Of a stretch of DNA of 52,486 nt, positions 1-52,486 are shown in pieces (positions within the stretch are counted from its first letter, which is position 1; the number at the start of each line of letters is the position of its first letter). The stretch is taken from the IMG/VR virus record IMGVR_UViG_3300037070_006243, positions 1 through 52,486 of that record. The stretch is one strand, 5' to 3'. The DNA comes from a virus. Below the pieces are notes generated by a model. That model had not been told where the DNA came from and did not search any database. It saw only the letters and a list, made by a program, of their open reading frames with translations. The position numbers and the translations under genes were made by a program.

Positions 1-294
1 GCCCTGATGAGGTGCGGAACCCGTATAACCATCATGCTGTGTACGCTCGAAGGTTATACGCTCAATATTCAGCCCATTCTTCCGACGGATGTCCCACGGA
101 TCGCGGACGAGCGCGGGATTTTCGTCGTCTTGGTTCATGATAGTTACGCGGTTGGCCGACCAGTTCTTAACCGCGAAAGAGGTAACGGCGCCGGTAAATG
201 ATCCGGGGGCAAGTTTTATCTCATCCCCAAGCCCGGCACCGGATTCGAGCGCGGCTTGGAGTTGGGCGCCGTTTGCGCAGTTGATCGTGACCAT
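1..294 (-). CDS. Tailspike, N-terminal part (continues at right end of window)
   Basis: These are the first 98 codons of a 1136-residue tailspike whose remainder is 49243-52360. The ATG at 294 overlaps the stop of the upstream gene as TAATG. The protein begins MVTINCANGAQLQAALESG, a usual opening of a right-handed beta-helix (pectate-lyase-like) spike, where a short capping segment leads into strand-turn repeats. There is no classical T7 fibre anchor domain, so attachment to the virion is presumably through this short N-terminus or through the small tail proteins encoded just upstream. The piece is truncated here only by the arbitrary linearisation of the circle. Confidence 0.85.
   Translation of the reverse strand, partial: MVTINCANGAQLQAALESGAGLGDEIKLAPGSFTGAVTSFAVKNWSANRVTIMNQDDENPALVRDPWDIRRKNGLNIERITFERTQHDGYTGSAPHQG
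2..127. repeat. Terminal redundancy, left copy
   Basis: These 126 bases are identical to 52361-52486. Joining the copies keeps the tailspike reading frame open. The base just before the repeat differs (G at 1, A at 52360), a synonymous wobble change in a Gly codon (GGC or GGT on the minus strand). The length fits a k-1 overlap from a circular assembly graph better than a true terminal repeat. Confidence 0.9.
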
Positions 295-875
295 TACCTA
301 GCCCATCCATAAATTGTCCAGCATTCGGCGCTGGAGCTTAACGTGAAGGAACCGCCTGGGTAGGATGCGAGTTCTTGCGGGCCGATCCAACGGTGACGGG
401 ATAAGCTGCTCGTAGAGGTTGCCTGTACCGTACCTAGGCCGAGGTCGTCTGAACTAACCGTGCGGCTAGCGGTTTCGGTGAAGGTAGAGACGAAGAAGCG
501 TCCGCCGTGACGGAGTTGTCGGACAGCGGGAATGGTGAAAACGGTGCCGGTTGCTACTTGAATTGCCGCGCCGAAAAGTTCAAACGCTCCGCGGAAGCCG
601 AACCGTTGAAAGGCGGAGGCAACAGCTACGGAGCAGGTAACGTTTACGGCGTCGGACGGTGCGCGGAACCAAGCTGCGTCGCCGGCGCTTGTTGCACTTG
701 GCGAGGATGCTCCGGTGAGTGCAATTGCTCCGGCGTTACTAATTGGGCGAGCGCTGGCTGTAAAGTTGTGAGTGAAGCCGACAACGACATCTCCGATCAA
801 GCTGTTGGCGAACCCAACTGTATCGACTGAGCCGCTAGTTCCGTCAGTGATGTATGAAACTGCGCGGTAGCCCAT
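294..875 (-). CDS. Tail accessory protein, unknown
   Basis: This 193-residue protein is rich in Ser, Thr, Ala and Gly and looks all-beta. It has no signal peptide or membrane segment, and I do not recognise a family. It sits in a co-directional run between the tail fibre and tailspike genes. Its ATG overlaps the stop of the gene before it (TAATG at 875), and the tailspike start overlaps its own stop in the same way, which points to translational coupling. A tail decoration, adaptor or receptor-binding role is inferred from position and composition only. Confidence 0.7.
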   Translation of the reverse strand: MGYRAVSYITDGTSGSVDTVGFANSLIGDVVVGFTHNFTASARPISNAGAIALTGASSPSATSAGDAAWFRAPSDAVNVTCSVAVASAFQRFGFRGAFELFGAAIQVATGTVFTIPAVRQLRHGGRFFVSTFTETASRTVSSDDLGLGTVQATSTSSLSRHRWIGPQELASYPGGSFTLSSSAECWTIYGWAR

Positions 876-1420
876 TAGATACGGCCTACTTCTTGCCAGC
901 GCGCCTGAAAGTTGGTCGTCTGCGGGCCGGTTAGGGTGAAGCCAAGCACTCCGAGCGCAGTGATGACGTCGGTGTAAACCTTGTCTGTTTCTTCGTTAGA
1001 GAGGTAGGCAGCGGCTTTCTTCTGGCGCTTGGCGTCACGGAACTGCGCATCAGTGAGGCCATCAGAAGGCGCGGATGCGTTCATCGCGTTTGTAACGGCG
1101 AGCCGTAGTGCATCCTTCTGGGCTTGTGGCAGCCCTTTAACCAACGTAAACCACTCCGGCCCGGTGAGGTTGAACTCGGTCGCGAGTTGGTCACGAGTGG
1201 TTGGCGTGCGCGTCACCGTCGTCGCCTGGAAGGTGATGATTGTCTCAGTGATAATGTGGGTATTACTTCCGGTGACGGTGCTGACCGGAGCTGCGTCGAT
1301 GACCGCTTTCCAAACCGCTCCAGTTGACGCCTTCGGTACGTGCGCAGCAACCCACTCCGGGGTTACATTCTCGTATTTGTCGATGACATTTCCGGGAAAA
1401 ACTAGTGCGTAAAGTGCCAT
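875..1420 (-). CDS. Tail-region protein, unknown
   Basis: The 181-residue protein has a short beta-rich N-terminal segment (MALYALVFPGNVIDKYENVT) of the type often seen in phage tail accessory proteins. A Thr-rich stretch follows at about residues 55-75, then a mostly helical, charged C-terminal half. No catalytic motif is visible. It lies 2 nt after the preceding gene and overlaps the next as TAATG, so it belongs to the tail accessory operon. A structural or assembly function is likely but unproven. Confidence 0.7.
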   Translation of the reverse strand: MALYALVFPGNVIDKYENVTPEWVAAHVPKASTGAVWKAVIDAAPVSTVTGSNTHIITETIITFQATTVTRTPTTRDQLATEFNLTGPEWFTLVKGLPQAQKDALRLAVTNAMNASAPSDGLTDAQFRDAKRQKKAAAYLSNEETDKVYTDVITALGVLGFTLTGPQTTNFQARWQEVGRI

Positions 1421-1422
1421 GA

Positions 1423-2649
1423 TTATGCATCCGTCGCTGCGTTGGAGGTGTAGGTACCGCTGATATGGGTAACGATCGCGTCCTGCGCGAGGTCGTCGTT
1501 ACCGGCGGTGCCGTTGCCGTCTACGTCTCGAGAAAGCCGACCAGCGATAGTTTTACCATTCGCGGGAGTGTTGGCGGCGGTTACTGCGCCGGTGGCATCG
1601 GAAACATAGCGAGTCATTGCAGTTGCGCCGTCGTCGACTACGCGTACCGCGGTTCCCCACGAACCGTCAAGAGCTTCGGCGTTCCCGATTGCTTGAAGCT
1701 CGAAGCACCAAGTGACCGTGGCGGTGGCGTTTGAGGTGACGTGATACCAGTGAACCTGGAAGGTGAAAGTTCCGTTGTTGTATTTCTTCGGAAGTTTAAT
1801 GTCGAAGTGGGCAAAAGCATCTGAAGCGGTTGGGAAGGCCCAGCCAACGAGCATTTTATCGTTGGTGGCAGTCTCGGCAAAAACTGGAGAAGCACCAGCA
1901 GTTACCGCTCCAGTCATTTCGTGAGCGTAAATGGTGAAGTCGGTTACGCCCTGGGCAATCATGGCGTCGAGTTGGGTTTGGATGGCGGAGGTTACGCCAT
2001 CAAGATAAGACATCTCTGTGGGGGTGATAGTTGCCGCACCGGCGAGGATGTTGTTGGAGTTCATATCCAACGTGCCACCAAGCTGCGGTGAGGTGTCGTC
2101 TACGAGATCACCACCGCCATCACTTCCGCCGCCGATGAGAAGTGCTCGATTGTCACCGCTGACGTTGGTGATAACTAGAACTCGACGTTCGCCGTCCGGA
2201 ATGACAAGAGGGAAGGTGAAGTTAATTGTGGTGTCGAAGATCGCGGTGGAGGTAAAGGTAGTTTCCTGACCGCTTGCAAAAAGTTCAAGAAATCGGGGGA
2301 AGGAATTGAGACCGGTGGCGGAGGCGATATCGACGGTGGCCTCGGCGGCGGTTACTAATCCACCCCAGAATGTTGCGCCGTCGATGTCAACTTCGCTCGA
2401 AACGATTGGGATTTCTTGATAGAGGTAGGCGGCGCCCATGCCTTCGGAGGTTAGAAGTTTCAACCCCGCTGCGAAGTTCCAGAAATTCTCGTCAGTTGCG
2501 AGGGATCCCGCGGCGCCGCCAAGGCCGAGGGGGATGGCAAGCCGCGCTCCGTATGTGGCAAGGTCCGCGCCTCCCGCGGTGATAAGAGCTTGGAGGGCGA
2601 CGGAGTTACGAAGGGCGGCTGCCAGTTCGCCTAGTTCTTTATCGGCCAT
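1423..2649 (-). CDS. Tail fibre-like protein
   Basis: This 408-residue virion protein carries two motifs typical of phage fibre proteins: SPQLGGTLDMNSNNI near residue 187, the PQLGG-LD-N repeat, and MSYLDGVTSAIQTQLDA about 20 residues later. Both usually mark the start of a trimeric fibre shaft. The N-terminal 130 residues are Ala/Gly-rich and the C-terminal 160 are beta-rich (HWYHVTSNATATVTW). There is no S74 chaperone or enzyme motif. It follows the 2653-3141 gene after 3 nt. It probably builds a secondary fibre or an adaptor next to the T7-like fibre encoded upstream. Confidence 0.75.
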   Translation of the reverse strand: MADKELGELAAALRNSVALQALITAGGADLATYGARLAIPLGLGGAAGSLATDENFWNFAAGLKLLTSEGMGAAYLYQEIPIVSSEVDIDGATFWGGLVTAAEATVDIASATGLNSFPRFLELFASGQETTFTSTAIFDTTINFTFPLVIPDGERRVLVITNVSGDNRALLIGGGSDGGGDLVDDTSPQLGGTLDMNSNNILAGAATITPTEMSYLDGVTSAIQTQLDAMIAQGVTDFTIYAHEMTGAVTAGASPVFAETATNDKMLVGWAFPTASDAFAHFDIKLPKKYNNGTFTFQVHWYHVTSNATATVTWCFELQAIGNAEALDGSWGTAVRVVDDGATAMTRYVSDATGAVTAANTPANGKTIAGRLSRDVDGNGTAGNDDLAQDAIVTHISGTYTSNAATDA

Positions 2650-2652
2650 GGA

Positions 2653-3141
2653 CTACGCCTCTACGTAAATGGTCATGGGTTCGAGGGCGACGTTTAGCAC
2701 GTTACCGTCGGGGATGTCGTTTAGGTCGGTGTCGATTACGAGGTTTTGGAGTTCCTGAATCGTGCCTGGAATCACCACATCTTCGGAGATTTCGTTCCCG
2801 GTCACACCCTGTGCGTTCTTTGTGCGAACTTTGATGGTCGCGGTTGTACCCCAGAGGGAGACGTAGACCTCGGTGGTGTAGAACTCGGAATCCGCGGGAT
2901 CGACCAGGGTTTGCCAACCGTCTACAGAGTTCCACCATTCAAGTATGCCGAGGGTTCCGGCGTTGTCCCCCTGAACCACAGCGTCCCCCCAATCAACGGC
3001 GGAGATGTCGGTCGTGAAATCGACCTCTCCATCATTGACCCCCGGTTCGATCTCTGAGGCGAAGCCAGAGGGACGGTCGCGCTGCGCCGTCACCTCCGCG
3101 GTGTTCGCCCAAGTTACGAGGTTGAGTCCGATGCAGATCAT
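2653..3141 (-). CDS. Small tail-region protein, unknown
   Basis: This is a 162-residue protein with ATG at 3141 overlapping the upstream stop (TAATG). The frame is open further upstream, but that extension would lie over the real gene at 3141-4004 and has an Arg/His-rich composition, so the shorter start was chosen. The middle part (DSEFYTTEVYVSLWGTTAT) resembles an Ig-like beta-sandwich strand pattern. No family was recognised. A tail accessory role is inferred from position. Confidence 0.65.
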   Translation of the reverse strand: MICIGLNLVTWANTAEVTAQRDRPSGFASEIEPGVNDGEVDFTTDISAVDWGDAVVQGDNAGTLGILEWWNSVDGWQTLVDPADSEFYTTEVYVSLWGTTATIKVRTKNAQGVTGNEISEDVVIPGTIQELQNLVIDTDLNDIPDGNVLNVALEPMTIYVEA

Positions 3142-4004
3142 TACACGCGGTTCTGTTCGACCTTGATGTAGTCGATGGTAGCGATTCGCTGCGCGGTTCC
3201 GCGGTTGCCGATGACGATCGCCGGGGTGAGGGCAACGGTTGTGGTTACGGCGGCGGCGACGGAGCCCATGGAGACACCGTTGATGAAGCCCTCGACCACG
3301 CCGGCGGCGGAAACCTCGATGCGCAGGTGGATGTAGGTGTCGGCAACGAGGGCAGTGCCAGAGACTACCGGGGTGACATCGGTTCCGTTTGCGACGCCGC
3401 CGAGGGTAAGCATGTCCACGGTTGCGTCTGTGTCGAAGATAATCCCGCAAGCATCGGTAGCGTCGGAGAGCGGATCGGCGGCAAGCATGTAGATTGGACA
3501 CTCGACGGTCGTAACCGCGACGTCGGTGAAGCCCATGAAGAGATAGACCGCGGTGATGGCGTCAACCTTCAGCCGTGCTTCCATCGCGAGGCCGCCGGAG
3601 TTGGCTTTCCACGCCAGCCCGATTCCGTTGAGGACAGAGTTGTTCGCGGCGTGGGTGTCGTCGGCGGTGCTGGATTTCAGTGTGACGGTTCCGTTAAGAG
3701 CCGCGGCAACGGTTGTCGCAACCTGAGTGCCTGAACCACTCCCGGCGGTGGTGACCCATGTATCCGCGGGACCAGCGTCTCCGATCGCCCACGTACCGAA
3801 GAAGTCTTCGTAAAGGACGTACTTGGTGCCGAGGGCGAGGTCGTTCAGTTTCAACCCAAGGGCGGCGGAAAGGGCGGTGAGGGCCGCGACAGAACGATCC
3901 GTGCTCGCTTCCGCGCGAAGGGCTTCGAGACCACCCGCGAATATTCTGGTTGCGGCGTCGGCGCTGCGAAGGTCGACAGATTCGGCGGCAGAATACGGCG
4001 GCAT
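3141..4004 (-). CDS. Virion protein with lectin-like beta-sandwich
   Basis: This 287-residue protein has an Ala-rich helical N-terminus (residues 1-60), then about 220 residues of alternating strands with the look of a concanavalin-like jelly roll (GLAMEARLKVDAITAVYLFMGF, later YIHLRIEVSAAGVVEGFING). Such domains in phages commonly bind glycans or cap fibres. It is encoded directly after the tail fibre with no gap, and overlaps the next gene as TAATG. The carbohydrate-binding function is an inference from fold-like pattern only. Confidence 0.65.
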   Translation of the reverse strand: MPPYSAAESVDLRSADAATRIFAGGLEALRAEASTDRSVAALTALSAALGLKLNDLALGTKYVLYEDFFGTWAIGDAGPADTWVTTAGSGSGTQVATTVAAALNGTVTLKSSTADDTHAANNSVLNGIGLAWKANSGGLAMEARLKVDAITAVYLFMGFTDVAVTTVECPIYMLAADPLSDATDACGIIFDTDATVDMLTLGGVANGTDVTPVVSGTALVADTYIHLRIEVSAAGVVEGFINGVSMGSVAAAVTTTVALTPAIVIGNRGTAQRIATIDYIKVEQNRV

Positions 4005-6155
4005 TTATAGATTCTCCGATAGGTGTTGGAAGGCGAGGATAAGGTCGGGGACGAGCTTGGAGTAGTCGATGGCGTAAGGGATGAACTCGGGATCACCTGG
4101 GCCTGCGATGGAACCGGCACGGACGGCGTAGGGGGCGAGGAGTTCGAGTTCTTGGGCGATAAGCCCACGTCCGGTTTCACCTGTGAGCTCGCCGGTTACG
4201 CCGGAAAGCCAGTCGTAGTCTTTGACGAGCATTGCGCTCACGCGAGCAGCGGCGGCGGCTTTATCAGAGGGGGTTTGGTTGGCTTTGAGCCGACCGTCGG
4301 ATGAGGTGTTGAAGTTGGTTTGACTGTTTACGGATTCGACAGAGCCGACGAGACCGTTGGCGTTGTAGAAACGGTTATGGTTGGCGGAACTTGTACCGGT
4401 GCGGGACGAATCCATCGTCGTCGCGGAATTAAGTAACTTCCCCGAAGTCACACCAGTGGCGGAAAAGGTTCCGACGTTGTGGAGGGTCATACGCTGCAGC
4501 GGACCCGCGGAGTCGCTGTAGATGACTCCGGTTGCGCCGGGGTAGTTTAGCTCGTCCACGCCAGAAACGTCCGCGAGGAGTAGGACGCCAGGGGAGGCAT
4601 TTTTACCTGTAGCACCCTCGGTGAAGACACTACCGCCGCCGGAGTTCATAACGATGGAAAGACCGCCGCAACCGGAAAGGTCACAATCTTCGAGGGCGAC
4701 GTGGGAACCTTGGCTGACAACGATGGCGTCGTCCCCGGCTCCAGAGAAATCGCTATCCGAACAACGACAATCTGCGCCAAGAACTGCGCGGAGGGCGGTG
4801 CCGGCGGCGCCTGAACAATCCGCGGCGGTCATGGCAAGGTAGGCGCGGTGGACCTCAACACCGTCGGCGCCGGAATTGGTGAGAGTGGCGTCGATTAGGT
4901 TGACAACGGAAGCACGAGAGATGAAGACCATTGAATCGCCGGAGCCGGCGGCCCGGACATCGGCGTCGGCTTGGCCTGCGTCAACTGTGCAACCTTGGAA
5001 AGTTGCATTCGATCCTTGCTGAATACGAAGGGCCGGACCACCAGAGCCGCTCCAAACAGTGTTAAGGGCGTAGATTCGAGAACCCTGGCAGTAGAGGCCA
5101 CAAACACCGGTGTTGATAACCCCGCAATCTTCGAGAATTTTAACACGAGAATTTTGAGCGTAGATGCCATGCCCCCAGTAATCTGGGTCGCCTCGGGGCG
5201 AGTCCATATCGAACTTGCATGCAATGGTTGGGGCTAGGCAGTTGGAGAAGACGAAGAGGTTTTGAGATGAATCAAATACCGCGCTGGCTTCACCCGGAAG
5301 GTCGGAATTGTCGACGCCGACGAAGCTGGGGCTTAGAGTAACTGTGGCGGACCCTGGGGTGCCGAGATCTCCGGCGTAGGCTATCTCGAAGGCGGAGAAG
5401 TCGCCGTTCTCGAGGCGAAGCCCTGTTGCCGGTTGGTGCCCGTCTTCGATCATGAGGGTGATCTTGTCGCGGGTACGACCGTTTACGCGCTTGGATATTT
5501 CGTTAATTGCGGCGTCGAGGGTGGGGAAGGTTGTTGGGATGTAGTAGGTTACGGCGTCTTTGTGCCCGACGGTTATGTCTACGAGGCGTGCCCAGTAGGA
5601 GTTGCTGGAGTAGGTTTCCGGGTCCCGAGCCGGGAGGGTATGTGCGACGCGGCAAACGTACATCACGCCATCGCTCACCACGATATCATCCGCAACGTAG
5701 GGGTTGCCGGCGATGTAGGCGAGGGATTCGACTGTTTCGAGATCCGGCGGGACTACTGGGGTATAGCCGAGGAGCTGCTGCTGTCGCATGACGGTGAGGT
5801 CGAACTCGCGCTCGATCGCCCGCGGGTCGAAACCGGAGACTGTGTTGAGGTCGATCCCGGTTTGGGTGAACGGCACCCACCGCTCGATCCGAATCTCTAC
5901 CCCGGATGCGATCGGGGACTCTCCGAGGTCACTCGGATACGTGATGGTTCCGCCGAGATACCCATCCGAGGCATCGCCGCTTCCACGGGTGAGCGTGTAT
6001 GATCCCGTGGAAATCTCCACAAACGGATCGTCGCTGCTATCCCGCGAGCTTACGAGAATATGTGAATCCGCGTAAAACCGGAACGAGAAGGGAAAATTCC
6101 TTGTCGCGCCATTCCCGAGCCGATCAACCGATCGGTCTTCCGTCTCAACTGTCAC
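4005..6155 (-). CDS. T7-type tail fibre with C-terminal S74 chaperone
   Basis: The 716-residue fibre has three visible parts. Residues 1-150 match the T7 gp17 N-terminal attachment domain (FPFSFRFYADSHILV, then an E-I-R-I-E-R-W strand and FDLTVMRQQQL). Residues about 200-560 are a right-handed beta-helix with repeated GSRIYAL/GSNATFQGCTV-type turns. Residues 618-716 are a peptidase S74 intramolecular chaperone with the SSDGRLK motif, YDWLSG, and GLIAQELELLAPYAV. S74 domains trimerise the fibre and are then usually self-cleaved at the Ser of that motif. The start is GTG at 6155, preceded by GGAGG. It is the first large gene of the leftward late unit. Confidence 0.92.
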   Translation of the reverse strand: MTVETEDRSVDRLGNGATRNFPFSFRFYADSHILVSSRDSSDDPFVEISTGSYTLTRGSGDASDGYLGGTITYPSDLGESPIASGVEIRIERWVPFTQTGIDLNTVSGFDPRAIEREFDLTVMRQQQLLGYTPVVPPDLETVESLAYIAGNPYVADDIVVSDGVMYVCRVAHTLPARDPETYSSNSYWARLVDITVGHKDAVTYYIPTTFPTLDAAINEISKRVNGRTRDKITLMIEDGHQPATGLRLENGDFSAFEIAYAGDLGTPGSATVTLSPSFVGVDNSDLPGEASAVFDSSQNLFVFSNCLAPTIACKFDMDSPRGDPDYWGHGIYAQNSRVKILEDCGVINTGVCGLYCQGSRIYALNTVWSGSGGPALRIQQGSNATFQGCTVDAGQADADVRAAGSGDSMVFISRASVVNLIDATLTNSGADGVEVHRAYLAMTAADCSGAAGTALRAVLGADCRCSDSDFSGAGDDAIVVSQGSHVALEDCDLSGCGGLSIVMNSGGGSVFTEGATGKNASPGVLLLADVSGVDELNYPGATGVIYSDSAGPLQRMTLHNVGTFSATGVTSGKLLNSATTMDSSRTGTSSANHNRFYNANGLVGSVESVNSQTNFNTSSDGRLKANQTPSDKAAAAARVSAMLVKDYDWLSGVTGELTGETGRGLIAQELELLAPYAVRAGSIAGPGDPEFIPYAIDYSKLVPDLILAFQHLSENL

Positions 6156-6268
6156 CTTAACCTCCGGTGCCGGGGCGCACGTTCCTACGCTCCCTACATC
6201 CTACACCAGAGTCAATCCCTCCGCGGGATGTGTAACAAGAAAGGTGTGTATCCCGTTTTCCACTCTTC

Positions 6269-6297
6269 ATTATATATGAGGGGGAAAAGGGATTTTG
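6269..6297 (-). promoter_or_regulatory. Weak candidate promoter for tail fibre
   Basis: A perfect TATAAT lies on the minus strand at 6269-6274 inside an A/T-rich tract. The -35 position 17 nt upstream reads CAAAAT, which is poor. It could be used with an activator, given the TACACA half-sites just downstream. Confidence 0.3.
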
Positions 6298-6382
6298 GAA
6301 TTTATATGTAATATATTTTGCGAAGGGGGTGGCCGGCGCCAGCTGGGGGTGGGTCTCCGCCGACCCCCACCGGGCCGCAGGG

Positions 6383-6433
6383 TCAGGGAGTCCGGGGCGG
6401 GGGACTCCGTGCCAAGGGGAAAAAGTTTTTCAT
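6383..6433 (-). other. Possible 16-codon leader peptide
   Basis: On the minus strand, GGAGG at 6441-6445 is followed by 7 nt and an ATG at 6433. The frame reads MKNFFPLARSPPPRTP and stops. The perfect hairpin 6387-6408 overlaps its last codons. A ribosome site placed this well in an otherwise non-coding interval suggests a translated leader or attenuator, but the frame is very short and may be chance. Confidence 0.25.
6387..6408 (-). other. Hairpin, 7-bp perfect stem
   Basis: GGAGTCC pairs with GGACTCC across an 8-base G-rich loop. No U-tract follows in the leftward direction, so it is not a classical intrinsic terminator. It may pause transcription or stabilise the 3' end of the 6493-7068 message. 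Confidence 0.5.
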
Positions 6434-6454
6434 CGTTTCACCTCCGGGTTGATG

Positions 6455-6484
6455 TTGCAGCGCGGCGGGATTACCGCGCTGCAA
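6455..6484 (-). other. Hairpin, 11-bp perfect stem after leftward gene
   Basis: TTGCAGCGCGG pairs with CCGCGCTGCAA around an 8-base loop, starting 8 nt after the stop of the gene at 6493. The stem is very stable, but no U-tract follows on the leftward transcript. It is a likely transcript-end stabiliser or partial terminator between the first leftward gene and the fibre gene. Confidence 0.6.
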
Positions 6485-6492
6485 TGGTTAGG

Positions 6493-7068
6493 TCAGAGGA
6501 GATCGTCTTCCTCGAGGTCAACATCAACCGGCGCGGCGGACTGCGCGTCAACGATCACTTGCGCGCGGACCATGAAGCGGTCGGCCTCATCGGCGGCGGC
6601 ATCATGGCGAGTGATGTAGTCGAGGATTGCGGTCCCGTTGGGGTAGGTATTGCCCGACTTCGCGGATGTGGTGAAGTACTTCTTGCCCTTCTCGTGCTGA
6701 GCAGCCTTGGCTTTGATCGCGGCATCCGCGCCCTTGCCGAGCAGGCCAAGGCGGGAGAGGATGTCGGACTCGGCAAGCTTGAGCGCGACCTTCGTGGTTT
6801 CGTCGAGTCCGCCGGTTTCGAACTGCGTGGGATATTGGCCAGCGGTGATCTGGTCTGAAATTTTGACCATAAGCGCCCGCTTGTTGTCGCCCTGAACGTC
6901 CTTCGTCGCGACGGACATTGCCCGCTTGAAACCCAGAACGGCGAGCGTGCGGATCGCGGCCTCGTCGAGGTTCTGGAGGTCGTAATTCGCGGTAACGGTG
7001 GGCGAGCCGGTCGGTTGGGCAAGCTTGAAAGTGAAGGTCTGTGGGCCGGTGAAAGTGTGGTTGGACAT
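6493..7068 (-). CDS. Unknown protein with acidic C-terminal tail
   Basis: This 191-residue protein is the first gene of the leftward unit and is isolated by non-coding DNA on both sides. The N-terminus is beta-like (FTGPQTFTFKLAQPTG), the middle is helical and Lys/Ala-rich, and the last residues (DVDLEEDDLL) are strongly acidic. Acidic tails of this kind are known in ssDNA-binding proteins such as T7 gp2.5, but no OB-fold motif is recognisable, so that is only a thought. The RBS AGGAGCC lies just upstream of ATG 7068. The candidate promoter at 7109-7137 with a palindrome at its -10 would drive it alone, followed by an 11-bp hairpin. Confidence 0.8.
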   Translation of the reverse strand: MSNHTFTGPQTFTFKLAQPTGSPTVTANYDLQNLDEAAIRTLAVLGFKRAMSVATKDVQGDNKRALMVKISDQITAGQYPTQFETGGLDETTKVALKLAESDILSRLGLLGKGADAAIKAKAAQHEKGKKYFTTSAKSGNTYPNGTAILDYITRHDAAADEADRFMVRAQVIVDAQSAAPVDVDLEEDDLL

Positions 7069-7097
7069 GGTAGGCTCCTATCGCAGCCGGGATTGGC

Positions 7098-7112
7098 TGG
7101 TACGTAGTACCA
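7098..7112. promoter_or_regulatory. Operator-like palindrome at leftward promoter
   Basis: TGGTACGTAGTACCA is a perfect 6-bp inverted repeat with a 3-base centre. It overlaps the -10 element and start region of the candidate leftward promoter, as expected for a repressor site. Confidence 0.45.
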
Positions 7113-7137
7113 AATCGGAAAAAGTGAGTCGTGTCAA
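7109..7137 (-). promoter_or_regulatory. Candidate leftward promoter
   Basis: On the minus strand a perfect TTGACA (7132-7137) is followed by 17 nt and TTTGGT (7109-7114). The -35 is consensus and the -10 is weak, which suits a regulated promoter. It would transcribe the 6493-7068 gene and possibly the fibre operon. Confidence 0.45.
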
Positions 7138-7163
7138 TGCACCGACTGGTTAAATACAGGCAG

Positions 7164-7172
7164 TTTTCCACA
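7164..7172 (+). promoter_or_regulatory. DnaA-box-like site
   Basis: TTTTCCACA fits the TTWTNCACA DnaA-box consensus. A second fit, TTATACACA, lies at 7272-7280 at the head of element A. With the A/T-rich inverted repeat at 7446-7520 this suggests a replication origin, though nine-base matches can be chance. Confidence 0.35.
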
Positions 7173-7207
7173 GGTATTTGGGCCGAGGTAACATATTGTG
7201 ATCGCCG

Positions 7208-7250
7208 TCCCGGCAGGGGTCGCGCAATTCGAGGTGTCAATCTGCCGGGA
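7208..7250. repeat. Inverted repeat, 9-bp arms
   Basis: TCCCGGCAG (7208-7216) and CTGCCGGGA (7242-7250) are perfect inverted arms separated by 25 nt. This is a candidate cruciform, RNA stem or paired protein-binding site within the control region. Confidence 0.5.
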
Positions 7251-7283
7251 TAGACTCGCGGGTATCGCCGGTTATACACACAG

Positions 7284-7311
7284 GTGCATCGTACACCCCT
7301 ACACACCCCCT
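7284..7311 (+). promoter_or_regulatory. 28-bp element, copy A
   Basis: The core reads TGCAT, then TACACC, two bases, then TACACAC. It shares 22 of 28 positions with copy D at 42708-42735 (minus), including 15 consecutive bases. It is preceded by TTATACACA at 7272-7280. It points rightward into the control region. Confidence 0.65.
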
Positions 7312-7445
7312 CCCTTGCCCCTACTTAACCGACATCACTCGGACCTTATCCCCAACTTCCCCCTACCCTCTCCCAGTTGTCCCTCCTGCTGGTTTGAGGG
7401 GTGGCATAGGCATACACACGATCCATTTCCGAGGTTCAGTCTCTT

Positions 7446-7520
7446 TCCGAGGTTCTTCTGTTTTTCTTTTCTAAAAATATTTTTTTTTTAGAAAACAGAA
7501 AGAGAGAGAGAGAACCTCGA
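7446..7520. repeat. Large A/T-rich inverted repeat
   Basis: CGAGGTTC arms (7448-7455 and inverted 7512-7519) flank TTTTCTAAAAA / TTTTTTTAGAAAA inner arms around a TA centre, with a purine (GA) run in the right arm. An additional direct copy of TCCGAGGTTC is at 7428-7437 and an additional inverted GAACCTCGA at 7537-7545. It could be a bidirectional terminator, because elements A and E face each other across it, or an origin unwinding element. Confidence 0.55.
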
Positions 7521-7549
7521 CCGAAGGGAAGGCAGGGAACCTCGAAGGG

Positions 7550-7577
7550 ACTTCGTGTGTATGGGGAGGGGATGCCG
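7550..7577 (-). promoter_or_regulatory. 28-bp element, degenerate copy E
   Basis: On the minus strand it reads GGCATC, then a C-rich spacer, then CATACACAC, at the same spacing as in copies A-D. It is the weakest copy (TGCA is GGCA and the central TRCACC is CTCCCC). It points leftward toward the 7068 gene. Confidence 0.4.
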
Positions 7578-7685
7578 GGGGCAATTCCAGCAGGACAGAC
7601 ATGTGGGGGTATGTAGGGGAATTTGGGGATATGGTAGGGGTAATGTCGGTCAAGTAGGGCGTAGGTAGGGAACATACACACCGTA

Positions 7686-7714
7686 TTGCAAGCGCTTCGC
7701 GCATATGATAGTGT
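7686..7714 (+). promoter_or_regulatory. Candidate main rightward early promoter
   Basis: TTGCAA (7686-7691), 17 nt, then TAGTGT (7709-7714) with the extended -10 dinucleotide TG one base upstream. It lies about 50 nt before the first rightward gene, and the predicted start falls in the palindrome at 7721-7735. Confidence 0.5.
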
Positions 7715-7720
7715 GGGGGT

Positions 7721-7735
7721 GGGACAATTTGTCCC
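7721..7735. promoter_or_regulatory. Operator-like palindrome at early promoter start
   Basis: GGGACAATTTGTCCC is a perfect 7-bp inverted repeat around one base, placed where RNA synthesis from the 7686-7714 promoter would start. That position is typical for a repressor operator. The ligand is unknown. The phage encodes RHH- and HTH-type candidates (16207, 19334, 23804). Confidence 0.5.
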
Positions 7736-7760
7736 GCGAAAAAGTATGAAGGAGGCGATG

Positions 7761-8138
7761 ATGATTGAGAATATGCAGGTCAGCTACAACAACGGCGACG
7801 AGTCGTGGACTGGGCGGATCGATATGACGTTCTGGTCAGTGGAGGCGGCGGCGGAAACGTTCGAGGCAATCAGGCTCGGCGAAGCTCGGGGCTGGACGAA
7901 GGACGTGGAGTATCGGGACCGGGAAGTGGAGGTTCAGCGCCCGTTTCTCGTATTCAACACTGACACAGAGCAGCTGGTCAAGACAGCAGTAATGGCGGTC
8001 TGGCAATTAACCGAGGGAAAGATCACCACGATTAAGTTGCACCGTCACCTGACCATGGCAGGGCTGAAGGAGTCGAAGGATCAGGTCGAGGCGTGGATTG
8101 CGGAGCTGGAAGCCGCAAATACCGTCGCCGAAGGTTGA
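7761..8138 (+). CDS. Early protein, unknown
   Basis: This 125-residue protein is the first gene of the rightward unit. The ATG at 7761 sits 5 nt after GGAGG. In-frame ATGs at 7746 and 7758 are worse placed. It begins MIENMQVSYNNGDESWTGRIDMTFWS, suggesting a small beta-sheet domain, followed by a charged helical C-terminal half. No family was recognised. First-position early genes of lytic phages often target host functions, but nothing here shows that directly. Confidence 0.75.
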   Translation: MIENMQVSYNNGDESWTGRIDMTFWSVEAAAETFEAIRLGEARGWTKDVEYRDREVEVQRPFLVFNTDTEQLVKTAVMAVWQLTEGKITTIKLHRHLTMAGLKESKDQVEAWIAELEAANTVAEG

Positions 8139-8145
8139 TAGCTTC

Positions 8146-8167
8146 TAGGGCGTGGAGACGCGCCCTA
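8146..8167 (+). other. Intergenic hairpin 1
   Basis: TAGGGCG pairs perfectly with CGCCCTA around an 8-base loop. It starts 8 nt after a stop codon and lies before a strong Shine-Dalgarno (AGGAGG). There is no U-tract after it. It belongs to a hairpin family (see 9080, 9843, 11732, 15981, 18821). Confidence 0.6.
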
Positions 8168-8193
8168 CTTGGTATCAACCGAAGGAGGATGTG

Positions 8194-8433
8194 ATGACTA
8201 TCAAAGAACGGGCGCAGATCATTCTGAGCCAGAACGGTTGGCGGCGCGATCCGCAGCCGAAGAGCGGAAAGTATGCGGTGTATATCCGCAACGGATCGCT
8301 GTCGAAGTTCTACCTCGGCACCCACGGCGCAATCAGGTTCGGCGCCACACAGGCGAAGTCGTATTCGATGAACCTCGCCACGCTGCAAGCGGTAGTGGTC
8401 GGGCATGGCCCGAATACGGAGGTCGAGCTATGA
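8194..8433 (+). CDS. Small early protein, unknown
   Basis: This 79-residue protein has ATG at 8194 with AGGAGG upstream. It begins MTIKERAQIILSQNGWRRD, a short helix that then turns to a beta segment (YAVYIRNGSLSKFYLG). It is Lys/Arg-rich. The fold pattern hints at a small nucleic-acid-associated domain, but no family was recognised. It opens a four-gene block in which every stop overlaps the next start. Confidence 0.7.
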   Translation: MTIKERAQIILSQNGWRRDPQPKSGKYAVYIRNGSLSKFYLGTHGAIRFGATQAKSYSMNLATLQAVVVGHGPNTEVEL

Positions 8434-8594
8434 CTTGGGTCATCAGGAAGATATTCACCAATGGCTCCGGCGGCGAAGACGTCGCGTGTGTGTGGCCGCG
8501 TGAGTCGTGGCGCCTCGCCCAGCGCCTGCTCGTCGACTTCGAGCGGGACGACTTCACCTGCCGGTATGTGACACAGTGTCGGGGAGGGAAGTGA
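8430..8594 (+). CDS. Small early protein, unknown
   Basis: This 54-residue protein has an ATG overlapping the previous stop (ATGA) and a stop overlapping the next ATG (TGATG). It begins MTWVIRKIFTNGSGGEDVAC. It contains two cysteines and many Arg residues. Support comes from the perfect coupling in the chain. No function is recognised. Confidence 0.6.
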   Translation: MTWVIRKIFTNGSGGEDVACVWPRESWRLAQRLLVDFERDDFTCRYVTQCRGGK

Positions 8595-8806
8595 TGGAAG
8601 TCCTTCTCTCAGAGTTCACCCGCGCTCGCATGGCACAGCGGAACCGCCAAGTGGAGGTGATGGAGCCCGGCCCTGATGGCCGGGACTGGTGCATAATCCC
8701 ATCCTCCACCCTGACCGCCGTCCAGTGCTTCTACGGCTCGGACGGCGACTTCGACGTCAACCTCAACCACTACCTTTCCCACCACACATCGAGGGCGATG
8801 AAATGA
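8594..8806 (+). CDS. Small early protein, unknown
   Basis: This 70-residue product (MEVLLSEFTRARMAQRNRQV) has a basic N-terminal helix followed by a mixed C-terminal part containing DWCIIPSSTLTAVQCFYG. It is coupled by overlap to both neighbours. No family was recognised. Confidence 0.65.
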   Translation: MEVLLSEFTRARMAQRNRQVEVMEPGPDGRDWCIIPSSTLTAVQCFYGSDGDFDVNLNHYLSHHTSRAMK

Positions 8807-9069
8807 GCCACTATACCATCGACTACAAGGGGCTGACTCGGGAGCAGGCGATCACCAAGGCGGTCGAGGATATTAAGGAATATCTCGGCCCAAGGACGTG
8901 GGCAAAGCTGGAAGAAATGTTCCCCGGCGGCGCGAAGATCAGGCGCAGAGATTTCCGGAAGTGGATCAACTCCATCCATTTCGCCATGATGTTCGTCGGC
9001 GTCCGCGGCTTCCCGGTCTACGCCTACAAGCGGTATTTCTTCTACCGGGCCGAGGTGGTCGAGGGTTAA
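8803..9069 (+). CDS. Small early protein, unknown
   Basis: This 88-residue protein has ATGA coupling to the previous gene. It is helical and basic: the N-terminal half reads LTREQAITKAVEDIKEYLG and the C-terminal part is aromatic (VYAYKRYFFYRAEVVEG). No family was recognised. It ends the 8194-9069 block and is followed by a hairpin. Confidence 0.65.
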   Translation: MSHYTIDYKGLTREQAITKAVEDIKEYLGPRTWAKLEEMFPGGAKIRRRDFRKWINSIHFAMMFVGVRGFPVYAYKRYFFYRAEVVEG

Positions 9070-9079
9070 TTTTCTGGGG

Positions 9080-9095
9080 TGGGCGGAAACGCCCA
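9080..9095 (+). other. Intergenic hairpin 2
   Basis: TGGGCG and CGCCCA form a perfect 6-bp stem closed by a GAAA (GNRA-type) tetraloop, 10 nt after a stop codon. No U-tract follows. The next gene has the strong ribosome site TAGGAGGCTACA. Confidence 0.6.
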
Positions 9096-9111
9096 TCACG
9101 GTGACTTAACC

Positions 9112-9127
9112 TAGGAGGCTACAATGA
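9112..9127 (+). promoter_or_regulatory. Repeated ribosome binding site leader
   Basis: TAGGAGGCTACAATGA is identical at 9112-9127 and 9890-9905, each time right after a perfect hairpin. The identity beyond the Shine-Dalgarno suggests that hairpin plus leader is a duplicated expression cassette. Confidence 0.6.
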
Positions 9128-9411
9128 CAAGTGCAGTTGGTTACTGGCCGATGCTGAACGCCGTCGACGAGTATTACTACGTCGACTCGCCGAACGAAGG
9201 TTGCTGCTTAAATCCCTCCGCATGTTTCATGCTCATCCCCGAAGGTCCGGCGGCATACGTCCCGGAGGGAATTCAGGTCATCTACGACCCGACCTCGAAG
9301 TTTTTCTCCGGCGCAAAGAATTGCTTCGTGTGGCAGGGGGACGAAGGCAAAGACTACGGCCTGCGCCGCACCGGCCGAGACATCCCCTCTTACTCCCACA
9401 GGATGTTCTGA
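9124..9411 (+). CDS. Small early protein, unknown
   Basis: This 95-residue protein has a very strong Shine-Dalgarno. The sequence is rich in aromatic residues and prolines (YWPMLNAVDEYYYVDSPNEG) and carries three cysteines (CCLNPSAC motif and CFVW). It is probably a compact beta domain. No family was recognised. The strong RBS and upstream hairpin suggest high expression. Confidence 0.7.
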   Translation: MTSAVGYWPMLNAVDEYYYVDSPNEGCCLNPSACFMLIPEGPAAYVPEGIQVIYDPTSKFFSGAKNCFVWQGDEGKDYGLRRTGRDIPSYSHRMF

Positions 9412-9412
9412 C

Positions 9413-9622
9413 ATGGCCGTGTTCGAGTCATTCTCCCCGGCGCTGAGGCGCGAACTGAACAAGGTGGTTCGCCCCTATCGCTACCTCTACCGCAACACCA
9501 CCGAGGCGATGAAGGATCGCGGGGAAACCCTGAACGTGCTCGACGTGCACGAGTTGAACCTCGTCGACGAGAGCGACCTTCGTGAGGTCTACTCCAACCG
9601 CAACCAGTTTTACGAGGGGTGA
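9413..9622 (+). CDS. Small early protein, unknown
   Basis: This 69-residue protein (MAVFESFSPALRRELNKVV) is charged and probably all-helical. It starts 1 nt after the preceding stop. No family or catalytic motif is visible. Confidence 0.65.
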   Translation: MAVFESFSPALRRELNKVVRPYRYLYRNTTEAMKDRGETLNVLDVHELNLVDESDLREVYSNRNQFYEG

Positions 9623-9624
9623 AC

Positions 9625-9825
9625 ATGAAAATCGAAGGCTGGGTCGAAGAAATCGTGGAAGAAATGCTCCGTGGAAAAACAACCACGGGGCTTTCATCCG
9701 CTTTCATATTCGAAGGCACCCCTCAAGGTCATGCTTTCTGGGCAGAGTATGCCTACAAAAGAAAACCCTACGACGACAACTTCGAGACCACGCTGATACA
9801 TCTTCAGGCGCTACAGGAGGAATAA
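9625..9825 (+). CDS. Small early protein, unknown
   Basis: This is a 66-residue protein. The ATG at 9625 has GAGGGG just upstream and is preferred over the GTG at 9619. It begins MKIEGWVEEIVEEMLRGKTT and ends with a helical acidic segment (HLQALQEE). No family was recognised. Confidence 0.6.
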   Translation: MKIEGWVEEIVEEMLRGKTTTGLSSAFIFEGTPQGHAFWAEYAYKRKPYDDNFETTLIHLQALQEE

Positions 9826-9842
9826 AGACTGACTCCAACTTT

Positions 9843-9866
9843 CTAGGGGCGCGCAATCGCCCCTAG
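9843..9866 (+). other. Intergenic hairpin 3
   Basis: CTAGGGGCG pairs perfectly over 9 bp with CGCCCCTAG around a 6-base loop, 17 nt after a stop codon. No U-tract follows. It resembles hairpin 1 in stem sequence (TAGGGCG) and precedes the same TAGGAGGCTACAATGA leader as hairpin 2. Confidence 0.65.
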
Positions 9867-9901
9867 CTTGATGGAGCCATTTCCATCCATAGGAGGCTAC
9901 A

Positions 9902-10096
9902 ATGAACGATCTCTTTTCTCGCAAGCAGATGAAGCTTCGCGCCGCGCTCACCACTCGCGCCCCGCTCCACAACGCGTTCCGCATCACCGTTTCCCCGGAC
10001 GTTTCCCTCGACACCCTTCGCGTGTTCAAGGCGGCGTTCGACAAGATCGAGGACCATCGGTCGGTGTACAATCACCCCGGCGTGGTGGCGCGGTGA
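9902..10096 (+). CDS. Small early protein, unknown
   Basis: This 64-residue, basic protein (MNDLFSRKQMKLRAALTTRA) follows the duplicated strong ribosome site at 9890-9905. Its stop overlaps the GTG start of the next gene. No family was recognised. Confidence 0.65.
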   Translation: MNDLFSRKQMKLRAALTTRAPLHNAFRITVSPDVSLDTLRVFKAAFDKIEDHRSVYNHPGVVAR

Positions 10097-10584
10097 AACT
10101 CTACAACCCCTCCAACTACCTCGACGTGGAGGCTATCCTCTCCACCGCCCTCGAACGACAAAGCGAGGGCGGTATTTTCTACACCATGCGAAATTACGGC
10201 GAGACCGTAAAGTTCATCCAACGCGTGGGGGAATATCGGAAGGCACTTCAGCAACTCGACGCGCGAGGACATTCCGACGGCCGGCCCGGAGCTTCCCGGT
10301 ATGATATGGTGATGATAACTCGCCCGTGCGGGTGTCACCAAGGGTGCGTGTTCCGCAAAAAGGACGGGCCGGAGGGAACCTGTACCCCGACAATCCACAT
10401 TGGTTTCCGCAACGTCATCCGCGGAACGATCACTGATGTGGCTGGGAAGAGGCTGGACGTACATGTCCCCGAAACCTTCCACCATTCGGAGCTAACATCG
10501 GCACCGGATGCACTCGTTGAAACCGCGGTGGAGCTACGGAAGAAGCTCGCTGCTAAGATGAAAGGAGAGATAATTGATGGTTGA
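10093..10584 (+). CDS. Early protein with Cys cluster, unknown
   Basis: This 163-residue protein has a GTG start at 10093 (GTGA overlap). The N-terminal 70 residues are helical. The middle carries a CGCHQGC motif and a further Cys (GTCTPTIH), a possible small metal-binding site. The C-terminal part has a beta strand pair (VIRGTITDVAGKRLDVHV) and a terminal helix. No family was recognised. Confidence 0.7.
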   Translation: MKLYNPSNYLDVEAILSTALERQSEGGIFYTMRNYGETVKFIQRVGEYRKALQQLDARGHSDGRPGASRYDMVMITRPCGCHQGCVFRKKDGPEGTCTPTIHIGFRNVIRGTITDVAGKRLDVHVPETFHHSELTSAPDALVETAVELRKKLAAKMKGEIIDG

Positions 10585-10789
10585 AATAGGCGTCTCCGGC
10601 GACACCCTCGACCTGCTTCGGGAATATTCCGAGGCAGGCGGGAACATCTCCATCTCCAACGCGGTTCTACAACCGAACGGAACCTTCCTCGTCCGTGTGC
10701 CGGGGAAGTTCTTCCGTGACGCCCTGCGCTTTTCTTCCGTAGACGTCGACGAGATAGTCGCGGATTATCTCGGGAGCCTTTTGGGATGA
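10577..10789 (+). CDS. Small early protein, unknown
   Basis: This 70-residue protein (MVEIGVSGDTLDLLREYSEA) has ATG at 10577 preceded by AAAGGAGA. It is acidic, with a helix, two strands and a helix. Its stop overlaps the next ATG. No family was recognised. Confidence 0.65.
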   Translation: MVEIGVSGDTLDLLREYSEAGGNISISNAVLQPNGTFLVRVPGKFFRDALRFSSVDVDEIVADYLGSLLG

Positions 10790-11151
10790 TCCTCTACCGC
10801 TACGTTCGAGGGGCATTCACCGAAGCGGACAATCGTCCGTTTTTGGGACAACAGCCGGACCTTCCCCTCTGCAAACCGATGCTTAGCACCCACGCAGTAG
10901 AAAAGGAGACCCCAAAGGGATATTGGATCGCGGATGAGATGGGCAGGAGAAAGTTTGTCCTCAAAGGCCGCGGAAAACGCTACGCTCATGAAACTCTCGA
11001 GTGGGCGCTCGAAAGCTTCATCCGCCGCAGGGAGCACTACATCATATGGCTTCGCCATGAACTTCGTGCGTCCGAGGTCGTCCTCGGAACCGCCAAGGAT
11101 TGGGCAGCGAACGGTATTCCGGAGGAAGTCAATGTCTATGTCTTCGGATGA
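10786..11151 (+). CDS. Early protein, unknown
   Basis: This 121-residue protein has a beta-rich N-terminal half (YWIADEMGRRKFVLKGRGKRY) and a helical region with several Arg residues (ALESFIRRREHYIIWLRHEL). The fold order recalls small phage DNA-modification or nuclease-inhibitor proteins, but no motif supports any of these. It overlaps the next gene by 20 nt. Confidence 0.7.
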   Translation: MILYRYVRGAFTEADNRPFLGQQPDLPLCKPMLSTHAVEKETPKGYWIADEMGRRKFVLKGRGKRYAHETLEWALESFIRRREHYIIWLRHELRASEVVLGTAKDWAANGIPEEVNVYVFG

Positions 11152-11368
11152 CCTCTGGCGGGAGTCCCGGAAGTACGTCGAACCGTGCCTGATCATCTTC
11201 CGCACACCCTCCGGCGCCTACGCCAGCTACTCCCGCAACTACAACTTCGCGGGATACCTATCCCCGCTCACCTGTATAGAGGAACTAACCTTCCCCGAAG
11301 TCATCACCCGCCCACCGCTGGAAATCGTCCCACTCTTCCCCAAACTCAAACTGGAGATTAAACTATGA
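11132..11368 (+). CDS. Small early protein, unknown
   Basis: This 78-residue protein has ATG at 11132 with GGAGG upstream inside the end of the previous gene. The sequence contains an aromatic segment (SGAYASYSRNYNFAGYLSP) and a Pro-rich C-terminus. No family was recognised. Confidence 0.6.
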   Translation: MSMSSDDLWRESRKYVEPCLIIFRTPSGAYASYSRNYNFAGYLSPLTCIEELTFPEVITRPPLEIVPLFPKLKLEIKL

Positions 11369-11541
11369 GTTGGCTTCTCATCCTCTTCGCAACCACCACA
11401 GGAATGTCCGTGGTCGCCGCCTACGACTCCCTCGACGCCTGCACCGCTGCATCCGCCGCATTCACTTCCGAGGCAATCCGCAATCTCCCCGACAACCGAC
11501 CGGGGATTTTCTGCGTCGCCGTTCCCACCCCGACCAACTAA
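11365..11541 (+). CDS. Small secreted Cys-containing protein
   Basis: This 58-residue protein has a hydrophobic N-terminus (MSWLLILFATTTGMSVVAAY) that looks like a signal peptide, and two cysteines in the short mature part. It has the same length and layout as the protein at 14946-15122. It is probably exported to the periplasm. Its function is unknown; superinfection exclusion is one possibility for such peptides. ATGA coupling to the previous gene. Confidence 0.6.
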   Translation: MSWLLILFATTTGMSVVAAYDSLDACTAASAAFTSEAIRNLPDNRPGIFCVAVPTPTN

Positions 11542-11552
11542 GGAGATACAAT

Positions 11553-11723
11553 GTGGGCGGCGAAGCGCCGAAGGGAACCTCCATCCGTGGCGTGCTGACC
11601 GAGGCGTTCCGCCGCAAGGGTTGGTCGGAGACGCATGGGGAGAAGAAGCTCTTCATCACCGCGGCGAAGAAGGAGGACGTCCCCGACTACGCCACGCTCC
11701 TCAACGATGAGGTTCCGTTCTAA
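11553..11723 (+). CDS. Small early protein, probable GTG start
   Basis: This is a 56-residue protein. AAGGAG lies upstream of an ATGTG sequence: the ATG at 11551 gives a 15-codon dead end, while the GTG two bases later opens this coding frame (EAPKGTSIRGVLTEAFRRKG). The product is basic and helical. No family was recognised. The same ATGTG arrangement occurs at 11857/11859. Confidence 0.55.
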   Translation: MGGEAPKGTSIRGVLTEAFRRKGWSETHGEKKLFITAAKKEDVPDYATLLNDEVPF

Positions 11724-11731
11724 GCCTCAAT

Positions 11732-11756
11732 CTGTGGCCGTATCACGCGGCCACAG
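11732..11756 (+). other. Intergenic hairpin 4
   Basis: CTGTGGCCG pairs perfectly over 9 bp with CGGCCACAG around a 7-base loop, 8 nt after a stop codon. No U-tract follows. The next gene has GAGGAG as ribosome site. Confidence 0.6.
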
Positions 11757-11782
11757 TCTCGGGCTTAGAAGAGGAGAACCCG

Positions 11783-11854
11783 ATGGAAGGAATACTCGCC
11801 GTGATCATTTGGTTGGGGATGCTCTACATCCTCGACCACGACGCAGGAGGGTGA
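11783..11854 (+). CDS. Tiny membrane peptide
   Basis: This is a 23-residue peptide (MEGILAVIIWLGMLYILDHD) that is almost entirely one transmembrane segment. A good GAGGAGAA site precedes its ATG, and it sits just after hairpin 4, so it is probably translated. The role is unknown. Confidence 0.45.
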   Translation: MEGILAVIIWLGMLYILDHDAGG

Positions 11855-11858
11855 AGAT

Positions 11859-12056
11859 GTGCGCCGCCGTATCACCGTGGTCCTCTCCCGAGAAGGCCAT
11901 CGCATAAGCTATACCTCTACCTCCACAATCGACGCCCTAGATTACGCCGAACACATGGCACTCTGGGGCTTTCACCATGACGCAACGAAGAAGGAAACAA
12001 TCTATGCGCCTGACAGTCATTCATATTCGCGGTGGACAGCCGCGCGCCTACGCTGA
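11859..12056 (+). CDS. Small early protein, probable GTG start
   Basis: This 65-residue protein starts at GTG 11859, two bases after an out-of-frame ATG (11857) that would give only 16 residues. The frame looks genuinely coding (ITVVLSREGHRISYTSTST, then a helix with LDYAEHMALWGFHHD). It overlaps the next gene by 53 nt in another frame. No family was recognised. Confidence 0.5.
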   Translation: MRRRITVVLSREGHRISYTSTSTIDALDYAEHMALWGFHHDATKKETIYAPDSHSYSRWTAARLR

Positions 12057-12327
12057 CTCGGAGCAGGTTAACCAGCTAAAGTTCGAATATCAGCCGTGGA
12101 TTATCGGGGAGGGTCATTCAGATGATTGGGAACCCGCGAAGCTTACCCCCGAGCGTGTGATCGAGTGGGCGCGGGTGGCGCAGGTCGGCTACACGAATCG
12201 CCTCTACGGCGAACGGCGGGAAGGCGAAGGGATGATGGAAGCTGCCTTCGCCACCTACCTCGACTACATCCGCGAAGTCTCTCCCGGTGTGTGGGAAATC
12301 CGCACCGTTTCTCCATACACGGATTAA
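12004..12327 (+). CDS. Early protein, unknown
   Basis: This 107-residue protein has ATG at 12004 preceded by AAGGAAA. An upstream ATG at 11977 is possible but would deepen the overlap. It starts with a strand (MRLTVIHIRGGQPRAYADSE) and continues with acidic helices. No family was recognised. Confidence 0.65.
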   Translation: MRLTVIHIRGGQPRAYADSEQVNQLKFEYQPWIIGEGHSDDWEPAKLTPERVIEWARVAQVGYTNRLYGERREGEGMMEAAFATYLDYIREVSPGVWEIRTVSPYTD

Positions 12328-12331
12328 GTAG

Positions 12332-12547
12332 ATGAAAATCCACGCACCATCAGTAGTCGCAGACCTCCTCATGCTCGCGGCGGTTAGGATCGAAATCGCC
12401 CTCAACAGAGGGGAATTGGCCGAACTCGATGCCATTCTTCTTCACCTTATCAACACCTCCGACGTGAAGACCGACGAATGCGCAATCCGCATTTTCGAGG
12501 CAGCGCGGACTTCCATATCCCACGTAGCACATGAGGTAGATTCGTGA
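12332..12547 (+). CDS. Small early protein, unknown
   Basis: This 71-residue helical protein (MKIHAPSVVADLLMLAAVRI) precedes the helicase gene. Its stop overlaps the helicase GTG start, suggesting coupled translation. No family was recognised. Confidence 0.6.
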   Translation: MKIHAPSVVADLLMLAAVRIEIALNRGELAELDAILLHLINTSDVKTDECAIRIFEAARTSISHVAHEVDS

Positions 12548-13971
12548 AACAGCCCACCCACGAGCAACTCGCAATCGTCGACTTCATCCGCTCTCGTAAA
12601 GAGAACCTCCAAATCGACGCCAAGGCCGGGACCGGTAAAACCACAACTCTCGTCGACATTGCCGAAGCCTATCCCCTCCCCACCATCGCCATCGCGTTCA
12701 ATAAGAAGAACGCGGAGGACCTAGGCAAGCGTATGCCCTCCCATGTTGAATCGAAAACCCAACACTCCGTGGGTTTCGCGGCGACAAAGAAATACCTCAC
12801 CACGAAGTGCACGGTCAACTTCAACAAGAAGCACCAGATCATCAAGGAATACATCGAGGGCTTGGGCGCCGTCGACAAATCCGAAGCCTACAACTCCTTC
12901 TCCGATATCCGCAAGGCCATCGATTTCGGATATTCCTCCGGCTGGATTCCCGAAACCGGCCGCTTCCCCGTTCGCGGACTTATCGAGGACCATGAGTTCG
13001 AAGCTTCCCTCGAGTTCGAACCCTCCAACCTCGAGCGGAAGATCATCCGCGTGTGCATGACCAAATGCATCGAGGAGGGACTAAAAGGTAACATCGACTT
13101 TGACGATATGGTGTACCTCCCCGCCCTTTGGCCGATGACCCTGCCGCAATATCCGCACACCATGGTGGATGAGGCGCAGGACATATCTCCCCTCGGCCAC
13201 CGCCTGATTGATAAAATGGTCGGTAAGAACCGCCTCACCGCGGTCGGCGATCCGTGTCAGGCAATCTACGCCTTCCGAGGCGCGGATGAAACCTCCATGT
13301 CCACCATGCGTGAACGCTTCGACATGTCTACCCTCCCCCTGAACATCGCCTTCCGCTGCCCGAGGGAGGTTATCCGCAACGTCCACTGGCGGGCGCCGGA
13401 AATGACGTGGCCGGAGTGGGCGATCGACGGCGAAGTTCGCACAATGGGGAAATGGGATTCTTCCCTCGTCCCCGACGGTGCGTACCTAATCTGCCGGAAC
13501 AACGCTCCGATCTTCCGCATGGCGATGCGTTTCATCCGCGACGGGCGCAAACCCAAGGTCCTCGGCAACGACATCACCGCCGGGATTGTTAAGTCCCTTC
13601 GGAATATATCGAAGGACGACCGCCTCCCATCTGAGCAGGCGCTGGAACTCTTCGAAACCGAGGCGCGGAAGCTTCGCGTTAAGTACAAGAACTCCGGCTC
13701 CATCAACGACAAGATCGAGTGCATCGAAAACTTCCTCATCGACCAACCAACACTTGGCCTCGCCATCCTCCGCGCAAAATCCATCATGGACCTCGACGGA
13801 AACGTGCAGATGATGACCGGGCACCGATCCAAAGGAGGGGAAGCGAAGGAAGTCTTCTTCCTCGACCAGCACCTTGTCAAGGACGAGGGCCAGGATCGCA
13901 ACCTCCGCTACGTCATCTGCACCCGCGCACAGGAGCGCCTCACCTACATCACCACGGAGGAGATGGAATGA
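12544..13971 (+). CDS. Superfamily 1 DNA helicase (UvrD/PcrA-like)
   Basis: This 475-residue ATP-dependent helicase shows the ordered motifs of SF1: Walker A AGTGKTT at 28-34, DEAD-like VDEAQD at 208-213, motif III GDPCQAIYAFRGA at about 235-247, FRCP (motif IV) near 273, GHRSKGGEAKEVFFLD (motif V) near 425, and a final VICTRAQERL (motif VI). Such enzymes unwind DNA 3'-5' and work in phage replication or recombination. At 475 residues it is shorter than cellular UvrD (about 720), lacking much of the 2B insertion. GTG start with GTGA overlap. The following gene overlaps its stop. Confidence 0.92.
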   Translation: MKQPTHEQLAIVDFIRSRKENLQIDAKAGTGKTTTLVDIAEAYPLPTIAIAFNKKNAEDLGKRMPSHVESKTQHSVGFAATKKYLTTKCTVNFNKKHQIIKEYIEGLGAVDKSEAYNSFSDIRKAIDFGYSSGWIPETGRFPVRGLIEDHEFEASLEFEPSNLERKIIRVCMTKCIEEGLKGNIDFDDMVYLPALWPMTLPQYPHTMVDEAQDISPLGHRLIDKMVGKNRLTAVGDPCQAIYAFRGADETSMSTMRERFDMSTLPLNIAFRCPREVIRNVHWRAPEMTWPEWAIDGEVRTMGKWDSSLVPDGAYLICRNNAPIFRMAMRFIRDGRKPKVLGNDITAGIVKSLRNISKDDRLPSEQALELFETEARKLRVKYKNSGSINDKIECIENFLIDQPTLGLAILRAKSIMDLDGNVQMMTGHRSKGGEAKEVFFLDQHLVKDEGQDRNLRYVICTRAQERLTYITTEEME

Positions 13972-14213
13972 CCTCTACAGACATGAAAGATCGACTTCGC
14001 TCTATGGCTATAGATTGGCGCGCCGCCGCCGAAGCTGAGGAGGCGGTTTTCCAAAGCTTCGCCTATGTTCGCGAGGCTTTCCATGCCGGAGATCGATCTG
14101 AGACAATAATGCACCGTCTTCGTATCAGCAATGATGCTCGGGGCAATCGTGATCGTTTTCTTCGTGATGCGGATTGCCTAGAATGGTTATTGAAAACGGA
14201 GGAGATGGAATGA
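13968..14213 (+). CDS. Small early protein, unknown
   Basis: This 81-residue acidic helical protein (MTSTDMKDRLRSMAIDWRAA) is coupled by ATGA to the helicase. It ends in LKTEEME, echoing the TTEEME end of the helicase; both ends are encoded by the same GGAGATGGAATGA string, which supplies the next ribosome site and start. Confidence 0.6.
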   Translation: MTSTDMKDRLRSMAIDWRAAAEAEEAVFQSFAYVREAFHAGDRSETIMHRLRISNDARGNRDRFLRDADCLEWLLKTEEME

Positions 14214-14362
14214 GTTGGGTTCAAACTCTAGCCTTATTCGTTCTCCTCGCCAGCATCTCTCTCACCGTCAACAAAACCCTAACCCTCGTGGAAGATCAAT
14301 GTCCAATAGCTTCCTCAACTTCATCCTCTCCCTTGCTCTCTGGCTCGGCCTCGTTGCCATAG
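14210..14362 (+). CDS. Tiny secreted or membrane peptide
   Basis: This 50-residue peptide has a hydrophobic N-terminus (MSWVQTLALFVLLASISLTV) with signal-peptide or anchor character, then a Ser-rich tail with one Cys. The ATG is preceded by GGAGATGGA. Its 3' third overlaps the membrane peptide at 14299 in another frame. No function is recognised. Confidence 0.5.
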   Translation: MSWVQTLALFVLLASISLTVNKTLTLVEDQCPIASSTSSSPLLSGSASLP

Positions 14363-14409
14363 TCGTACTGATCCTCGTCGGCTTCCTCGCGAAGCGGAGG
14401 GATGATTAA
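14299..14409 (+). CDS. Tiny membrane peptide nested in preceding frame
   Basis: This 36-residue peptide (MSNSFLNFILSLALWLGLVA, then a hydrophobic stretch and a KRRDD end) has one transmembrane segment and a basic cytoplasmic end. It starts inside the preceding gene in a different frame and overlaps the next ATG by its stop (TAATG). It is probably real given the coupling. The role is unknown. Confidence 0.45.
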   Translation: MSNSFLNFILSLALWLGLVAIVVLILVGFLAKRRDD

Positions 14410-14594
14410 TGAAAACCACCACCACTCTCTTCCTCCACAACCCATCCGGGGAGGTAGTCGCTCACACCGACTCTCCCGTCGCGATGGACATGCAACTTCG
14501 TCACGCGGCTAAAGGCTCCTTTGTTACGGTAGAAACCAAGGAGATTATCGTCAACCGCGCCTTTCTTCAACGGCGCTTCCCAGAGTACTTCTAA
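14409..14594 (+). CDS. Small early protein, unknown
   Basis: This 61-residue protein (MKTTTTLFLHNPSGEVVAHT) looks like a small beta domain followed by a helix. It overlaps both neighbours by single-base TAATG junctions. No family was recognised. Confidence 0.55.
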   Translation: MKTTTTLFLHNPSGEVVAHTDSPVAMDMQLRHAAKGSFVTVETKEIIVNRAFLQRRFPEYF

Positions 14595-14773
14595 TGATTC
14601 AAATGCGCTACGCCCCGAAAGATCGCCCGATTCTCCTCCACTTCCCAAAAGGATGGATACAGGGAAGATGGCACGGAACGGGATGGTATCCTATTCGCCT
14701 CGATTCCCACGGCTGCGGATGCTGTGCGGAGGAAAACCCCGAACCCGATGGCTGGCAAGAGCTTCCCCAATGA
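14594..14773 (+). CDS. Small Cys-rich protein
   Basis: This 59-residue protein starts at ATG 14594, overlapping the upstream stop. Aromatic and Gly residues dominate (GWIQGRWHGTGWYPIRLD), followed by a CGCC cluster in HGCGCCAEE, a possible metal or disulfide site. Its stop overlaps the next ATG. No family was recognised. Confidence 0.55.
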   Translation: MIQMRYAPKDRPILLHFPKGWIQGRWHGTGWYPIRLDSHGCGCCAEENPEPDGWQELPQ

Positions 14774-14949
14774 AAACCAAAGAAGAACAACACAAAGAGG
14801 CTATATTCTACATCCGCAACCTCGCCCGCATGGATAAAGTGCTGGAAATAATCAGCGAGGCAACCTCTCGCATCTACTACATCGGCCACAACGACGGTGC
14901 TCGAAGCGAAGCGGATTTCCCCCGGTCGAAGGGAGAAATGGGCCAATGA
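14770..14949 (+). CDS. Small early protein, unknown
   Basis: This 59-residue helical charged protein (MKTKEEQHKEAIFYIRNLAR) has ATGA coupling on both sides. No family was recognised. Confidence 0.55.
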   Translation: MKTKEEQHKEAIFYIRNLARMDKVLEIISEATSRIYYIGHNDGARSEADFPRSKGEMGQ

Positions 14950-15122
14950 CCCTCTTCATCGTCCTAACCTACTGCGTTGCCAACCTATGCTACACCGTAG
15001 AACTCCCAACCACCTCCTGCGGCGGCGCACAAACAATCGTCGAAGCCTCAACCTGGCTTTACGCCGCCCACCCGACCGCCACTGTGCAAGATGTGAGGTG
15101 CGCAGTAGGCGAATCACTGTGA
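14946..15122 (+). CDS. Small secreted Cys-rich protein
   Basis: This 58-residue protein has a hydrophobic N-terminus (MTLFIVLTYCVANLCYTVEL) and further cysteines in the mature part (TTSCGGAQ, VRCAVG). It has the same length and general plan as the protein at 11365-11541 (signal-like start, central Ala-rich helix, C-terminal CAV), and the two may be distant paralogues. Export is likely and function unknown. It ends the 12332-15122 block, 17 nt before element B. Confidence 0.55.
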   Translation: MTLFIVLTYCVANLCYTVELPTTSCGGAQTIVEASTWLYAAHPTATVQDVRCAVGESL

Positions 15123-15139
15123 ACGGAGGATGTGTACAC

Positions 15140-15167
15140 ATGCACGCTGCACCCATACACATCCTCC
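15140..15167 (+). promoter_or_regulatory. 28-bp element, copy B
   Basis: TGCAC, TGCACC, then ATACACAT and TCC at the same spacing as the other copies, with 22 of 28 positions identical to copy C. It ends 10 nt before the -35 of the 15178-15206 promoter and points the same way. A further TACACA lies at 15135-15140. Confidence 0.65.
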
Positions 15168-15177
15168 ACGCGCCGCC

Positions 15178-15206
15178 TTGCCTTCCCCGCCCTAACGTGA
15201 TAGGGT
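15178..15206 (+). promoter_or_regulatory. Candidate promoter 1 for 15325 gene
   Basis: TTGCCT (15178-15183), 17 nt, TAGGGT (15201-15206) with an extended -10 TG one base upstream. Layout matches the main early promoter (TTGCAA-17-TAGTGT). Confidence 0.45.
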
Positions 15207-15213
15207 ACATACC

Positions 15214-15235
15214 AAGGCCCAACTACGCCTTTTTC
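15214..15235 (+). terminator. Weak intrinsic terminator or attenuator
   Basis: AAGGC pairs with GCCTT around 8 bases, followed by a T-run (CCTTTTTCT). The 5-bp stem is short. It sits between two candidate promoters, so it could attenuate the upstream one. Confidence 0.35.
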
Positions 15236-15259
15236 TAGCCTGACCCGACGAGATTTTTC

Positions 15260-15288
15260 TTGCCTTTGCCGTGCATATCGACTATCTT
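15260..15288 (+). promoter_or_regulatory. Candidate promoter 2 for 15325 gene
   Basis: TTGCCT (15260-15265), 17 nt, TATCTT (15283-15288), 36 nt before the start codon. Both hexamers are close to the sigma-70 consensus. Confidence 0.5.
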
Positions 15289-15324
15289 TTCCTGACTACC
15301 CTGAAGCCATAACTGGAGCACCCA

Positions 15325-15867
15325 ATGGCATCCTTCAAGTCCTACGGCCGCGCTTTCAACGTCGCCGATCGCTACGCTGCCGGTCACGTCATCAACGACA
15401 ACGAGGCCGGTGTCCTGAACCAGCAGATGGCGGAGATGATCTCTCACCGCCTCCGCAATCAGGTTCTCGTCGACCTCGCCAAGGGCGACACCGTTCCCGA
15501 GGAACTCGCCGCCGACGCCGACGCCTTTGTCGCAGAGGCCGCGGCTTCGTTCGACTTCGGCACCGCCGCCTCCCGCGAAAAGCTTTCTCCGCTGGAGAAG
15601 GAAGCGCGGACCATCGCCGAGCGGCACGTTCTCGAAGCCGTCAAGAGCGCCGGCCTCACCGTCGGCAAGCGCGGAGTCGGGGAAAAGACCGACGACGCCG
15701 GTGTCGTCACTCCCGCCGTCCCGGAAGAGACCGGCGAGGGCATCTACGCCTACTCCACTTTCCGCGCCAAGGTTCGCGAAATCGCGAAGGACCCGGAGGT
15801 CGTCAAGTCGGCCACTTCCGTCCTCGAAGCCCGGAACAAGAAGGGGAAGGTCTCCGTTGCCTTGTAA
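15325..15867 (+). CDS. Phage protein with dedicated promoters, unknown
   Basis: This 180-residue Ala/Glu/Lys-rich protein is predicted mostly helical. It begins MASFKSYGRAFNVADRYAAG and ends with a basic stretch (ARNKKGKVSVAL). I recognise no family. Unlike its neighbours it is a stand-alone gene: two candidate promoters and element B lie upstream, a structured region follows, and GGAG precedes the start. This suggests a separately controlled, perhaps abundant protein. A DNA-binding or replication accessory role is possible since the recombination block follows. Confidence 0.8.
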   Translation: MASFKSYGRAFNVADRYAAGHVINDNEAGVLNQQMAEMISHRLRNQVLVDLAKGDTVPEELAADADAFVAEAAASFDFGTAASREKLSPLEKEARTIAERHVLEAVKSAGLTVGKRGVGEKTDDAGVVTPAVPEETGEGIYAYSTFRAKVREIAKDPEVVKSATSVLEARNKKGKVSVAL

Positions 15868-16022
15868 TTCCGCACCACGCCGCTGTCCGTTTCCTCTCCG
15901 GAACAAGGCGGCGTAACGCGGATGAGCCGTCGTCGTGGTGCACATTTAAAACATGAGCGCGGAAGGCACGGCGGCGGTTCGGGGAGAGGTGAGAAAGCCT
16001 CTCCCCACCCCTCGGAGACAAC
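15868..16022 (+). other. Structured untranslated interval with hairpin 5
   Basis: This 155-nt interval holds long-range arms GCACCACG (15872-15879) and CGTGGTGC (15934-15941), with CGCCG/CGGCG pairing inside, and then hairpin 5: GGGGAGAGG (15981-15989) with CCTCTCCCC (15998-16006), a 9-bp perfect stem with an 8-base loop. There is no U-tract. The next gene starts 17 nt after hairpin 5. Confidence 0.6.
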
Positions 16023-16226
16023 ATGACCGAACTTGAACTCCTCCACATCCTAGGCCGGGCGCATCAATCCGCGCTCGGCATTTGTGTGAAAACCAACTCC
16101 CCCGAACGCCTCCGAGCGAAGCTTTACCCCGTTATGCGGAAGAATAACTTTTCCGGTTTGTCCCTTTCTATCTCCCCCAACGCTGATGAATTATGGATTG
16201 TGAAAAATGAGCCTGACACGGCATAA
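16023..16226 (+). CDS. Small protein, unknown
   Basis: This 67-residue protein (MTELELLHILGRAHQSALGI) has an N-terminal helix, then strands with a basic patch (RLRAKLYPVMRKNN). It may be a small DNA- or RNA-contacting domain, but no family was recognised. It overlaps the RHH-like gene by 20 nt. Confidence 0.6.
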   Translation: MTELELLHILGRAHQSALGICVKTNSPERLRAKLYPVMRKNNFSGLSLSISPNADELWIVKNEPDTA

Positions 16227-16380
16227 CATAGTCCTCTACGACGGGGATATGGAGAAGATGAAGGAGTACTACCCCAACCGGGCCTCCCTCATCATTCGAG
16301 AACTTGTCCGCCGGCATCTAGTCGAGCGCGCATCCAGCGCACCAAACATCGTGATCTCTTTGGAGAAACCAAGTGAGTGA
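16207..16380 (+). CDS. Ribbon-helix-helix-like small regulator
   Basis: This is a 57-residue protein. The order of a short strand (HNIVLYDGD), helix (MEKMKEYYPN), turn (RASLIIRELVRRHL) and a longer second helix resembles the Arc/MetJ ribbon-helix-helix fold, which binds DNA as a dimer through the strand. It is a candidate for one of the palindromes or for the TACACA elements. It overlaps the following gene by 8 nt. The fold call is pattern-based. Confidence 0.5.
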   Translation: MSLTRHNIVLYDGDMEKMKEYYPNRASLIIRELVRRHLVERASSAPNIVISLEKPSE

Positions 16381-16561
16381 CACACCCATCGCCGACATCT
16401 ACAAGATGACCGCGGAAGAGCTAGCCGCGGACCCCACCCACCTCGACCTTCTCATCGCAGACCTCCGGCAGAAGCGGATTAACTTCAACACCGCAGCCAC
16501 CCCGGCGAAGTCGAGCACGAAGATCGCTCAACCGAAGCTTGATCTGAAGATTACGTTATGA
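16373..16561 (+). CDS. Small protein, unknown
   Basis: This is a 62-residue protein with a GTG start at 16373. The helical part (TAEELAADPTHLDLLIADLR) is followed by a basic disordered tail (AKSSTKIAQPKLDLKITL). Its stop overlaps the nuclease start (ATGA). Such small proteins often precede Cas4-like nucleases in phages. Its own role is unknown. Confidence 0.6.
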   Translation: MSDTPIADIYKMTAEELAADPTHLDLLIADLRQKRINFNTAATPAKSSTKIAQPKLDLKITL

Positions 16562-17427
16562 GCCGCTACGGAGAGATGTTCGACGCCTCCGGCGTTCAGA
16601 TGGTGTGGAACTCCCACTCCCTCATGGATGCATCGAAGTGCCTCTACTACTACAAACTATCCGTGATCGACAGCTGGCGCACTTCGGAGGCGAATGACAA
16701 CTTCATCTTCGGCGGAGTCCTCGCCGGATGCTTGGAACATTTCTACCTCCAGCGCAGCGCGGGGATGGATCGGGAAGACGCCATCCGCTCCTCTGTGCTT
16801 AAAGCCATGGTAGAAACCATCGGCTGGGAGTCGAAGCACCACATCAAAGACCGCGGAACGCTTATGCGTACCCTCGTTTGGTACTTCGACCATTGGCGGA
16901 ATGATTTCCCCGTCCTCGTCACGGACGAAGGTCCGGCGGTGGAGAAACTCTTTCGCATTTCCGTGGATAACGGGATCGAGTTCGTCGGCCTGATCGACCG
17001 CGTGATCGAGTACGTCCCCGGTAACTACTACCTCATGGACCAAAAGTCCACCGGGTCTACCCTTTCCTCCTACTTCTTCAACCGCTACAATCCGAACGAT
17101 CAAATCTTCTTCTATTCATGGGCCGGGCGCGCAATCTTTCCCGTCCCTATAGCGGGATTTATAATCGACGCAGCGCAGGTCGCGGTTGGTTTCTCTCGCT
17201 TCGACCGCCACGTCATCGAGTACACCGATGCGCAACTCGATGAATGGTATAATAGTGCCATGCACCATATCGAAGCGGCGCAGGAAGCGGTACGAGATAA
17301 CCACTTCCCCCAACGTTTTACCTCTTGTATGAACTACGGCGGGTGCGAGTTTCGGGAAATATGCAAACGAAGCCCGGAATTCCGCGGGAACTTCTTGAAG
17401 AAAGACTTTGTGCAGGTGAAAGAATAA
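16558..17427 (+). CDS. Cas4/RecB-like PD-(D/E)XK nuclease with Fe-S cysteines
   Basis: This is a 289-residue nuclease. Catalytic residues are visible as D147 in GLIDRV and D161-x-K163 in LMDQKST, the PD-(D/E)XK signature, with an upstream conserved GGVLAGCLEHF helix. C28 plus C257, C263 and C269 are spaced as in Cas4/AddB 4Fe-4S nucleases. Such enzymes resect DNA ends for recombination. It overlaps by one base (TAATG) with the P-loop ATPase, and the candidate ssDNA-binding protein follows: together they look like a single-strand annealing or recombination module. Confidence 0.85.
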   Translation: MSRYGEMFDASGVQMVWNSHSLMDASKCLYYYKLSVIDSWRTSEANDNFIFGGVLAGCLEHFYLQRSAGMDREDAIRSSVLKAMVETIGWESKHHIKDRGTLMRTLVWYFDHWRNDFPVLVTDEGPAVEKLFRISVDNGIEFVGLIDRVIEYVPGNYYLMDQKSTGSTLSSYFFNRYNPNDQIFFYSWAGRAIFPVPIAGFIIDAAQVAVGFSRFDRHVIEYTDAQLDEWYNSAMHHIEAAQEAVRDNHFPQRFTSCMNYGGCEFREICKRSPEFRGNFLKKDFVQVKE

Positions 17428-18278
17428 TGGGCACCCTCCGCCAAGCCGCCGCCGACTCCGTTCCTCTCGCGAAGCTTTTCGTAATCGGGGACACCAAGTC
17501 CGGCAAAACCACCCTTCTTCTCGACCTCATCCTCGGAGGTTACTTCGTCCATGTCGTTGACGTTGACTGTAAGATATATCCCTCCTACCTATATCAGCGG
17601 ATACTTGCGACTGGTAAACCCGAACTTCTTGACCGACTCGACTTCGTTCAATACCGGGACGAGTATATCATGGACCCGATCGAGGGATCGGTCCCAAAGC
17701 ATCCCGCCGTCGCGTTTGAGCGAGTCACCGCTATCACCACAAAATGGGAGGATGGAACTCGTCCGTGTGAGTGGGGGCCAAACCACGTCTTCGTCGTAGA
17801 TACGCTGAACAGGCTCTCCGACGCCGCCTTCGCAAAGAACTATCTCCTCATCAAAAACTCCAACAAAGACCACAAGGTAAACGACATGCGGCAGGTCTAC
17901 AAAGCCGCGCAAATGTCTATCGAGCGCTACATCGCAGGACTTTGGTCCGACAAGTTCAACACTAACGTTGTCATCCTCTCCCATATCAAGGACGTGGACC
18001 TGGAGTTCACCGTCACTCGCGACGGCCAGAAAGTCGCGACAAAAACCAAGGGTTTCCCCGCCACCGTTGGCAACGCCCTCTCCCAAACTATCGGCGGGTA
18101 CACTAACGATCTATTCCAGATCGAGATATCCGGCCACGGTCCTTCGGAGAAGCGCATGATCCGCACCCAACCAAACCCGCGGACGGAGGTCGGTTCCTCC
18201 CTCGTCGGCCTTCCCCCGCAAATCCCCTCCGAAGGAGGACTTCTCACCATATTCAAAAAACTCCGCGGCGAAGTATAG
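17427..18278 (+). CDS. P-loop recombination ATPase (Sak4/AAA_24-like)
   Basis: This is a 283-residue RecA-fold ATPase. Walker A GDTKSGKTT is at 21-29, with a hydrophobic Walker B strand HVFVVDTLNRLSD at about 143-155 and a later strand NVVILSHIKDVD, the usual sensor strand. Size and neighbours match Sak4-type phage recombinases that act with an ssDNA-binding protein. The ATG at 17427 overlaps the nuclease stop. The frame is open for 34 codons further upstream, but that part lies over the nuclease C-terminus. Confidence 0.75.
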   Translation: MGTLRQAAADSVPLAKLFVIGDTKSGKTTLLLDLILGGYFVHVVDVDCKIYPSYLYQRILATGKPELLDRLDFVQYRDEYIMDPIEGSVPKHPAVAFERVTAITTKWEDGTRPCEWGPNHVFVVDTLNRLSDAAFAKNYLLIKNSNKDHKVNDMRQVYKAAQMSIERYIAGLWSDKFNTNVVILSHIKDVDLEFTVTRDGQKVATKTKGFPATVGNALSQTIGGYTNDLFQIEISGHGPSEKRMIRTQPNPRTEVGSSLVGLPPQIPSEGGLLTIFKKLRGEV

Positions 18279-18294
18279 ATTAGGTCATTTGACC
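18252..18294 (+). promoter_or_regulatory. Candidate promoter and palindrome before SSB-like gene
   Basis: TTCAAA (18252-18257), 16 nt, TATAGA (18274-18279), then the palindrome GGTCATTTGACC (18283-18294) at the expected transcription start. Promoter strength is modest. The palindrome position resembles the operator at 7721-7735. Confidence 0.35.
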
Positions 18295-18318
18295 ACACCA
18301 CAACCACAGGAAAGACTC

Positions 18319-18813
18319 ATGGACTTCAACACAATCGCCAATGTTTCCGTCTCCGAAGTCGAGCCGCCGAAGGAACTGCCCGCTGGAACCTACATCTGGT
18401 CCGTCGACCAGCTCCCCGAGCAGAAGGCAACCGCCAAGGGTAACGGTATCATGGTGAACTTTCGCCTGAAGCTCGTCGCCCCGGCGGACCCGTTCGAGAA
18501 CCCCGTTGGTCTCGAAGAGTACGGCAACCCGGTCGGCGAGGTTCGCACCGTCGGTTTCTACTACCCGGAGGTAAAGCCCGACGACATGACCGACGACGCC
18601 TTCGAGCGCAGGCAGAAGGGAGCCTACACCGACATCGTGGACTTCCTCACCTCGACCCTTCGCGTGGAGACTTCCGAGTCGTTGATGGAAATGCTCCAGG
18701 CGTCGCTCTACGCCCAGTGCCTCGGAACGATCAAGCACGTTCCGGCGCATAACAACCCGAAGAAGCTCGTCGCGGACCTCCGCGGCAGCGACTGCGCGCC
18801 TCTCGAGGCCTGA
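18319..18813 (+). CDS. Candidate ssDNA-binding protein (recombination block)
   Basis: This is a 164-residue protein. The ATG at 18319 follows AGGAAAG. An ATG-like start at 18289 lies in the palindrome and lacks a site. It begins MDFNTIANVSVSEVEPPKEL and continues with PAGTYIWSVDQ and VNFRLKLVAP, a strand pattern typical of DUF669-like phage ssDNA-binding proteins that accompany Sak4 ATPases. The C-terminal half is mixed. Assignment rests on context and pattern. A perfect 10-bp hairpin follows the stop. Confidence 0.6.
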   Translation: MDFNTIANVSVSEVEPPKELPAGTYIWSVDQLPEQKATAKGNGIMVNFRLKLVAPADPFENPVGLEEYGNPVGEVRTVGFYYPEVKPDDMTDDAFERRQKGAYTDIVDFLTSTLRVETSESLMEMLQASLYAQCLGTIKHVPAHNNPKKLVADLRGSDCAPLEA

Positions 18814-18820
18814 TCCACTT

Positions 18821-18851
18821 TAGGTGGCCCTGGAGGTTCTGGGGCCACCTA
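18821..18851 (+). other. Intergenic hairpin 6
   Basis: TAGGTGGCCC and GGGCCACCTA form a perfect 10-bp stem with an 11-base loop, 7 nt after the stop of the candidate SSB gene. No U-tract follows, so it is more likely an mRNA 3'-end stabiliser or pause than a full terminator. Confidence 0.6.
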
Positions 18852-18881
18852 GCGGGGAACAGGGGTAAACCAAAAGGGACT

Positions 18882-19337
18882 ATGATGAAACTTCTTCTAT
18901 CCACCACCATCGCCTTTGCCATTGCCACCTCCGCCTTTGCCTACGATCAGGGAGACAGCAGGGCGGACGGATTTGACTCAAACACAAAAACCACTCGCGG
19001 ATACGACGGGGTTTCTAACTTCTACGGAGGTCGTGGTTGGGAACACCCCCAACGTCCCGGCCAGATGTGGGATAAGAGCAACAACCCCGTCCGTGTACGT
19101 AGCAGTGGAAAATGGCACCTCGCGTGGAATCCAGATACCGGGCGAGTTGCGTGGTTCCACGGCTTCGTCGACGAGGTAACATCGACCGAGTACCGCCGCC
19201 TCCTTCGCCTCGGTGAGCACCCCACCCACGGGCGGTTGAGGCAACTTAATAACGCTACAAGCGACTGGAATGCGGCCTACACCGTCAATTATGGATCGTT
19301 GCAGGACGCCACCAACGGTTGCGGTAACTGTCAGTGA
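18882..19337 (+). CDS. Secreted protein, unknown
   Basis: This 151-residue protein has a clear signal peptide (MMKLLLSTTIAFAIATSAFA, cleavage after AFA at 20). The mature part is rich in Trp, Gly, Asn and Asp, with NFYGGRGWEHPQRPG and GKWHLAWNPDTGRVAW, and ends with a CGNC pair. It is presumably periplasmic in the infected cell. No enzymatic motif was recognised. It could act on the envelope or on superinfecting phage, but this is speculation. The next gene starts inside its stop (GTGA). Confidence 0.7.
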   Translation: MMKLLLSTTIAFAIATSAFAYDQGDSRADGFDSNTKTTRGYDGVSNFYGGRGWEHPQRPGQMWDKSNNPVRVRSSGKWHLAWNPDTGRVAWFHGFVDEVTSTEYRRLLRLGEHPTHGRLRQLNNATSDWNAAYTVNYGSLQDATNGCGNCQ

Positions 19338-19639
19338 AATCCAAGGGTATCTCCCTCGCCATCCGCTCCGCCAAAGGTACGCTAACCAAGGCGGAAATAG
19401 CGGCGGCGACGGGAGGTACCCTCCACGGCGTTAATATTGCAGCGGTTAGGTTACGGAAAAAGGGATTTGTTATTAACTTTAAACGGCCAGATTTTATCAT
19501 GGATCAAATACAGAGGCTCGCCGACGGCACACTCACGCAAAGAGAGATCGCGGAAACTGTTGGGACCTCCTACATCTACGTGCGCGTAGCGCTTCATCAT
19601 CTACGAAACAAGGGAGAGAAGGTTTATGTTAAATATTAG
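19334..19639 (+). CDS. Tandem helix-turn-helix protein
   Basis: This is a 101-residue basic protein with a GTG start at 19334. Two similar units are visible: LTKAEIAAATGGTLHGVNIA with RLRKKGFVI, and LTQREIAETVGTSYIYVRVA with HLRNKGEKV. Each has the (LTxxEIA..)-turn-recognition helix-(xLRxKG) wing layout of winged or simple HTH units, so this looks like an internal duplication. It is a DNA-binding regulator candidate. No partner site is known; the promoter palindromes are candidates. Confidence 0.65.
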   Translation: MKSKGISLAIRSAKGTLTKAEIAAATGGTLHGVNIAAVRLRKKGFVINFKRPDFIMDQIQRLADGTLTQREIAETVGTSYIYVRVALHHLRNKGEKVYVKY

Positions 19640-19648
19640 GAGGTTTAG

Positions 19649-19939
19649 ATGACCGACAGAGACGCCCTGATCGAGGCGGTAGCGCGGGCGATTTTCAATT
19701 CAATCTTTGAAGATGACGCTGGCGATTTCGACAGGGCCGAGACCGATTGGCAAGAACAGGCAAGGCGCGAAGCCAACGCCGCCCTCTCCGCCCTCGCTGC
19801 CCACGGGCCGACAGAGGCGATGGTGGAAGAAATGTACGATAACCTGCCGTTTGGCAACGCTGGGCGGCGCGAAATCCGCGAAGGTTTGGCCATCGCTCTC
19901 TCCACCCTCGCCCAGCCGGGAGGCTCCGATGACAAGTGA
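19649..19939 (+). CDS. Small phage protein, unknown
   Basis: This is a 96-residue protein with AGGAGG before ATG 19649. It has helical acidic segments (RDALIEAVARAIFNSIFEDD and REANAALSALAAHGPTEAM). Proteins of this pattern with VEEMYD and IREGL helices are common in alphaproteobacterial phages, without known function. Its 3' end overlaps the next gene by 11 nt. Confidence 0.65.
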   Translation: MTDRDALIEAVARAIFNSIFEDDAGDFDRAETDWQEQARREANAALSALAAHGPTEAMVEEMYDNLPFGNAGRREIREGLAIALSTLAQPGGSDDK

Positions 19940-20540
19940 GGCACCAGAGCGCATCTTAGTGGACACGAACCACGAGGATTTCGGCGTGAGCGTTGCCTAC
20001 AGGCAAGCTGCGCCGCACTCCATCGAAGAGTTCGCGCTGACCGAATACATCCGCGCCGACCTATGCGGCCCATCCCCCGTAGCCGACGAGTGCTATTTCC
20101 AAGGCACGTTCCAGGTGAACGATCACTTCAAGCGCACAGCAGACGAGCCGCGAGAGGCTGCCGAGCATCCGCTCGAATGGGACTTACCCGTAGCCAAAGA
20201 GCAGGAGGCGGTGGAGGCGCTGCGAAAAGCTGATTGGGCGCTACAACCATTCTCCGACTGTGTGATCGACCCAAGCGGCTGTGAGCCTCAGGTGCTTGAG
20301 ACAAAGAGCGCCTTGAGCGACCAGCGGTTTTTCGATGCACGCAACGCTTACCGAGCAGTCCGCGCCGCCCTCCGCGCCCTCAACAGGGGACCGCGAGAGA
20401 CGGAGATCACCGACGAAATGGTGGAGCGGGCTAAGGTTGCGCTCAACGAGACTTGGCGCACGGCCCCGATCTACATGGACGCGACCGAGATTGCCCGAGC
20501 GGTCCTCAGCGCCGCCCTGTCCAAGGAGACGAAGCCATGA
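19929..20540 (+). CDS. Phage protein, unknown
   Basis: This is a 203-residue protein with ATG at 19929 inside the previous gene. The N-terminal part (MTSEAPERILVDTNHEDFGV) resembles short phage modules that carry a strand pair, then YIRADLC. The C-terminal third repeats the helical pattern of the preceding protein (ITDEMVERAKVALNETWR and TEIARAVLSAALSKE), as if the two share a module. No function is known. Confidence 0.6.
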   Translation: MTSEAPERILVDTNHEDFGVSVAYRQAAPHSIEEFALTEYIRADLCGPSPVADECYFQGTFQVNDHFKRTADEPREAAEHPLEWDLPVAKEQEAVEALRKADWALQPFSDCVIDPSGCEPQVLETKSALSDQRFFDARNAYRAVRAALRALNRGPRETEITDEMVERAKVALNETWRTAPIYMDATEIARAVLSAALSKETKP

Positions 20541-20929
20541 GCGCCCTTGTCGAACGCCTCCGTCAGCAATTGGAGATTGACTTCAAGTATGTCGATCTGA
20601 ACCTCTTCACGAAAGCTGCCGACCACATCACGACCGTCGAGGCCGAGCGCGACGAGGCGTTGAAGGAGGTCGAACGGTTGCGGGAAGACAGCGCCGAGAC
20701 ACTGGCGATGTTCCACGCGCGAGCTGAGTCAAACACCGGGGCGATCGCCGCCCTCACCGCCCGCCTCGAAGCAGCGGAGGCGGCACTTCGCCCGTTTGCG
20801 AATGAGGCGGACAACCTTCACGGCTACCGAGACAACCAAAACAACGGAGAACTGATCTTTCACATCTGCGTCGGTGACTTCCGCCGTGCCCGCGCCGCCC
20901 TCACCCAGCCTGCCACGCCAACGGAGTAG
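20537..20929 (+). CDS. Coiled-coil phage protein, unknown
   Basis: This is a 130-residue protein. Residues 30-85 form a strong coiled coil (TTVEAERDEALKEVERLRED continuing into ARLEAAEAALRPFANEAD). A short C-terminal segment ends ALTQPATP, the same type of ending as in the preceding and following proteins. ATGA coupling to the upstream gene. The role is unknown; these are common in phages near MazG genes. Confidence 0.6.
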   Translation: MSALVERLRQQLEIDFKYVDLNLFTKAADHITTVEAERDEALKEVERLREDSAETLAMFHARAESNTGAIAALTARLEAAEAALRPFANEADNLHGYRDNQNNGELIFHICVGDFRRARAALTQPATPTE

Positions 20930-20935
20930 AACCCC

Positions 20936-21316
20936 ATGCGCTTTCAGGATTTCAGCACCGCAAACCGCCGCCGCTGCGAGGCCGCAGTCGGCTTCAATCA
21001 CCCGCTCGCCAGATGGTCAACGTCCGACTGGTTCACCGCCGTCGTGGGAGAACTCGGCGAGGCTGCCAACATCGCGAAGAAGCTGAACCGTGTGCGCGAC
21101 GGCATCCCCGGCAACGATCAGACGCCAGACGAGTTGCGGGCCGCCCTCGCCGACGAGATCGCCGACACGTTCATCTATCTGGACTTGCTGGCGCAGTCGG
21201 AAGGCATCGACCTCGCGGCTGCGATTGTCGCGAAGTTCGACCGCACGTCGGCGAAGATCGGCTATCCCATGGCCCTCACCCCGCCTGCCACGGAGACGCC
21301 GGATGCCCAGCGGTAA
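20936..21316 (+). CDS. MazG-like nucleotide pyrophosphohydrolase
   Basis: This is a 126-residue MazG-fold enzyme. The metal-binding set is E39 and E42 in VVGELGEAAN and E74 and D77 in ADEIADTFIYLDLLA, matching ExxE...ExxD. Such proteins hydrolyse NTPs or dNTPs to NMPs and can alter (p)ppGpp or modified nucleotide pools during infection. The gene overlaps the ParB-methyltransferase by 14 nt. Confidence 0.85.
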   Translation: MRFQDFSTANRRRCEAAVGFNHPLARWSTSDWFTAVVGELGEAANIAKKLNRVRDGIPGNDQTPDELRAALADEIADTFIYLDLLAQSEGIDLAAAIVAKFDRTSAKIGYPMALTPPATETPDAQR

Positions 21317-22523
21317 ATTCACATCCTACCCCATCGACTCAATAACCATCCTCCGCGACGACCGACAGCGACGTGACCTCGAAGACGTCTCCGACCTAAC
21401 CACCTCCATCACCCGCATCGGCCTCGTAAACCCGATCGTAATCACCCCGGAGGGTGTACTCGTCGCCGGAGAGCGCCGTCTGACCGCCTGCCGCCTGCTC
21501 GGTTGGACCGCCATCCCAGCGCAGTACACCACCGACCTCGACGAGATCGAGCTCGAACTGATCGAACTCGAAGAGAACCTCCGCCGGAAAGACATATCCT
21601 GGCAGGAACAATGCACCGCGATCCGCCGTATGCACGATCGCCTCATTCAAAAGAACGGCAATGACTGGACGCAGGCACAAACAGCCGAGTACCTCGGACA
21701 TACAGAAGCATTGGTTCAACGCTACCTCTTCGTTGAAAAAGAGCTTTCCGCGGGAAACACTCTTGTCGCCTCTGCTTCTGGGATCGTCACGGCAACGAAT
21801 ATGGTCCGGCGAAAAGAAAGCCGCGCCGTTGCGGAGCTTATCCGAAATATTAACCCACCGCAACATGAAGGCCCGCCTATACTCAACCTCGACTTTTATC
21901 AATGGCTGGAGTCATATGAAGGACGGCCGTTTAATTTTCTACACTGTGACCCTCCGTATGGAATAAAGATGCAATCAGCGGCTGGGATGAATAAAGCTAA
22001 CCGGGAGCGGTACGCGGACAACCCCGAGGACTTCTTCAACTTCGTCCGCGCCATCCCGCGCATCCCGATTGAAGACTCCTGCCATATGATGCTTTGGTTT
22101 TCCATGACGTTCTATCCGTGGACGAAATTGGAGCTACATAACCAGGGGTGGATTGTGTCGCCGTTTCCACTCGTCTGGGGCAAGTCAGACAACCTCGGCA
22201 TAATGCCCGACCCCGACCATGAAGGGAGACGTAACTATGAAACCGCGTTCCTCTGTACTAAAGGTCAGCGTAAACTTGCGCAACCAGTCTCTAACATTTT
22301 CTGGGGAGCGCGTGGAGATGATCTTCACCCTTCCGTCAAACCTCGAGATATGCTTCGACATTTCCTCCGAATGTTTGTCGATTCTACAACCTCAATGCTC
22401 GACCCCACATGCGGATCGGGTAATGCTGTCCGAGTCAGCAAAGATATGGGTGCTTCCTTAGTCCTCGGACTTGAGCGCGATCCCGTCTTCCACCGCGACG
22501 CCGTGACATATTGGAGTGAATGA
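21303..22523 (+). CDS. ParB-domain/DNA methyltransferase fusion
   Basis: This is a 406-residue two-domain protein. Residues 1-115 are a ParB/Srx-type domain with LTTSITRIGLVNPIVIT and the GERRLTA signature (56-62), then an HTH-like stretch (TQAQTAEYLGHTEALVQRY). Residues about 195-406 are an amino-methyltransferase: DPPY at 216-219, TEH/HPSVKP-type loop (DDLHPSVKPRDML), and DPTCGSG at 367-373, i.e. motif IV before the SAM-binding motif I (beta-type order, N4-cytosine or N6-adenine). There is no paired endonuclease. It probably modifies phage DNA against host restriction or regulates by methylation. ATG at 21303. Confidence 0.9.
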   Translation: MPSGKFTSYPIDSITILRDDRQRRDLEDVSDLTTSITRIGLVNPIVITPEGVLVAGERRLTACRLLGWTAIPAQYTTDLDEIELELIELEENLRRKDISWQEQCTAIRRMHDRLIQKNGNDWTQAQTAEYLGHTEALVQRYLFVEKELSAGNTLVASASGIVTATNMVRRKESRAVAELIRNINPPQHEGPPILNLDFYQWLESYEGRPFNFLHCDPPYGIKMQSAAGMNKANRERYADNPEDFFNFVRAIPRIPIEDSCHMMLWFSMTFYPWTKLELHNQGWIVSPFPLVWGKSDNLGIMPDPDHEGRRNYETAFLCTKGQRKLAQPVSNIFWGARGDDLHPSVKPRDMLRHFLRMFVDSTTSMLDPTCGSGNAVRVSKDMGASLVLGLERDPVFHRDAVTYWSE

Positions 22524-22681
22524 TGGAAAAGCGCAAACCGATCTACGAAGAGGGTGAATGGTATCGCCGCGCCCGGGAACATGCGGAGCGAATGGCGGAA
22601 AAGGATGGGAAAATCCTCGTAGAGTTCGAGTGTGAGGTAGGAAAATCCCCACATGTCTACATTCTGAAGGACAAAGAATGA
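22523..22681 (+). CDS. Small protein, unknown
   Basis: This 52-residue protein (MEKRKPIYEEGEWYRRAREH) is charged, with a helix followed by a strand pair (ILVEFECEVGKSPHVYIL). Its ATG overlaps the methyltransferase stop, with a second in-frame ATG at 22520. Its stop overlaps the next ATG. No family was recognised. Confidence 0.55.
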   Translation: MEKRKPIYEEGEWYRRAREHAERMAEKDGKILVEFECEVGKSPHVYILKDKE

Positions 22682-23064
22682 AGAAACTTCTAATACTACT
22701 TCTCGCTTCCACTCCCGCCACCGCTCACGAAGCGCCGAAGGGGTGGCTTTACGAGGGTTCATGCTGTGCCGGCGACGACTGCCAACAGGTCGATTCCTCC
22801 GTAATGCACATTGTCCCCGGCGGTATCGCCCTCGTTATGAAAGCCGGAGACCACAAAAAGCTCGAGTCTGATATAACCTTCGACGCCACCCGTGTTCTTA
22901 AGCGGAGTAAGGATGAGTTCCTCCACGTGTGTTTGATTAAAATGGCCACCCCCAAACAGTGGCAGCCAACTCCCGACCAAGATCGAGACTACGTTTACAT
23001 GAAAGCGGCGGATGGTAGTTGGTACCGCCTCCTCTGCGTCTACATCCCGAAGGAGAATGGTTAA
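22678..23064 (+). CDS. Secreted Cys-rich protein, unknown
   Basis: This is a 128-residue protein with a signal peptide (MKKLLILLLASTPATAHE). The mature part begins APKGWLYEGSCCAGDDCQQV and has further Cys (HVCLIK, LLCVYIP), a likely disulfide-bonded periplasmic protein. The pattern matches small exported proteins widespread in alphaproteobacteria and their phages. The biochemical role is unknown. It overlaps the RTX gene by one base. Confidence 0.7.
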   Translation: MKKLLILLLASTPATAHEAPKGWLYEGSCCAGDDCQQVDSSVMHIVPGGIALVMKAGDHKKLESDITFDATRVLKRSKDEFLHVCLIKMATPKQWQPTPDQDRDYVYMKAADGSWYRLLCVYIPKENG

Positions 23065-23795
23065 TGGCTCTCGCTGCAAAAATTTGGAACGGTAACAGTC
23101 TTGCCAACATCATCTTCGGCACGCGCCACACGGGCAGCTACGAGGTGCTCGACGGCAAGGGAGGGAACGACCAGCTATACGGCGGCGGCGGTCCTGACTT
23201 CATCCTCGGCGGCACCGGGAACGATGTGCTCGACGGAGGTAACAATTTCGGAACCTCCACCACATTCCCCGGCAACACCTACATCCCCAACGTCGGCCGA
23301 GGGTTTAACGACACATATGCAGATCGCCTCTACGGTGGTCCCGGCAACGATGTTCTTCACGGCGGGCCGAGGAGTTACATGAACGGCGATGGCGTAGCCG
23401 ATGGTAATCCGCCTTTACAGATAGATCGAGGTGACGACTTTTTTGTCTTCCACGACGCCGGAGGGCAGGATTGGTTAAAACTTGGCGCCGGATATTCCCA
23501 CGTTTCGCAATTTGATTGGAGTGCAAAGCATCGGGATAAGATTAAAATGGTTGGCGGTGAAGATGCCTACGACGTGGTAAAAGTTTCAGCGCACCTAACT
23601 TCACAAGACAAAGACGGCAAAGGTGGTGTTTATCACCTAGATGATTTCTGGATAAGAGGAGATCACGGCGAGCGCGTGCGAATAACTCCAGAAAACAATG
23701 GGCACGGAACGGATGTTTATTTCCACAACAACAGTGGGACAACAGCCGAGGCGTTGACGGATATACAAACATTGACTGATCCTTGGTTTATATGA
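23064..23795 (+). CDS. RTX-type calcium-binding protein
   Basis: This is a 243-residue protein. Nonapeptide repeats are visible at about 28-62 (LDGKGGNDQLYGGGGPDFIL, then GGTGNDVLDGG) and about 87-105 (RLYGGPGNDVLHGG), the GGxGxDxLx pattern that binds calcium in parallel beta-rolls. The following DDFFVFHDAGGQDWLKLG and KHRDKIKMVGG segments match the end cap seen in secreted RTX proteins. There is no signal peptide and no catalytic domain, so this is a stand-alone beta-roll. It may be a virion decoration, an adhesion module or a cargo gene. ATG at 23064. Confidence 0.85.
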   Translation: MALAAKIWNGNSLANIIFGTRHTGSYEVLDGKGGNDQLYGGGGPDFILGGTGNDVLDGGNNFGTSTTFPGNTYIPNVGRGFNDTYADRLYGGPGNDVLHGGPRSYMNGDGVADGNPPLQIDRGDDFFVFHDAGGQDWLKLGAGYSHVSQFDWSAKHRDKIKMVGGEDAYDVVKVSAHLTSQDKDGKGGVYHLDDFWIRGDHGERVRITPENNGHGTDVYFHNNSGTTAEALTDIQTLTDPWFI

Positions 23796-23803
23796 GGTGC
23801 CCT

Positions 23804-24247
23804 ATGTTGCAATCTTCCTCCTCGTTCTATTCATCATCCTCAAACTCCTCAACCTCGTCCCGTAGTATACTAACCTCCGACGACATCATCTACATCCGCC
23901 GACTTATTCGTGAGGGGGTAAGTCATCGTCAAATAACTTCCCTTGTTCGAGTTGGTATGAGTAGGATTAAAAAAATCGCAATCGGCCAACTCTACCCCGA
24001 CCTTCCCGAGGTAATCCCCCTCCACGAATACGAACGGATTATGAAATTCAACAAAGGTATCCACGGCCGTTCTCACCGTTGTTATGCTCCATGGAAAACT
24101 CTTCCGCCAAAACTTCGTGAAGAATTTATCCGGTTAACAACCAGGAGCAGCAACAACCGCTACACCCATAACGAGGCGTATCGGAAGATCGGCCGAGCGG
24201 ACCTTATCAAATTGAGGATGGATCGGTGGAGTCGGAATGGTGATTGA
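23804..24247 (+). CDS. HTH protein
   Basis: This is a 147-residue protein. GAGGTG lies 6 nt before ATG 23804. Another ATG at 23792 overlaps the RTX stop. A Ser-rich N-terminus precedes an HTH (DDIIYIRRLIREGVSHRQIT with VRVGMSRIKKIAIGQ), like resolvase or NUMOD1-type helices. A second half (GRSHRCYAPWKTLPPKLREE with RSSNNRYTHNEAYRKIG) is basic. Possibly an HNH-homing-endonuclease relative lacking its catalytic domain, or a regulator. It lies just before the 24244 promoter. Confidence 0.55.
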   Translation: MLQSSSSFYSSSSNSSTSSRSILTSDDIIYIRRLIREGVSHRQITSLVRVGMSRIKKIAIGQLYPDLPEVIPLHEYERIMKFNKGIHGRSHRCYAPWKTLPPKLREEFIRLTTRSSNNRYTHNEAYRKIGRADLIKLRMDRWSRNGD

Positions 24248-24272
24248 CTTCTCTTTCCGCGGCGGGTATCAT
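24244..24272 (+). promoter_or_regulatory. Candidate promoter for replication genes
   Basis: TTGACT (24244-24249), 17 nt, TATCAT (24267-24272): near-consensus sigma-70 promoter. Element C begins right at its -10 end, so any protein bound there would cover the start site. It would transcribe the 24313-29128 genes (UDG-exonuclease, kinase, polymerase, ATPase). Confidence 0.6.
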
Positions 24273-24280
24273 ACACATTC

Positions 24281-24308
24281 CTGCATGATGCACCAATACA
24301 CATGGTCC
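24281..24308 (+). promoter_or_regulatory. 28-bp element, copy C
   Basis: TGCAT, TGCACC, ATACACAT and TCC at the shared spacing, with 22 of 28 identical to copy B. A further TACACA lies at 24272-24277, 17 nt upstream of TGCACC exactly as in copy A (TACACA at 7275, TACACC at 7292). It ends 4 nt before the start codon at 24313. Confidence 0.65.
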
Positions 24309-24312
24309 CACA

Positions 24313-24444
24313 ATGGCTAAAAAACCACTCGGCCCGCTCGCAAGATATGCATTCGGATACTCCGACAAGAAACCGGGATGGATGTATTGGGCAATCCATA
24401 TCGGAATGATAATCTTCCTTCTATACCGGTGCGTGCATGTATAG
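24313..24444 (+). CDS. Small membrane protein
   Basis: This 43-residue protein (MAKKPLGPLARYAFGYSDKK) has a basic N-terminus and one transmembrane helix (WMYWAIHIGMIIFLLYRC). The start is immediately behind element C, and it has no clear Shine-Dalgarno. It overlaps the UDG-exonuclease gene by 8 nt. Function unknown. Confidence 0.55.
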   Translation: MAKKPLGPLARYAFGYSDKKPGWMYWAIHIGMIIFLLYRCVHV

Positions 24445-25522
24445 ACCCATCCTCCTCGTCGGGGAAGCCTACGGCGAGGAAGAGGACCGGCGGAAAACCG
24501 CATTCGTCGGACCGTCCGGCCGTTTCTTAAACTGGCTTCTTTCCGACGCCGGGATCGAGGGCGGGCGGTACATGGAGGACAACCGTGGAAAATACATCGA
24601 CTGGTCCGCTTCCCACGAGGTCTACCCTACCAACTGTTTCAACCTCCGCCCCCGACCGACTAATAATATCTCTAATCTCTGCGGACCACGGAGCGAAGGA
24701 ATCGTGGGTCTACCGGCGCTGGAACCGGGACTTTACCTCCGGCGAGAATATCAGGTGGAGCTTGACCGGCTCTGGGCCGAAATCGAGCGCATTGACCCCA
24801 ACATCATTATCGCGTTGGGAAACACCGCACTACTCATCCTTACGGGTTCGAAGCTCCCCATCACAAAAAACCGTGGAAGTCTCACCACTACTTCCCGCGC
24901 GCGTGCGGATGGCACTCCGTGGAAGGTACTTCCGACCTTCCACCCGGCAAACGTTATTCGCGAGCGCAGCCAGCGTCCCATCGTAATCGCAGATTTGATG
25001 AAGGCGAAACGCCATGCCGCTATCCCCAAATTCACTCGTCCCTCTCGCAATATCTGGGTTGAACCGACACTTGAAGACCTTACTCGATTCGAACTCCTAC
25101 ACATACGCGATTTCGAAGAACCCTGCGCAGTCGATATCGAAACCGCTCGGGGGACAATCACCGAGATCGGTTTCGCTCCAAGTCGAGATGAGGCCCTTGT
25201 GGTCCCCTTCTACTCTCGAACCCACAAGGATGGTAATTACTGGCGTACTTCAGGAGAAGAGAGAACTGCGTGGCTTTGGGTCGCTCGTATACTCCGAAAT
25301 CTACGAAAACCGATTTTCCACAACGGTCTCTATGACATCTACTACCTATGGCGAGCAATGCAGCTGCCGGTCCCATTTGGTGGAGAGGATACGATGCTTC
25401 TTCACCACTCTCTTCAGCCGGAAATGAAGAAGGCGCTGGGGTTCTTGGCCACGATCTACACCGAGGAACCAAGCTGGAAGTTCATGCGGAAAGAAGTAGA
25501 CACAACGAAGACGGAGGATTGA
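24437..25522 (+). CDS. Uracil-DNA glycosylase fused to 3'-5' exonuclease front half
   Basis: This is a 361-residue protein with two domains. Residues 1-195 match family 4/5-like uracil-DNA glycosylases: motif 1 GEAYGEEED (9-17) with FVGPSGRFL, the ALGNTAL strand, and motif 2 TFHPANVIR (167-175). Residues about 225-361 are the front of a DnaQ-type proofreading exonuclease as in family A polymerases: Exo I D233-x-E235 (AVDIETARG) and Exo II N296...D300 (FHNGLYDIYYL), D318. The Exo III Tyr-Asp is missing and is found at the start of the polymerase gene at 26400. The two parts are separated by the kinase and DUF1937 genes. The protein likely removes uracil and proofreads at the fork. Confidence 0.85.
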   Translation: MYRPILLVGEAYGEEEDRRKTAFVGPSGRFLNWLLSDAGIEGGRYMEDNRGKYIDWSASHEVYPTNCFNLRPRPTNNISNLCGPRSEGIVGLPALEPGLYLRREYQVELDRLWAEIERIDPNIIIALGNTALLILTGSKLPITKNRGSLTTTSRARADGTPWKVLPTFHPANVIRERSQRPIVIADLMKAKRHAAIPKFTRPSRNIWVEPTLEDLTRFELLHIRDFEEPCAVDIETARGTITEIGFAPSRDEALVVPFYSRTHKDGNYWRTSGEERTAWLWVARILRNLRKPIFHNGLYDIYYLWRAMQLPVPFGGEDTMLLHHSLQPEMKKALGFLATIYTEEPSWKFMRKEVDTTKTED

Positions 25523-26071
25523 ATGATTATCGGAATCGCCGGGACCAAGGGCTCGGGGAAGGATACTATCGCGCTGCAATTGAAGAAGGAATATGAGTTC
25601 CACCATATCAAGTTCGCGGAACCGCTTAAGGAAATGCTTCGGGTTATCTTACAATATCGCGGAGCAAGTTTGCTCATGATCGACGCCATGCTAGAAGGGG
25701 ATCGGAAGGAGGTTCCGTCCGAATACTTCAGCGGACGTACTCCCCGCCACGCCATGCAAACCCTTGGAACTGAGTGGGGGAGGAACTGCATCGCCTCTGA
25801 TCTTTGGACTTCCATCGCCGCCGAGCGCACAGCGGCATTTGCAAAATTTGCAAACGTCGTGATCTCCGACATAAGGTTTCCGAATGAGGTGGAATGTGTG
25901 CATAAGCTCGGCGGAGAGGTTTGGCGGGTCATCCGCGATATGTCTCACCCCGCGGATCAGCATCCTTCGGAGATTCAGGTCGCAGGTCTTCACTGTGACT
26001 ACACTATCTACAACCTCGGCACGCTCGAACAACTCTATACAAAGATCACCAACCTTATGGTAAAGCCATGA
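25523..26071 (+). CDS. Deoxynucleoside monophosphate kinase
   Basis: This is a 182-residue kinase of the T4 gp1-type dNMP kinase family. The P-loop GTKGSGKDT is at 6-14, with the lid/base-binding pattern FAEPLKEML and RTPRHAMQTLGTEWGR, then VVISDIRFPNE (substrate-binding D and R). It phosphorylates dNMPs for DNA synthesis. It starts directly after the UDG-exonuclease stop and overlaps DUF1937 by ATGA. Together they interrupt the polymerase gene pair. Confidence 0.85.
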   Translation: MIIGIAGTKGSGKDTIALQLKKEYEFHHIKFAEPLKEMLRVILQYRGASLLMIDAMLEGDRKEVPSEYFSGRTPRHAMQTLGTEWGRNCIASDLWTSIAAERTAAFAKFANVVISDIRFPNEVECVHKLGGEVWRVIRDMSHPADQHPSEIQVAGLHCDYTIYNLGTLEQLYTKITNLMVKP

Positions 26072-26406
26072 TCTACCTCGCATCCCCCTACTCCAACCCC
26101 GATTTGGCAAAGATGCAACTCCGTTACGAGGTCGTTCGCGATCTAACCGCGAAACTTCTCAAGCGAGAGATATGGGTCTATTCCCCAATCGTACATTGCC
26201 ACGACCTTGCCGAACATAACGAAATGCCGAAGTCGTCCGAGTTCTGGTACAACTACAATGTGCATATGATGAGCCTCGCCGAACAGCTTTGGGTTCTTTA
26301 CATGGAGGGCACGGAAGAATCCAAAGGCATCGCCGGTGAAATCGCATGGTGGGAGGCTAACCGGTCTAAAGATACCCTCTCCTTCATCGTCGCCGACGCA
26401 TGGTAA
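26068..26406 (+). CDS. DUF1937-like protein
   Basis: This is a 112-residue protein opening with MIYLASPYSNPD, characteristic of DUF1937, a Rossmann-like family related to nucleoside 2-deoxyribosyltransferases. The conserved PIVHCHDLAE and SLAEQLWVLYMEGTEESKGI segments are present. A nucleotide-metabolism or base-exchange role is plausible from this relation and from its location between the dNMP kinase and polymerase genes. Stop and next ATG overlap (ATGGTAA). Confidence 0.8.
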   Translation: MIYLASPYSNPDLAKMQLRYEVVRDLTAKLLKREIWVYSPIVHCHDLAEHNEMPKSSEFWYNYNVHMMSLAEQLWVLYMEGTEESKGIAGEIAWWEANRSKDTLSFIVADAW

Positions 26407-27950
26407 GGGTAATCTCCACCGAAGACCTCCAACCCGGCCGGGCGATGGAGTCGTCCGACCTAACTTCATGGGTGTACAACGGGCTGGATTGCTGCGTTAC
26501 GCTGGAGATATACGATAGCTTAATCCCCCTCCTCGATCCACAAACAGTCGCCACCTACGAACTGGAAAAGGAACTCCAAGGCCCCGTCCTCGACATGAAT
26601 ATGTCCGGTATGCTCGTCGACAAACAAGAGTTGATGGAAGCTATCGGCTACATGACGGGACTTATTAACACCTACGAGCGGAACCTGAACCGCCTCTTCA
26701 CCGAAGGGTATGGGTTTGAAATAAACTGGCGCTCTCCGCAGCAACTCCAAACCTTCCTCTACGACTTCCTAAAACTCCCCCCGATTCGCAAGCGCAACGC
26801 CAAGGGCGGGTATTCCCGCACTGCCGACCGCGACGCGCTTGAGCGTCTTTCGATCTACCCCATCGTCTCCCCCGTCTGCGAGCATATGTTCGCGTTGCGA
26901 GATATGGCGAAGAAACTCGGCTTCCTTCAAACGGACATAGACACCGATGGATACATCCGCTCTTCCTATAACATCGCAGGTACAACCACGGGACGGCTGG
27001 CATCCGCGGAGTCCGCATTCGAAACCGGAAGCAATCTCCAAAATGTTGACCGACTACTGCGTCGTATCCTCATCGCTCCGGCGGGAAAGAAAATCTGTAC
27101 CATTGACTTGGAACAGGCAGACTCCCGTAATGTGGGGGCAATGTGTTGGAATAAGTTTCTCGCTGAACACGGATCCGCCTTCGCCGGGAGTTATCTGGGC
27201 GCGTGTGAGTCTGGAGACCTACATACCTCAGTTGTTCGAATGGGATGGCGAGATCTTAATTGGGGCGATGACGAACGGAACTTCCGTGCTGTTGCTGACG
27301 AAAACGCGTATCGAGATTATTCCTACCGGGACTTGGCTAAAAAGCTTGGACATGGTTCCAACTACTATGGCCAACCACCGACTATGGCAAAACACTCAAA
27401 ACTCCCTGTTGCTGTTGCAACGGATTTCCAAGCACTCTATTTTGAGGCATTTCCGTGTATTCCTCTCGGACATAAATGGGTTGAACGCGAGCTTAAGGCT
27501 GGTCGTCCTTTGGACACCCTTTTCGGACGGCGCCGCCGATTTTTTGGCGACCCAAACGACGATAAGACGCTTCGAGATGCGATCGCGTTCGTTGGACAAG
27601 GAAGCACCGCCGACGAAGCCAACCGCGGACTTCTTATGGTATGGAGGCAATGCAAAAGATTCCCCGGATTTCAGCTGATTGCGCAGGACCACGACTCGGT
27701 TTCCTTCTACTACGATGAAGAGACGGAGGATGAAATCGTTCCCTTCGCGTTGAAGTGTATGGAGGTTCATACCTACCTAGCCGGGGATCGGCCATTCTAC
27801 GTCCCCGGCGAGGCCAAGGTTGGATGGAACCGCGGAGACTACAGTGACTCCCCCGGAAAAAGACTAAACCTAGATGGAATGAAAAAATGGAAGAACGGGG
27901 ACTCGCGCAAGCGACAAGTCGGGCCGCGAGCAGCGTACAGCCTGAGGTAA
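26400..27950 (+). CDS. Family A DNA polymerase, polymerase half
   Basis: This is a 516-residue protein. It starts with the Exo III remnant YNGLDCCVTLEIY (26-38), i.e. the tail of an exonuclease domain. It then shows palm and fingers motifs: motif A DLEQADSR (236-243), motif B R310...K314 and HGSNYYG (318-324), and motif C HDS (431-433). The canonical acidic residues D236 and D432 are kept. The E of DYSQIELR is D here. A family A polymerase of about 500 residues without Exo I/II matches a split polymerase. It overlaps the next gene by 64 nt in another frame. ATG at 26400. Confidence 0.9.
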   Translation: MVRVISTEDLQPGRAMESSDLTSWVYNGLDCCVTLEIYDSLIPLLDPQTVATYELEKELQGPVLDMNMSGMLVDKQELMEAIGYMTGLINTYERNLNRLFTEGYGFEINWRSPQQLQTFLYDFLKLPPIRKRNAKGGYSRTADRDALERLSIYPIVSPVCEHMFALRDMAKKLGFLQTDIDTDGYIRSSYNIAGTTTGRLASAESAFETGSNLQNVDRLLRRILIAPAGKKICTIDLEQADSRNVGAMCWNKFLAEHGSAFAGSYLGACESGDLHTSVVRMGWRDLNWGDDERNFRAVADENAYRDYSYRDLAKKLGHGSNYYGQPPTMAKHSKLPVAVATDFQALYFEAFPCIPLGHKWVERELKAGRPLDTLFGRRRRFFGDPNDDKTLRDAIAFVGQGSTADEANRGLLMVWRQCKRFPGFQLIAQDHDSVSFYYDEETEDEIVPFALKCMEVHTYLAGDRPFYVPGEAKVGWNRGDYSDSPGKRLNLDGMKKWKNGDSRKRQVGPRAAYSLR

Positions 27951-29128
27951 GGGTGACAGACTGGCTAACCGCTTTCGCCGGGTTAACGCAGAGCTTGAAG
28001 ACACCGGACCTTTTTAAAAGATGGTCCGGTGTTTTCACGTTAGGCGCGGCTATGCAAAGGCGGGTATGGCTCCTATCCGATTCACGAGAGGTATTCCCCA
28101 ACCTATATGTATTCCTCTGCGCCCCGCCGGCGACTGGTAAGGGAGTTGCACTCGATCCGTGTACGGACCTTCTTACATCCCTCGAAGATCACTTCGTTGG
28201 TACTCGAAGCATGACCGCGGCGGCGCTCGCGGATGAGATAAACGAAGCAACGGTGTCCATCTTTGTGAACGGCGAGGGTGTGCAGTTCAACCCTCTTACA
28301 ATTATATCCGACGAGCTTGGCGTTTTTCTCCCCGTCTACGACGCGATTATGATGTCGCGCCTTACCGATGTTTACGACTGTAAGGGGTACTCCGAACGCA
28401 CCCGAGGCGGGGATCGCATCACCGTAGACAAAGCTCACCTATCCCTGATCGCCGGTTGCACTCCGGCACGACTCCAAAACATGCTCCCCGACGGTGCCTG
28501 GAACGAGGGTTTCATGTCCCGCGTAATCTTAGTCTACGGAAGCTTTGATGAAAACCGAATGATTTCTGAAGAACGATCTAACTACTCTCCGGGTATGTTC
28601 AACGTTCTTCGGGATGAATTAATATCCCGCACCTCACGCTATGGCCGGGTGCGATGGTCCGCCGAAGGCTTAGAGGCCGCGAATGTGTGGATGCGAGCCA
28701 AAATGGCACCGCGCCCACAGCATCCAAAACTCGTCTTCTACAACGGACGACGACATTGGAACTTTATGAAGCTAGTTCTAATCTTCTGCATATCCAGAAA
28801 CGGAGACCTCGTAAACGCAGATGATGTACTGAATGCGCAGGACCTACTATTGGAAACCGAGACGTACATGTCCGATGCGTTCAAAGCGATGCGTTCGGGC
28901 GGGGATCAAGAGGTCATGGAAGAACTCTACCACTGGCTATACACGCTCGGGGTCAAAGATAACCAACCCCGAGCACGTATGTATCTTGTCCGATTCCTCG
29001 CCGAACGCGTCCCTGCTCATGCTATTGAGAGGATCATCCTCGCCATGCTTGGAGGAGGAATGATAACAGAGGAACAGGTGAAGAATATCGGCCCGTGCTA
29101 CCGCGCAGCAAAGTTGGATATAGAATGA
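27887..29128 (+). CDS. DUF3987-like AAA ATPase, candidate replicative helicase
   Basis: This is a 413-residue protein. It has a Walker A-like PPATGKG near residues 80-86, a Walker B-like LTIISDELG near 143-151, and a following sensor-like region (LSLIAGCTPARLQNML). This is the pattern of DUF3987/primase-helicase C-terminal ATPases. The N-terminal 40 residues are low-complexity. No primase catalytic domain is visible. It ends the rightward unit at TGA 29128, abutting the leftward 29129 gene. The likely role is fork unwinding or loading of polymerase. Confidence 0.7.
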   Translation: MEERGLAQATSRAASSVQPEVRVTDWLTAFAGLTQSLKTPDLFKRWSGVFTLGAAMQRRVWLLSDSREVFPNLYVFLCAPPATGKGVALDPCTDLLTSLEDHFVGTRSMTAAALADEINEATVSIFVNGEGVQFNPLTIISDELGVFLPVYDAIMMSRLTDVYDCKGYSERTRGGDRITVDKAHLSLIAGCTPARLQNMLPDGAWNEGFMSRVILVYGSFDENRMISEERSNYSPGMFNVLRDELISRTSRYGRVRWSAEGLEAANVWMRAKMAPRPQHPKLVFYNGRRHWNFMKLVLIFCISRNGDLVNADDVLNAQDLLLETETYMSDAFKAMRSGGDQEVMEELYHWLYTLGVKDNQPRARMYLVRFLAERVPAHAIERIILAMLGGGMITEEQVKNIGPCYRAAKLDIE

Positions 29129-32100
29129 CTAATCCCTCGTCTCAGGAAGCCCCGATGATTCAGCAACCTTTTGAAACGCTTGTCGAGCCCAGATTATATT
29201 GTTGTATGGAGTCAATTGACGTACTGTATTCGCAGTTGATTGAGTTGGAGAATCAACTTCACTCACAAGTTTCAGCGCTCGATTTAATGTGGTATACGAC
29301 GGACCTGCGACGGAACCTAGAACGTTCCCGGCAAACCTTCGGTCAGTACCTTCATCGGATACGGTTAGGTAATCTCTCGTCCCCGGAATCGCCTGACCAA
29401 TCTTCATCGCCTGCGCAAACACCCCAAGGAACGGAGAGCGAGCAATTATCTCATCCGCCCACTTGTCATAGTCCTGATTCTGAGCTTCTTCCCACTCACC
29501 ACGAGCCATTTTATCCACAGCATAACTCAATGCCCCAAGGGCCGTCCCAACTAAAATACCCTCAAGTACCGCCGAGTCCCGCTGCTGAAGACCCGCCATC
29601 AAAACCTTAGTATTGGACGACCACATGAAACTCTGGAACTGGAATAGAAGCTTATGCCCCATCGACGCGTCGACAAAGAGCGCTCGCTCCAATCCAGGAG
29701 TAACAATCGTCCCCTCAACTTGGGAGAGAATCGCAGCGCGGAATGCCTCCACCGCCCCGGGATCATCCCATGATTGTGTGTTGGGAACCCAGAGATCGCC
29801 GCTCTGAACCAACCCGCCATTATCCTGTTGCCGCCAAATCCTTTCAGCGAGGTCACCGTCGATATGAGCATAAGCCAGAGTTTCCCGAGCTTCAGCCTGC
29901 GACATCCACCGCTTATTCCCGGTCATAACCGCGTCGAGTGCGTCAAGTATTTTCCCGGCAGCGACCGGCGTGACCCACTGTTTCATTATCTGCGTCCATT
30001 GAGAGTACAACCCAACCACGCCTATCTTATTTGCAAGGAACTCTGCGCCTTTTTCAAAACTGTTCCGCCGCCCAGTATCTTCCATAAGATCGGCGACTTG
30101 GTAGAAATGGTTTTGAAGAAGCATATCATTCATACCGTTGTAGAGAGCCTCCCGCTGCGCGAAGCGAAGGTTTTTCAAATCAGTGATATATGGCTTCAAC
30201 GCATGTCGCCAAACACGTCGGAAGCCGTACTTGTAAACGGCAATAGCGGGGTCTACGAGGGATGGCGCAAGAACATTGCCCATCATGGTGAGCACGTTCC
30301 ATTGCTGGAGCAGCCTACCCCCGCGATAGAGGTACGAATCCGGATCAGCAGGAACCGCGCGCTGATGTCGGAGTCGCTGGACCTGCCCGACGAAAGCCTG
30401 CTCTGTCTTCACCGCCTCCCGTTGGAGTCGATCCTGTTCCGCTTCTTTCTGTTTCGGGTCAAGATCCTCTCTGGCACCAATTCTCTGCCGCTCACGTTCG
30501 TAGACTTTCCGGATCTTTTCGATCGCGACCGAGCCGTTAAGACCCATCCCGGCTTTGGTCAGTTCGACGTCTGGAACGACGTTGCGGGCGTAGATACGGA
30601 TTAGCTTGTCCATATCCGATTCGAGGTAACGCATCTTTTCTTCGATAGGAATGTCCAGGGTGCGGAGTTGTTCAGCCCCGCGTTCTGCACCTAGGTCGAG
30701 GGAAACTACGCGAGTTGGATCACCGATGATCTTTTGTCGGGTGATTTGGGCGTATTCTTTTCCACCGACAGAGAAGTCAACCGTCCCGTCATCGTTAATC
30801 GTACCGCCGTTCTTTCGCACCCACTCGGTCATATCCTCATTTCGGCGGACGATGTTGGACTCTATCTCTCCAATCTTCGCCTTGGACAGTGCGGGGTCGA
30901 GTTTGGCGTGAACCGGAAACAACCGCGCCTTCGCGACTGCAAGCTGCTCCTGCCGCGCGAAAATATCCGCGTTTACATCATGGAACCATTCCTCGATCTG
31001 GGTCCGGGCGAACTCCGGTCCTTCTAGATGCGCATCGTCTAGCATCTGCCGAAGCTCTGCGAGGTGGGCGGACTTTGATTCCCGTCGCATACCGGAGACG
31101 GTTTTGGTCGGATCGAACTCGGTCCCATCCGCCTTCAACCCGTGCTTTAGTTCCAATCGCTCGAGGTCGGCGTCGAGGATGGAGATCTCTGTCTCCAAAT
31201 CCTTCACGTCCCGGATCAGGGACTTCAATCCTACGGCGTAGGCTTTATCTGAAAGTCCCTTCCGATCCTTGATAAACGAGGCCGCTTTCGCCGCAGTCCG
31301 CCGAAGTGCAGCGATCGCGGTTTCTTCGATCTCCTCCATCCGCTCAACCACGCGCTGTTGGCGAACCTCAAGTCGGCCAACAGCACGGGAGAGGAGTGTT
31401 GACCGCCGCCGCTTCCGGTTATCCGCGGCGATCATCGCGCGGTCCATCGGATTCAGGCGAGATTCAATATTCTTAATCCGGTCCTTAATCTCATGTTCGA
31501 GGCCGGCACGGAATGGACGCGCGGACGGACCAACGAGGTCCACCCCCTCACCTTCCGCGATCTGCTGTTGCACCTGCCGAAGCTGGCGCTTGAGCATCGC
31601 ACGTTCTTCCGCCAGCTCTCCCGCCTTAGTTTTGGCAAACTCTTCCCGTTGCGTGCGGATTTCCGCCTGAATCTCCGACACATCTTCATCCGTCCGAGAG
31701 AGGTCTTTAATATCCTCCTTCGCCCCGGTCTCAAACGTCTTTGCCTTCTGGAGTCGCCTGGCATACTCCATCGCCATCTTCTTCTGGTACGACTCCATAA
31801 TCAATTGATCGAACCCGGTCGGGTCTTTGATAATCGCGTTCTTGTTGTAGATATGGGTGAGGTAGAACGCTGCGCCGACAATATCGTCCTCGGCCAAATC
31901 TTTTGGAAGGAGTTCGTTCTCCTGAAGCTCCTTGAATAGCGGGGTGTAAAACTCATCCCGCAAGCGCGTGGCCAGTTCCCGAACTTCGGGGAGCGCCGAC
32001 GGCTGCGGCCGCTGCATTTCAAGAAACACCTGCTCGTTGAACTGCCGGCGGGAGAGCTTGCCTCCATGCGGGACAACTCCGAGCCACTCTGCGCGGGTAC

Positions 32101-33142
32101 GATCGAGGTAGTTTAGCTTTTCCTTACCCGTCTCATACTTCCCATACGCATCGTTGATGGCCTGTTGGCCCTTCTGAATATACGTCCGCATATTCAACTC
32201 AGTCTTAGACTCTACCGTCCCGCCCTTGGCGTATACCTCACCATCCGCCTGCGCCTTAAAATGCAACCCTCCATCCGCGAGCGTGGCTTGAATACCGCGA
32301 ACTTCTGGGATTTCACTAACCAAGGCTTGGAGAGATGATGCCTTGATCATCAACCGCATGGATTTATCCATGATCTTTCGGCCAACAGATGCCTCGGCGA
32401 ACTCCTCTTTCGAGAGAACGTCTTTCAGAAATCCGGGGTCCTGGGTTGGGTTCAGCCGTTTATTCGCAACCGCCGCACCAACACCTTCCGTCTCCCCGAT
32501 CCCGGGAAGCGCGGCCGAGTCCCAACCGCCGATCCGCCGTCCCTCTTGTCTGCCGTAGTTCTGCGCAGCGGCAACCATTTCCCTCGGCGACAGCGCCGAC
32601 ACCGCCACACCCAACACCCCGCCAAGCGCAGCGGTCGCGAGGATATTCGCCCGGCTTTCCGCCGCCGTCCGCGTTAGCTGATTCGCCGAGAGCACCGCCT
32701 CATCAATCGCTGCTGAACTTCCAGCCAGCGCTGCCACCGCACCAATTCCGCGTAATCCGCGTCCAACCGCCCCAAACGGGACAAAGGTCGAGGGAGAGAA
32801 GATTCCAGCCGCAAAGTTCGTGGCGAAACCTGTAAAGCCGCTAGCCGCAAGAATCGCTCGACGCTTCTCCTCTTCCCGAAGCCGAGCTTCTGTATCGAGG
32901 GCCTCGCCCCGGCTTCGCACATCTTGGAACAGATTTTGATATGGTACGAGGTCAGGCCGCTCCTGAAAGAAGTCGTAGAGAGTGAACTTCGGGTCTGGTT
33001 TGAAATCATTAGCGGACAACATATCGAACATATTGACGAACCCCGACTCCTGTTTGAAGGAGGCGTCGAGGGTTTCGCCGAAGGAATAAGCGGGTTCTGA
33101 GGTGCGCGGTCCATAGAGGGGCTTCGGTTGAAAATCGACCAT
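29129..33142 (-). CDS. Large internal virion protein (T7 gp16-like position)
   Basis: This 1337-residue protein is the last late gene. There are long helical and coiled-coil segments at about 490-790 (EIQAEIRTQREEFAKTKAGE and similar), Ala/Gly-rich stretches near 100-190, and a globular C-terminal part with hydrophobic segments (VLTMMGNVLAPSLVDPAIAV and GILVGTALGALSYAV) consistent with ejection into membranes. Size and position match T7 gp16, the long inner-core protein that forms the DNA translocation channel, though the lysozyme domain is in the adjacent 840-residue protein here. The start overlaps the previous stop at 33142. Confidence 0.8.
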   Translation of the reverse strand: MVDFQPKPLYGPRTSEPAYSFGETLDASFKQESGFVNMFDMLSANDFKPDPKFTLYDFFQERPDLVPYQNLFQDVRSRGEALDTEARLREEEKRRAILAASGFTGFATNFAAGIFSPSTFVPFGAVGRGLRGIGAVAALAGSSAAIDEAVLSANQLTRTAAESRANILATAALGGVLGVAVSALSPREMVAAAQNYGRQEGRRIGGWDSAALPGIGETEGVGAAVANKRLNPTQDPGFLKDVLSKEEFAEASVGRKIMDKSMRLMIKASSLQALVSEIPEVRGIQATLADGGLHFKAQADGEVYAKGGTVESKTELNMRTYIQKGQQAINDAYGKYETGKEKLNYLDRTRAEWLGVVPHGGKLSRRQFNEQVFLEMQRPQPSALPEVRELATRLRDEFYTPLFKELQENELLPKDLAEDDIVGAAFYLTHIYNKNAIIKDPTGFDQLIMESYQKKMAMEYARRLQKAKTFETGAKEDIKDLSRTDEDVSEIQAEIRTQREEFAKTKAGELAEERAMLKRQLRQVQQQIAEGEGVDLVGPSARPFRAGLEHEIKDRIKNIESRLNPMDRAMIAADNRKRRRSTLLSRAVGRLEVRQQRVVERMEEIEETAIAALRRTAAKAASFIKDRKGLSDKAYAVGLKSLIRDVKDLETEISILDADLERLELKHGLKADGTEFDPTKTVSGMRRESKSAHLAELRQMLDDAHLEGPEFARTQIEEWFHDVNADIFARQEQLAVAKARLFPVHAKLDPALSKAKIGEIESNIVRRNEDMTEWVRKNGGTINDDGTVDFSVGGKEYAQITRQKIIGDPTRVVSLDLGAERGAEQLRTLDIPIEEKMRYLESDMDKLIRIYARNVVPDVELTKAGMGLNGSVAIEKIRKVYERERQRIGAREDLDPKQKEAEQDRLQREAVKTEQAFVGQVQRLRHQRAVPADPDSYLYRGGRLLQQWNVLTMMGNVLAPSLVDPAIAVYKYGFRRVWRHALKPYITDLKNLRFAQREALYNGMNDMLLQNHFYQVADLMEDTGRRNSFEKGAEFLANKIGVVGLYSQWTQIMKQWVTPVAAGKILDALDAVMTGNKRWMSQAEARETLAYAHIDGDLAERIWRQQDNGGLVQSGDLWVPNTQSWDDPGAVEAFRAAILSQVEGTIVTPGLERALFVDASMGHKLLFQFQSFMWSSNTKVLMAGLQQRDSAVLEGILVGTALGALSYAVDKMARGEWEEAQNQDYDKWADEIIARSPFLGVFAQAMKIGQAIPGTRDYLTVSDEGTDRRFAGNVLGSVAGPSYTTLNRALKLVSEVDSPTQSTANTVRQLTPYNNIIWARQAFQKVAESSGLPETRD

Positions 33143-35664
33143 TACCGTGCTAGTTCCCGTTCTATTTCTTCTAGTCTGCGAGTCACACGGTCCATCTTCT
33201 CTGCGAAGTCGGGCATGGATGGATCGAGGAGGGATTGTTCCTCAAGCAGCGCGCCGCGCCGACCTTCAAAGTTCTGGTTTTCGATTAGGATTTTCCCGTA
33301 GTCGTAGAACACCGGCTGAGTTATCGCCTTCATCTTTCCCGGATTGGAGACGAAGTCGTGGTAGTCTACTTCCCCATCCTCATCCACCGGGATGACCAGA
33401 TAAGGGATTGGTTTCCCCTGAGCGATTGCGAGTTCAGTTTCCGGGAACGGGGTGAGGATATACCGGTCAATCCCGAACTCCCTCCGCACAGTTCGATCCA
33501 TCGTAATACTGGCTTGGGTTGGGGTGAGGCGGACTGCTTCGGTTTCACCATCTCCATCCACGTCGTATTGGAAATTGGAAAGTGCGATCTCGGGCGGGAG
33601 CCACATCATCTGCTGCTGGCCGCCGGTGGAGGTTGCGCCCCAAGTCTCCCCAATCTTCTTCAGCGCGAGGTCTTTCGCACCCTCGGCGTTGAGCGTAGTC
33701 GCATAATAGCCGTCAAAGAGGGCTTGATATTGCTGCTGAAGGAGTGCACCAGCGCGACCACTCGGCGGACGAATGTCCCCGGAAAGGGGAAGCCATGAGT
33801 CAAAAGTGTTGGTTATATCCGCGGGGAGGAGGGCCTCCATATCCGCGTAGGACTTATCCGCCTTCTTGATCGCTTCCAGAGATTTCCTTCCCTCAACCGT
33901 AGAGGAAACATCCATAATCTCCTGAATCTGATCAGACGGAAGTCGCGTCGCCCGGAGCCAGTTATACCCCGACGCGCGCTGGACGAATTCATCCGGGAGG
34001 TTCATTGTCAGCGCCGGGTTTGTTCGGTTAAGCTCCGCGTAGATTTCCGCCGCGGTTCCCACCTCGTCGAGGTTCTGTGAGAACAGCATCCGCGTCATCT
34101 GGGTTTGCATTGCCTCGGGGATGAAGTTGATCGCCTGAGCGCGGGCAATGGAGGTGTCAATCGCCTCTTTATTCCCCTGCGCGATACCCTGAACGAGGGC
34201 GGGAGGCATCATCAGATTTCCCTCCGCGGCGGACAGAGGTTCCCCGGTGGACGCCTTCCGATACGCCTCCTGCGTTTTATATTGCGTTTCCAGCACGCGG
34301 TTGGAGATAGCCTGCCCGGCGTTCAAGTCGTTTTGGTTATACGCGACCTGTCCATTCTCCACCGCCTCGAGGTACATCGGACGGAACTCTTCCCCACCTT
34401 CCGCACGGGCGTTGAGTCTCTGAAGCGCAACCTCCTGCGCCTGGGTGGCGAGTTCAAGGCGCGTAGTTATAGTCTGCTGCGCATCTCGCTCGGCCTGACC
34501 CATGATCTGCTGGATTTGAGAATCGGCGGCGAGAGCCTGATCCAATCCCAATCCATACTGTGGGTCGAACGCCATATCGGGAGTGATACCGCCGATACTC
34601 GCGGTAATCTTATCCACGTAATTCTTCGTCTCATCTGGGAGAACGGCGCGGTTCCGTCCCGCGGCTTGATATTTATCTGCCATTCCTGGTCCGGCATTGT
34701 ACGCGACGAGCGCCAGTTCTACATCTCCGCCATACCGCTGAAGCTGCTCGTTGAGGTAAAACGTGCCGTACTTCACAGACACATCTGGGCGCCGGAGATA
34801 CGCCGGCCAATCCGCTGCATCCTCCGGGAAATTTCTGTCATGAATCTTTTGTGCGATATAATACCCTGTGGCAGGCATAACCTGCATGAGGCCTTGGGCG
34901 CCCTTAGACGACACCGCGTTTGGATTACCATCGCTCTCTTGCCGCATTACCGCGGGGACAAGTCGCTGCGTTACATCTGGAGAGTAAGGAACAGCATACA
35001 TATTCTCTCGCCCGGTGCGGAGCATCCCGCCGAACGCTGCGCCGTTGAGCGCGGACAACCCGCCATCCGCTTTCACCGCACGCTCATCCGGTCGGAGTCC
35101 TGGCGCAGCCCCGACCATCCCCGCGATCCGCGCCTCTACCTCCGCCTTCTTCGAAGGATCGCGATAGACCTCCAACCTTCCGTCTTCAATCGCCTTATCT
35201 ATCGTAGTGATCGAGTGTCCACGGGTCGCCGAACGCGTGAACTCATCCGCAGACAGGACCAGCGAATTTTTGAAATCCTCAGCTTGGGGGGCATAACGTT
35301 CCTGAAGCCAGGAGGGTATGCTCTTCTGAAATTCATCATACCCTTTCTGCCACGTAGTAGCCGCGAGCCCAGCGTAGCCCGAACCATCTGCGGGGAGACC
35401 CGTAGTGGCACCCGCAACGTTGCGACGAACAGCACCCTCAAATTGGTTATACTTGAGCATCGCATCGTAATTCTGCCGCTCCTCTTCCTCCTTCGTGCGG
35501 ATGGCGAGGTATGCGCCGCCAAGCTGCCCAACGTTGCCGAGGGCATTCGCGAGCGACCCAAGTCCGGACATATCCGCCTCGGGCATGACTCGGGGTTCAG
35601 CGATCTGTCGCCGGGAACCATATGCCTGCTGGCCGGAGGGAACGTCTTGTGCGCCGATCTTCAT
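33142..35664 (-). CDS. Internal virion protein with lytic transglycosylase domain
   Basis: This is an 840-residue protein. Residues about 233-345 match the SLT lysozyme fold: catalytic E243 in RQESDGNPNAV, GAQGLMQVMPATG, and YNAGPG (AYNAGPGMADKYQ). It would cut peptidoglycan during DNA entry, as the T7 inner-core transglycosylase does. The remainder is helical and repetitive with no further recognised domain. It overlaps the flanking genes at both ends by a few bases. In T7 the same activity sits in gp16, so domain placement differs. Confidence 0.88.
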   Translation of the reverse strand: MKIGAQDVPSGQQAYGSRRQIAEPRVMPEADMSGLGSLANALGNVGQLGGAYLAIRTKEEEERQNYDAMLKYNQFEGAVRRNVAGATTGLPADGSGYAGLAATTWQKGYDEFQKSIPSWLQERYAPQAEDFKNSLVLSADEFTRSATRGHSITTIDKAIEDGRLEVYRDPSKKAEVEARIAGMVGAAPGLRPDERAVKADGGLSALNGAAFGGMLRTGRENMYAVPYSPDVTQRLVPAVMRQESDGNPNAVSSKGAQGLMQVMPATGYYIAQKIHDRNFPEDAADWPAYLRRPDVSVKYGTFYLNEQLQRYGGDVELALVAYNAGPGMADKYQAAGRNRAVLPDETKNYVDKITASIGGITPDMAFDPQYGLGLDQALAADSQIQQIMGQAERDAQQTITTRLELATQAQEVALQRLNARAEGGEEFRPMYLEAVENGQVAYNQNDLNAGQAISNRVLETQYKTQEAYRKASTGEPLSAAEGNLMMPPALVQGIAQGNKEAIDTSIARAQAINFIPEAMQTQMTRMLFSQNLDEVGTAAEIYAELNRTNPALTMNLPDEFVQRASGYNWLRATRLPSDQIQEIMDVSSTVEGRKSLEAIKKADKSYADMEALLPADITNTFDSWLPLSGDIRPPSGRAGALLQQQYQALFDGYYATTLNAEGAKDLALKKIGETWGATSTGGQQQMMWLPPEIALSNFQYDVDGDGETEAVRLTPTQASITMDRTVRREFGIDRYILTPFPETELAIAQGKPIPYLVIPVDEDGEVDYHDFVSNPGKMKAITQPVFYDYGKILIENQNFEGRRGALLEEQSLLDPSMPDFAEKMDRVTRRLEEIERELAR

Positions 35665-36335
35665 CCGCGGAGTGCTCCATATTTACGCTTGAACCAACCG
35701 CCGAGGTTGGAGAGATCGTGCCGAACAGCTTGGCTTCGGGAACCGTCAAGGATGGCGTTACCTCCCCCAGCTATACCGCTAAGGAGGGACGAATATCCTG
35801 ACAACCGGGAAGCTGAAGCGGCGGACGCTGCGTTCGCTCGGGCCATAGTCGCGTCCGTGCGGGCTAGCTGCGCCCCGCTTCGGAGGTCCGCCGCTTCTTC
35901 CTTAAATCCCTGCGCTTGGGTCCGGAAATTCCCGGCGTCGATCTGCCCCGCCTCCGCAATCCGCATTCGGTCCCGATCGGCGAGGCGGTGGAGGGATGCG
36001 ACTACTGCGAGCGGGGTTCGCCCTGTTAGGCCTGTGCTTGCGGAGGCAGAGATGACATCATCTATCTGACTCCGTGCTTCTAGGTCCTGGTCCATCGCGC
36101 GCTGTTGACCCGCGAACCCCGCTCTTTTCGCATTCTCGAGTGCTGTGGCGGCATCCCGATCCGCCGCCTGTGCGTTATATTCCCCGAGCGTCGCCTGATT
36201 CTTCAGAATCCCGCTTTGGTATATCCCAGCTTGCTCGGCCGCTTTCCCTCCAGCGATCCCTTGCTGAAGTCCAATCAGACCAGAGCCGACGCTCATCGCG
36301 GCGCTCAGTCCCGTCAGGATCGTTGCGAAGGCCAT
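35661..36335 (-). CDS. Internal virion protein, T7 gp14-like
   Basis: This 224-residue Ala-rich, helical protein has a short hydrophobic N-terminus (MAFATILTGLSAAMSVGSGL) and long helices, matching T7 gp14 (196 residues), which inserts in the outer membrane at the start of the ejection tube. GAGGAG precedes ATG 36335. It is encoded after the gp13-like protein with an out-of-frame overlap of 161 nt. Confidence 0.75.
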   Translation of the reverse strand: MAFATILTGLSAAMSVGSGLIGLQQGIAGGKAAEQAGIYQSGILKNQATLGEYNAQAADRDAATALENAKRAGFAGQQRAMDQDLEARSQIDDVISASASTGLTGRTPLAVVASLHRLADRDRMRIAEAGQIDAGNFRTQAQGFKEEAADLRSGAQLARTDATMARANAASAASASRLSGYSSLLSGIAGGGNAILDGSRSQAVRHDLSNLGGWFKRKYGALRG

Positions 36336-36657
36336 AGAAGTAGTGCTCCTCGTTATAGTCCCCGAGCCGCGTGAACCCGAAGAAATCAGCGAACCGCTGT
36401 GCGCGGAAATCTTGTTTATGCACTCCGGCGTAGATGAAGCGCCAGCCTTTCATCCCGTCGAGCCAGAGGCGGATTGCTCCGCGTAACTTCGGGGTTCGTA
36501 GATTCCGGCCCGGGATGAGCCAGACGAAAACTTCCCGTGTTAGTACTCCAGTTCGAGTCATTCCAAACCGGAAGATTTCTCCATCCTCGTCGGAGATGGA
36601 GTAGACTTTATCCGTCAGGGGGTATTTTTCCGCAAGCTCAAGCACCGACAGAGACAT
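36175..36657 (-). CDS. T7 gp13-like internal virion protein (GNAT-like)
   Basis: This is a 160-residue protein with ATG at 36657 and AGGTGG upstream. The GNAT-like pattern VFVWLIPGRN ... WRFIYAGVHKQDFRAQRFAD then FGFTRLG resembles T7 gp13 and phage acetyltransferase folds. The expected end is near EEHYFYGL. The remaining about 50 residues are basic and lie over the start of the gp14-like gene in another frame, so the tail may be an overlap-derived extension. Confidence 0.65.
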   Translation of the reverse strand: MSLSVLELAEKYPLTDKVYSISDEDGEIFRFGMTRTGVLTREVFVWLIPGRNLRTPKLRGAIRLWLDGMKGWRFIYAGVHKQDFRAQRFADFFGFTRLGDYNEEHYFYGLRNDPDGTERRDERRLWSDWTSARDRWRESGRASWDIPKRDSEESGDARGI

Positions 36658-39595
36658 CGTGGACCACCTGTAGAATTTCGAGGGGCAGGCCAACGGGAGC
36701 GGTGATGGTGACCTCTCCGTTAGGTTCCCAGCCAGAGGTCTGCGATACCCACCTCTCCCCCTTCTTAATCCCGGTCGGTTCGAACCACGCTTCATCCGTC
36801 CGCATCGCGGCAAGGTAGTCCCCGACGAGGAACGCACCCGCTCGGCGGAACTTTACCCGAACCGCGTTGGTTTTCATCCGCCGTCCCTCGATAACTTCCC
36901 GGGAATCGGTGAGGGGGAGAGTGGTGAGGTAGGCGGAATATCCAAATCCAACGTGGACGATGGCGGCGTCGAAATCGAGGGTTATCGCGCCGTTCGTCAC
37001 AACCTTTTGGTTCATAAGCTTTCCGTCGGCGATTACGTCAACGGTTGCTCCCTCCCAAGGGATGTTGCTGACAGTGCTGACGAGGGAGTTCATCCACCAT
37101 TCACCGCTAAGCGCGGGAGCGGGGAGGACCGACTCCGGGGCAAGCTTTGTGATCGGGCGGGTGAAATTGACCTCGACCTGAGTGGAACTGGAGCGGGAGG
37201 TTATTACACCTCGACCACCACCCAGGCCGAGTATCTTCCCCACATCCCCCGACGAGAAGAGTGAGGAACTGGCGGTGACGGTCTGTTCGCCGGAAGTGCC
37301 GCTCACCGTTATATTTGCCGCGGGGTAAACCTTGGCGGTGGAGACTGTCCCGTCGAGGTAGATGCAGTCCTCGATCTCTTGTGAGGGTTCGGGGAGCATC
37401 ATCTCAAACGACTTCATTGTGGTGCCGTTGACGACACGCTCTACTTGGAAGTAAATGTGCTCATCCTGCCCCGCAGAAAGTGAGGCTACGTCCCGGATTT
37501 TCCCTTGCATGGAGGTACGGCCGAAGGCGTATTGGTTCTGCTCGCGGGAGATGGTCGCGGAGAATGCGTATCCATCCTCCCACACCCCATATCCTCGTTT
37601 ATCCTGCGCGTAAGTGAAAGCAAGAGATGTGATTTCTCTTCCGTCAAACAGGTGGCGAGCAAGGATAGAAATCTCTCGTCCCTGATATTGGCGGGAGGTG
37701 CCTTCGACGAAGAGCATTTGGACGGAACGTTCTTTCGGTTGGACATAGACAATGTCCTCGTGAATGACCGCTGGGCGGAGCCGGGTGGAGCCGATGAAGC
37801 TTTGTGGGTCTACGAAACCGGAGAGGGGGGTGACGGTGTTACCCTCGCTCGCACGAAGCAGGGACACGCCGAGAGCGGTGAAGAGAAGAAGTCCGAACTT
37901 AACCGGAATCGCATGGAGGATCGGTGTTACTTCTTCCGCGTCGAGGGTGTAGGTGTAAGGATTGGCGGCGGTTACGAACTCGCTCTCATTAAAGGTGAAG
38001 TAGTTTGGCTGGGTTGCCCAAAGAGTCATGGGCTCATTCGTCGTACCAGCGTAGCCATAGCGTTGCTGGAAGCGGAAGGAGACGGAGGGATAAGTACCAG
38101 TTGCAGGGGTTAGAACTATGGCGAACGTAGCCGCACTCCCACCACTTGTGGTAACGGTAAGCTCGGGTGCAACATACCCCGATCCGGGATTGGCGATATA
38201 GACTCCAATAATCGCGCTATCTTGCACGATCGGGTAGCCAACAAACCCCGTCCCCGGCGATCCGGTGAGGGTTAGGGTATCCCCCGTCGCATACCCACTC
38301 CCCGCCGCAGTTACGCGGATACTCTCCACCGCTCCCGGCGCGAATGGATCGCGGTAGAATGTTGGGGTTCGAGTGAAATCGGGAGTGATGTTCGCGTCTT
38401 CGAACGACGTTCCGCGACTCGTACCGATAAACCCCATCGGCATACCGATGTGCATCTTCAGCCCCTCAGGGACTACGAGGGAGCGGTAGACGTTGTAGTA
38501 GAGCGCTTCGGTTACAGCGGTCCAGGAGTAGGTGGCGTGACCTTTGACCTGAGTGAAGTCGATGGAGTTGCGAATGATCGCGGGACGGGTGATGCCAGTC
38601 TCGCGTCCATCTGGCATAACCGCGGAGATAGCGACGATGAATCCCGCGTCGCGGTCGGAAATAACCGCTACAGCGGTAGCATCATCACCATCGGTGGCAG
38701 AAAACTCCACGGTTGGAGCGGAAGTATATCCGGTGCCGGGTTTGATTATCGTAACACCGGCGATAGCATCTCCATCCGCATCGTCGGCTTCGAGAACGAG
38801 GTGACCGACAAAACCACTTCCACCGCCGCCGGTGAGAGATACAGTGGATGATTCCCCATATCCATCTCCGTGATTGGTCATGCGGATGGCTTGGATGTAG
38901 GAGTTAGAGTCTTCGATAGTCGGGGTTTGTGCAAGCGGCGCGCCAAGGTTCCGAGTTTCCTCGGTAAACGTCCAGGTGGTGGAGGTGCGTGTGAGGAGAC
39001 GCGGGGTGTAGGAGGGATGAGTGAACTTAATCACGTCCAGGTACTGCGAATACCCCACCTCACGAAGCTGGGCGGAGGAATACGGCTGGACGAGGGTGAA
39101 GACTTTCCGCGCGTTCGTTGCGCCCGCAGTTGTAGTCTGCGTCGTGCCGAACATATTCTTATAGGTGAAAGTATCGTCCGTTTTTGTATGGACGTAGAAT
39201 AGATTCGGGGACGAGTCGAGGTAGAACAAATCTCCCGCGACATACCCGTGCGCAGTCGCGCTAACTGTCCCCGAAACGATCCCCGAAACTACTTTCGCAG
39301 AGTCGAGTACATACCCACCATCTTTAACCAATCGGAGATAGCCAGTTCCCATAACAACCAAATAGGAGGAGGCAAGGTCATTAGAGAAACGAAAAGGGAT
39401 GAAGCGGATTTCGTCGGCTGGAGTTTGGAGCCAGTCGCCGAACTGCGTTCCTTTACGCTTGAACGCACCTCCGCCAAAATTAATCTCCATATTATGAAGT
39501 GTCTTCGCCCCGAGGTCATACTGCTCGAGGTCGGAACGTCCCCAAAGTTCTTCGCCGAACTCGCCGGCGCTAAAGCTGTGCTGGATTGGGCGCAT
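36638..39595 (-). CDS. Tail tubular protein B (tail nozzle)
   Basis: This 985-residue nozzle protein is of the T7 gp12 / P22-nozzle type. The N-terminus (SFSAGEFGEELWGRSDLEQY and GGGAFKRKGTQF) is the conserved start of this family. Two Gly-rich beta-repeat segments are visible (PGTGYTSAPTVEF, and GSGYATGDTLTL with PGSGYVAPELTV). A C-terminal beta-rich region follows (LSGEWWMNSLVS onward). It would form the distal tail tube and be the docking site for fibres and spikes. The start overlaps the end of the tail tubular A gene by 26 nt. About 3 kb, typical of larger podoviral nozzles. Confidence 0.85.
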   Translation of the reverse strand: MRPIQHSFSAGEFGEELWGRSDLEQYDLGAKTLHNMEINFGGGAFKRKGTQFGDWLQTPADEIRFIPFRFSNDLASSYLVVMGTGYLRLVKDGGYVLDSAKVVSGIVSGTVSATAHGYVAGDLFYLDSSPNLFYVHTKTDDTFTYKNMFGTTQTTTAGATNARKVFTLVQPYSSAQLREVGYSQYLDVIKFTHPSYTPRLLTRTSTTWTFTEETRNLGAPLAQTPTIEDSNSYIQAIRMTNHGDGYGESSTVSLTGGGGSGFVGHLVLEADDADGDAIAGVTIIKPGTGYTSAPTVEFSATDGDDATAVAVISDRDAGFIVAISAVMPDGRETGITRPAIIRNSIDFTQVKGHATYSWTAVTEALYYNVYRSLVVPEGLKMHIGMPMGFIGTSRGTSFEDANITPDFTRTPTFYRDPFAPGAVESIRVTAAGSGYATGDTLTLTGSPGTGFVGYPIVQDSAIIGVYIANPGSGYVAPELTVTTSGGSAATFAIVLTPATGTYPSVSFRFQQRYGYAGTTNEPMTLWATQPNYFTFNESEFVTAANPYTYTLDAEEVTPILHAIPVKFGLLLFTALGVSLLRASEGNTVTPLSGFVDPQSFIGSTRLRPAVIHEDIVYVQPKERSVQMLFVEGTSRQYQGREISILARHLFDGREITSLAFTYAQDKRGYGVWEDGYAFSATISREQNQYAFGRTSMQGKIRDVASLSAGQDEHIYFQVERVVNGTTMKSFEMMLPEPSQEIEDCIYLDGTVSTAKVYPAANITVSGTSGEQTVTASSSLFSSGDVGKILGLGGGRGVITSRSSSTQVEVNFTRPITKLAPESVLPAPALSGEWWMNSLVSTVSNIPWEGATVDVIADGKLMNQKVVTNGAITLDFDAAIVHVGFGYSAYLTTLPLTDSREVIEGRRMKTNAVRVKFRRAGAFLVGDYLAAMRTDEAWFEPTGIKKGERWVSQTSGWEPNGEVTITAPVGLPLEILQVVHDVSVGA

Positions 39596-40253
39596 AGGAG
39601 ATCGGTGTTACCGGATAGATGAAGCGTTGGCCTTCGATGAGGGAGAATCCTCCATCTCTGGCGGCGATCCACGGCGGGACTACTTCGAGGATTTCGTCCT
39701 GGTCGATATTCGCGTAGAAAGTCATGGACTCGACGTAGTGCCGCTGCCACTTATCCATGCAGATGCGGTACGCGGATGGATCACCGGTGAGGGGGTAGCA
39801 GATTTCCATCGCCAAGGTGTAGGCGATGAGGGTGTAGAGGGCGTTGTCCCAGATATTCGGGTCGTCGACCTTCACCGTGTAGACGAGTATTGCGTCGGTC
39901 GAATGGGTCTGGATGGTCAGTTCCCCGTTCAGAAGCTCGAGGGAGAAGTTCTCATACGCGGAAAGAAACCGCGGACGAACCATTCCCTCCGGCACGGCGT
40001 AAGCCTTGGTCCAGTTCGGGGAGGGATCACCGTCAACCCACGCGTCCCCAAGGTCGCGTTCCGCGATAAGGGCTAGCCGCGCAGTCGTGCGGAGGTTCTG
40101 CCAGTTTGCCGCCGCGAAAACCTTATCCCGCGTCGGGATGTAGAAGAGGTTACACAACTCCGCCTCACGAGTCTGATCGTTGACGGAGTTGAGTTTGCCC
40201 CGGGAGCCAGAGGCCCCCAGAGCGATGTTGTAGAGTTCGAGGATCGAACTCAT
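39570..40253 (-). CDS. Tail tubular protein A (head-tail adaptor)
   Basis: This is a 227-residue protein with ATG at 40253 overlapping the previous stop (ATGA). It begins MSSILELYNIALGASGSRGK and continues ...NLFYIPTRDKVFAAANW, the start of the T7 gp11 / P22 gp4-like adaptor family. Helices in the middle contain the LYTLIAYTLAMEICYPLTG pattern. It attaches to the portal and starts the tail tube. An upstream extension in frame would overlap the Bbp16-like gene and was rejected. Confidence 0.85.
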   Translation of the reverse strand: MSSILELYNIALGASGSRGKLNSVNDQTREAELCNLFYIPTRDKVFAAANWQNLRTTARLALIAERDLGDAWVDGDPSPNWTKAYAVPEGMVRPRFLSAYENFSLELLNGELTIQTHSTDAILVYTVKVDDPNIWDNALYTLIAYTLAMEICYPLTGDPSAYRICMDKWQRHYVESMTFYANIDQDEILEVVPPWIAARDGGFSLIEGQRFIYPVTPISYAPNPAQL

Positions 40254-40699
40254 CAGCTGTCCGCGTCCGCGTAAGCCTTCCAGCCGGCCGGATCGGGCGA
40301 CAGGAACGAATCGATGACGAGGGCAGTCGTGGTAGCATCCGCGGTGATGACGAGGGTTCCGAGGAACTTCTCGTAAACATTCCCCTCGGTCGGGAGCGGG
40401 AAGACCCACCGCCGGCCTTTGGTGAACGCGGTATAGGCGAGGATTCCGGTCTGGGCGTGAACCGTTGCGGAACCGTCGGTAGCGACCGCGGCGGTAGCAT
40501 CGGAGGCGAGGACCACGTTGATAGTGGCCGAGCCGACCGAAGCCGCGGCGGTAACAACGACGAGATGCCAGTAGATGGGCTGACCGTTGCCGATGTCTCG
40601 GGCAACCGACAGGTCGATCTGGCTTCCTTCGAGACGGGTCGCAGCAGTGCCGCTAGCCGCCTCGTCGTTGCACATCTGGGTGAGGGCGTCAATGATCAT
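40253..40699 (-). CDS. Head decoration protein (Bbp16-like)
   Basis: This 148-residue protein begins MIIDALTQMCNDEAASGTAA and contains VARDIGNGQPIYWHLVV, typical of the Bbp16 family, the small capsid-stabilising protein encoded next to the capsid gene of BPP-1-like phages. An all-beta pattern follows. It is placed between the capsid and the tail tubular A genes, as in BPP-1. Family assignment is from recognisable sequence, and the function follows from that family. Confidence 0.75.
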   Translation of the reverse strand: MIIDALTQMCNDEAASGTAATRLEGSQIDLSVARDIGNGQPIYWHLVVVTAAASVGSATINVVLASDATAAVATDGSATVHAQTGILAYTAFTKGRRWVFPLPTEGNVYEKFLGTLVITADATTTALVIDSFLSPDPAGWKAYADADS

Positions 40700-40711
40700 T
40701 AGGTCGTCTCC

Positions 40712-41716
40712 TTACTCGACCAGAGTCTCGTCGGCGGCAAGAACGTCGACACGGTTGATCGGAATACCGTCATGGACGAACTTCCGACGCGGGGTGATGC
40801 CACCGACATTCTCCATCGTGAGGGTCGAGGTCTTGGTGAGCAGCGCCTTCTGGGTGCGGTACTTCTCGGCGACAGTGCGGTTCATGTAGAACGCGAGGCG
40901 GGTGGTGGAGAAGGCGTCCGACGGAAGCAGCGACTCCATGTAGGACAGCTGCATGGGGAGGTTCACGCCGCTGGACGCATCCGCGACAAGTTCCGACTCA
41001 TCCACCTGCATACGAACCACGTAACGCCAATCCGGCATCGCGAGGCCCATATCCCACCGCCAATAAGTGCGGTAGACCTTGTAGTAGCCGCCGTTGGCGT
41101 CGGCCTTGATGTCCTCGCCCCAGTCTTCTTCCTTGAGCCCGATGTTCGAGCCGCGGGGGACGATGCCGAACACGCTCTTCGGCGACCAACCGATCAGCCA
41201 CACGGAGGTGACGTCGGTATCTTCACCGATGGAGTTGGTGATGATGTTCTGGCCGTTGGCGGCGGAGAGGGAGTTGAAACGCTCCTCCAGTCCGACGATC
41301 TGGTCCGTATCCGACGAGACGCCCTTGAAGATGGCCTCCGCCGCATACTGTCCCATGATTTCGATATGCGGGCGATCTTCCGCCGCACGGAACTCCATGG
41401 GATTCGGGGCCAGCTGGACAAGGCGCTTGTCGACTTCGCTCAGCGACTCCAAAAAGCCGCAGTTGTCAGTAACCTGCACCTTGGTGCCCTTCGAGGGCTG
41501 GACACCCTGATAGAGCTTGCCCCAGGTTGCGGCGGGGAGACCCGTGCGCACACTGTGGCGGTGACCGGTGAGGAGGTTTCCCTCCTGCCAGACAATTTCG
41601 TCCAGGATTTCGTTGGTCTCGTTCAGAATCTCGGCGACCGGCATGATGTTGCCGTCCGGACCGAGATGCTTTGCGAGATCGATGAAGGTAGGATTCGTTG
41701 CGGTGAGAGCGGCCAT
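40712..41716 (-). CDS. Major capsid protein
   Basis: This is a 334-residue protein, the expected size of HK97-fold capsids in this group. It begins MAALTATNPTFIDLAKHLGP and continues with VAEILNETNEILDEIVWQEG, the capsid pattern of N4/BPP-type podoviruses. It lies immediately downstream of the scaffold gene and upstream of the decoration gene. The order scaffold-capsid-decoration supports the assignment. The predicted product should be the most abundant virion protein. Confidence 0.88.
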   Translation of the reverse strand: MAALTATNPTFIDLAKHLGPDGNIMPVAEILNETNEILDEIVWQEGNLLTGHRHSVRTGLPAATWGKLYQGVQPSKGTKVQVTDNCGFLESLSEVDKRLVQLAPNPMEFRAAEDRPHIEIMGQYAAEAIFKGVSSDTDQIVGLEERFNSLSAANGQNIITNSIGEDTDVTSVWLIGWSPKSVFGIVPRGSNIGLKEEDWGEDIKADANGGYYKVYRTYWRWDMGLAMPDWRYVVRMQVDESELVADASSGVNLPMQLSYMESLLPSDAFSTTRLAFYMNRTVAEKYRTQKALLTKTSTLTMENVGGITPRRKFVHDGIPINRVDVLAADETLVE

Positions 41717-41722
41717 GAGCCG

Positions 41723-42352
41723 TTACTCCTTAGTTACCATTGAGGGATAGCGCGCGGCCAACCCCGTCGGTGCGACTGCCGTACCGCCTGGAACCACTGG
41801 CTTTGCCTCGCCCACCGCTGACGCCACCTTCTCGAGGAAGGAAAACACCGCAGGGTGGGAGTGGCCGCCCGTGATCGCCAGGAACTCCCGGAAATCATCG
41901 CCGCCGTACGTGTCGATCACGCCTTCCAGCTTTGTCACGGTTGCGTCGAGCTTGTCACCGTAGTGCTCGGTGATTTGCTTCACGTTATCCGCGATAAGCT
42001 GGTTCCACGCCGTATCTCGCTGCGTTCCCTGTCCATCGACAGCCGTCTGCACGCTCTTGACGTAGCGATCCAAGAGCGCGGTCATAGCCTGCTCTGGAAC
42101 TTTGTAGTCCGACGCGATTTTGGCAAGGAAGCTCTTGTCATCGTCGGAAAATGAGAGACCCTCGGCCTCGGGAAACTTAAACGTTTCCGGGTCGAACGGT
42201 GTCGGTTCTGCCGGAGCTTCGGGCGCCGTACGGAGGAGGGGTTTGGGTTCACCCGTGGCGTCGATCGGATCGGCGGGAGGAGTTGCCAGCGCCGGATCGG
42301 GATCGGTCGGGGGAACTGCGGGATCGGCCGGGGGAGTCGCGTCGTCGGTCAC
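41723..42352 (-). CDS. Scaffolding protein
   Basis: This is a 209-residue protein with a GTG start at 42352 that overlaps the Bbp19-like stop. The first 60 residues are Pro/Asp/Ala-rich (MTDDATPPADPAVPPTDPDP), as in many scaffold N-termini. Then come helices (SDDDKSFLAKIASDYKVPEQ and following), and the end is a Gly/Pro-rich linker leading to a short tail. It directs capsid assembly and leaves the head before packaging. It lies directly before the capsid gene. Confidence 0.75.
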   Translation of the reverse strand: MTDDATPPADPAVPPTDPDPALATPPADPIDATGEPKPLLRTAPEAPAEPTPFDPETFKFPEAEGLSFSDDDKSFLAKIASDYKVPEQAMTALLDRYVKSVQTAVDGQGTQRDTAWNQLIADNVKQITEHYGDKLDATVTKLEGVIDTYGGDDFREFLAITGGHSHPAVFSFLEKVASAVGEAKPVVPGGTAVAPTGLAARYPSMVTKE

Positions 42353-42675
42353 GAATCGTATTCCTTGATGCTGTTAAGTTCTTCTTGACGGAAGTGTTCG
42401 ATCTCTGCGTTTTCTTCCATCAACCTGGTGAGGCCTTTTGGGGCGGCGATCGTTAACTCAGAAAGGATTGCGTTCCCCACATTCTGTTCCCCGCATCCGA
42501 ACGCGGTGACGTAGGGGTCGGGAGAGAAGGGTTGGTTGTTGAGGGCTTTTCCGATTTGAAACAGCCACCATAGGAACCTCCGCCCGTGCTCGTGTTCGGT
42601 GAGCGCGGACAGCGCCAATCGGCGAGCTTCGGCGTCATCCCTCTTGAATTTGTTTTCTAGCTCGGATCGGGTCAT
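42349..42675 (-). CDS. Bbp19-like small head protein
   Basis: This is a 108-residue protein that shares the HEHGRRFLWWLFQIGKA and NVGNAILSELTIAAPKGL pattern of Bbp19-like proteins from BPP-1-type phages. Start ATG 42675 has no clear Shine-Dalgarno. The frame opens earlier at 42735, but that start falls in element D. Position before the scaffold matches Bbp19's usual place. Confidence 0.7.
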   Translation of the reverse strand: MTRSELENKFKRDDAEARRLALSALTEHEHGRRFLWWLFQIGKALNNQPFSPDPYVTAFGCGEQNVGNAILSELTIAAPKGLTRLMEENAEIEHFRQEELNSIKEYDS

Positions 42676-42707
42676 GGGAGGATCATGCTTGTTTTCAGGG
42701 GGAACGG

Positions 42708-42735
42708 GGAGTGTGTGTAGGGGTGTATCATGCAT
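42708..42735 (-). promoter_or_regulatory. 28-bp element, copy D, before capsid operon
   Basis: On the minus strand the core reads TGCATG, then TACACC, two bases, then TACACACA and TCC. It matches copy A over 15 consecutive bases. It lies in the 70-nt intergenic gap before the Bbp19-scaffold-capsid genes and points at them. A further ATACACA-like site (TATACACA at 42737-42744, plus strand) borders it. It may give extra expression to the capsid genes. Confidence 0.65.
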
Positions 42736-42745
42736 CTATACACAT

Positions 42746-43189
42746 CTATTTTCCATACCGCTCTCTTATCGCCCGCTCCACGATGTCGAAAGACTTGTTC
42801 TGCTCTATAGCGCGAGTTACCATTTCTGGGGTTAGCTTTTCCGCGAACTTCTTATCGATCATTTTAAGCGACGAATCGCGGCCACGTTTTTCAATGTTGG
42901 TGGACTTACGTGTTGGGGATTCATCAAGCTGTTTTTGAATCTCTGGTGTGAGGCGGAACTTTGGTAGCGCGCGGAACATTGCTGTTAAGCGTTTTTGCCC
43001 TTGTTTTCCATGCTGTTCGCGCATGGCTTGAAGGTTTACAAACTTCTTCTTCTGCTCTGGATCCACGGGTAATAGTTTTTTGGTCTCGGGATCGCGAACA
43101 TAAGTTCCAGCTTTTCCACCGTATACATCCTTAAACAGCGCTCCGATTCGCGCTTTCATTAACTCATGGGGAGTAGATCCGCGAGGCAT
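42746..43189 (-). CDS. Head-region protein, unknown
   Basis: This is a 147-residue basic helical protein with ATG at 43189 (TAATG with portal). It begins MPRGSTPHELMKARIGALFK and contains RLTAMFRALPKFRLTPEI. It lies between the portal and the Bbp19-like gene. No family was recognised. Position suggests a head or assembly factor. Confidence 0.65.
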   Translation of the reverse strand: MPRGSTPHELMKARIGALFKDVYGGKAGTYVRDPETKKLLPVDPEQKKKFVNLQAMREQHGKQGQKRLTAMFRALPKFRLTPEIQKQLDESPTRKSTNIEKRGRDSSLKMIDKKFAEKLTPEMVTRAIEQNKSFDIVERAIRERYGK

Positions 43190-44838
43190 TATCCCACCAA
43201 CTGTGATAGTGCGTTGGCCGCTCCGCCAACCGGGATTTCGGAGAGGGTCTTCGCCCCTTGCGCAAGTTGCGGGATAACCTCCGCTGCCCCGGCCGCCTGC
43301 TGCTCCTGCTGCTGCCCTTCGATCTGCGCGCGGATTTCGTCGAGGGTTCGTACATCCTTTGCGGGAATGCCGAGGCGGTCCGCATAGTCCAAGATCAGAA
43401 CAGGCCAATCAGGAACGAGAAGTGCCTCTTGAACAGCGCCAGCGATATTGCCAAGGAATCCAACAAACCGCTCCACAGGCGCCGCGCCAACCGCGCGTTG
43501 AGCGTCGTTGAGGACGGAGGCGTAGTTGATATTGATGTCTTTATTTCCGACTTCGGCGGGGGCTGGAAGGAACATCCCCTTACGTAGCATGATTTTGAAG
43601 ATACGGCGGAGACTGGTATCGAGGCCTTCCCCTTGGAAACGCTCAAGAACGGGTCCGAGAAGGATGAGCTTTTCTTCAACACGTGCGTCGATCTCCGTTG
43701 CGCTGCGGACGGTGTTCAGTTGGGAAATCATCTTGAAGAGGTCGTTGAAGAAATGCTCTCGGATGCGTCCCTGCACCATAACGATGTCGTTCGTCATTTC
43801 TCCGAGGGGGAGGTTGATCTGATACGCGGGTCGCATTCCGACGGAAGATGCACCGGAGACGTAGGTGACTCCGTTGGGGAGCAGGGCGGTGGGCTGGTTT
43901 TTGAGGGAGAGGTCCGCCACCATCGGTGGAGACATAAGTTTGTCAAGACCTTGCGCTTTACGCTTGGTTTCATGTTGAAGCTGTTTGATGTCGCCGAGGG
44001 CGTCGTTGGAGGGACCGTTGCCGTATGCGTCATTGCCGATGATTTGCCAGCGCGGGGTGACGCATGGCCACTCGCGGAAACCTTCGACGGAGAGTACTTC
44101 GCCGGGAACGGAATTGGCCTTTTCCCATATGATCCGGCGGTAGGTGAAGATTGGAGCGAGGTTGTATGCCTTCCCCACGTTCGGCTCAATCATGCAGCAA
44201 AGATCATGCTTGTCTCCGAGGCGACCGCCACCTTGCCGGTATGCGTTCTTAATCGCAAGAGAGCAGTTCTCGATTCCGAATGCATCTACGATCTGCTCGA
44301 CCGTCCAACGGAGTTCGTAGGAAAACCGATTGACCTGCTGCTTTTCGTTCTGGCCGAGGGTGTACTCGCCGAGGGCGAAATTATAGCAACGGAATACGTC
44401 GTCGTCGTCCTCGTGGATCACCATCGCCGCGGTGTTGAAGATGGAGAGATCGACGTAGATCGTGGCCATGGAGGTGTAGTAATTCGACTCACCCATCACG
44501 AACATCATGCGGATGGTGCAGTCGTCGAGCCACTTCTGAACGGACGAGTTAATGTCCACGTTCGGGATACGCAGGCGAAACCACGGCCGAGCGGGAGAGG
44601 TAATGCCGTTAAGCATTCCAGCGGAGAGGGTATTCGCGGCGAGGGTAGCGGTGCCATCGAGAATCTTCGGGTTCCGCGTGTTCGCCGCCCGCTGATGGCT
44701 GGTTTCCAGCGTCGCGTATCGGCGGGGGAGGATATAGTCCGCAAGATCTCGCCAATCATGCAACCACGGATCGCGCTCGCGTTTCTGTGCCTCAACAAGA
44801 GACTTCAGTTTCCGATGGGTCTCTTCCGAGATCTTCAA
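43189..44838 (-). CDS. Portal protein (head-tail connector)
   Basis: This is a 549-residue connector of the podoviral head-to-tail joining family (Head-tail_con). It has SEETHRKLKSLVEAQKRERD and DWRDLADYILPRR near the N-terminus, TLSAGMLNGITSPARPWFRL and conserved NDAYGNGPSNDALGDIKQLQ in the middle, and the TSLRRIFKIMLRKGMFLPAP segment towards the end. The start is TTG at 44838, 5 nt after GGAGG, right behind the stop of the 44840 gene. An Arg-rich upstream extension to 45021 overlaps that gene and was rejected. It forms the 12-fold ring for packaging and ejection. Confidence 0.9.
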   Translation of the reverse strand: MKISEETHRKLKSLVEAQKRERDPWLHDWRDLADYILPRRYATLETSHQRAANTRNPKILDGTATLAANTLSAGMLNGITSPARPWFRLRIPNVDINSSVQKWLDDCTIRMMFVMGESNYYTSMATIYVDLSIFNTAAMVIHEDDDDVFRCYNFALGEYTLGQNEKQQVNRFSYELRWTVEQIVDAFGIENCSLAIKNAYRQGGGRLGDKHDLCCMIEPNVGKAYNLAPIFTYRRIIWEKANSVPGEVLSVEGFREWPCVTPRWQIIGNDAYGNGPSNDALGDIKQLQHETKRKAQGLDKLMSPPMVADLSLKNQPTALLPNGVTYVSGASSVGMRPAYQINLPLGEMTNDIVMVQGRIREHFFNDLFKMISQLNTVRSATEIDARVEEKLILLGPVLERFQGEGLDTSLRRIFKIMLRKGMFLPAPAEVGNKDININYASVLNDAQRAVGAAPVERFVGFLGNIAGAVQEALLVPDWPVLILDYADRLGIPAKDVRTLDEIRAQIEGQQQEQQAAGAAEVIPQLAQGAKTLSEIPVGGAANALSQLVG

Positions 44839-44839
44839 T

Positions 44840-45064
44840 TTAGCCTCCAAGGAGCGTGCGGCGGGTGCGGCTCGTGTCCGGCTTGCGGTTGAGAAGCACG
44901 CCGAAGTTCGGGTTGAACGCGCGGGATTGGTTCCACGAGGTACCGGTGGCGGCGGTCGTCTCCGACGGCGAGCGCGGCGGGGTCGGTGCGGGCGGAGTAG
45001 CCGGGGGAGGTGCGACCGCACGAATCGGTGGGGCCTTCGGCACCTTCGGGGACAGGAATGACAT
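44840..45064 (-). CDS. Small Pro-rich head-region protein
   Basis: This 74-residue protein (MSFLSPKVPKAPPIRAVAPP) has a Pro-rich first half, then NQSRAFNPNFGVLLNRKPD. It is a short protein commonly found between terminase and portal in this type of phage, with no known function. Its ATG overlaps the terminase stop. Its end supplies the portal ribosome site. Confidence 0.65.
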   Translation of the reverse strand: MSFLSPKVPKAPPIRAVAPPPATPPAPTPPRSPSETTAATGTSWNQSRAFNPNFGVLLNRKPDTSRTRRTLLGG

Positions 45065-46557
45065 TAGAAAGCCTCCAGCGGGTTGTAGTCGTAATCCGGG
45101 GCGAGTTCCTTCGGTGGTCTACCGTACCGATCGAGGGGGATCGGGAGGAACGTCAGCGCGAAACTCAGAGCCAGCGAATCAGCCACATCTGGGCTCCATT
45201 TATTTCGCTTTTTAATATCAGCTTTACGTTCGAGCTGGATCGCTCCGTCGTTATCTCGCAGTCCGAAGGTAGGTGCGGTAAGCTCCTCCACAAGGGAGTG
45301 ATCGAGTCCCCGGACAAAATCAGGGATGCATCCAGTAGCCAACCACTCTCGCATACACGCCCACATTTCTGCACGCTTGTTCGCCGTTTTGTCACGAGAT
45401 ATTCCATCTGGGGAGCGGCCAAAATCAACGCCATAGATCATACAGGGAAGTTTCATATCGAGGAGGGTGTCGACCACACCCGCACCAACACCGCCCTCGT
45501 CTACAAACACCGCCTCGGGGTCATATTCGAGCACGGCAGCGCGAACCTTCCATGCAAGTTCTGTTGTTCGTAGTCCGTGGAAGAGTTGAGGGTGGATGGA
45601 GCGACCATCCGCTCCACGGCGTACGAATATAGAGGACAAATCGTCGCCGAATCGTGCCACATCGACACCGATGACGGTGCGATATTCGTTACCTTCGCGA
45701 ATCGGGCGCTTCGTGGCTTCCATTGCGAGTTCGTAGGGTATGAAGGAAACCGCATCTTGCCTCGGAAACATACCCTTAACACGAACGCGGACAAAGTCAG
45801 AATCTTCTCCATAGTCTTGAATCCAATCCGCGATGACTTGCTTATTCGTCCGCCGAACGGTGCGGGAGTCCAGCATTTCGAACTGCCAGCGGTGGCCGAA
45901 CTTCCCGCCCGGTGCGGCCTCACGGAACCGCCCGGTATTTCGAGTTGGGTTTCCAAACATAACCCAAATAATCTGCGTATCCGCGTCGGTCAGCGCACCT
46001 TCCGCGACTTCGTGGATCATATCAGGGATGGCGGAGGCCTCGTCCATAAGAACGAAGATTCGACGCCCTTTGTTGTGGAGTCCGGCGAAGGCTTCCGTAT
46101 TCCGCTCCGACCATGGTACGATATCGAACCGCCATGTGCGATCGTGTTCTTTATCTCGCGGGAAGATCGCGGTAGCGGTTACTTCGAAGAGGTCCTTCGC
46201 GAGAAAAAGCCGATGCCACTTCCCAATCTCCGGCCAGGTTTTGGTCTTGAGCTGGGTTTCGGTGTTGGCGGTAACTACGCCTTTCGCGTTAGGCACGGTG
46301 GACATCGCCCACCAAGTTAGGATGGAGGCGAGGGCAGACTTTCCCACTCCGTGGCCGGTTGCACGGCCGAGGCGGATTACGTTTTGTCCCTTTCGGAGGC
46401 ACCGCCCGATATAATCCAGTGCCTCCCGCTGCCAATCCTCGAGTTCCTCATGTTCGAGGTCCCCCGGTTCACCCCAGGGAAACATAACCTGAGCGAAGCC
46501 GAGCGGATCAAGCTCGTACTTCGCGAGGAGTTCGATGAGGTCGTCGGCGGCTACCAT
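45064..46557 (-). CDS. Terminase large subunit
   Basis: This is a 497-residue packaging motor. The ATPase part shows Walker A GRATGHGVGKSA (64-75) and Walker B IFVLMDE (167-173). The nuclease part has D299 in VIGVDVARFGDD and D353 in FVDEGG, with a C-terminal DVADSLALSFAL, the RNase-H-like acid set. It cuts and pumps DNA into the procapsid. It overlaps the 46551 gene by 7 nt. The family is close to BPP-1/T7-type terminases by organisation. Confidence 0.93.
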   Translation of the reverse strand: MVAADDLIELLAKYELDPLGFAQVMFPWGEPGDLEHEELEDWQREALDYIGRCLRKGQNVIRLGRATGHGVGKSALASILTWWAMSTVPNAKGVVTANTETQLKTKTWPEIGKWHRLFLAKDLFEVTATAIFPRDKEHDRTWRFDIVPWSERNTEAFAGLHNKGRRIFVLMDEASAIPDMIHEVAEGALTDADTQIIWVMFGNPTRNTGRFREAAPGGKFGHRWQFEMLDSRTVRRTNKQVIADWIQDYGEDSDFVRVRVKGMFPRQDAVSFIPYELAMEATKRPIREGNEYRTVIGVDVARFGDDLSSIFVRRGADGRSIHPQLFHGLRTTELAWKVRAAVLEYDPEAVFVDEGGVGAGVVDTLLDMKLPCMIYGVDFGRSPDGISRDKTANKRAEMWACMREWLATGCIPDFVRGLDHSLVEELTAPTFGLRDNDGAIQLERKADIKKRNKWSPDVADSLALSFALTFLPIPLDRYGRPPKELAPDYDYNPLEAF

Positions 46558-46793
46558 ATTGCGGTCAGTTCCTCCGCGGTAGTGCCGCTTTGGTTGATCT
46601 GCTTGAACCCAACCGGGAACAATCCCGCGGGGAGTTCAGCGGTCGCCGCCGCATCGGTCATATCGACGGCGATTCCGGTGATAACTCCGGCGGTGCCGAT
46701 CATAATCGCCCTGCATGGAGGGGAAAATGTGACGTTTCCGCCGGAGATATCTACGAGTTCGAACCGGCGTCCCGGATCACTGCGAGTCGACAT
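46551..46793 (-). CDS. Head spike base-like protein (RCAP_Rcc01079 family)
   Basis: This 80-residue protein contains SPPCRAIMIGTAGVITGIAV, LPAGLFPVGFKQI and SGTTAEELTAIW. This pattern matches the small beta-barrel proteins annotated as spike base in the Rhodobacter capsulatus gene transfer agent (RCAP_Rcc01079), which are also common in phages. It would sit on the head or tail surface as a spike anchor. It overlaps both the small-terminase candidate and the large terminase. Placement between the terminase genes is unusual for a virion decoration protein. Confidence 0.65.
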   Translation of the reverse strand: MSTRSDPGRRFELVDISGGNVTFSPPCRAIMIGTAGVITGIAVDMTDAAATAELPAGLFPVGFKQINQSGTTAEELTAIW

Positions 46794-47313
46794 TGATTAC
46801 CTCTACGTCGATGGGTGGTAGTAATTTAGCGCGTTCCCGCGCCCGCTCCAAACGATCAGCGAAACCGATCATGTGGTTGTGATTCTGAGTCATGGAGGGA
46901 CCATGGCCAGTTCGGTCTGCACCGAGGGCAATCGCCTTCATGAGTTCAGTCGTCTCGATCCCTTCCGGGTCTTTCTCCATTCTGTCCGCAAGGATTTCTG
47001 CTGCATCCTGTGCGATCTCGCTTAGACGTTCTTGCAGGTCGAGGAATGCCGTGTTTACCATTTGCCGATAGTGGGTAACGAGTTCCGCGAACGTGGGGTC
47101 ATCTAAGAGAATGGATACGCGATTGACGGTGAGGTTACACGCGAGCGCGGCCTCTCCGCTAGAAAACCCCTCCGCAAGAAGGCGGGCGAGGCGATGGTGG
47201 CGAGCACGAATCCGAACAAGGGCGGTCGGCTTGACATGGCGCGGTTGATCTAGTGCGATCATATCCGCGTCGGTCAGGGGCCTGTCTACAACCGCGATCA
47301 GTAGATCATTCAT
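46777..47313 (-). CDS. Candidate small terminase subunit
   Basis: This is a 178-residue helical protein. The N-terminal part shows an HTH-like region (HHRLARLLAEGFSSGEAALA then CNLTVNRVSILLDDPTFAEL), as in DNA-recognising small terminases. Then come coiled-coil helices for oligomerisation (DLQERLSEIAQDAAEILADR), and a C-terminal segment ends PIDVEVINV. It precedes the large terminase. It would select the packaging site. A promoter candidate (TTGTCA-17-TAGGTT) lies just upstream. Confidence 0.7.
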   Translation of the reverse strand: MNDLLIAVVDRPLTDADMIALDQPRHVKPTALVRIRARHHRLARLLAEGFSSGEAALACNLTVNRVSILLDDPTFAELVTHYRQMVNTAFLDLQERLSEIAQDAAEILADRMEKDPEGIETTELMKAIALGADRTGHGPSMTQNHNHMIGFADRLERARERAKLLPPIDVEVINVDSQ

Positions 47314-47336
47314 CGGATTAGCCTTTCGCCACCATC

Positions 47337-47365
47337 AACCTAGCACGATTGCGGTAGCCTGACAA
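47337..47365 (-). promoter_or_regulatory. Candidate promoter for packaging and head genes
   Basis: On the minus strand, TTGTCA (47360-47365), 17 nt, TAGGTT (47337-47342) with an extended -10 TG one base upstream. It fills the 60-nt gap before the small-terminase gene. Spacing and extended -10 match the early promoter type in this genome. Confidence 0.5.
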
Positions 47366-47373
47366 GAGAAATG

Positions 47374-47637
47374 TTACATATCGGTCCCCGGCGACCCCAT
47401 CGCAGCGATCTGTGCGCAGACGGCTCCGCCGATTTTTACCGGTTTATCGAGAAGGTCGATGCCTTTTGTTTCCGCGGCCTCGAGAATGGCAGCGGTTGCA
47501 GCGGCGAGGGACATGCCAACGACGCAGAGCTGATTCGGAGTCATGGAAGAGAAATCCGGCCGCTGCTCTCCGATCGGTTTGTTCGGGTCGCAGGCGGCGA
47601 GAACAAGGATGGGGATCATCAGGAGAAGGAGTTTCAT
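47374..47637 (-). CDS. Lipoprotein, possible outer-membrane spanin part
   Basis: This is an 87-residue protein with a lipoprotein signal and lipobox (MKLLLLMIPILVLAAC, cleaved before the C). The mature part begins DPNKPIGEQRPDFSSMTP and continues with an Ala-rich helix. It ends the lysis cassette. It could be the outer-membrane half of a spanin pair, but classical o-spanins are Pro-rich and the Pro content here is modest. It overlaps the holin-like gene by 4 nt. Confidence 0.6.
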   Translation of the reverse strand: MKLLLLMIPILVLAACDPNKPIGEQRPDFSSMTPNQLCVVGMSLAAATAAILEAAETKGIDLLDKPVKIGGAVCAQIAAMGSPGTDM

Positions 47638-47915
47638 TTCACTTCCTCAGGATTGGGGTCCGGTATAGCTGGAACCGAGATGTTAGTTGGCTCGCTGTTG
47701 GTTGCGGTATAGGCACCCATAGCCGACCAAAGGGAACCCCAAAAGATACCAACCTGAGCGATTAGGATTTCTGTGGTCGGTAGAAACTCTGGGATTCCGG
47801 TGGTGTTATACAACAGAACGAGGGTCAATGTAATGGGCACCTGTACGGAATTGCCCGCGAGAAGAGCATTCCAGAACTTTTCGTTACCTTGAAGTTTAAA
47901 CGGCCACCAAGTCAT
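47634..47915 (-). CDS. Holin-like membrane protein
   Basis: This is a 93-residue protein. One or two hydrophobic helices are present (VPITLTLVLLYNTTGIPEFL and ILIAQVGIFWGSLWSAMGAY), and the C-terminal tail is hydrophilic and Pro-rich. It lies directly after the amidase in the lysis cassette, where a pore-forming holin is expected. The fold and function are inferred from context. Confidence 0.6.
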   Translation of the reverse strand: MTWWPFKLQGNEKFWNALLAGNSVQVPITLTLVLLYNTTGIPEFLPTTEILIAQVGIFWGSLWSAMGAYTATNSEPTNISVPAIPDPNPEEVK

Positions 47916-48583
47916 CCGTTAACCTCCTTGGGGATTTTCGACAGATGGTCGTCCCCGACCTTGAACGAGGGACAAGCTTTTTTGTTGGTGTAGTCGTTGT
48001 GGCCTTTGCACTTCTTGATCGCTGGATATTTTTCACAAAGGGCGGTGACGATGGCTTCGAGGGAGTCGCGCTGTTGCGCGGTGCGCGTGTCCATAGGGAC
48101 TACCCCGGCGGTGGTTCCGCTTGCCCCGACTCCGCCGACATACACTATCGCGAGCTTTCCTGGATTATGTCCTTTGATATGCGCACCGATCTGTGCCTCA
48201 GGCCGTCCGCGTTCAATCGTCCCATCTGTGCGGATTACGTAGTGGTATCCGAGATCGCTCCACCCATCTTTCGAGCCTTCCCATCCAGGTGTCATGTGCA
48301 TCTGGCGAAGGCCAGCGGCGGTTGAGGGATTGAACCCCGCTGTGCAGTGAATGTCGATCTCGTCGATAGGGCGGGTGGCAACGGGCTGTAGGCCGACGAG
48401 TTCCCGGGCACGAATCAGCGCATCCGGGGCCTGCGGCGGAAGCCATCCCGCTCGTTTTAGAGAGGCGAATGCGGCGGCATAAGACTGGTCGCCCCAGATA
48501 CCGTCGATTTCTCCCTCATAGTCACCCATCGCCGCCCACGCAGTTTGGATTTCCATGAGGTCAGATTTGAAGTTACGCTTCAA
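47912..48583 (-). CDS. Endolysin: N-acetylmuramoyl-L-alanine amidase
   Basis: This is a 223-residue endolysin with an Amidase_2 (T7 lysozyme-type) fold. Zinc ligands are H79 in EIDIHCTAG, H195 in CKGHNDYTN, and C204 in KKACPSF. The conserved YHYVIRTDGTIERGRPE (with Y113) is also there. The N-terminal 50 residues (MKRNFKSDLMEIQTAWAAMG with GEIDGIWGDQSYAA) resemble a peptidoglycan-binding module. It cleaves the bond between muramic acid and L-alanine at lysis. There is no signal peptide, so holin-dependent release is likely. The start is 2 nt after the upstream stop. Confidence 0.9.
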   Translation of the reverse strand: MKRNFKSDLMEIQTAWAAMGDYEGEIDGIWGDQSYAAAFASLKRAGWLPPQAPDALIRARELVGLQPVATRPIDEIDIHCTAGFNPSTAAGLRQMHMTPGWEGSKDGWSDLGYHYVIRTDGTIERGRPEAQIGAHIKGHNPGKLAIVYVGGVGASGTTAGVVPMDTRTAQQRDSLEAIVTALCEKYPAIKKCKGHNDYTNKKACPSFKVGDDHLSKIPKEVNG

Positions 48584-48584
48584 G

Positions 48585-49028
48585 TTAGTCTCCTTCGATT
48601 GTGACTACACGAGCTTGTCGATCGTATAACCAAGAACCCTCCGCGGTTGTTCCCTGTTTTACAAAGGTAACTGACCGCAGCGGGATGGTGTCGAAAAGTA
48701 GAACACTCCAACTCATGTAGTAGACAGTCCCCGGATCGTTTAAGCACGGGGTGGTTTTACTTGTTGCAATAACTATATCTTCGGTTTTTTCGGGATCGTA
48801 TTCCCTGATCCCGGAGGAAAGACATATTCTCCCATCCGGTTTGATAAAAGAATGTGCGTAACGAACACTCATCTTTCCCGGCCAACGCACGAGACGTTTG
48901 AATGTTATCTCTCCCAGGGTCGGGTTAAACACTACATCGAGCGGACGAAGGAACAAAGACGAAGGGACGAGGATGTAGAGTAGTAACACCAAGGCGGTAG
49001 TAAGGAGGATGTGAAAGACGGTCCTCAT
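48585..49028 (-). CDS. Membrane-anchored or secreted protein, unknown
   Basis: This is a 147-residue protein with an N-terminal hydrophobic segment (MRTVFHILLTTALVLLLYIL) acting as anchor or signal. The outer part is beta-rich with two Cys (GRICLSSG and TTPCLNDPG). It sits in the lysis region next to the holin and endolysin, and could be an envelope-acting accessory. No family was recognised. It overlaps the 49025 gene by 4 nt. Confidence 0.65.
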   Translation of the reverse strand: MRTVFHILLTTALVLLLYILVPSSLFLRPLDVVFNPTLGEITFKRLVRWPGKMSVRYAHSFIKPDGRICLSSGIREYDPEKTEDIVIATSKTTPCLNDPGTVYYMSWSVLLFDTIPLRSVTFVKQGTTAEGSWLYDRQARVVTIEGD

Positions 49029-49246
49029 TGTTTGCCTGTGAATATGATAGTTCGGTAGGTCCAGATCACACCGAGGAGGGATACAATCACAGACCCAAGG
49101 AAGATGAGCGCGGAACGCAGTTGTCGCCGCTCCGCTTGGTCGCGTGCTTCCGCCTCCGCCTCCAGGGTGGCAATACGACGTTCGAGTGCCAGATTCTCGT
49201 CATGGAGTTTCTTAAGTTCCCATTCAACAAGTGTTTCATGCATCAC
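49025..49246 (-). CDS. Small coiled-coil membrane protein
   Basis: This is a 73-residue protein with an N-terminal coiled coil (ELKKLHDENLALERRIATLE), then one transmembrane helix (LIFLGSVIVSLLGVIWTY) near the C-terminus and a short RTIIFTGKQ end. The layout is typical of small phage lysis-region or superinfection proteins. It is the first gene of the lysis cassette after the tailspike and overlaps the tailspike stop by 4 nt. Confidence 0.65.
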   Translation of the reverse strand: MMHETLVEWELKKLHDENLALERRIATLEAEAEARDQAERRQLRSALIFLGSVIVSLLGVIWTYRTIIFTGKQ

Positions 49247-52200
49247 GACGCTGCCGGAATTTTAAAGGGACGAGAGATACTACCCACACCGGATGAGTTG
49301 ATCGCCCAAACAAGACCTTCGGTTACGTCGTCGTCGATGAGGAACCGAGCGGATGCGCCTGATTTCACTTGATTGTTGTAGACATAGATGAAGTTGATCC
49401 CGCCGACTGGGAGGGTTGGGGTGATGGTCACTCGGTTGTTTCGGCGGGTTACGATGATTTCGCCGGTTGGATCGGCCGGGCGGTTGTTTTGGGCGATGAA
49501 GAGTGGGAGGCCGGAAAGAAGAATGAAGTCGTCGCCGAGTTTGATAAGCTCGCCGGGATCGACAGGGGCTTCGACAACAGGGGCTGCCGGTCCCTCAAAG
49601 GTTTTGGTATCTGCGGAGGGCTGAGAGTTACCCCCCGCGGTGATGACTCGGACCTTCATTGGGGATGAGGTTTGTTCGAACTGCACAGTGTGGTCCGAAC
49701 CGCCCGGAGTGCGGGGACGTGGGCGCCACACGATGCGGCCAGAGTCCGTTCCCTCAGCTATGGTGTCGGTCCAAATCCCCACGTTTTCGAAGAGATACTG
49801 AACGCCGGTGAAGGTGGCGTCGTCGAGGGTGTTTGTTCCGTCGGCCTCGAAAACGATCGGGGCGTAGTAGGAATTGACAAGACCACTCTGTGCGACGGGG
49901 GTTAAGAGGTTCCAATCGTCCGCAGCGGGGATGAGGGAAAGGATCGGGTCCGGCTCGGGATCGGGTATGTCGGGACCGGTGAAAGTTTTGGAATCCGATG
50001 CGGCGGAAAGAATGCCGTCAGTTTCCCGTCGCCAGTAAAGGTAGAGGTTGGGGAAGGCTTCTTCCGCCTCGACGGTGTGGCCGGTTCCGGTGAGTTCGAC
50101 TATGCGAGTTCCGTTCGGGAGAGTTCCGCGCTCGATAATGGTTTGGGTTATCCCGTTACCCGCGGAAGTGTCCACGACGCTCGCGGCCCAACGTAAACCG
50201 ACGTAGTTAATTCCAGCGGAGGTTGGTGGAATGGCGAGCTGCGCCGTGTACTCATCAGGAACGCCTGGAGCTTCTATAACTTGGTGAATTGACCAGTCGG
50301 CAAGGGCGAGAGGTTCCGGACGATCTACCACTCCCTCGAAAAGATCCCAATGCCAGTCGAGGGCAAGGGCGACTTTGGTGGAGGTGAAGAATGGGGACGT
50401 ATGTCCGCCGGGACCGTAGAAGGACGAGCCGTTGTGATCTACATCGACGGTAAATCCGCCGGTAGTGTTCATCCACGTTTCCCACGCCTGCGTGTCGTTG
50501 AGGTTTGCATCTTCGGTGCCGCAGAGGACGGCGCGAGCAGGGAAGGAAGTGAGGGGGCCGATGAGGTTTTTAAGTGAAATCGCAGCATAGCGGGCGGGTT
50601 GAGATGCCTGCGTGCCTAGAACGGCGGAAAGAAAATCCCCAACCGTTCCGTCGGTGTAGCCCTCATAGGCTCCGGAGAACCCGGAGACCGAGTTGAACTG
50701 TGTCGGCATAAGTGCCGCGTAGTACCACGCGATCCAACTCCCCATGGAGAAGCCGGTGAGGCCAAGCTTTTGAGGGTGGACTGCGTAGCGGGTTGTGATG
50801 AAGGGAAGACCTTCAAACTGGAAGTGACTCCGGAGTTTGGTGTTGTTTACCCAAGAGGCGGTGAGGGCGTCAACTCCCCAGCCAGCTACGTCCCCGGTCG
50901 CACCTTTAGATACGTCAAACGAGGCCATGTACATTGACCGCGACGCTTTAAGCGCGGTTAGTGTTTGTGGGAGGTCCTGGAACAACCGTAGCGATGAACC
51001 TTGACCGGGGAAGGAGAAGATCATCGGCAGTCCCGCGGGTTTCCCCGGCGGACAGAGGACAAACCAGTCGATGTTGCGCCCGTTGAGGGGGGAGGATATG
51101 GAAAATTCCTCCACGGTCCAACCATCGCCGGGAGAGGTATCGACGGTAACTCCCCCGACTATATCCACGCCGGTTCCGGGAGTGACAGTCTCGACCCAAT
51201 CCTTCCCATCGGAGGCCGGAGTTAGGGGACCGTTGGTTACGATCCGACGGTAGACTCGAAGATCGGTGAATGGAATACCCGCGGCGCGAAGGTGTGAGCC
51301 GTCGGTGGAGGTTAAACGAACTCGTTTGAACCCCGGGATCGCGGAGAGGTCTGTGATGACCTGGGTCGTGCCGTTCCCGGCGCTTACGTCTACAACTCCT
51401 TGCGACCAGCGGAAGCCGACGTAATCGAGGGTGTCGACAATGTGGAGAACGGCAGTGAACTGCCCGGGGACGCCGGGTTCTTCTACAACGTCTCCGATCG
51501 ACCATTGGCCAACAGTGATTGCATCGTCTGGTTCTTCCTCGCCTTCAAGCGGAGTCGGGCCGGCTTTATTCGGGATTGTGGAATCCCATCCGGTGGGGAA
51601 TACGGTGGGGGAGTTGGAGGTGACGTTGGTTGAGATAGTAAGTTCATCGTCTTGCACCGAACCGCCTGGATTTTTTATCCCGTTCGCGGTAACGTTGTTT
51701 GTGATGGTCCCAGAGTTATTCCCCATAACTGAAATGCCGGATGCACCGTGTGCGGAATTGGGAATGTAAAGGATTTTGTTCCCGTCTATCAGTGCATCTT
51801 TATTACCTGAGATTTGTATTCCATGCGTGTGATAAAGCTGGCCGTAGTTGTCCCGAATAATCGTGTCTCGGTGACAACGACTCCCGGCAAGAACTTGTGC
51901 CATCGAGGGGCCGACTTCGTTATGGGCGAAGATATATTGGCAGTAAAAGCCGTAGCGCGGAGGAAGCATAACGTTTTCGGTAATGGTAACGCGAGTCCAC
52001 CAACCGAAGGTGTCGTTACCGGCGCCTTGGATGCAATCGGGGTGGCGGTTGACGCCGTTCGGCGGAGTTACAACCGCTCGAGGCTGGTCGATATGTTGGT
52101 TATGGAAAAGGTTTTCGTGGACAAGGATGTCTGTATGTGAGAAGTATATACGAAGGGCGTCGATTCCCCATTCGGAAAAGTCGTTGTTAAGAACTTCGCC

Positions 52201-52486
52201 GTTGGTGTTCGCGCCGCCGGGGTTCATTCCCGCGTGCATGGTGAGGCATTCATTCCATCCGCGGTGGATGGTTGGGGTATCACCTGACCCGCGCCAACGG
52301 CAGTTGCGGATTCGGAAATTGCTATTCCCGCTCCACATAATTGATCGCGCGGTCGGCCAACCCTGATGAGGTGCGGAACCCGTATAACCATCATGCTGTG
52401 TACGCTCGAAGGTTATACGCTCAATATTCAGCCCATTCTTCCGACGGATGTCCCACGGATCGCGGACGAGCGCGGGATTTTCGTCG
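49243..52486 (-). CDS. Tailspike, beta-helix plus esterase-like domain (C-terminal 1038+ residues)
   Basis: The frame is open to the window edge and joins the 1-294 fragment to make 1136 residues. Numbering in the joined protein: about 60-330 beta-helix with repeated turns (HTHGIQISGNKDALIDGN, GISVMGNNSGTITNNV); about 384-485 a beta module (WSIGDVVEEPGVPGQFTAVL); about 505-780 an alpha/beta-hydrolase with GFSMG (nucleophile S636), acid D715 in CGTED and H751 in GGHTSPF; about 785-890 a second copy of the beta module (WSIHQVIEAPGVPDEYTAQL); then two more beta modules. It probably binds and de-esterifies host surface polysaccharide. TAATG start at 294. Confidence 0.85.
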   Translation of the reverse strand, partial: DENPALVRDPWDIRRKNGLNIERITFERTQHDGYTGSAPHQGWPTARSIMWSGNSNFRIRNCRWRGSGDTPTIHRGWNECLTMHAGMNPGGANTNGEVLNNDFSEWGIDALRIYFSHTDILVHENLFHNQHIDQPRAVVTPPNGVNRHPDCIQGAGNDTFGWWTRVTITENVMLPPRYGFYCQYIFAHNEVGPSMAQVLAGSRCHRDTIIRDNYGQLYHTHGIQISGNKDALIDGNKILYIPNSAHGASGISVMGNNSGTITNNVTANGIKNPGGSVQDDELTISTNVTSNSPTVFPTGWDSTIPNKAGPTPLEGEEEPDDAITVGQWSIGDVVEEPGVPGQFTAVLHIVDTLDYVGFRWSQGVVDVSAGNGTTQVITDLSAIPGFKRVRLTSTDGSHLRAAGIPFTDLRVYRRIVTNGPLTPASDGKDWVETVTPGTGVDIVGGVTVDTSPGDGWTVEEFSISSPLNGRNIDWFVLCPPGKPAGLPMIFSFPGQGSSLRLFQDLPQTLTALKASRSMYMASFDVSKGATGDVAGWGVDALTASWVNNTKLRSHFQFEGLPFITTRYAVHPQKLGLTGFSMGSWIAWYYAALMPTQFNSVSGFSGAYEGYTDGTVGDFLSAVLGTQASQPARYAAISLKNLIGPLTSFPARAVLCGTEDANLNDTQAWETWMNTTGGFTVDVDHNGSSFYGPGGHTSPFFTSTKVALALDWHWDLFEGVVDRPEPLALADWSIHQVIEAPGVPDEYTAQLAIPPTSAGINYVGLRWAASVVDTSAGNGITQTIIERGTLPNGTRIVELTGTGHTVEAEEAFPNLYLYWRRETDGILSAASDSKTFTGPDIPDPEPDPILSLIPAADDWNLLTPVAQSGLVNSYYAPIVFEADGTNTLDDATFTGVQYLFENVGIWTDTIAEGTDSGRIVWRPRPRTPGGSDHTVQFEQTSSPMKVRVITAGGNSQPSADTKTFEGPAAPVVEAPVDPGELIKLGDDFILLSGLPLFIAQNNRPADPTGEIIVTRRNNRVTITPTLPVGGINFIYVYNNQVKSGASARFLIDDDVTEGLVWAINSSGVGSISRPFKIPAAS
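52361..52486. repeat. Terminal redundancy, right copy
   Basis: Identical to 2-127 over 126 bases. It marks the circle closure point inside the tailspike gene, not a separate biological element. Confidence 0.9.

What the first reader, a model, noticed from the sequence alone, without database searches (positions are those of the whole stretch)
24437..27950. DNA polymerase split inside its proofreading exonuclease, front half fused to a uracil-DNA glycosylase
Seen: Exo I (D233/E235) and Exo II (N296/D300) lie at the C-terminus of the 361-residue UDG-type protein, while the matching Exo III motif YNGLD plus the polymerase palm motifs lie in the separate 516-residue protein that starts at 26400. 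Between them sit a dNMP kinase and a DUF1937 gene, all overlapping by a few bases. The proofreading active site would have to be rebuilt from two chains. Inferred: a replisome with built-in uracil sensing, assembled by translational coupling of four genes, or a recent insertion in progress.
Basis: partly seen in the sequence, partly recalled or inferred. Interest (0 to 1): 0.8.

Follow-up and report, generated by a model that had tools for sequence, protein, structure and literature searches.

The report
Two-chain phage polymerase with split proofreader
A large group of mostly uncultured viruses of bacteria makes its DNA-copying enzyme as two separate proteins, cut inside the error-correcting part, and that part's catalytic residues have stayed unchanged on both pieces in 133 genomes, which means the two pieces almost certainly join into one working enzyme.

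Summary
The window (a 52,486-base IMG/VR phage record) encodes a family-A DNA polymerase in two chains. Chain 1 (24437-25522) is a type-4-like UDG domain plus Exo I/Exo II. Chain 2 (26400-27950) is Exo III plus the polymerase. A dNMP kinase and a DUF1937 gene lie between them.

It is neither an assembly error nor a recent insertion. The same split, at the same loop, occurs in 133 loci (73 non-redundant at 70% identity), including the isolated Caulobacter phage Kuura. On a tree it has one origin (SH-aLRT 100), and no re-fused member was found. The genes between the halves vary: from none (TAATG/ATGA overlap), through DUF1937, HNH or MazG, to 5 kb.

Exo residues on both chains are invariant, while the UDG residues on chain 1 have decayed in about a third of the lineage. 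AlphaFold2 of a natural read-through fusion gives a complete Klenow-like enzyme (pLDDT 95, pTM 0.92) that is disordered only at the junction.

Best reading: an obligate two-subunit proofreading polymerase. Split phage polymerases (T4-like gp43A/B, MEP401) and one-piece UDG-exo-pol enzymes (SPO1, PaBG, phiLo) are known. A fixed split through the proofreading site was not found described. New variant of a known kind.

The parts
24437..25522 (+). Chain 1: UDG domain + N-terminal part of the 3'-5' exonuclease domain (361 aa)
   Evidence: ORF; Pfam UDG; phrog_17; alignment; AF2 model pLDDT 91.7
24449..24973 (+). UDG domain (residues 5-179), family-4/UdgX-like; E10, N66, H169 present in the window
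   Evidence: PF03167 E 5e-16; Foldseek to T. maritima 1l9g/1vk2 TMt 0.7; residues
25130..25141 (+). Exo I motif (V-D233-I-E235)
   Evidence: D and E in 129/129 aligned split loci
25322..25336 (+). Exo II motif (N296...D300)
   Evidence: N 131/131, D 133/133
25481..25519 (+). New C-terminal tail of chain 1 after invariant W347-K348 (FMRKEVDTTKTED), consensus TxK[KR][DE][DE]-stop in relatives
   Evidence: disordered in models; may also carry a ribosome-binding site
25523..26071 (+). dNMP kinase gene lying between the halves (cargo, found in the gap only in the window)
   Evidence: PF21448 / phrog_139; absent from the other gaps
26068..26406 (+). DUF1937 gene (nucleoside deoxyribosyltransferase-like); commonest gene in this gap
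   Evidence: PF09152; 56 of 133 gaps
26400..27950 (+). Chain 2: Exo III segment + polymerase thumb/fingers/palm (516 aa)
   Evidence: PF00476 E 3e-27
26400..26468 (+). New N-terminal head of chain 2 (MVRVIST...), consensus M[KR][IV]IxT, predicted strand in a relative
26475..26489 (+). Exo III motif Y26-NGL-D30
   Evidence: Y 132/133, D 133/133
27105..27107 (+). Polymerase motif A aspartate D236 (steric-gate position is D241, in place of the usual E)
   Evidence: D236 133/133; 241 D 89, E 44
27327..27353 (+). Polymerase motif B (R310...K314...H318)
   Evidence: 133/133 each
27690..27695 (+). Polymerase motif C H431-D432
   Evidence: 132/132
27887..29128 (+). DUF3987/phrog_14296 primase-like gene that follows the polymerase in nearly all relatives

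Best explanation
This is an obligate two-subunit family-A DNA polymerase. Chain 1 (UDG + Exo I/Exo II) and chain 2 (Exo III + thumb/fingers/palm) are made from one operon and associate without a covalent bond through the exonuclease domain. The break lies in the loop between Exo II and Exo III, so the proofreading site is completed in trans and the UDG domain sits on the non-polymerising subunit. The split arose once in an ancestor with a one-piece UDG-exo-pol enzyme and became fixed. The junction then served as a slot in which cargo genes (here a dNMP kinase and DUF1937) come and go. Shown: the split, its age, its fixed position, invariant catalytic residues on both chains, and a confident composite fold. 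Inferred: physical association, proofreading activity, and the function of the UDG domain.
For: Same split position in 133 loci, including the isolate Kuura. One origin with SH-aLRT 100 in 72 sequences, and no one-piece member inside the clade. Exo residues of both chains invariant in all 133 split loci, apart from one substitution at the Exo III tyrosine, at mean 48% pol identity among 73 non-redundant loci. Internal control: UDG residues on the same chain 1 have changed in about a third. The 17-aa low-confidence stretch in the AF2 model of natural read-through fusion L085 is exactly the junction; pLDDT 95, pTM 0.92; Klenow match TMt 0.78. Chain 1 alone loses confidence from residue 321 on. 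Exo-half divergence follows chain 2 (r 0.755) more than its own UDG domain (r 0.536). Precedent: split gp43A/gp43B of Aeromonas phage 25 co-purify and polymerise, and the split NrdA of phage Aeh1 is active (PMC2988022).
Against: No biochemical evidence. The fold was run on a covalently joined relative, not on two free chains of the window, so docking of free chains was not tested. Distance correlations partly reflect shared ancestry, and the covariation signal is weak (Neff about 71). The conserved tail of chain 1 can be explained by an embedded ribosome-binding site rather than an interface.
Confidence: 0.85

Rival explanations
1. The two halves are joined after all: an intron, split intein or programmed read-through restores one polypeptide, and the genes between are intron/intein passengers.
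For: SPO1 gp31 has an intron in the same family of polymerase. Three relatives have the halves in one frame separated by a single stop codon (L013, L085, L143). HNH endonucleases sit in some gaps.
Against: No Rfam intron family in the window or in 32 other loci. The chain-1 tail is only 8-19 aa, too short for an intein, and is disordered. Each chain has its own conserved terminus, start codon and often a ribosome-binding-like site. Adjacent pairs overlap out of frame (TAATG/ATGA). Gap content is unrelated between genomes and reaches 5 kb.
Confidence: 0.05
2. Chain 1 acts as a free uracil-DNA glycosylase and chain 2 as an exonuclease-less polymerase; the exo remnants on both are not a working nuclease.
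For: Chain 1 has an intact UDG-type site in the window. Other family-A polymerases lack proofreading (general knowledge).
Against: Exo I/II/III residues are invariant on both chains, whereas the UDG residues decay. The short Exo III segment at the start of chain 2 has no other known use and is as conserved as the polymerase core (entropy 1.10 vs 1.12).
Confidence: 0.06
3. Sequencing or assembly error, or a recent, still decaying insertion in this one genome.
For: The record is metagenomic; the dNMP kinase is in the gap only here.
Against: 133 loci with the same split, including the Kuura isolate whose assembly was checked by restriction digest (PMC9959647); one old origin.
Confidence: 0.01

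Closest known systems
One-piece UDG-exo-pol family-A polymerases: Bacillus phage SPO1 gp31, Pseudomonas phage PaBG gp205 (PMC7412058), phiLo polymerase PDB 9qhs, Microcystis phage Mel-JY34
   Same: Same domain order UDG - 3'-5' exo - polymerase; homology to chain 1 and chain 2 shown here for Mel-JY34 and other one-piece relatives, to chain 1 for SPO1 and phiLo
   Different: One polypeptide. Here the chain is broken between Exo II and Exo III, with genes inserted in most members, throughout the clade
Caulobacter phage Kuura (OQ067476) Kuura_029 + Kuura_026
   Same: Same split at the same loop; basal member of the clade
   Different: 36% identical; two other small genes in the gap; its UDG motif is degenerate. 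Chain 1 is annotated 'hypothetical protein', and the passages of the paper read here do not mention the split
Split family-B polymerase gp43A/gp43B of Aeromonas phages 25/44RR (PMC2988022)
   Same: Replicative phage polymerase in two chains that reassemble; linked to mobile elements
   Different: Different polymerase family, split site and accessory domain
Palm-split family-A polymerases: OM43 phages MEP401/402 (PMC10580990), Vibrio phage VS-ABTNL-3, and 11 loci found here
   Same: Family-A polymerase in two ORFs, often with a small gene between; some belong to the sister clade
   Different: Split lies in the polymerase domain after NLQNIP, is sporadic and arose several times; here it is in the exo domain, arose once and is fixed

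Membership tests
DNA polymerase family A | Pfam DNA_pol_A match with motifs A, B and C | tested here: met
   PF00476 E 3e-27; D236, R310, K314, H431, D432 conserved; H318 stands in place of the usual F of motif B and is invariant in the clade
One-piece UDG-exo-pol polymerase (SPO1/PaBG type) | UDG, complete 3'-5' exo domain (Exo I, II, III) and polymerase in one polypeptide | tested here: not met
   Exo I/II on chain 1, Exo III and polymerase on chain 2; this is the variation described
Family-4/UdgX-like uracil-DNA glycosylase | UDG superfamily fold with motif 1 GExPGxxE and motif HPx | tested here: met
   GEAYGEEE and HPA in the window, with Y in place of the motif-1 P; PF03167; Foldseek to 1l9g/1vk2/1ui0 E about 1e-10 to 1e-9
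Family-4/UdgX-like uracil-DNA glycosylase | 4Fe-4S cluster with an N-terminal cysteine pair | tested here: not met
   Window chain 1 begins directly at motif 1 with no N-terminal CxxC; number of Cys in the UDG part varies from 0 to 6 in the clade
Family-4/UdgX-like uracil-DNA glycosylase | Uracil excision activity | not testable with these tools
   Needs an enzyme assay; E10/N66/H169 present in the window but not throughout the lineage
Split polymerase (two-chain enzyme that reassembles, as gp43A/B) | Two genes that together cover one polymerase, with both parts of the active site conserved | tested here: met
Split polymerase (two-chain enzyme that reassembles, as gp43A/B) | Physical association of the chains | tested here: inconclusive
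   Confident composite fold for a fused relative; free chains could not be modelled together

The most novel reading that the evidence does not exclude
The split is adaptive rather than merely tolerated. Proofreading and UDG act as a detachable subunit whose loading and release switch the polymerase between proofreading and non-proofreading forms, or couple uracil recognition to proofreading. Loss of the UDG residues in part of the lineage would then mark a switch from glycosylase to a docking or DNA-binding module.
Probability: 0.15. Interest if true: 0.82.

Novelty: new variant of a known kind. Interest (0 to 1): 0.62.

Why it matters
It is a natural example of one catalytic site that must be built from two polypeptides, kept for a long time across a broad phage lineage, with the break in the proofreading domain of a replicative polymerase. 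It gives a ready comparative set (adjacent, cargo-separated and distant halves; one-piece sister clade; independent palm splits) for asking how essential genes become split and whether detachable proofreading changes mutation rate. It also means that annotation pipelines will miss the proofreading half: in Kuura chain 1 is called a hypothetical protein.

Tried and rejected
Intron explanation: Rfam scans of the window and of 32 other loci gave nothing. Interface role of the chain-1 tail: the KR/KK codons are mostly AAGAGG/AAGAAG and a start codon follows closely in 67 of 73 loci, so a ribosome-binding site explains it as well. Inter-chain covariation: enrichment of exo-exo pairs about 4-fold in the top 25, but Neff is about 71 and contacts could not be checked because no coordinates are returned, so only weak support. 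First mixed alignment A7 was misaligned and not used. Phage MW202554 (ctLwi270) looked split at the same place, but its break is after Exo III and looks like a frameshift. Search of bacterial genomes for hosts found no relative. Single-sequence searches of IMG/VR found little, and a profile was needed. Papers on the phiLo structure (9qhs) were not found in the library. Promoter and terminator scan of the region gave no more than chance.
Full report
OBSERVATION. Chain 1 (24437-25522, 361 aa) carries UDG PF03167; chain 2 (26400-27950, 516 aa) carries DNA_pol_A; the genes between are a dNMP kinase and DUF1937. Both chains match PHROG phrog_17 (DNA polymerase) at adjacent profile ranges, 552-788 and 809-1246. 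Exo I and Exo II are on chain 1, Exo III on chain 2. Chain 1 and the dNMP kinase abut; the other two junctions overlap by 4 and 7 bp. The record is an IMG/VR virus contig of 52,486 bases. Head-tail adaptor, internal virion protein, major head and tail proteins, a Dda/UvrD-like helicase, a PD-(D/E)XK exonuclease and a primase-like gene mark it as a tailed phage, probably podovirus-like.

HOW WIDESPREAD. Caulobacter phage Kuura, an isolate, has chain 1 (Kuura_029) and chain 2 (Kuura_026) broken at the same loop but with two unrelated small ORFs between. Profiles built from the window, Kuura and one-piece relatives found large numbers of relatives in IMG/VR. Script analysis gave 133 loci (window and Kuura included) with both halves in separate ORFs and none fused. 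Distances between halves run from -4 to +5080 bp. Fourteen pairs abut or overlap within 4 bp, mostly as TAATG/ATGA. Three relatives have both halves in one frame separated by a single stop.

AGE AND ORIGIN. 73 loci are non-redundant at 70% identity (mean pairwise identity of chain 2, 48%). On a tree of 144 polymerase sequences the exo-split forms are one clade (SH-aLRT 100, 72 rows, one change), with Kuura at its base and a mostly one-piece clade (Mel-JY34-like) as sister. That sister clade has separate, sporadic splits in the palm loop after NLQNIP in 11 loci, with at least three origins, the same part of the protein as reported for OM43 phages MEP401/402 (PMC10580990) and seen in Vibrio phage VS-ABTNL-3. 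L216 is broken just after Exo III. So this polymerase family tolerates being split at several loops, but only the Exo II/Exo III split became fixed in a clade.

GENES IN THE GAP. 193 ORFs were called in 133 gaps: DUF1937 in 56 genomes, KTSC-domain protein in 16, HNH_3 endonuclease family in 9, MazG-like and others, 68 singletons, and no ORF in 21 genomes. ORFs here were called mechanically, so some singletons are not genes. The dNMP kinase is in the gap only in the window; L060 has a homologue upstream of chain 1. The gap is therefore a cargo slot, and the four genes are not one conserved assembly. HNH genes in the slot fit, but do not prove, a homing-endonuclease origin of the split as discussed for T4-like phages (PMC2988022).

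SELECTION ON THE DIVIDED SITE. Across the 133 loci D233 and E235 (129/129 aligned), N296 (131/131), D300 (133/133), Y26 (132/133) and D30 (133/133) are essentially invariant, as are polymerase motifs A, B and C. The UDG triad equivalent to E10/N66/H169 is complete in only 45 of about 68 non-redundant loci that could be scored. Both domains are on chain 1, so this is an internal control: the exonuclease is under stricter constraint than the glycosylase. Divergence of the exo half follows chain 2 (r 0.755) more closely than the UDG domain on its own chain (r 0.536).

NEW TERMINI. After the invariant W347-K348 chain 1 ends within 8-19 residues, usually with TxK[KR][DE][DE]; chain 2 starts 18-27 residues before Exo III with M[KR][IV]IxT. 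The head is predicted as a strand in L085. The tail is disordered and its codons resemble a ribosome-binding site (63 of 73 loci; start codon close to the stop in 67 of 73), so coupled translation is a sufficient explanation for it.

STRUCTURE. Two free chains could not be modelled together. Instead the natural relative L085, whose halves lie in one frame separated by a TGA, was read through and folded with an alignment of 122 sequences: pLDDT 95.0, pTM 0.92, with only residues 326-342 under 50, which is the end of chain 1 plus the linker. It matches Klenow-type polymerases (8oo6 TMt 0.78; phage G20c 7r0k). Window chain 1 alone (65 sequences) gives pLDDT 91.7, but confidence falls from residue 321 to the end, a region that is confident in the fused model. 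It matches family-4 UDGs and UdgX, and the one-piece UDG polymerase of phiLo, 9qhs. In phage G20c polymerase an extra motif (S-beta-alpha-R) is inserted towards the end of the exo domain, in the region of Klenow Phe473 between Exo II and Exo III (PMC9629493), which agrees with a tolerant loop.

MECHANISM. Most likely the operon yields the two chains by coupled translation. They assemble through the exo domain into a Klenow-like enzyme with a UDG appendage, proofreading is completed in trans, and polymerisation resides wholly in chain 2. Association and activity are inferred. Phage precedents for reassembly of split enzymes are gp43A/B and the split NrdA of Aeh1 (PMC2988022).

KNOWN OR NEW. UDG-exo-pol fusions are known (SPO1; PaBG, PMC7412058; phiLo), and split phage polymerases are known. 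Ten full-text searches found no description of a fixed split through the proofreading site, and the passages of the Kuura paper read here do not mention it. Most subscription papers were not searchable, so priority is not certain.

Noticed in passing
L192, L194, L198, L200, L202, L204, L205, L206, L207, L209, L220 (sister clade); L003: Recurrent independent split of the polymerase inside the palm domain, right after NLQNIP, sometimes with a homing-endonuclease-like or Lon-like ORF between the pieces.
   Followed up: partly
L013:7000, L085:2712, L143:884: Both polymerase halves lie in the same frame separated by a single stop codon (TAA, TGA, TAG respectively); possible read-through or a step towards re-fusion.
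   Followed up: partly
UDG domain of the lineage (window 24449-24973): The UDG residues E10/N66/H169 have decayed in about a third of non-redundant members while the domain is kept, which suggests a non-catalytic role in those phages.
   Followed up: partly
window 26068-26406 and 55 related gaps: DUF1937 (nucleoside deoxyribosyltransferase-like) is strongly associated with this polymerase gap; its role in phage nucleotide metabolism is unknown.
   Followed up: no
window 21090-22523: ParB-like N-terminal domain fused to an N6/N4 DNA methyltransferase, upstream of the polymerase; genes annotated as ParB-like or DNA methyltransferase precede the polymerase in several relatives.
   Followed up: no
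window 23019-23795: RTX-type calcium-binding repeat protein (HemolysinCabind PF00353) encoded just upstream of the replication genes.
   Followed up: no
L080:1920-7001: Halves are about 5 kb apart with two long ORFs (697 and 785 aa, tail-fibre-like by eye) between; could be a real rearrangement or an assembly join.
   Followed up: no
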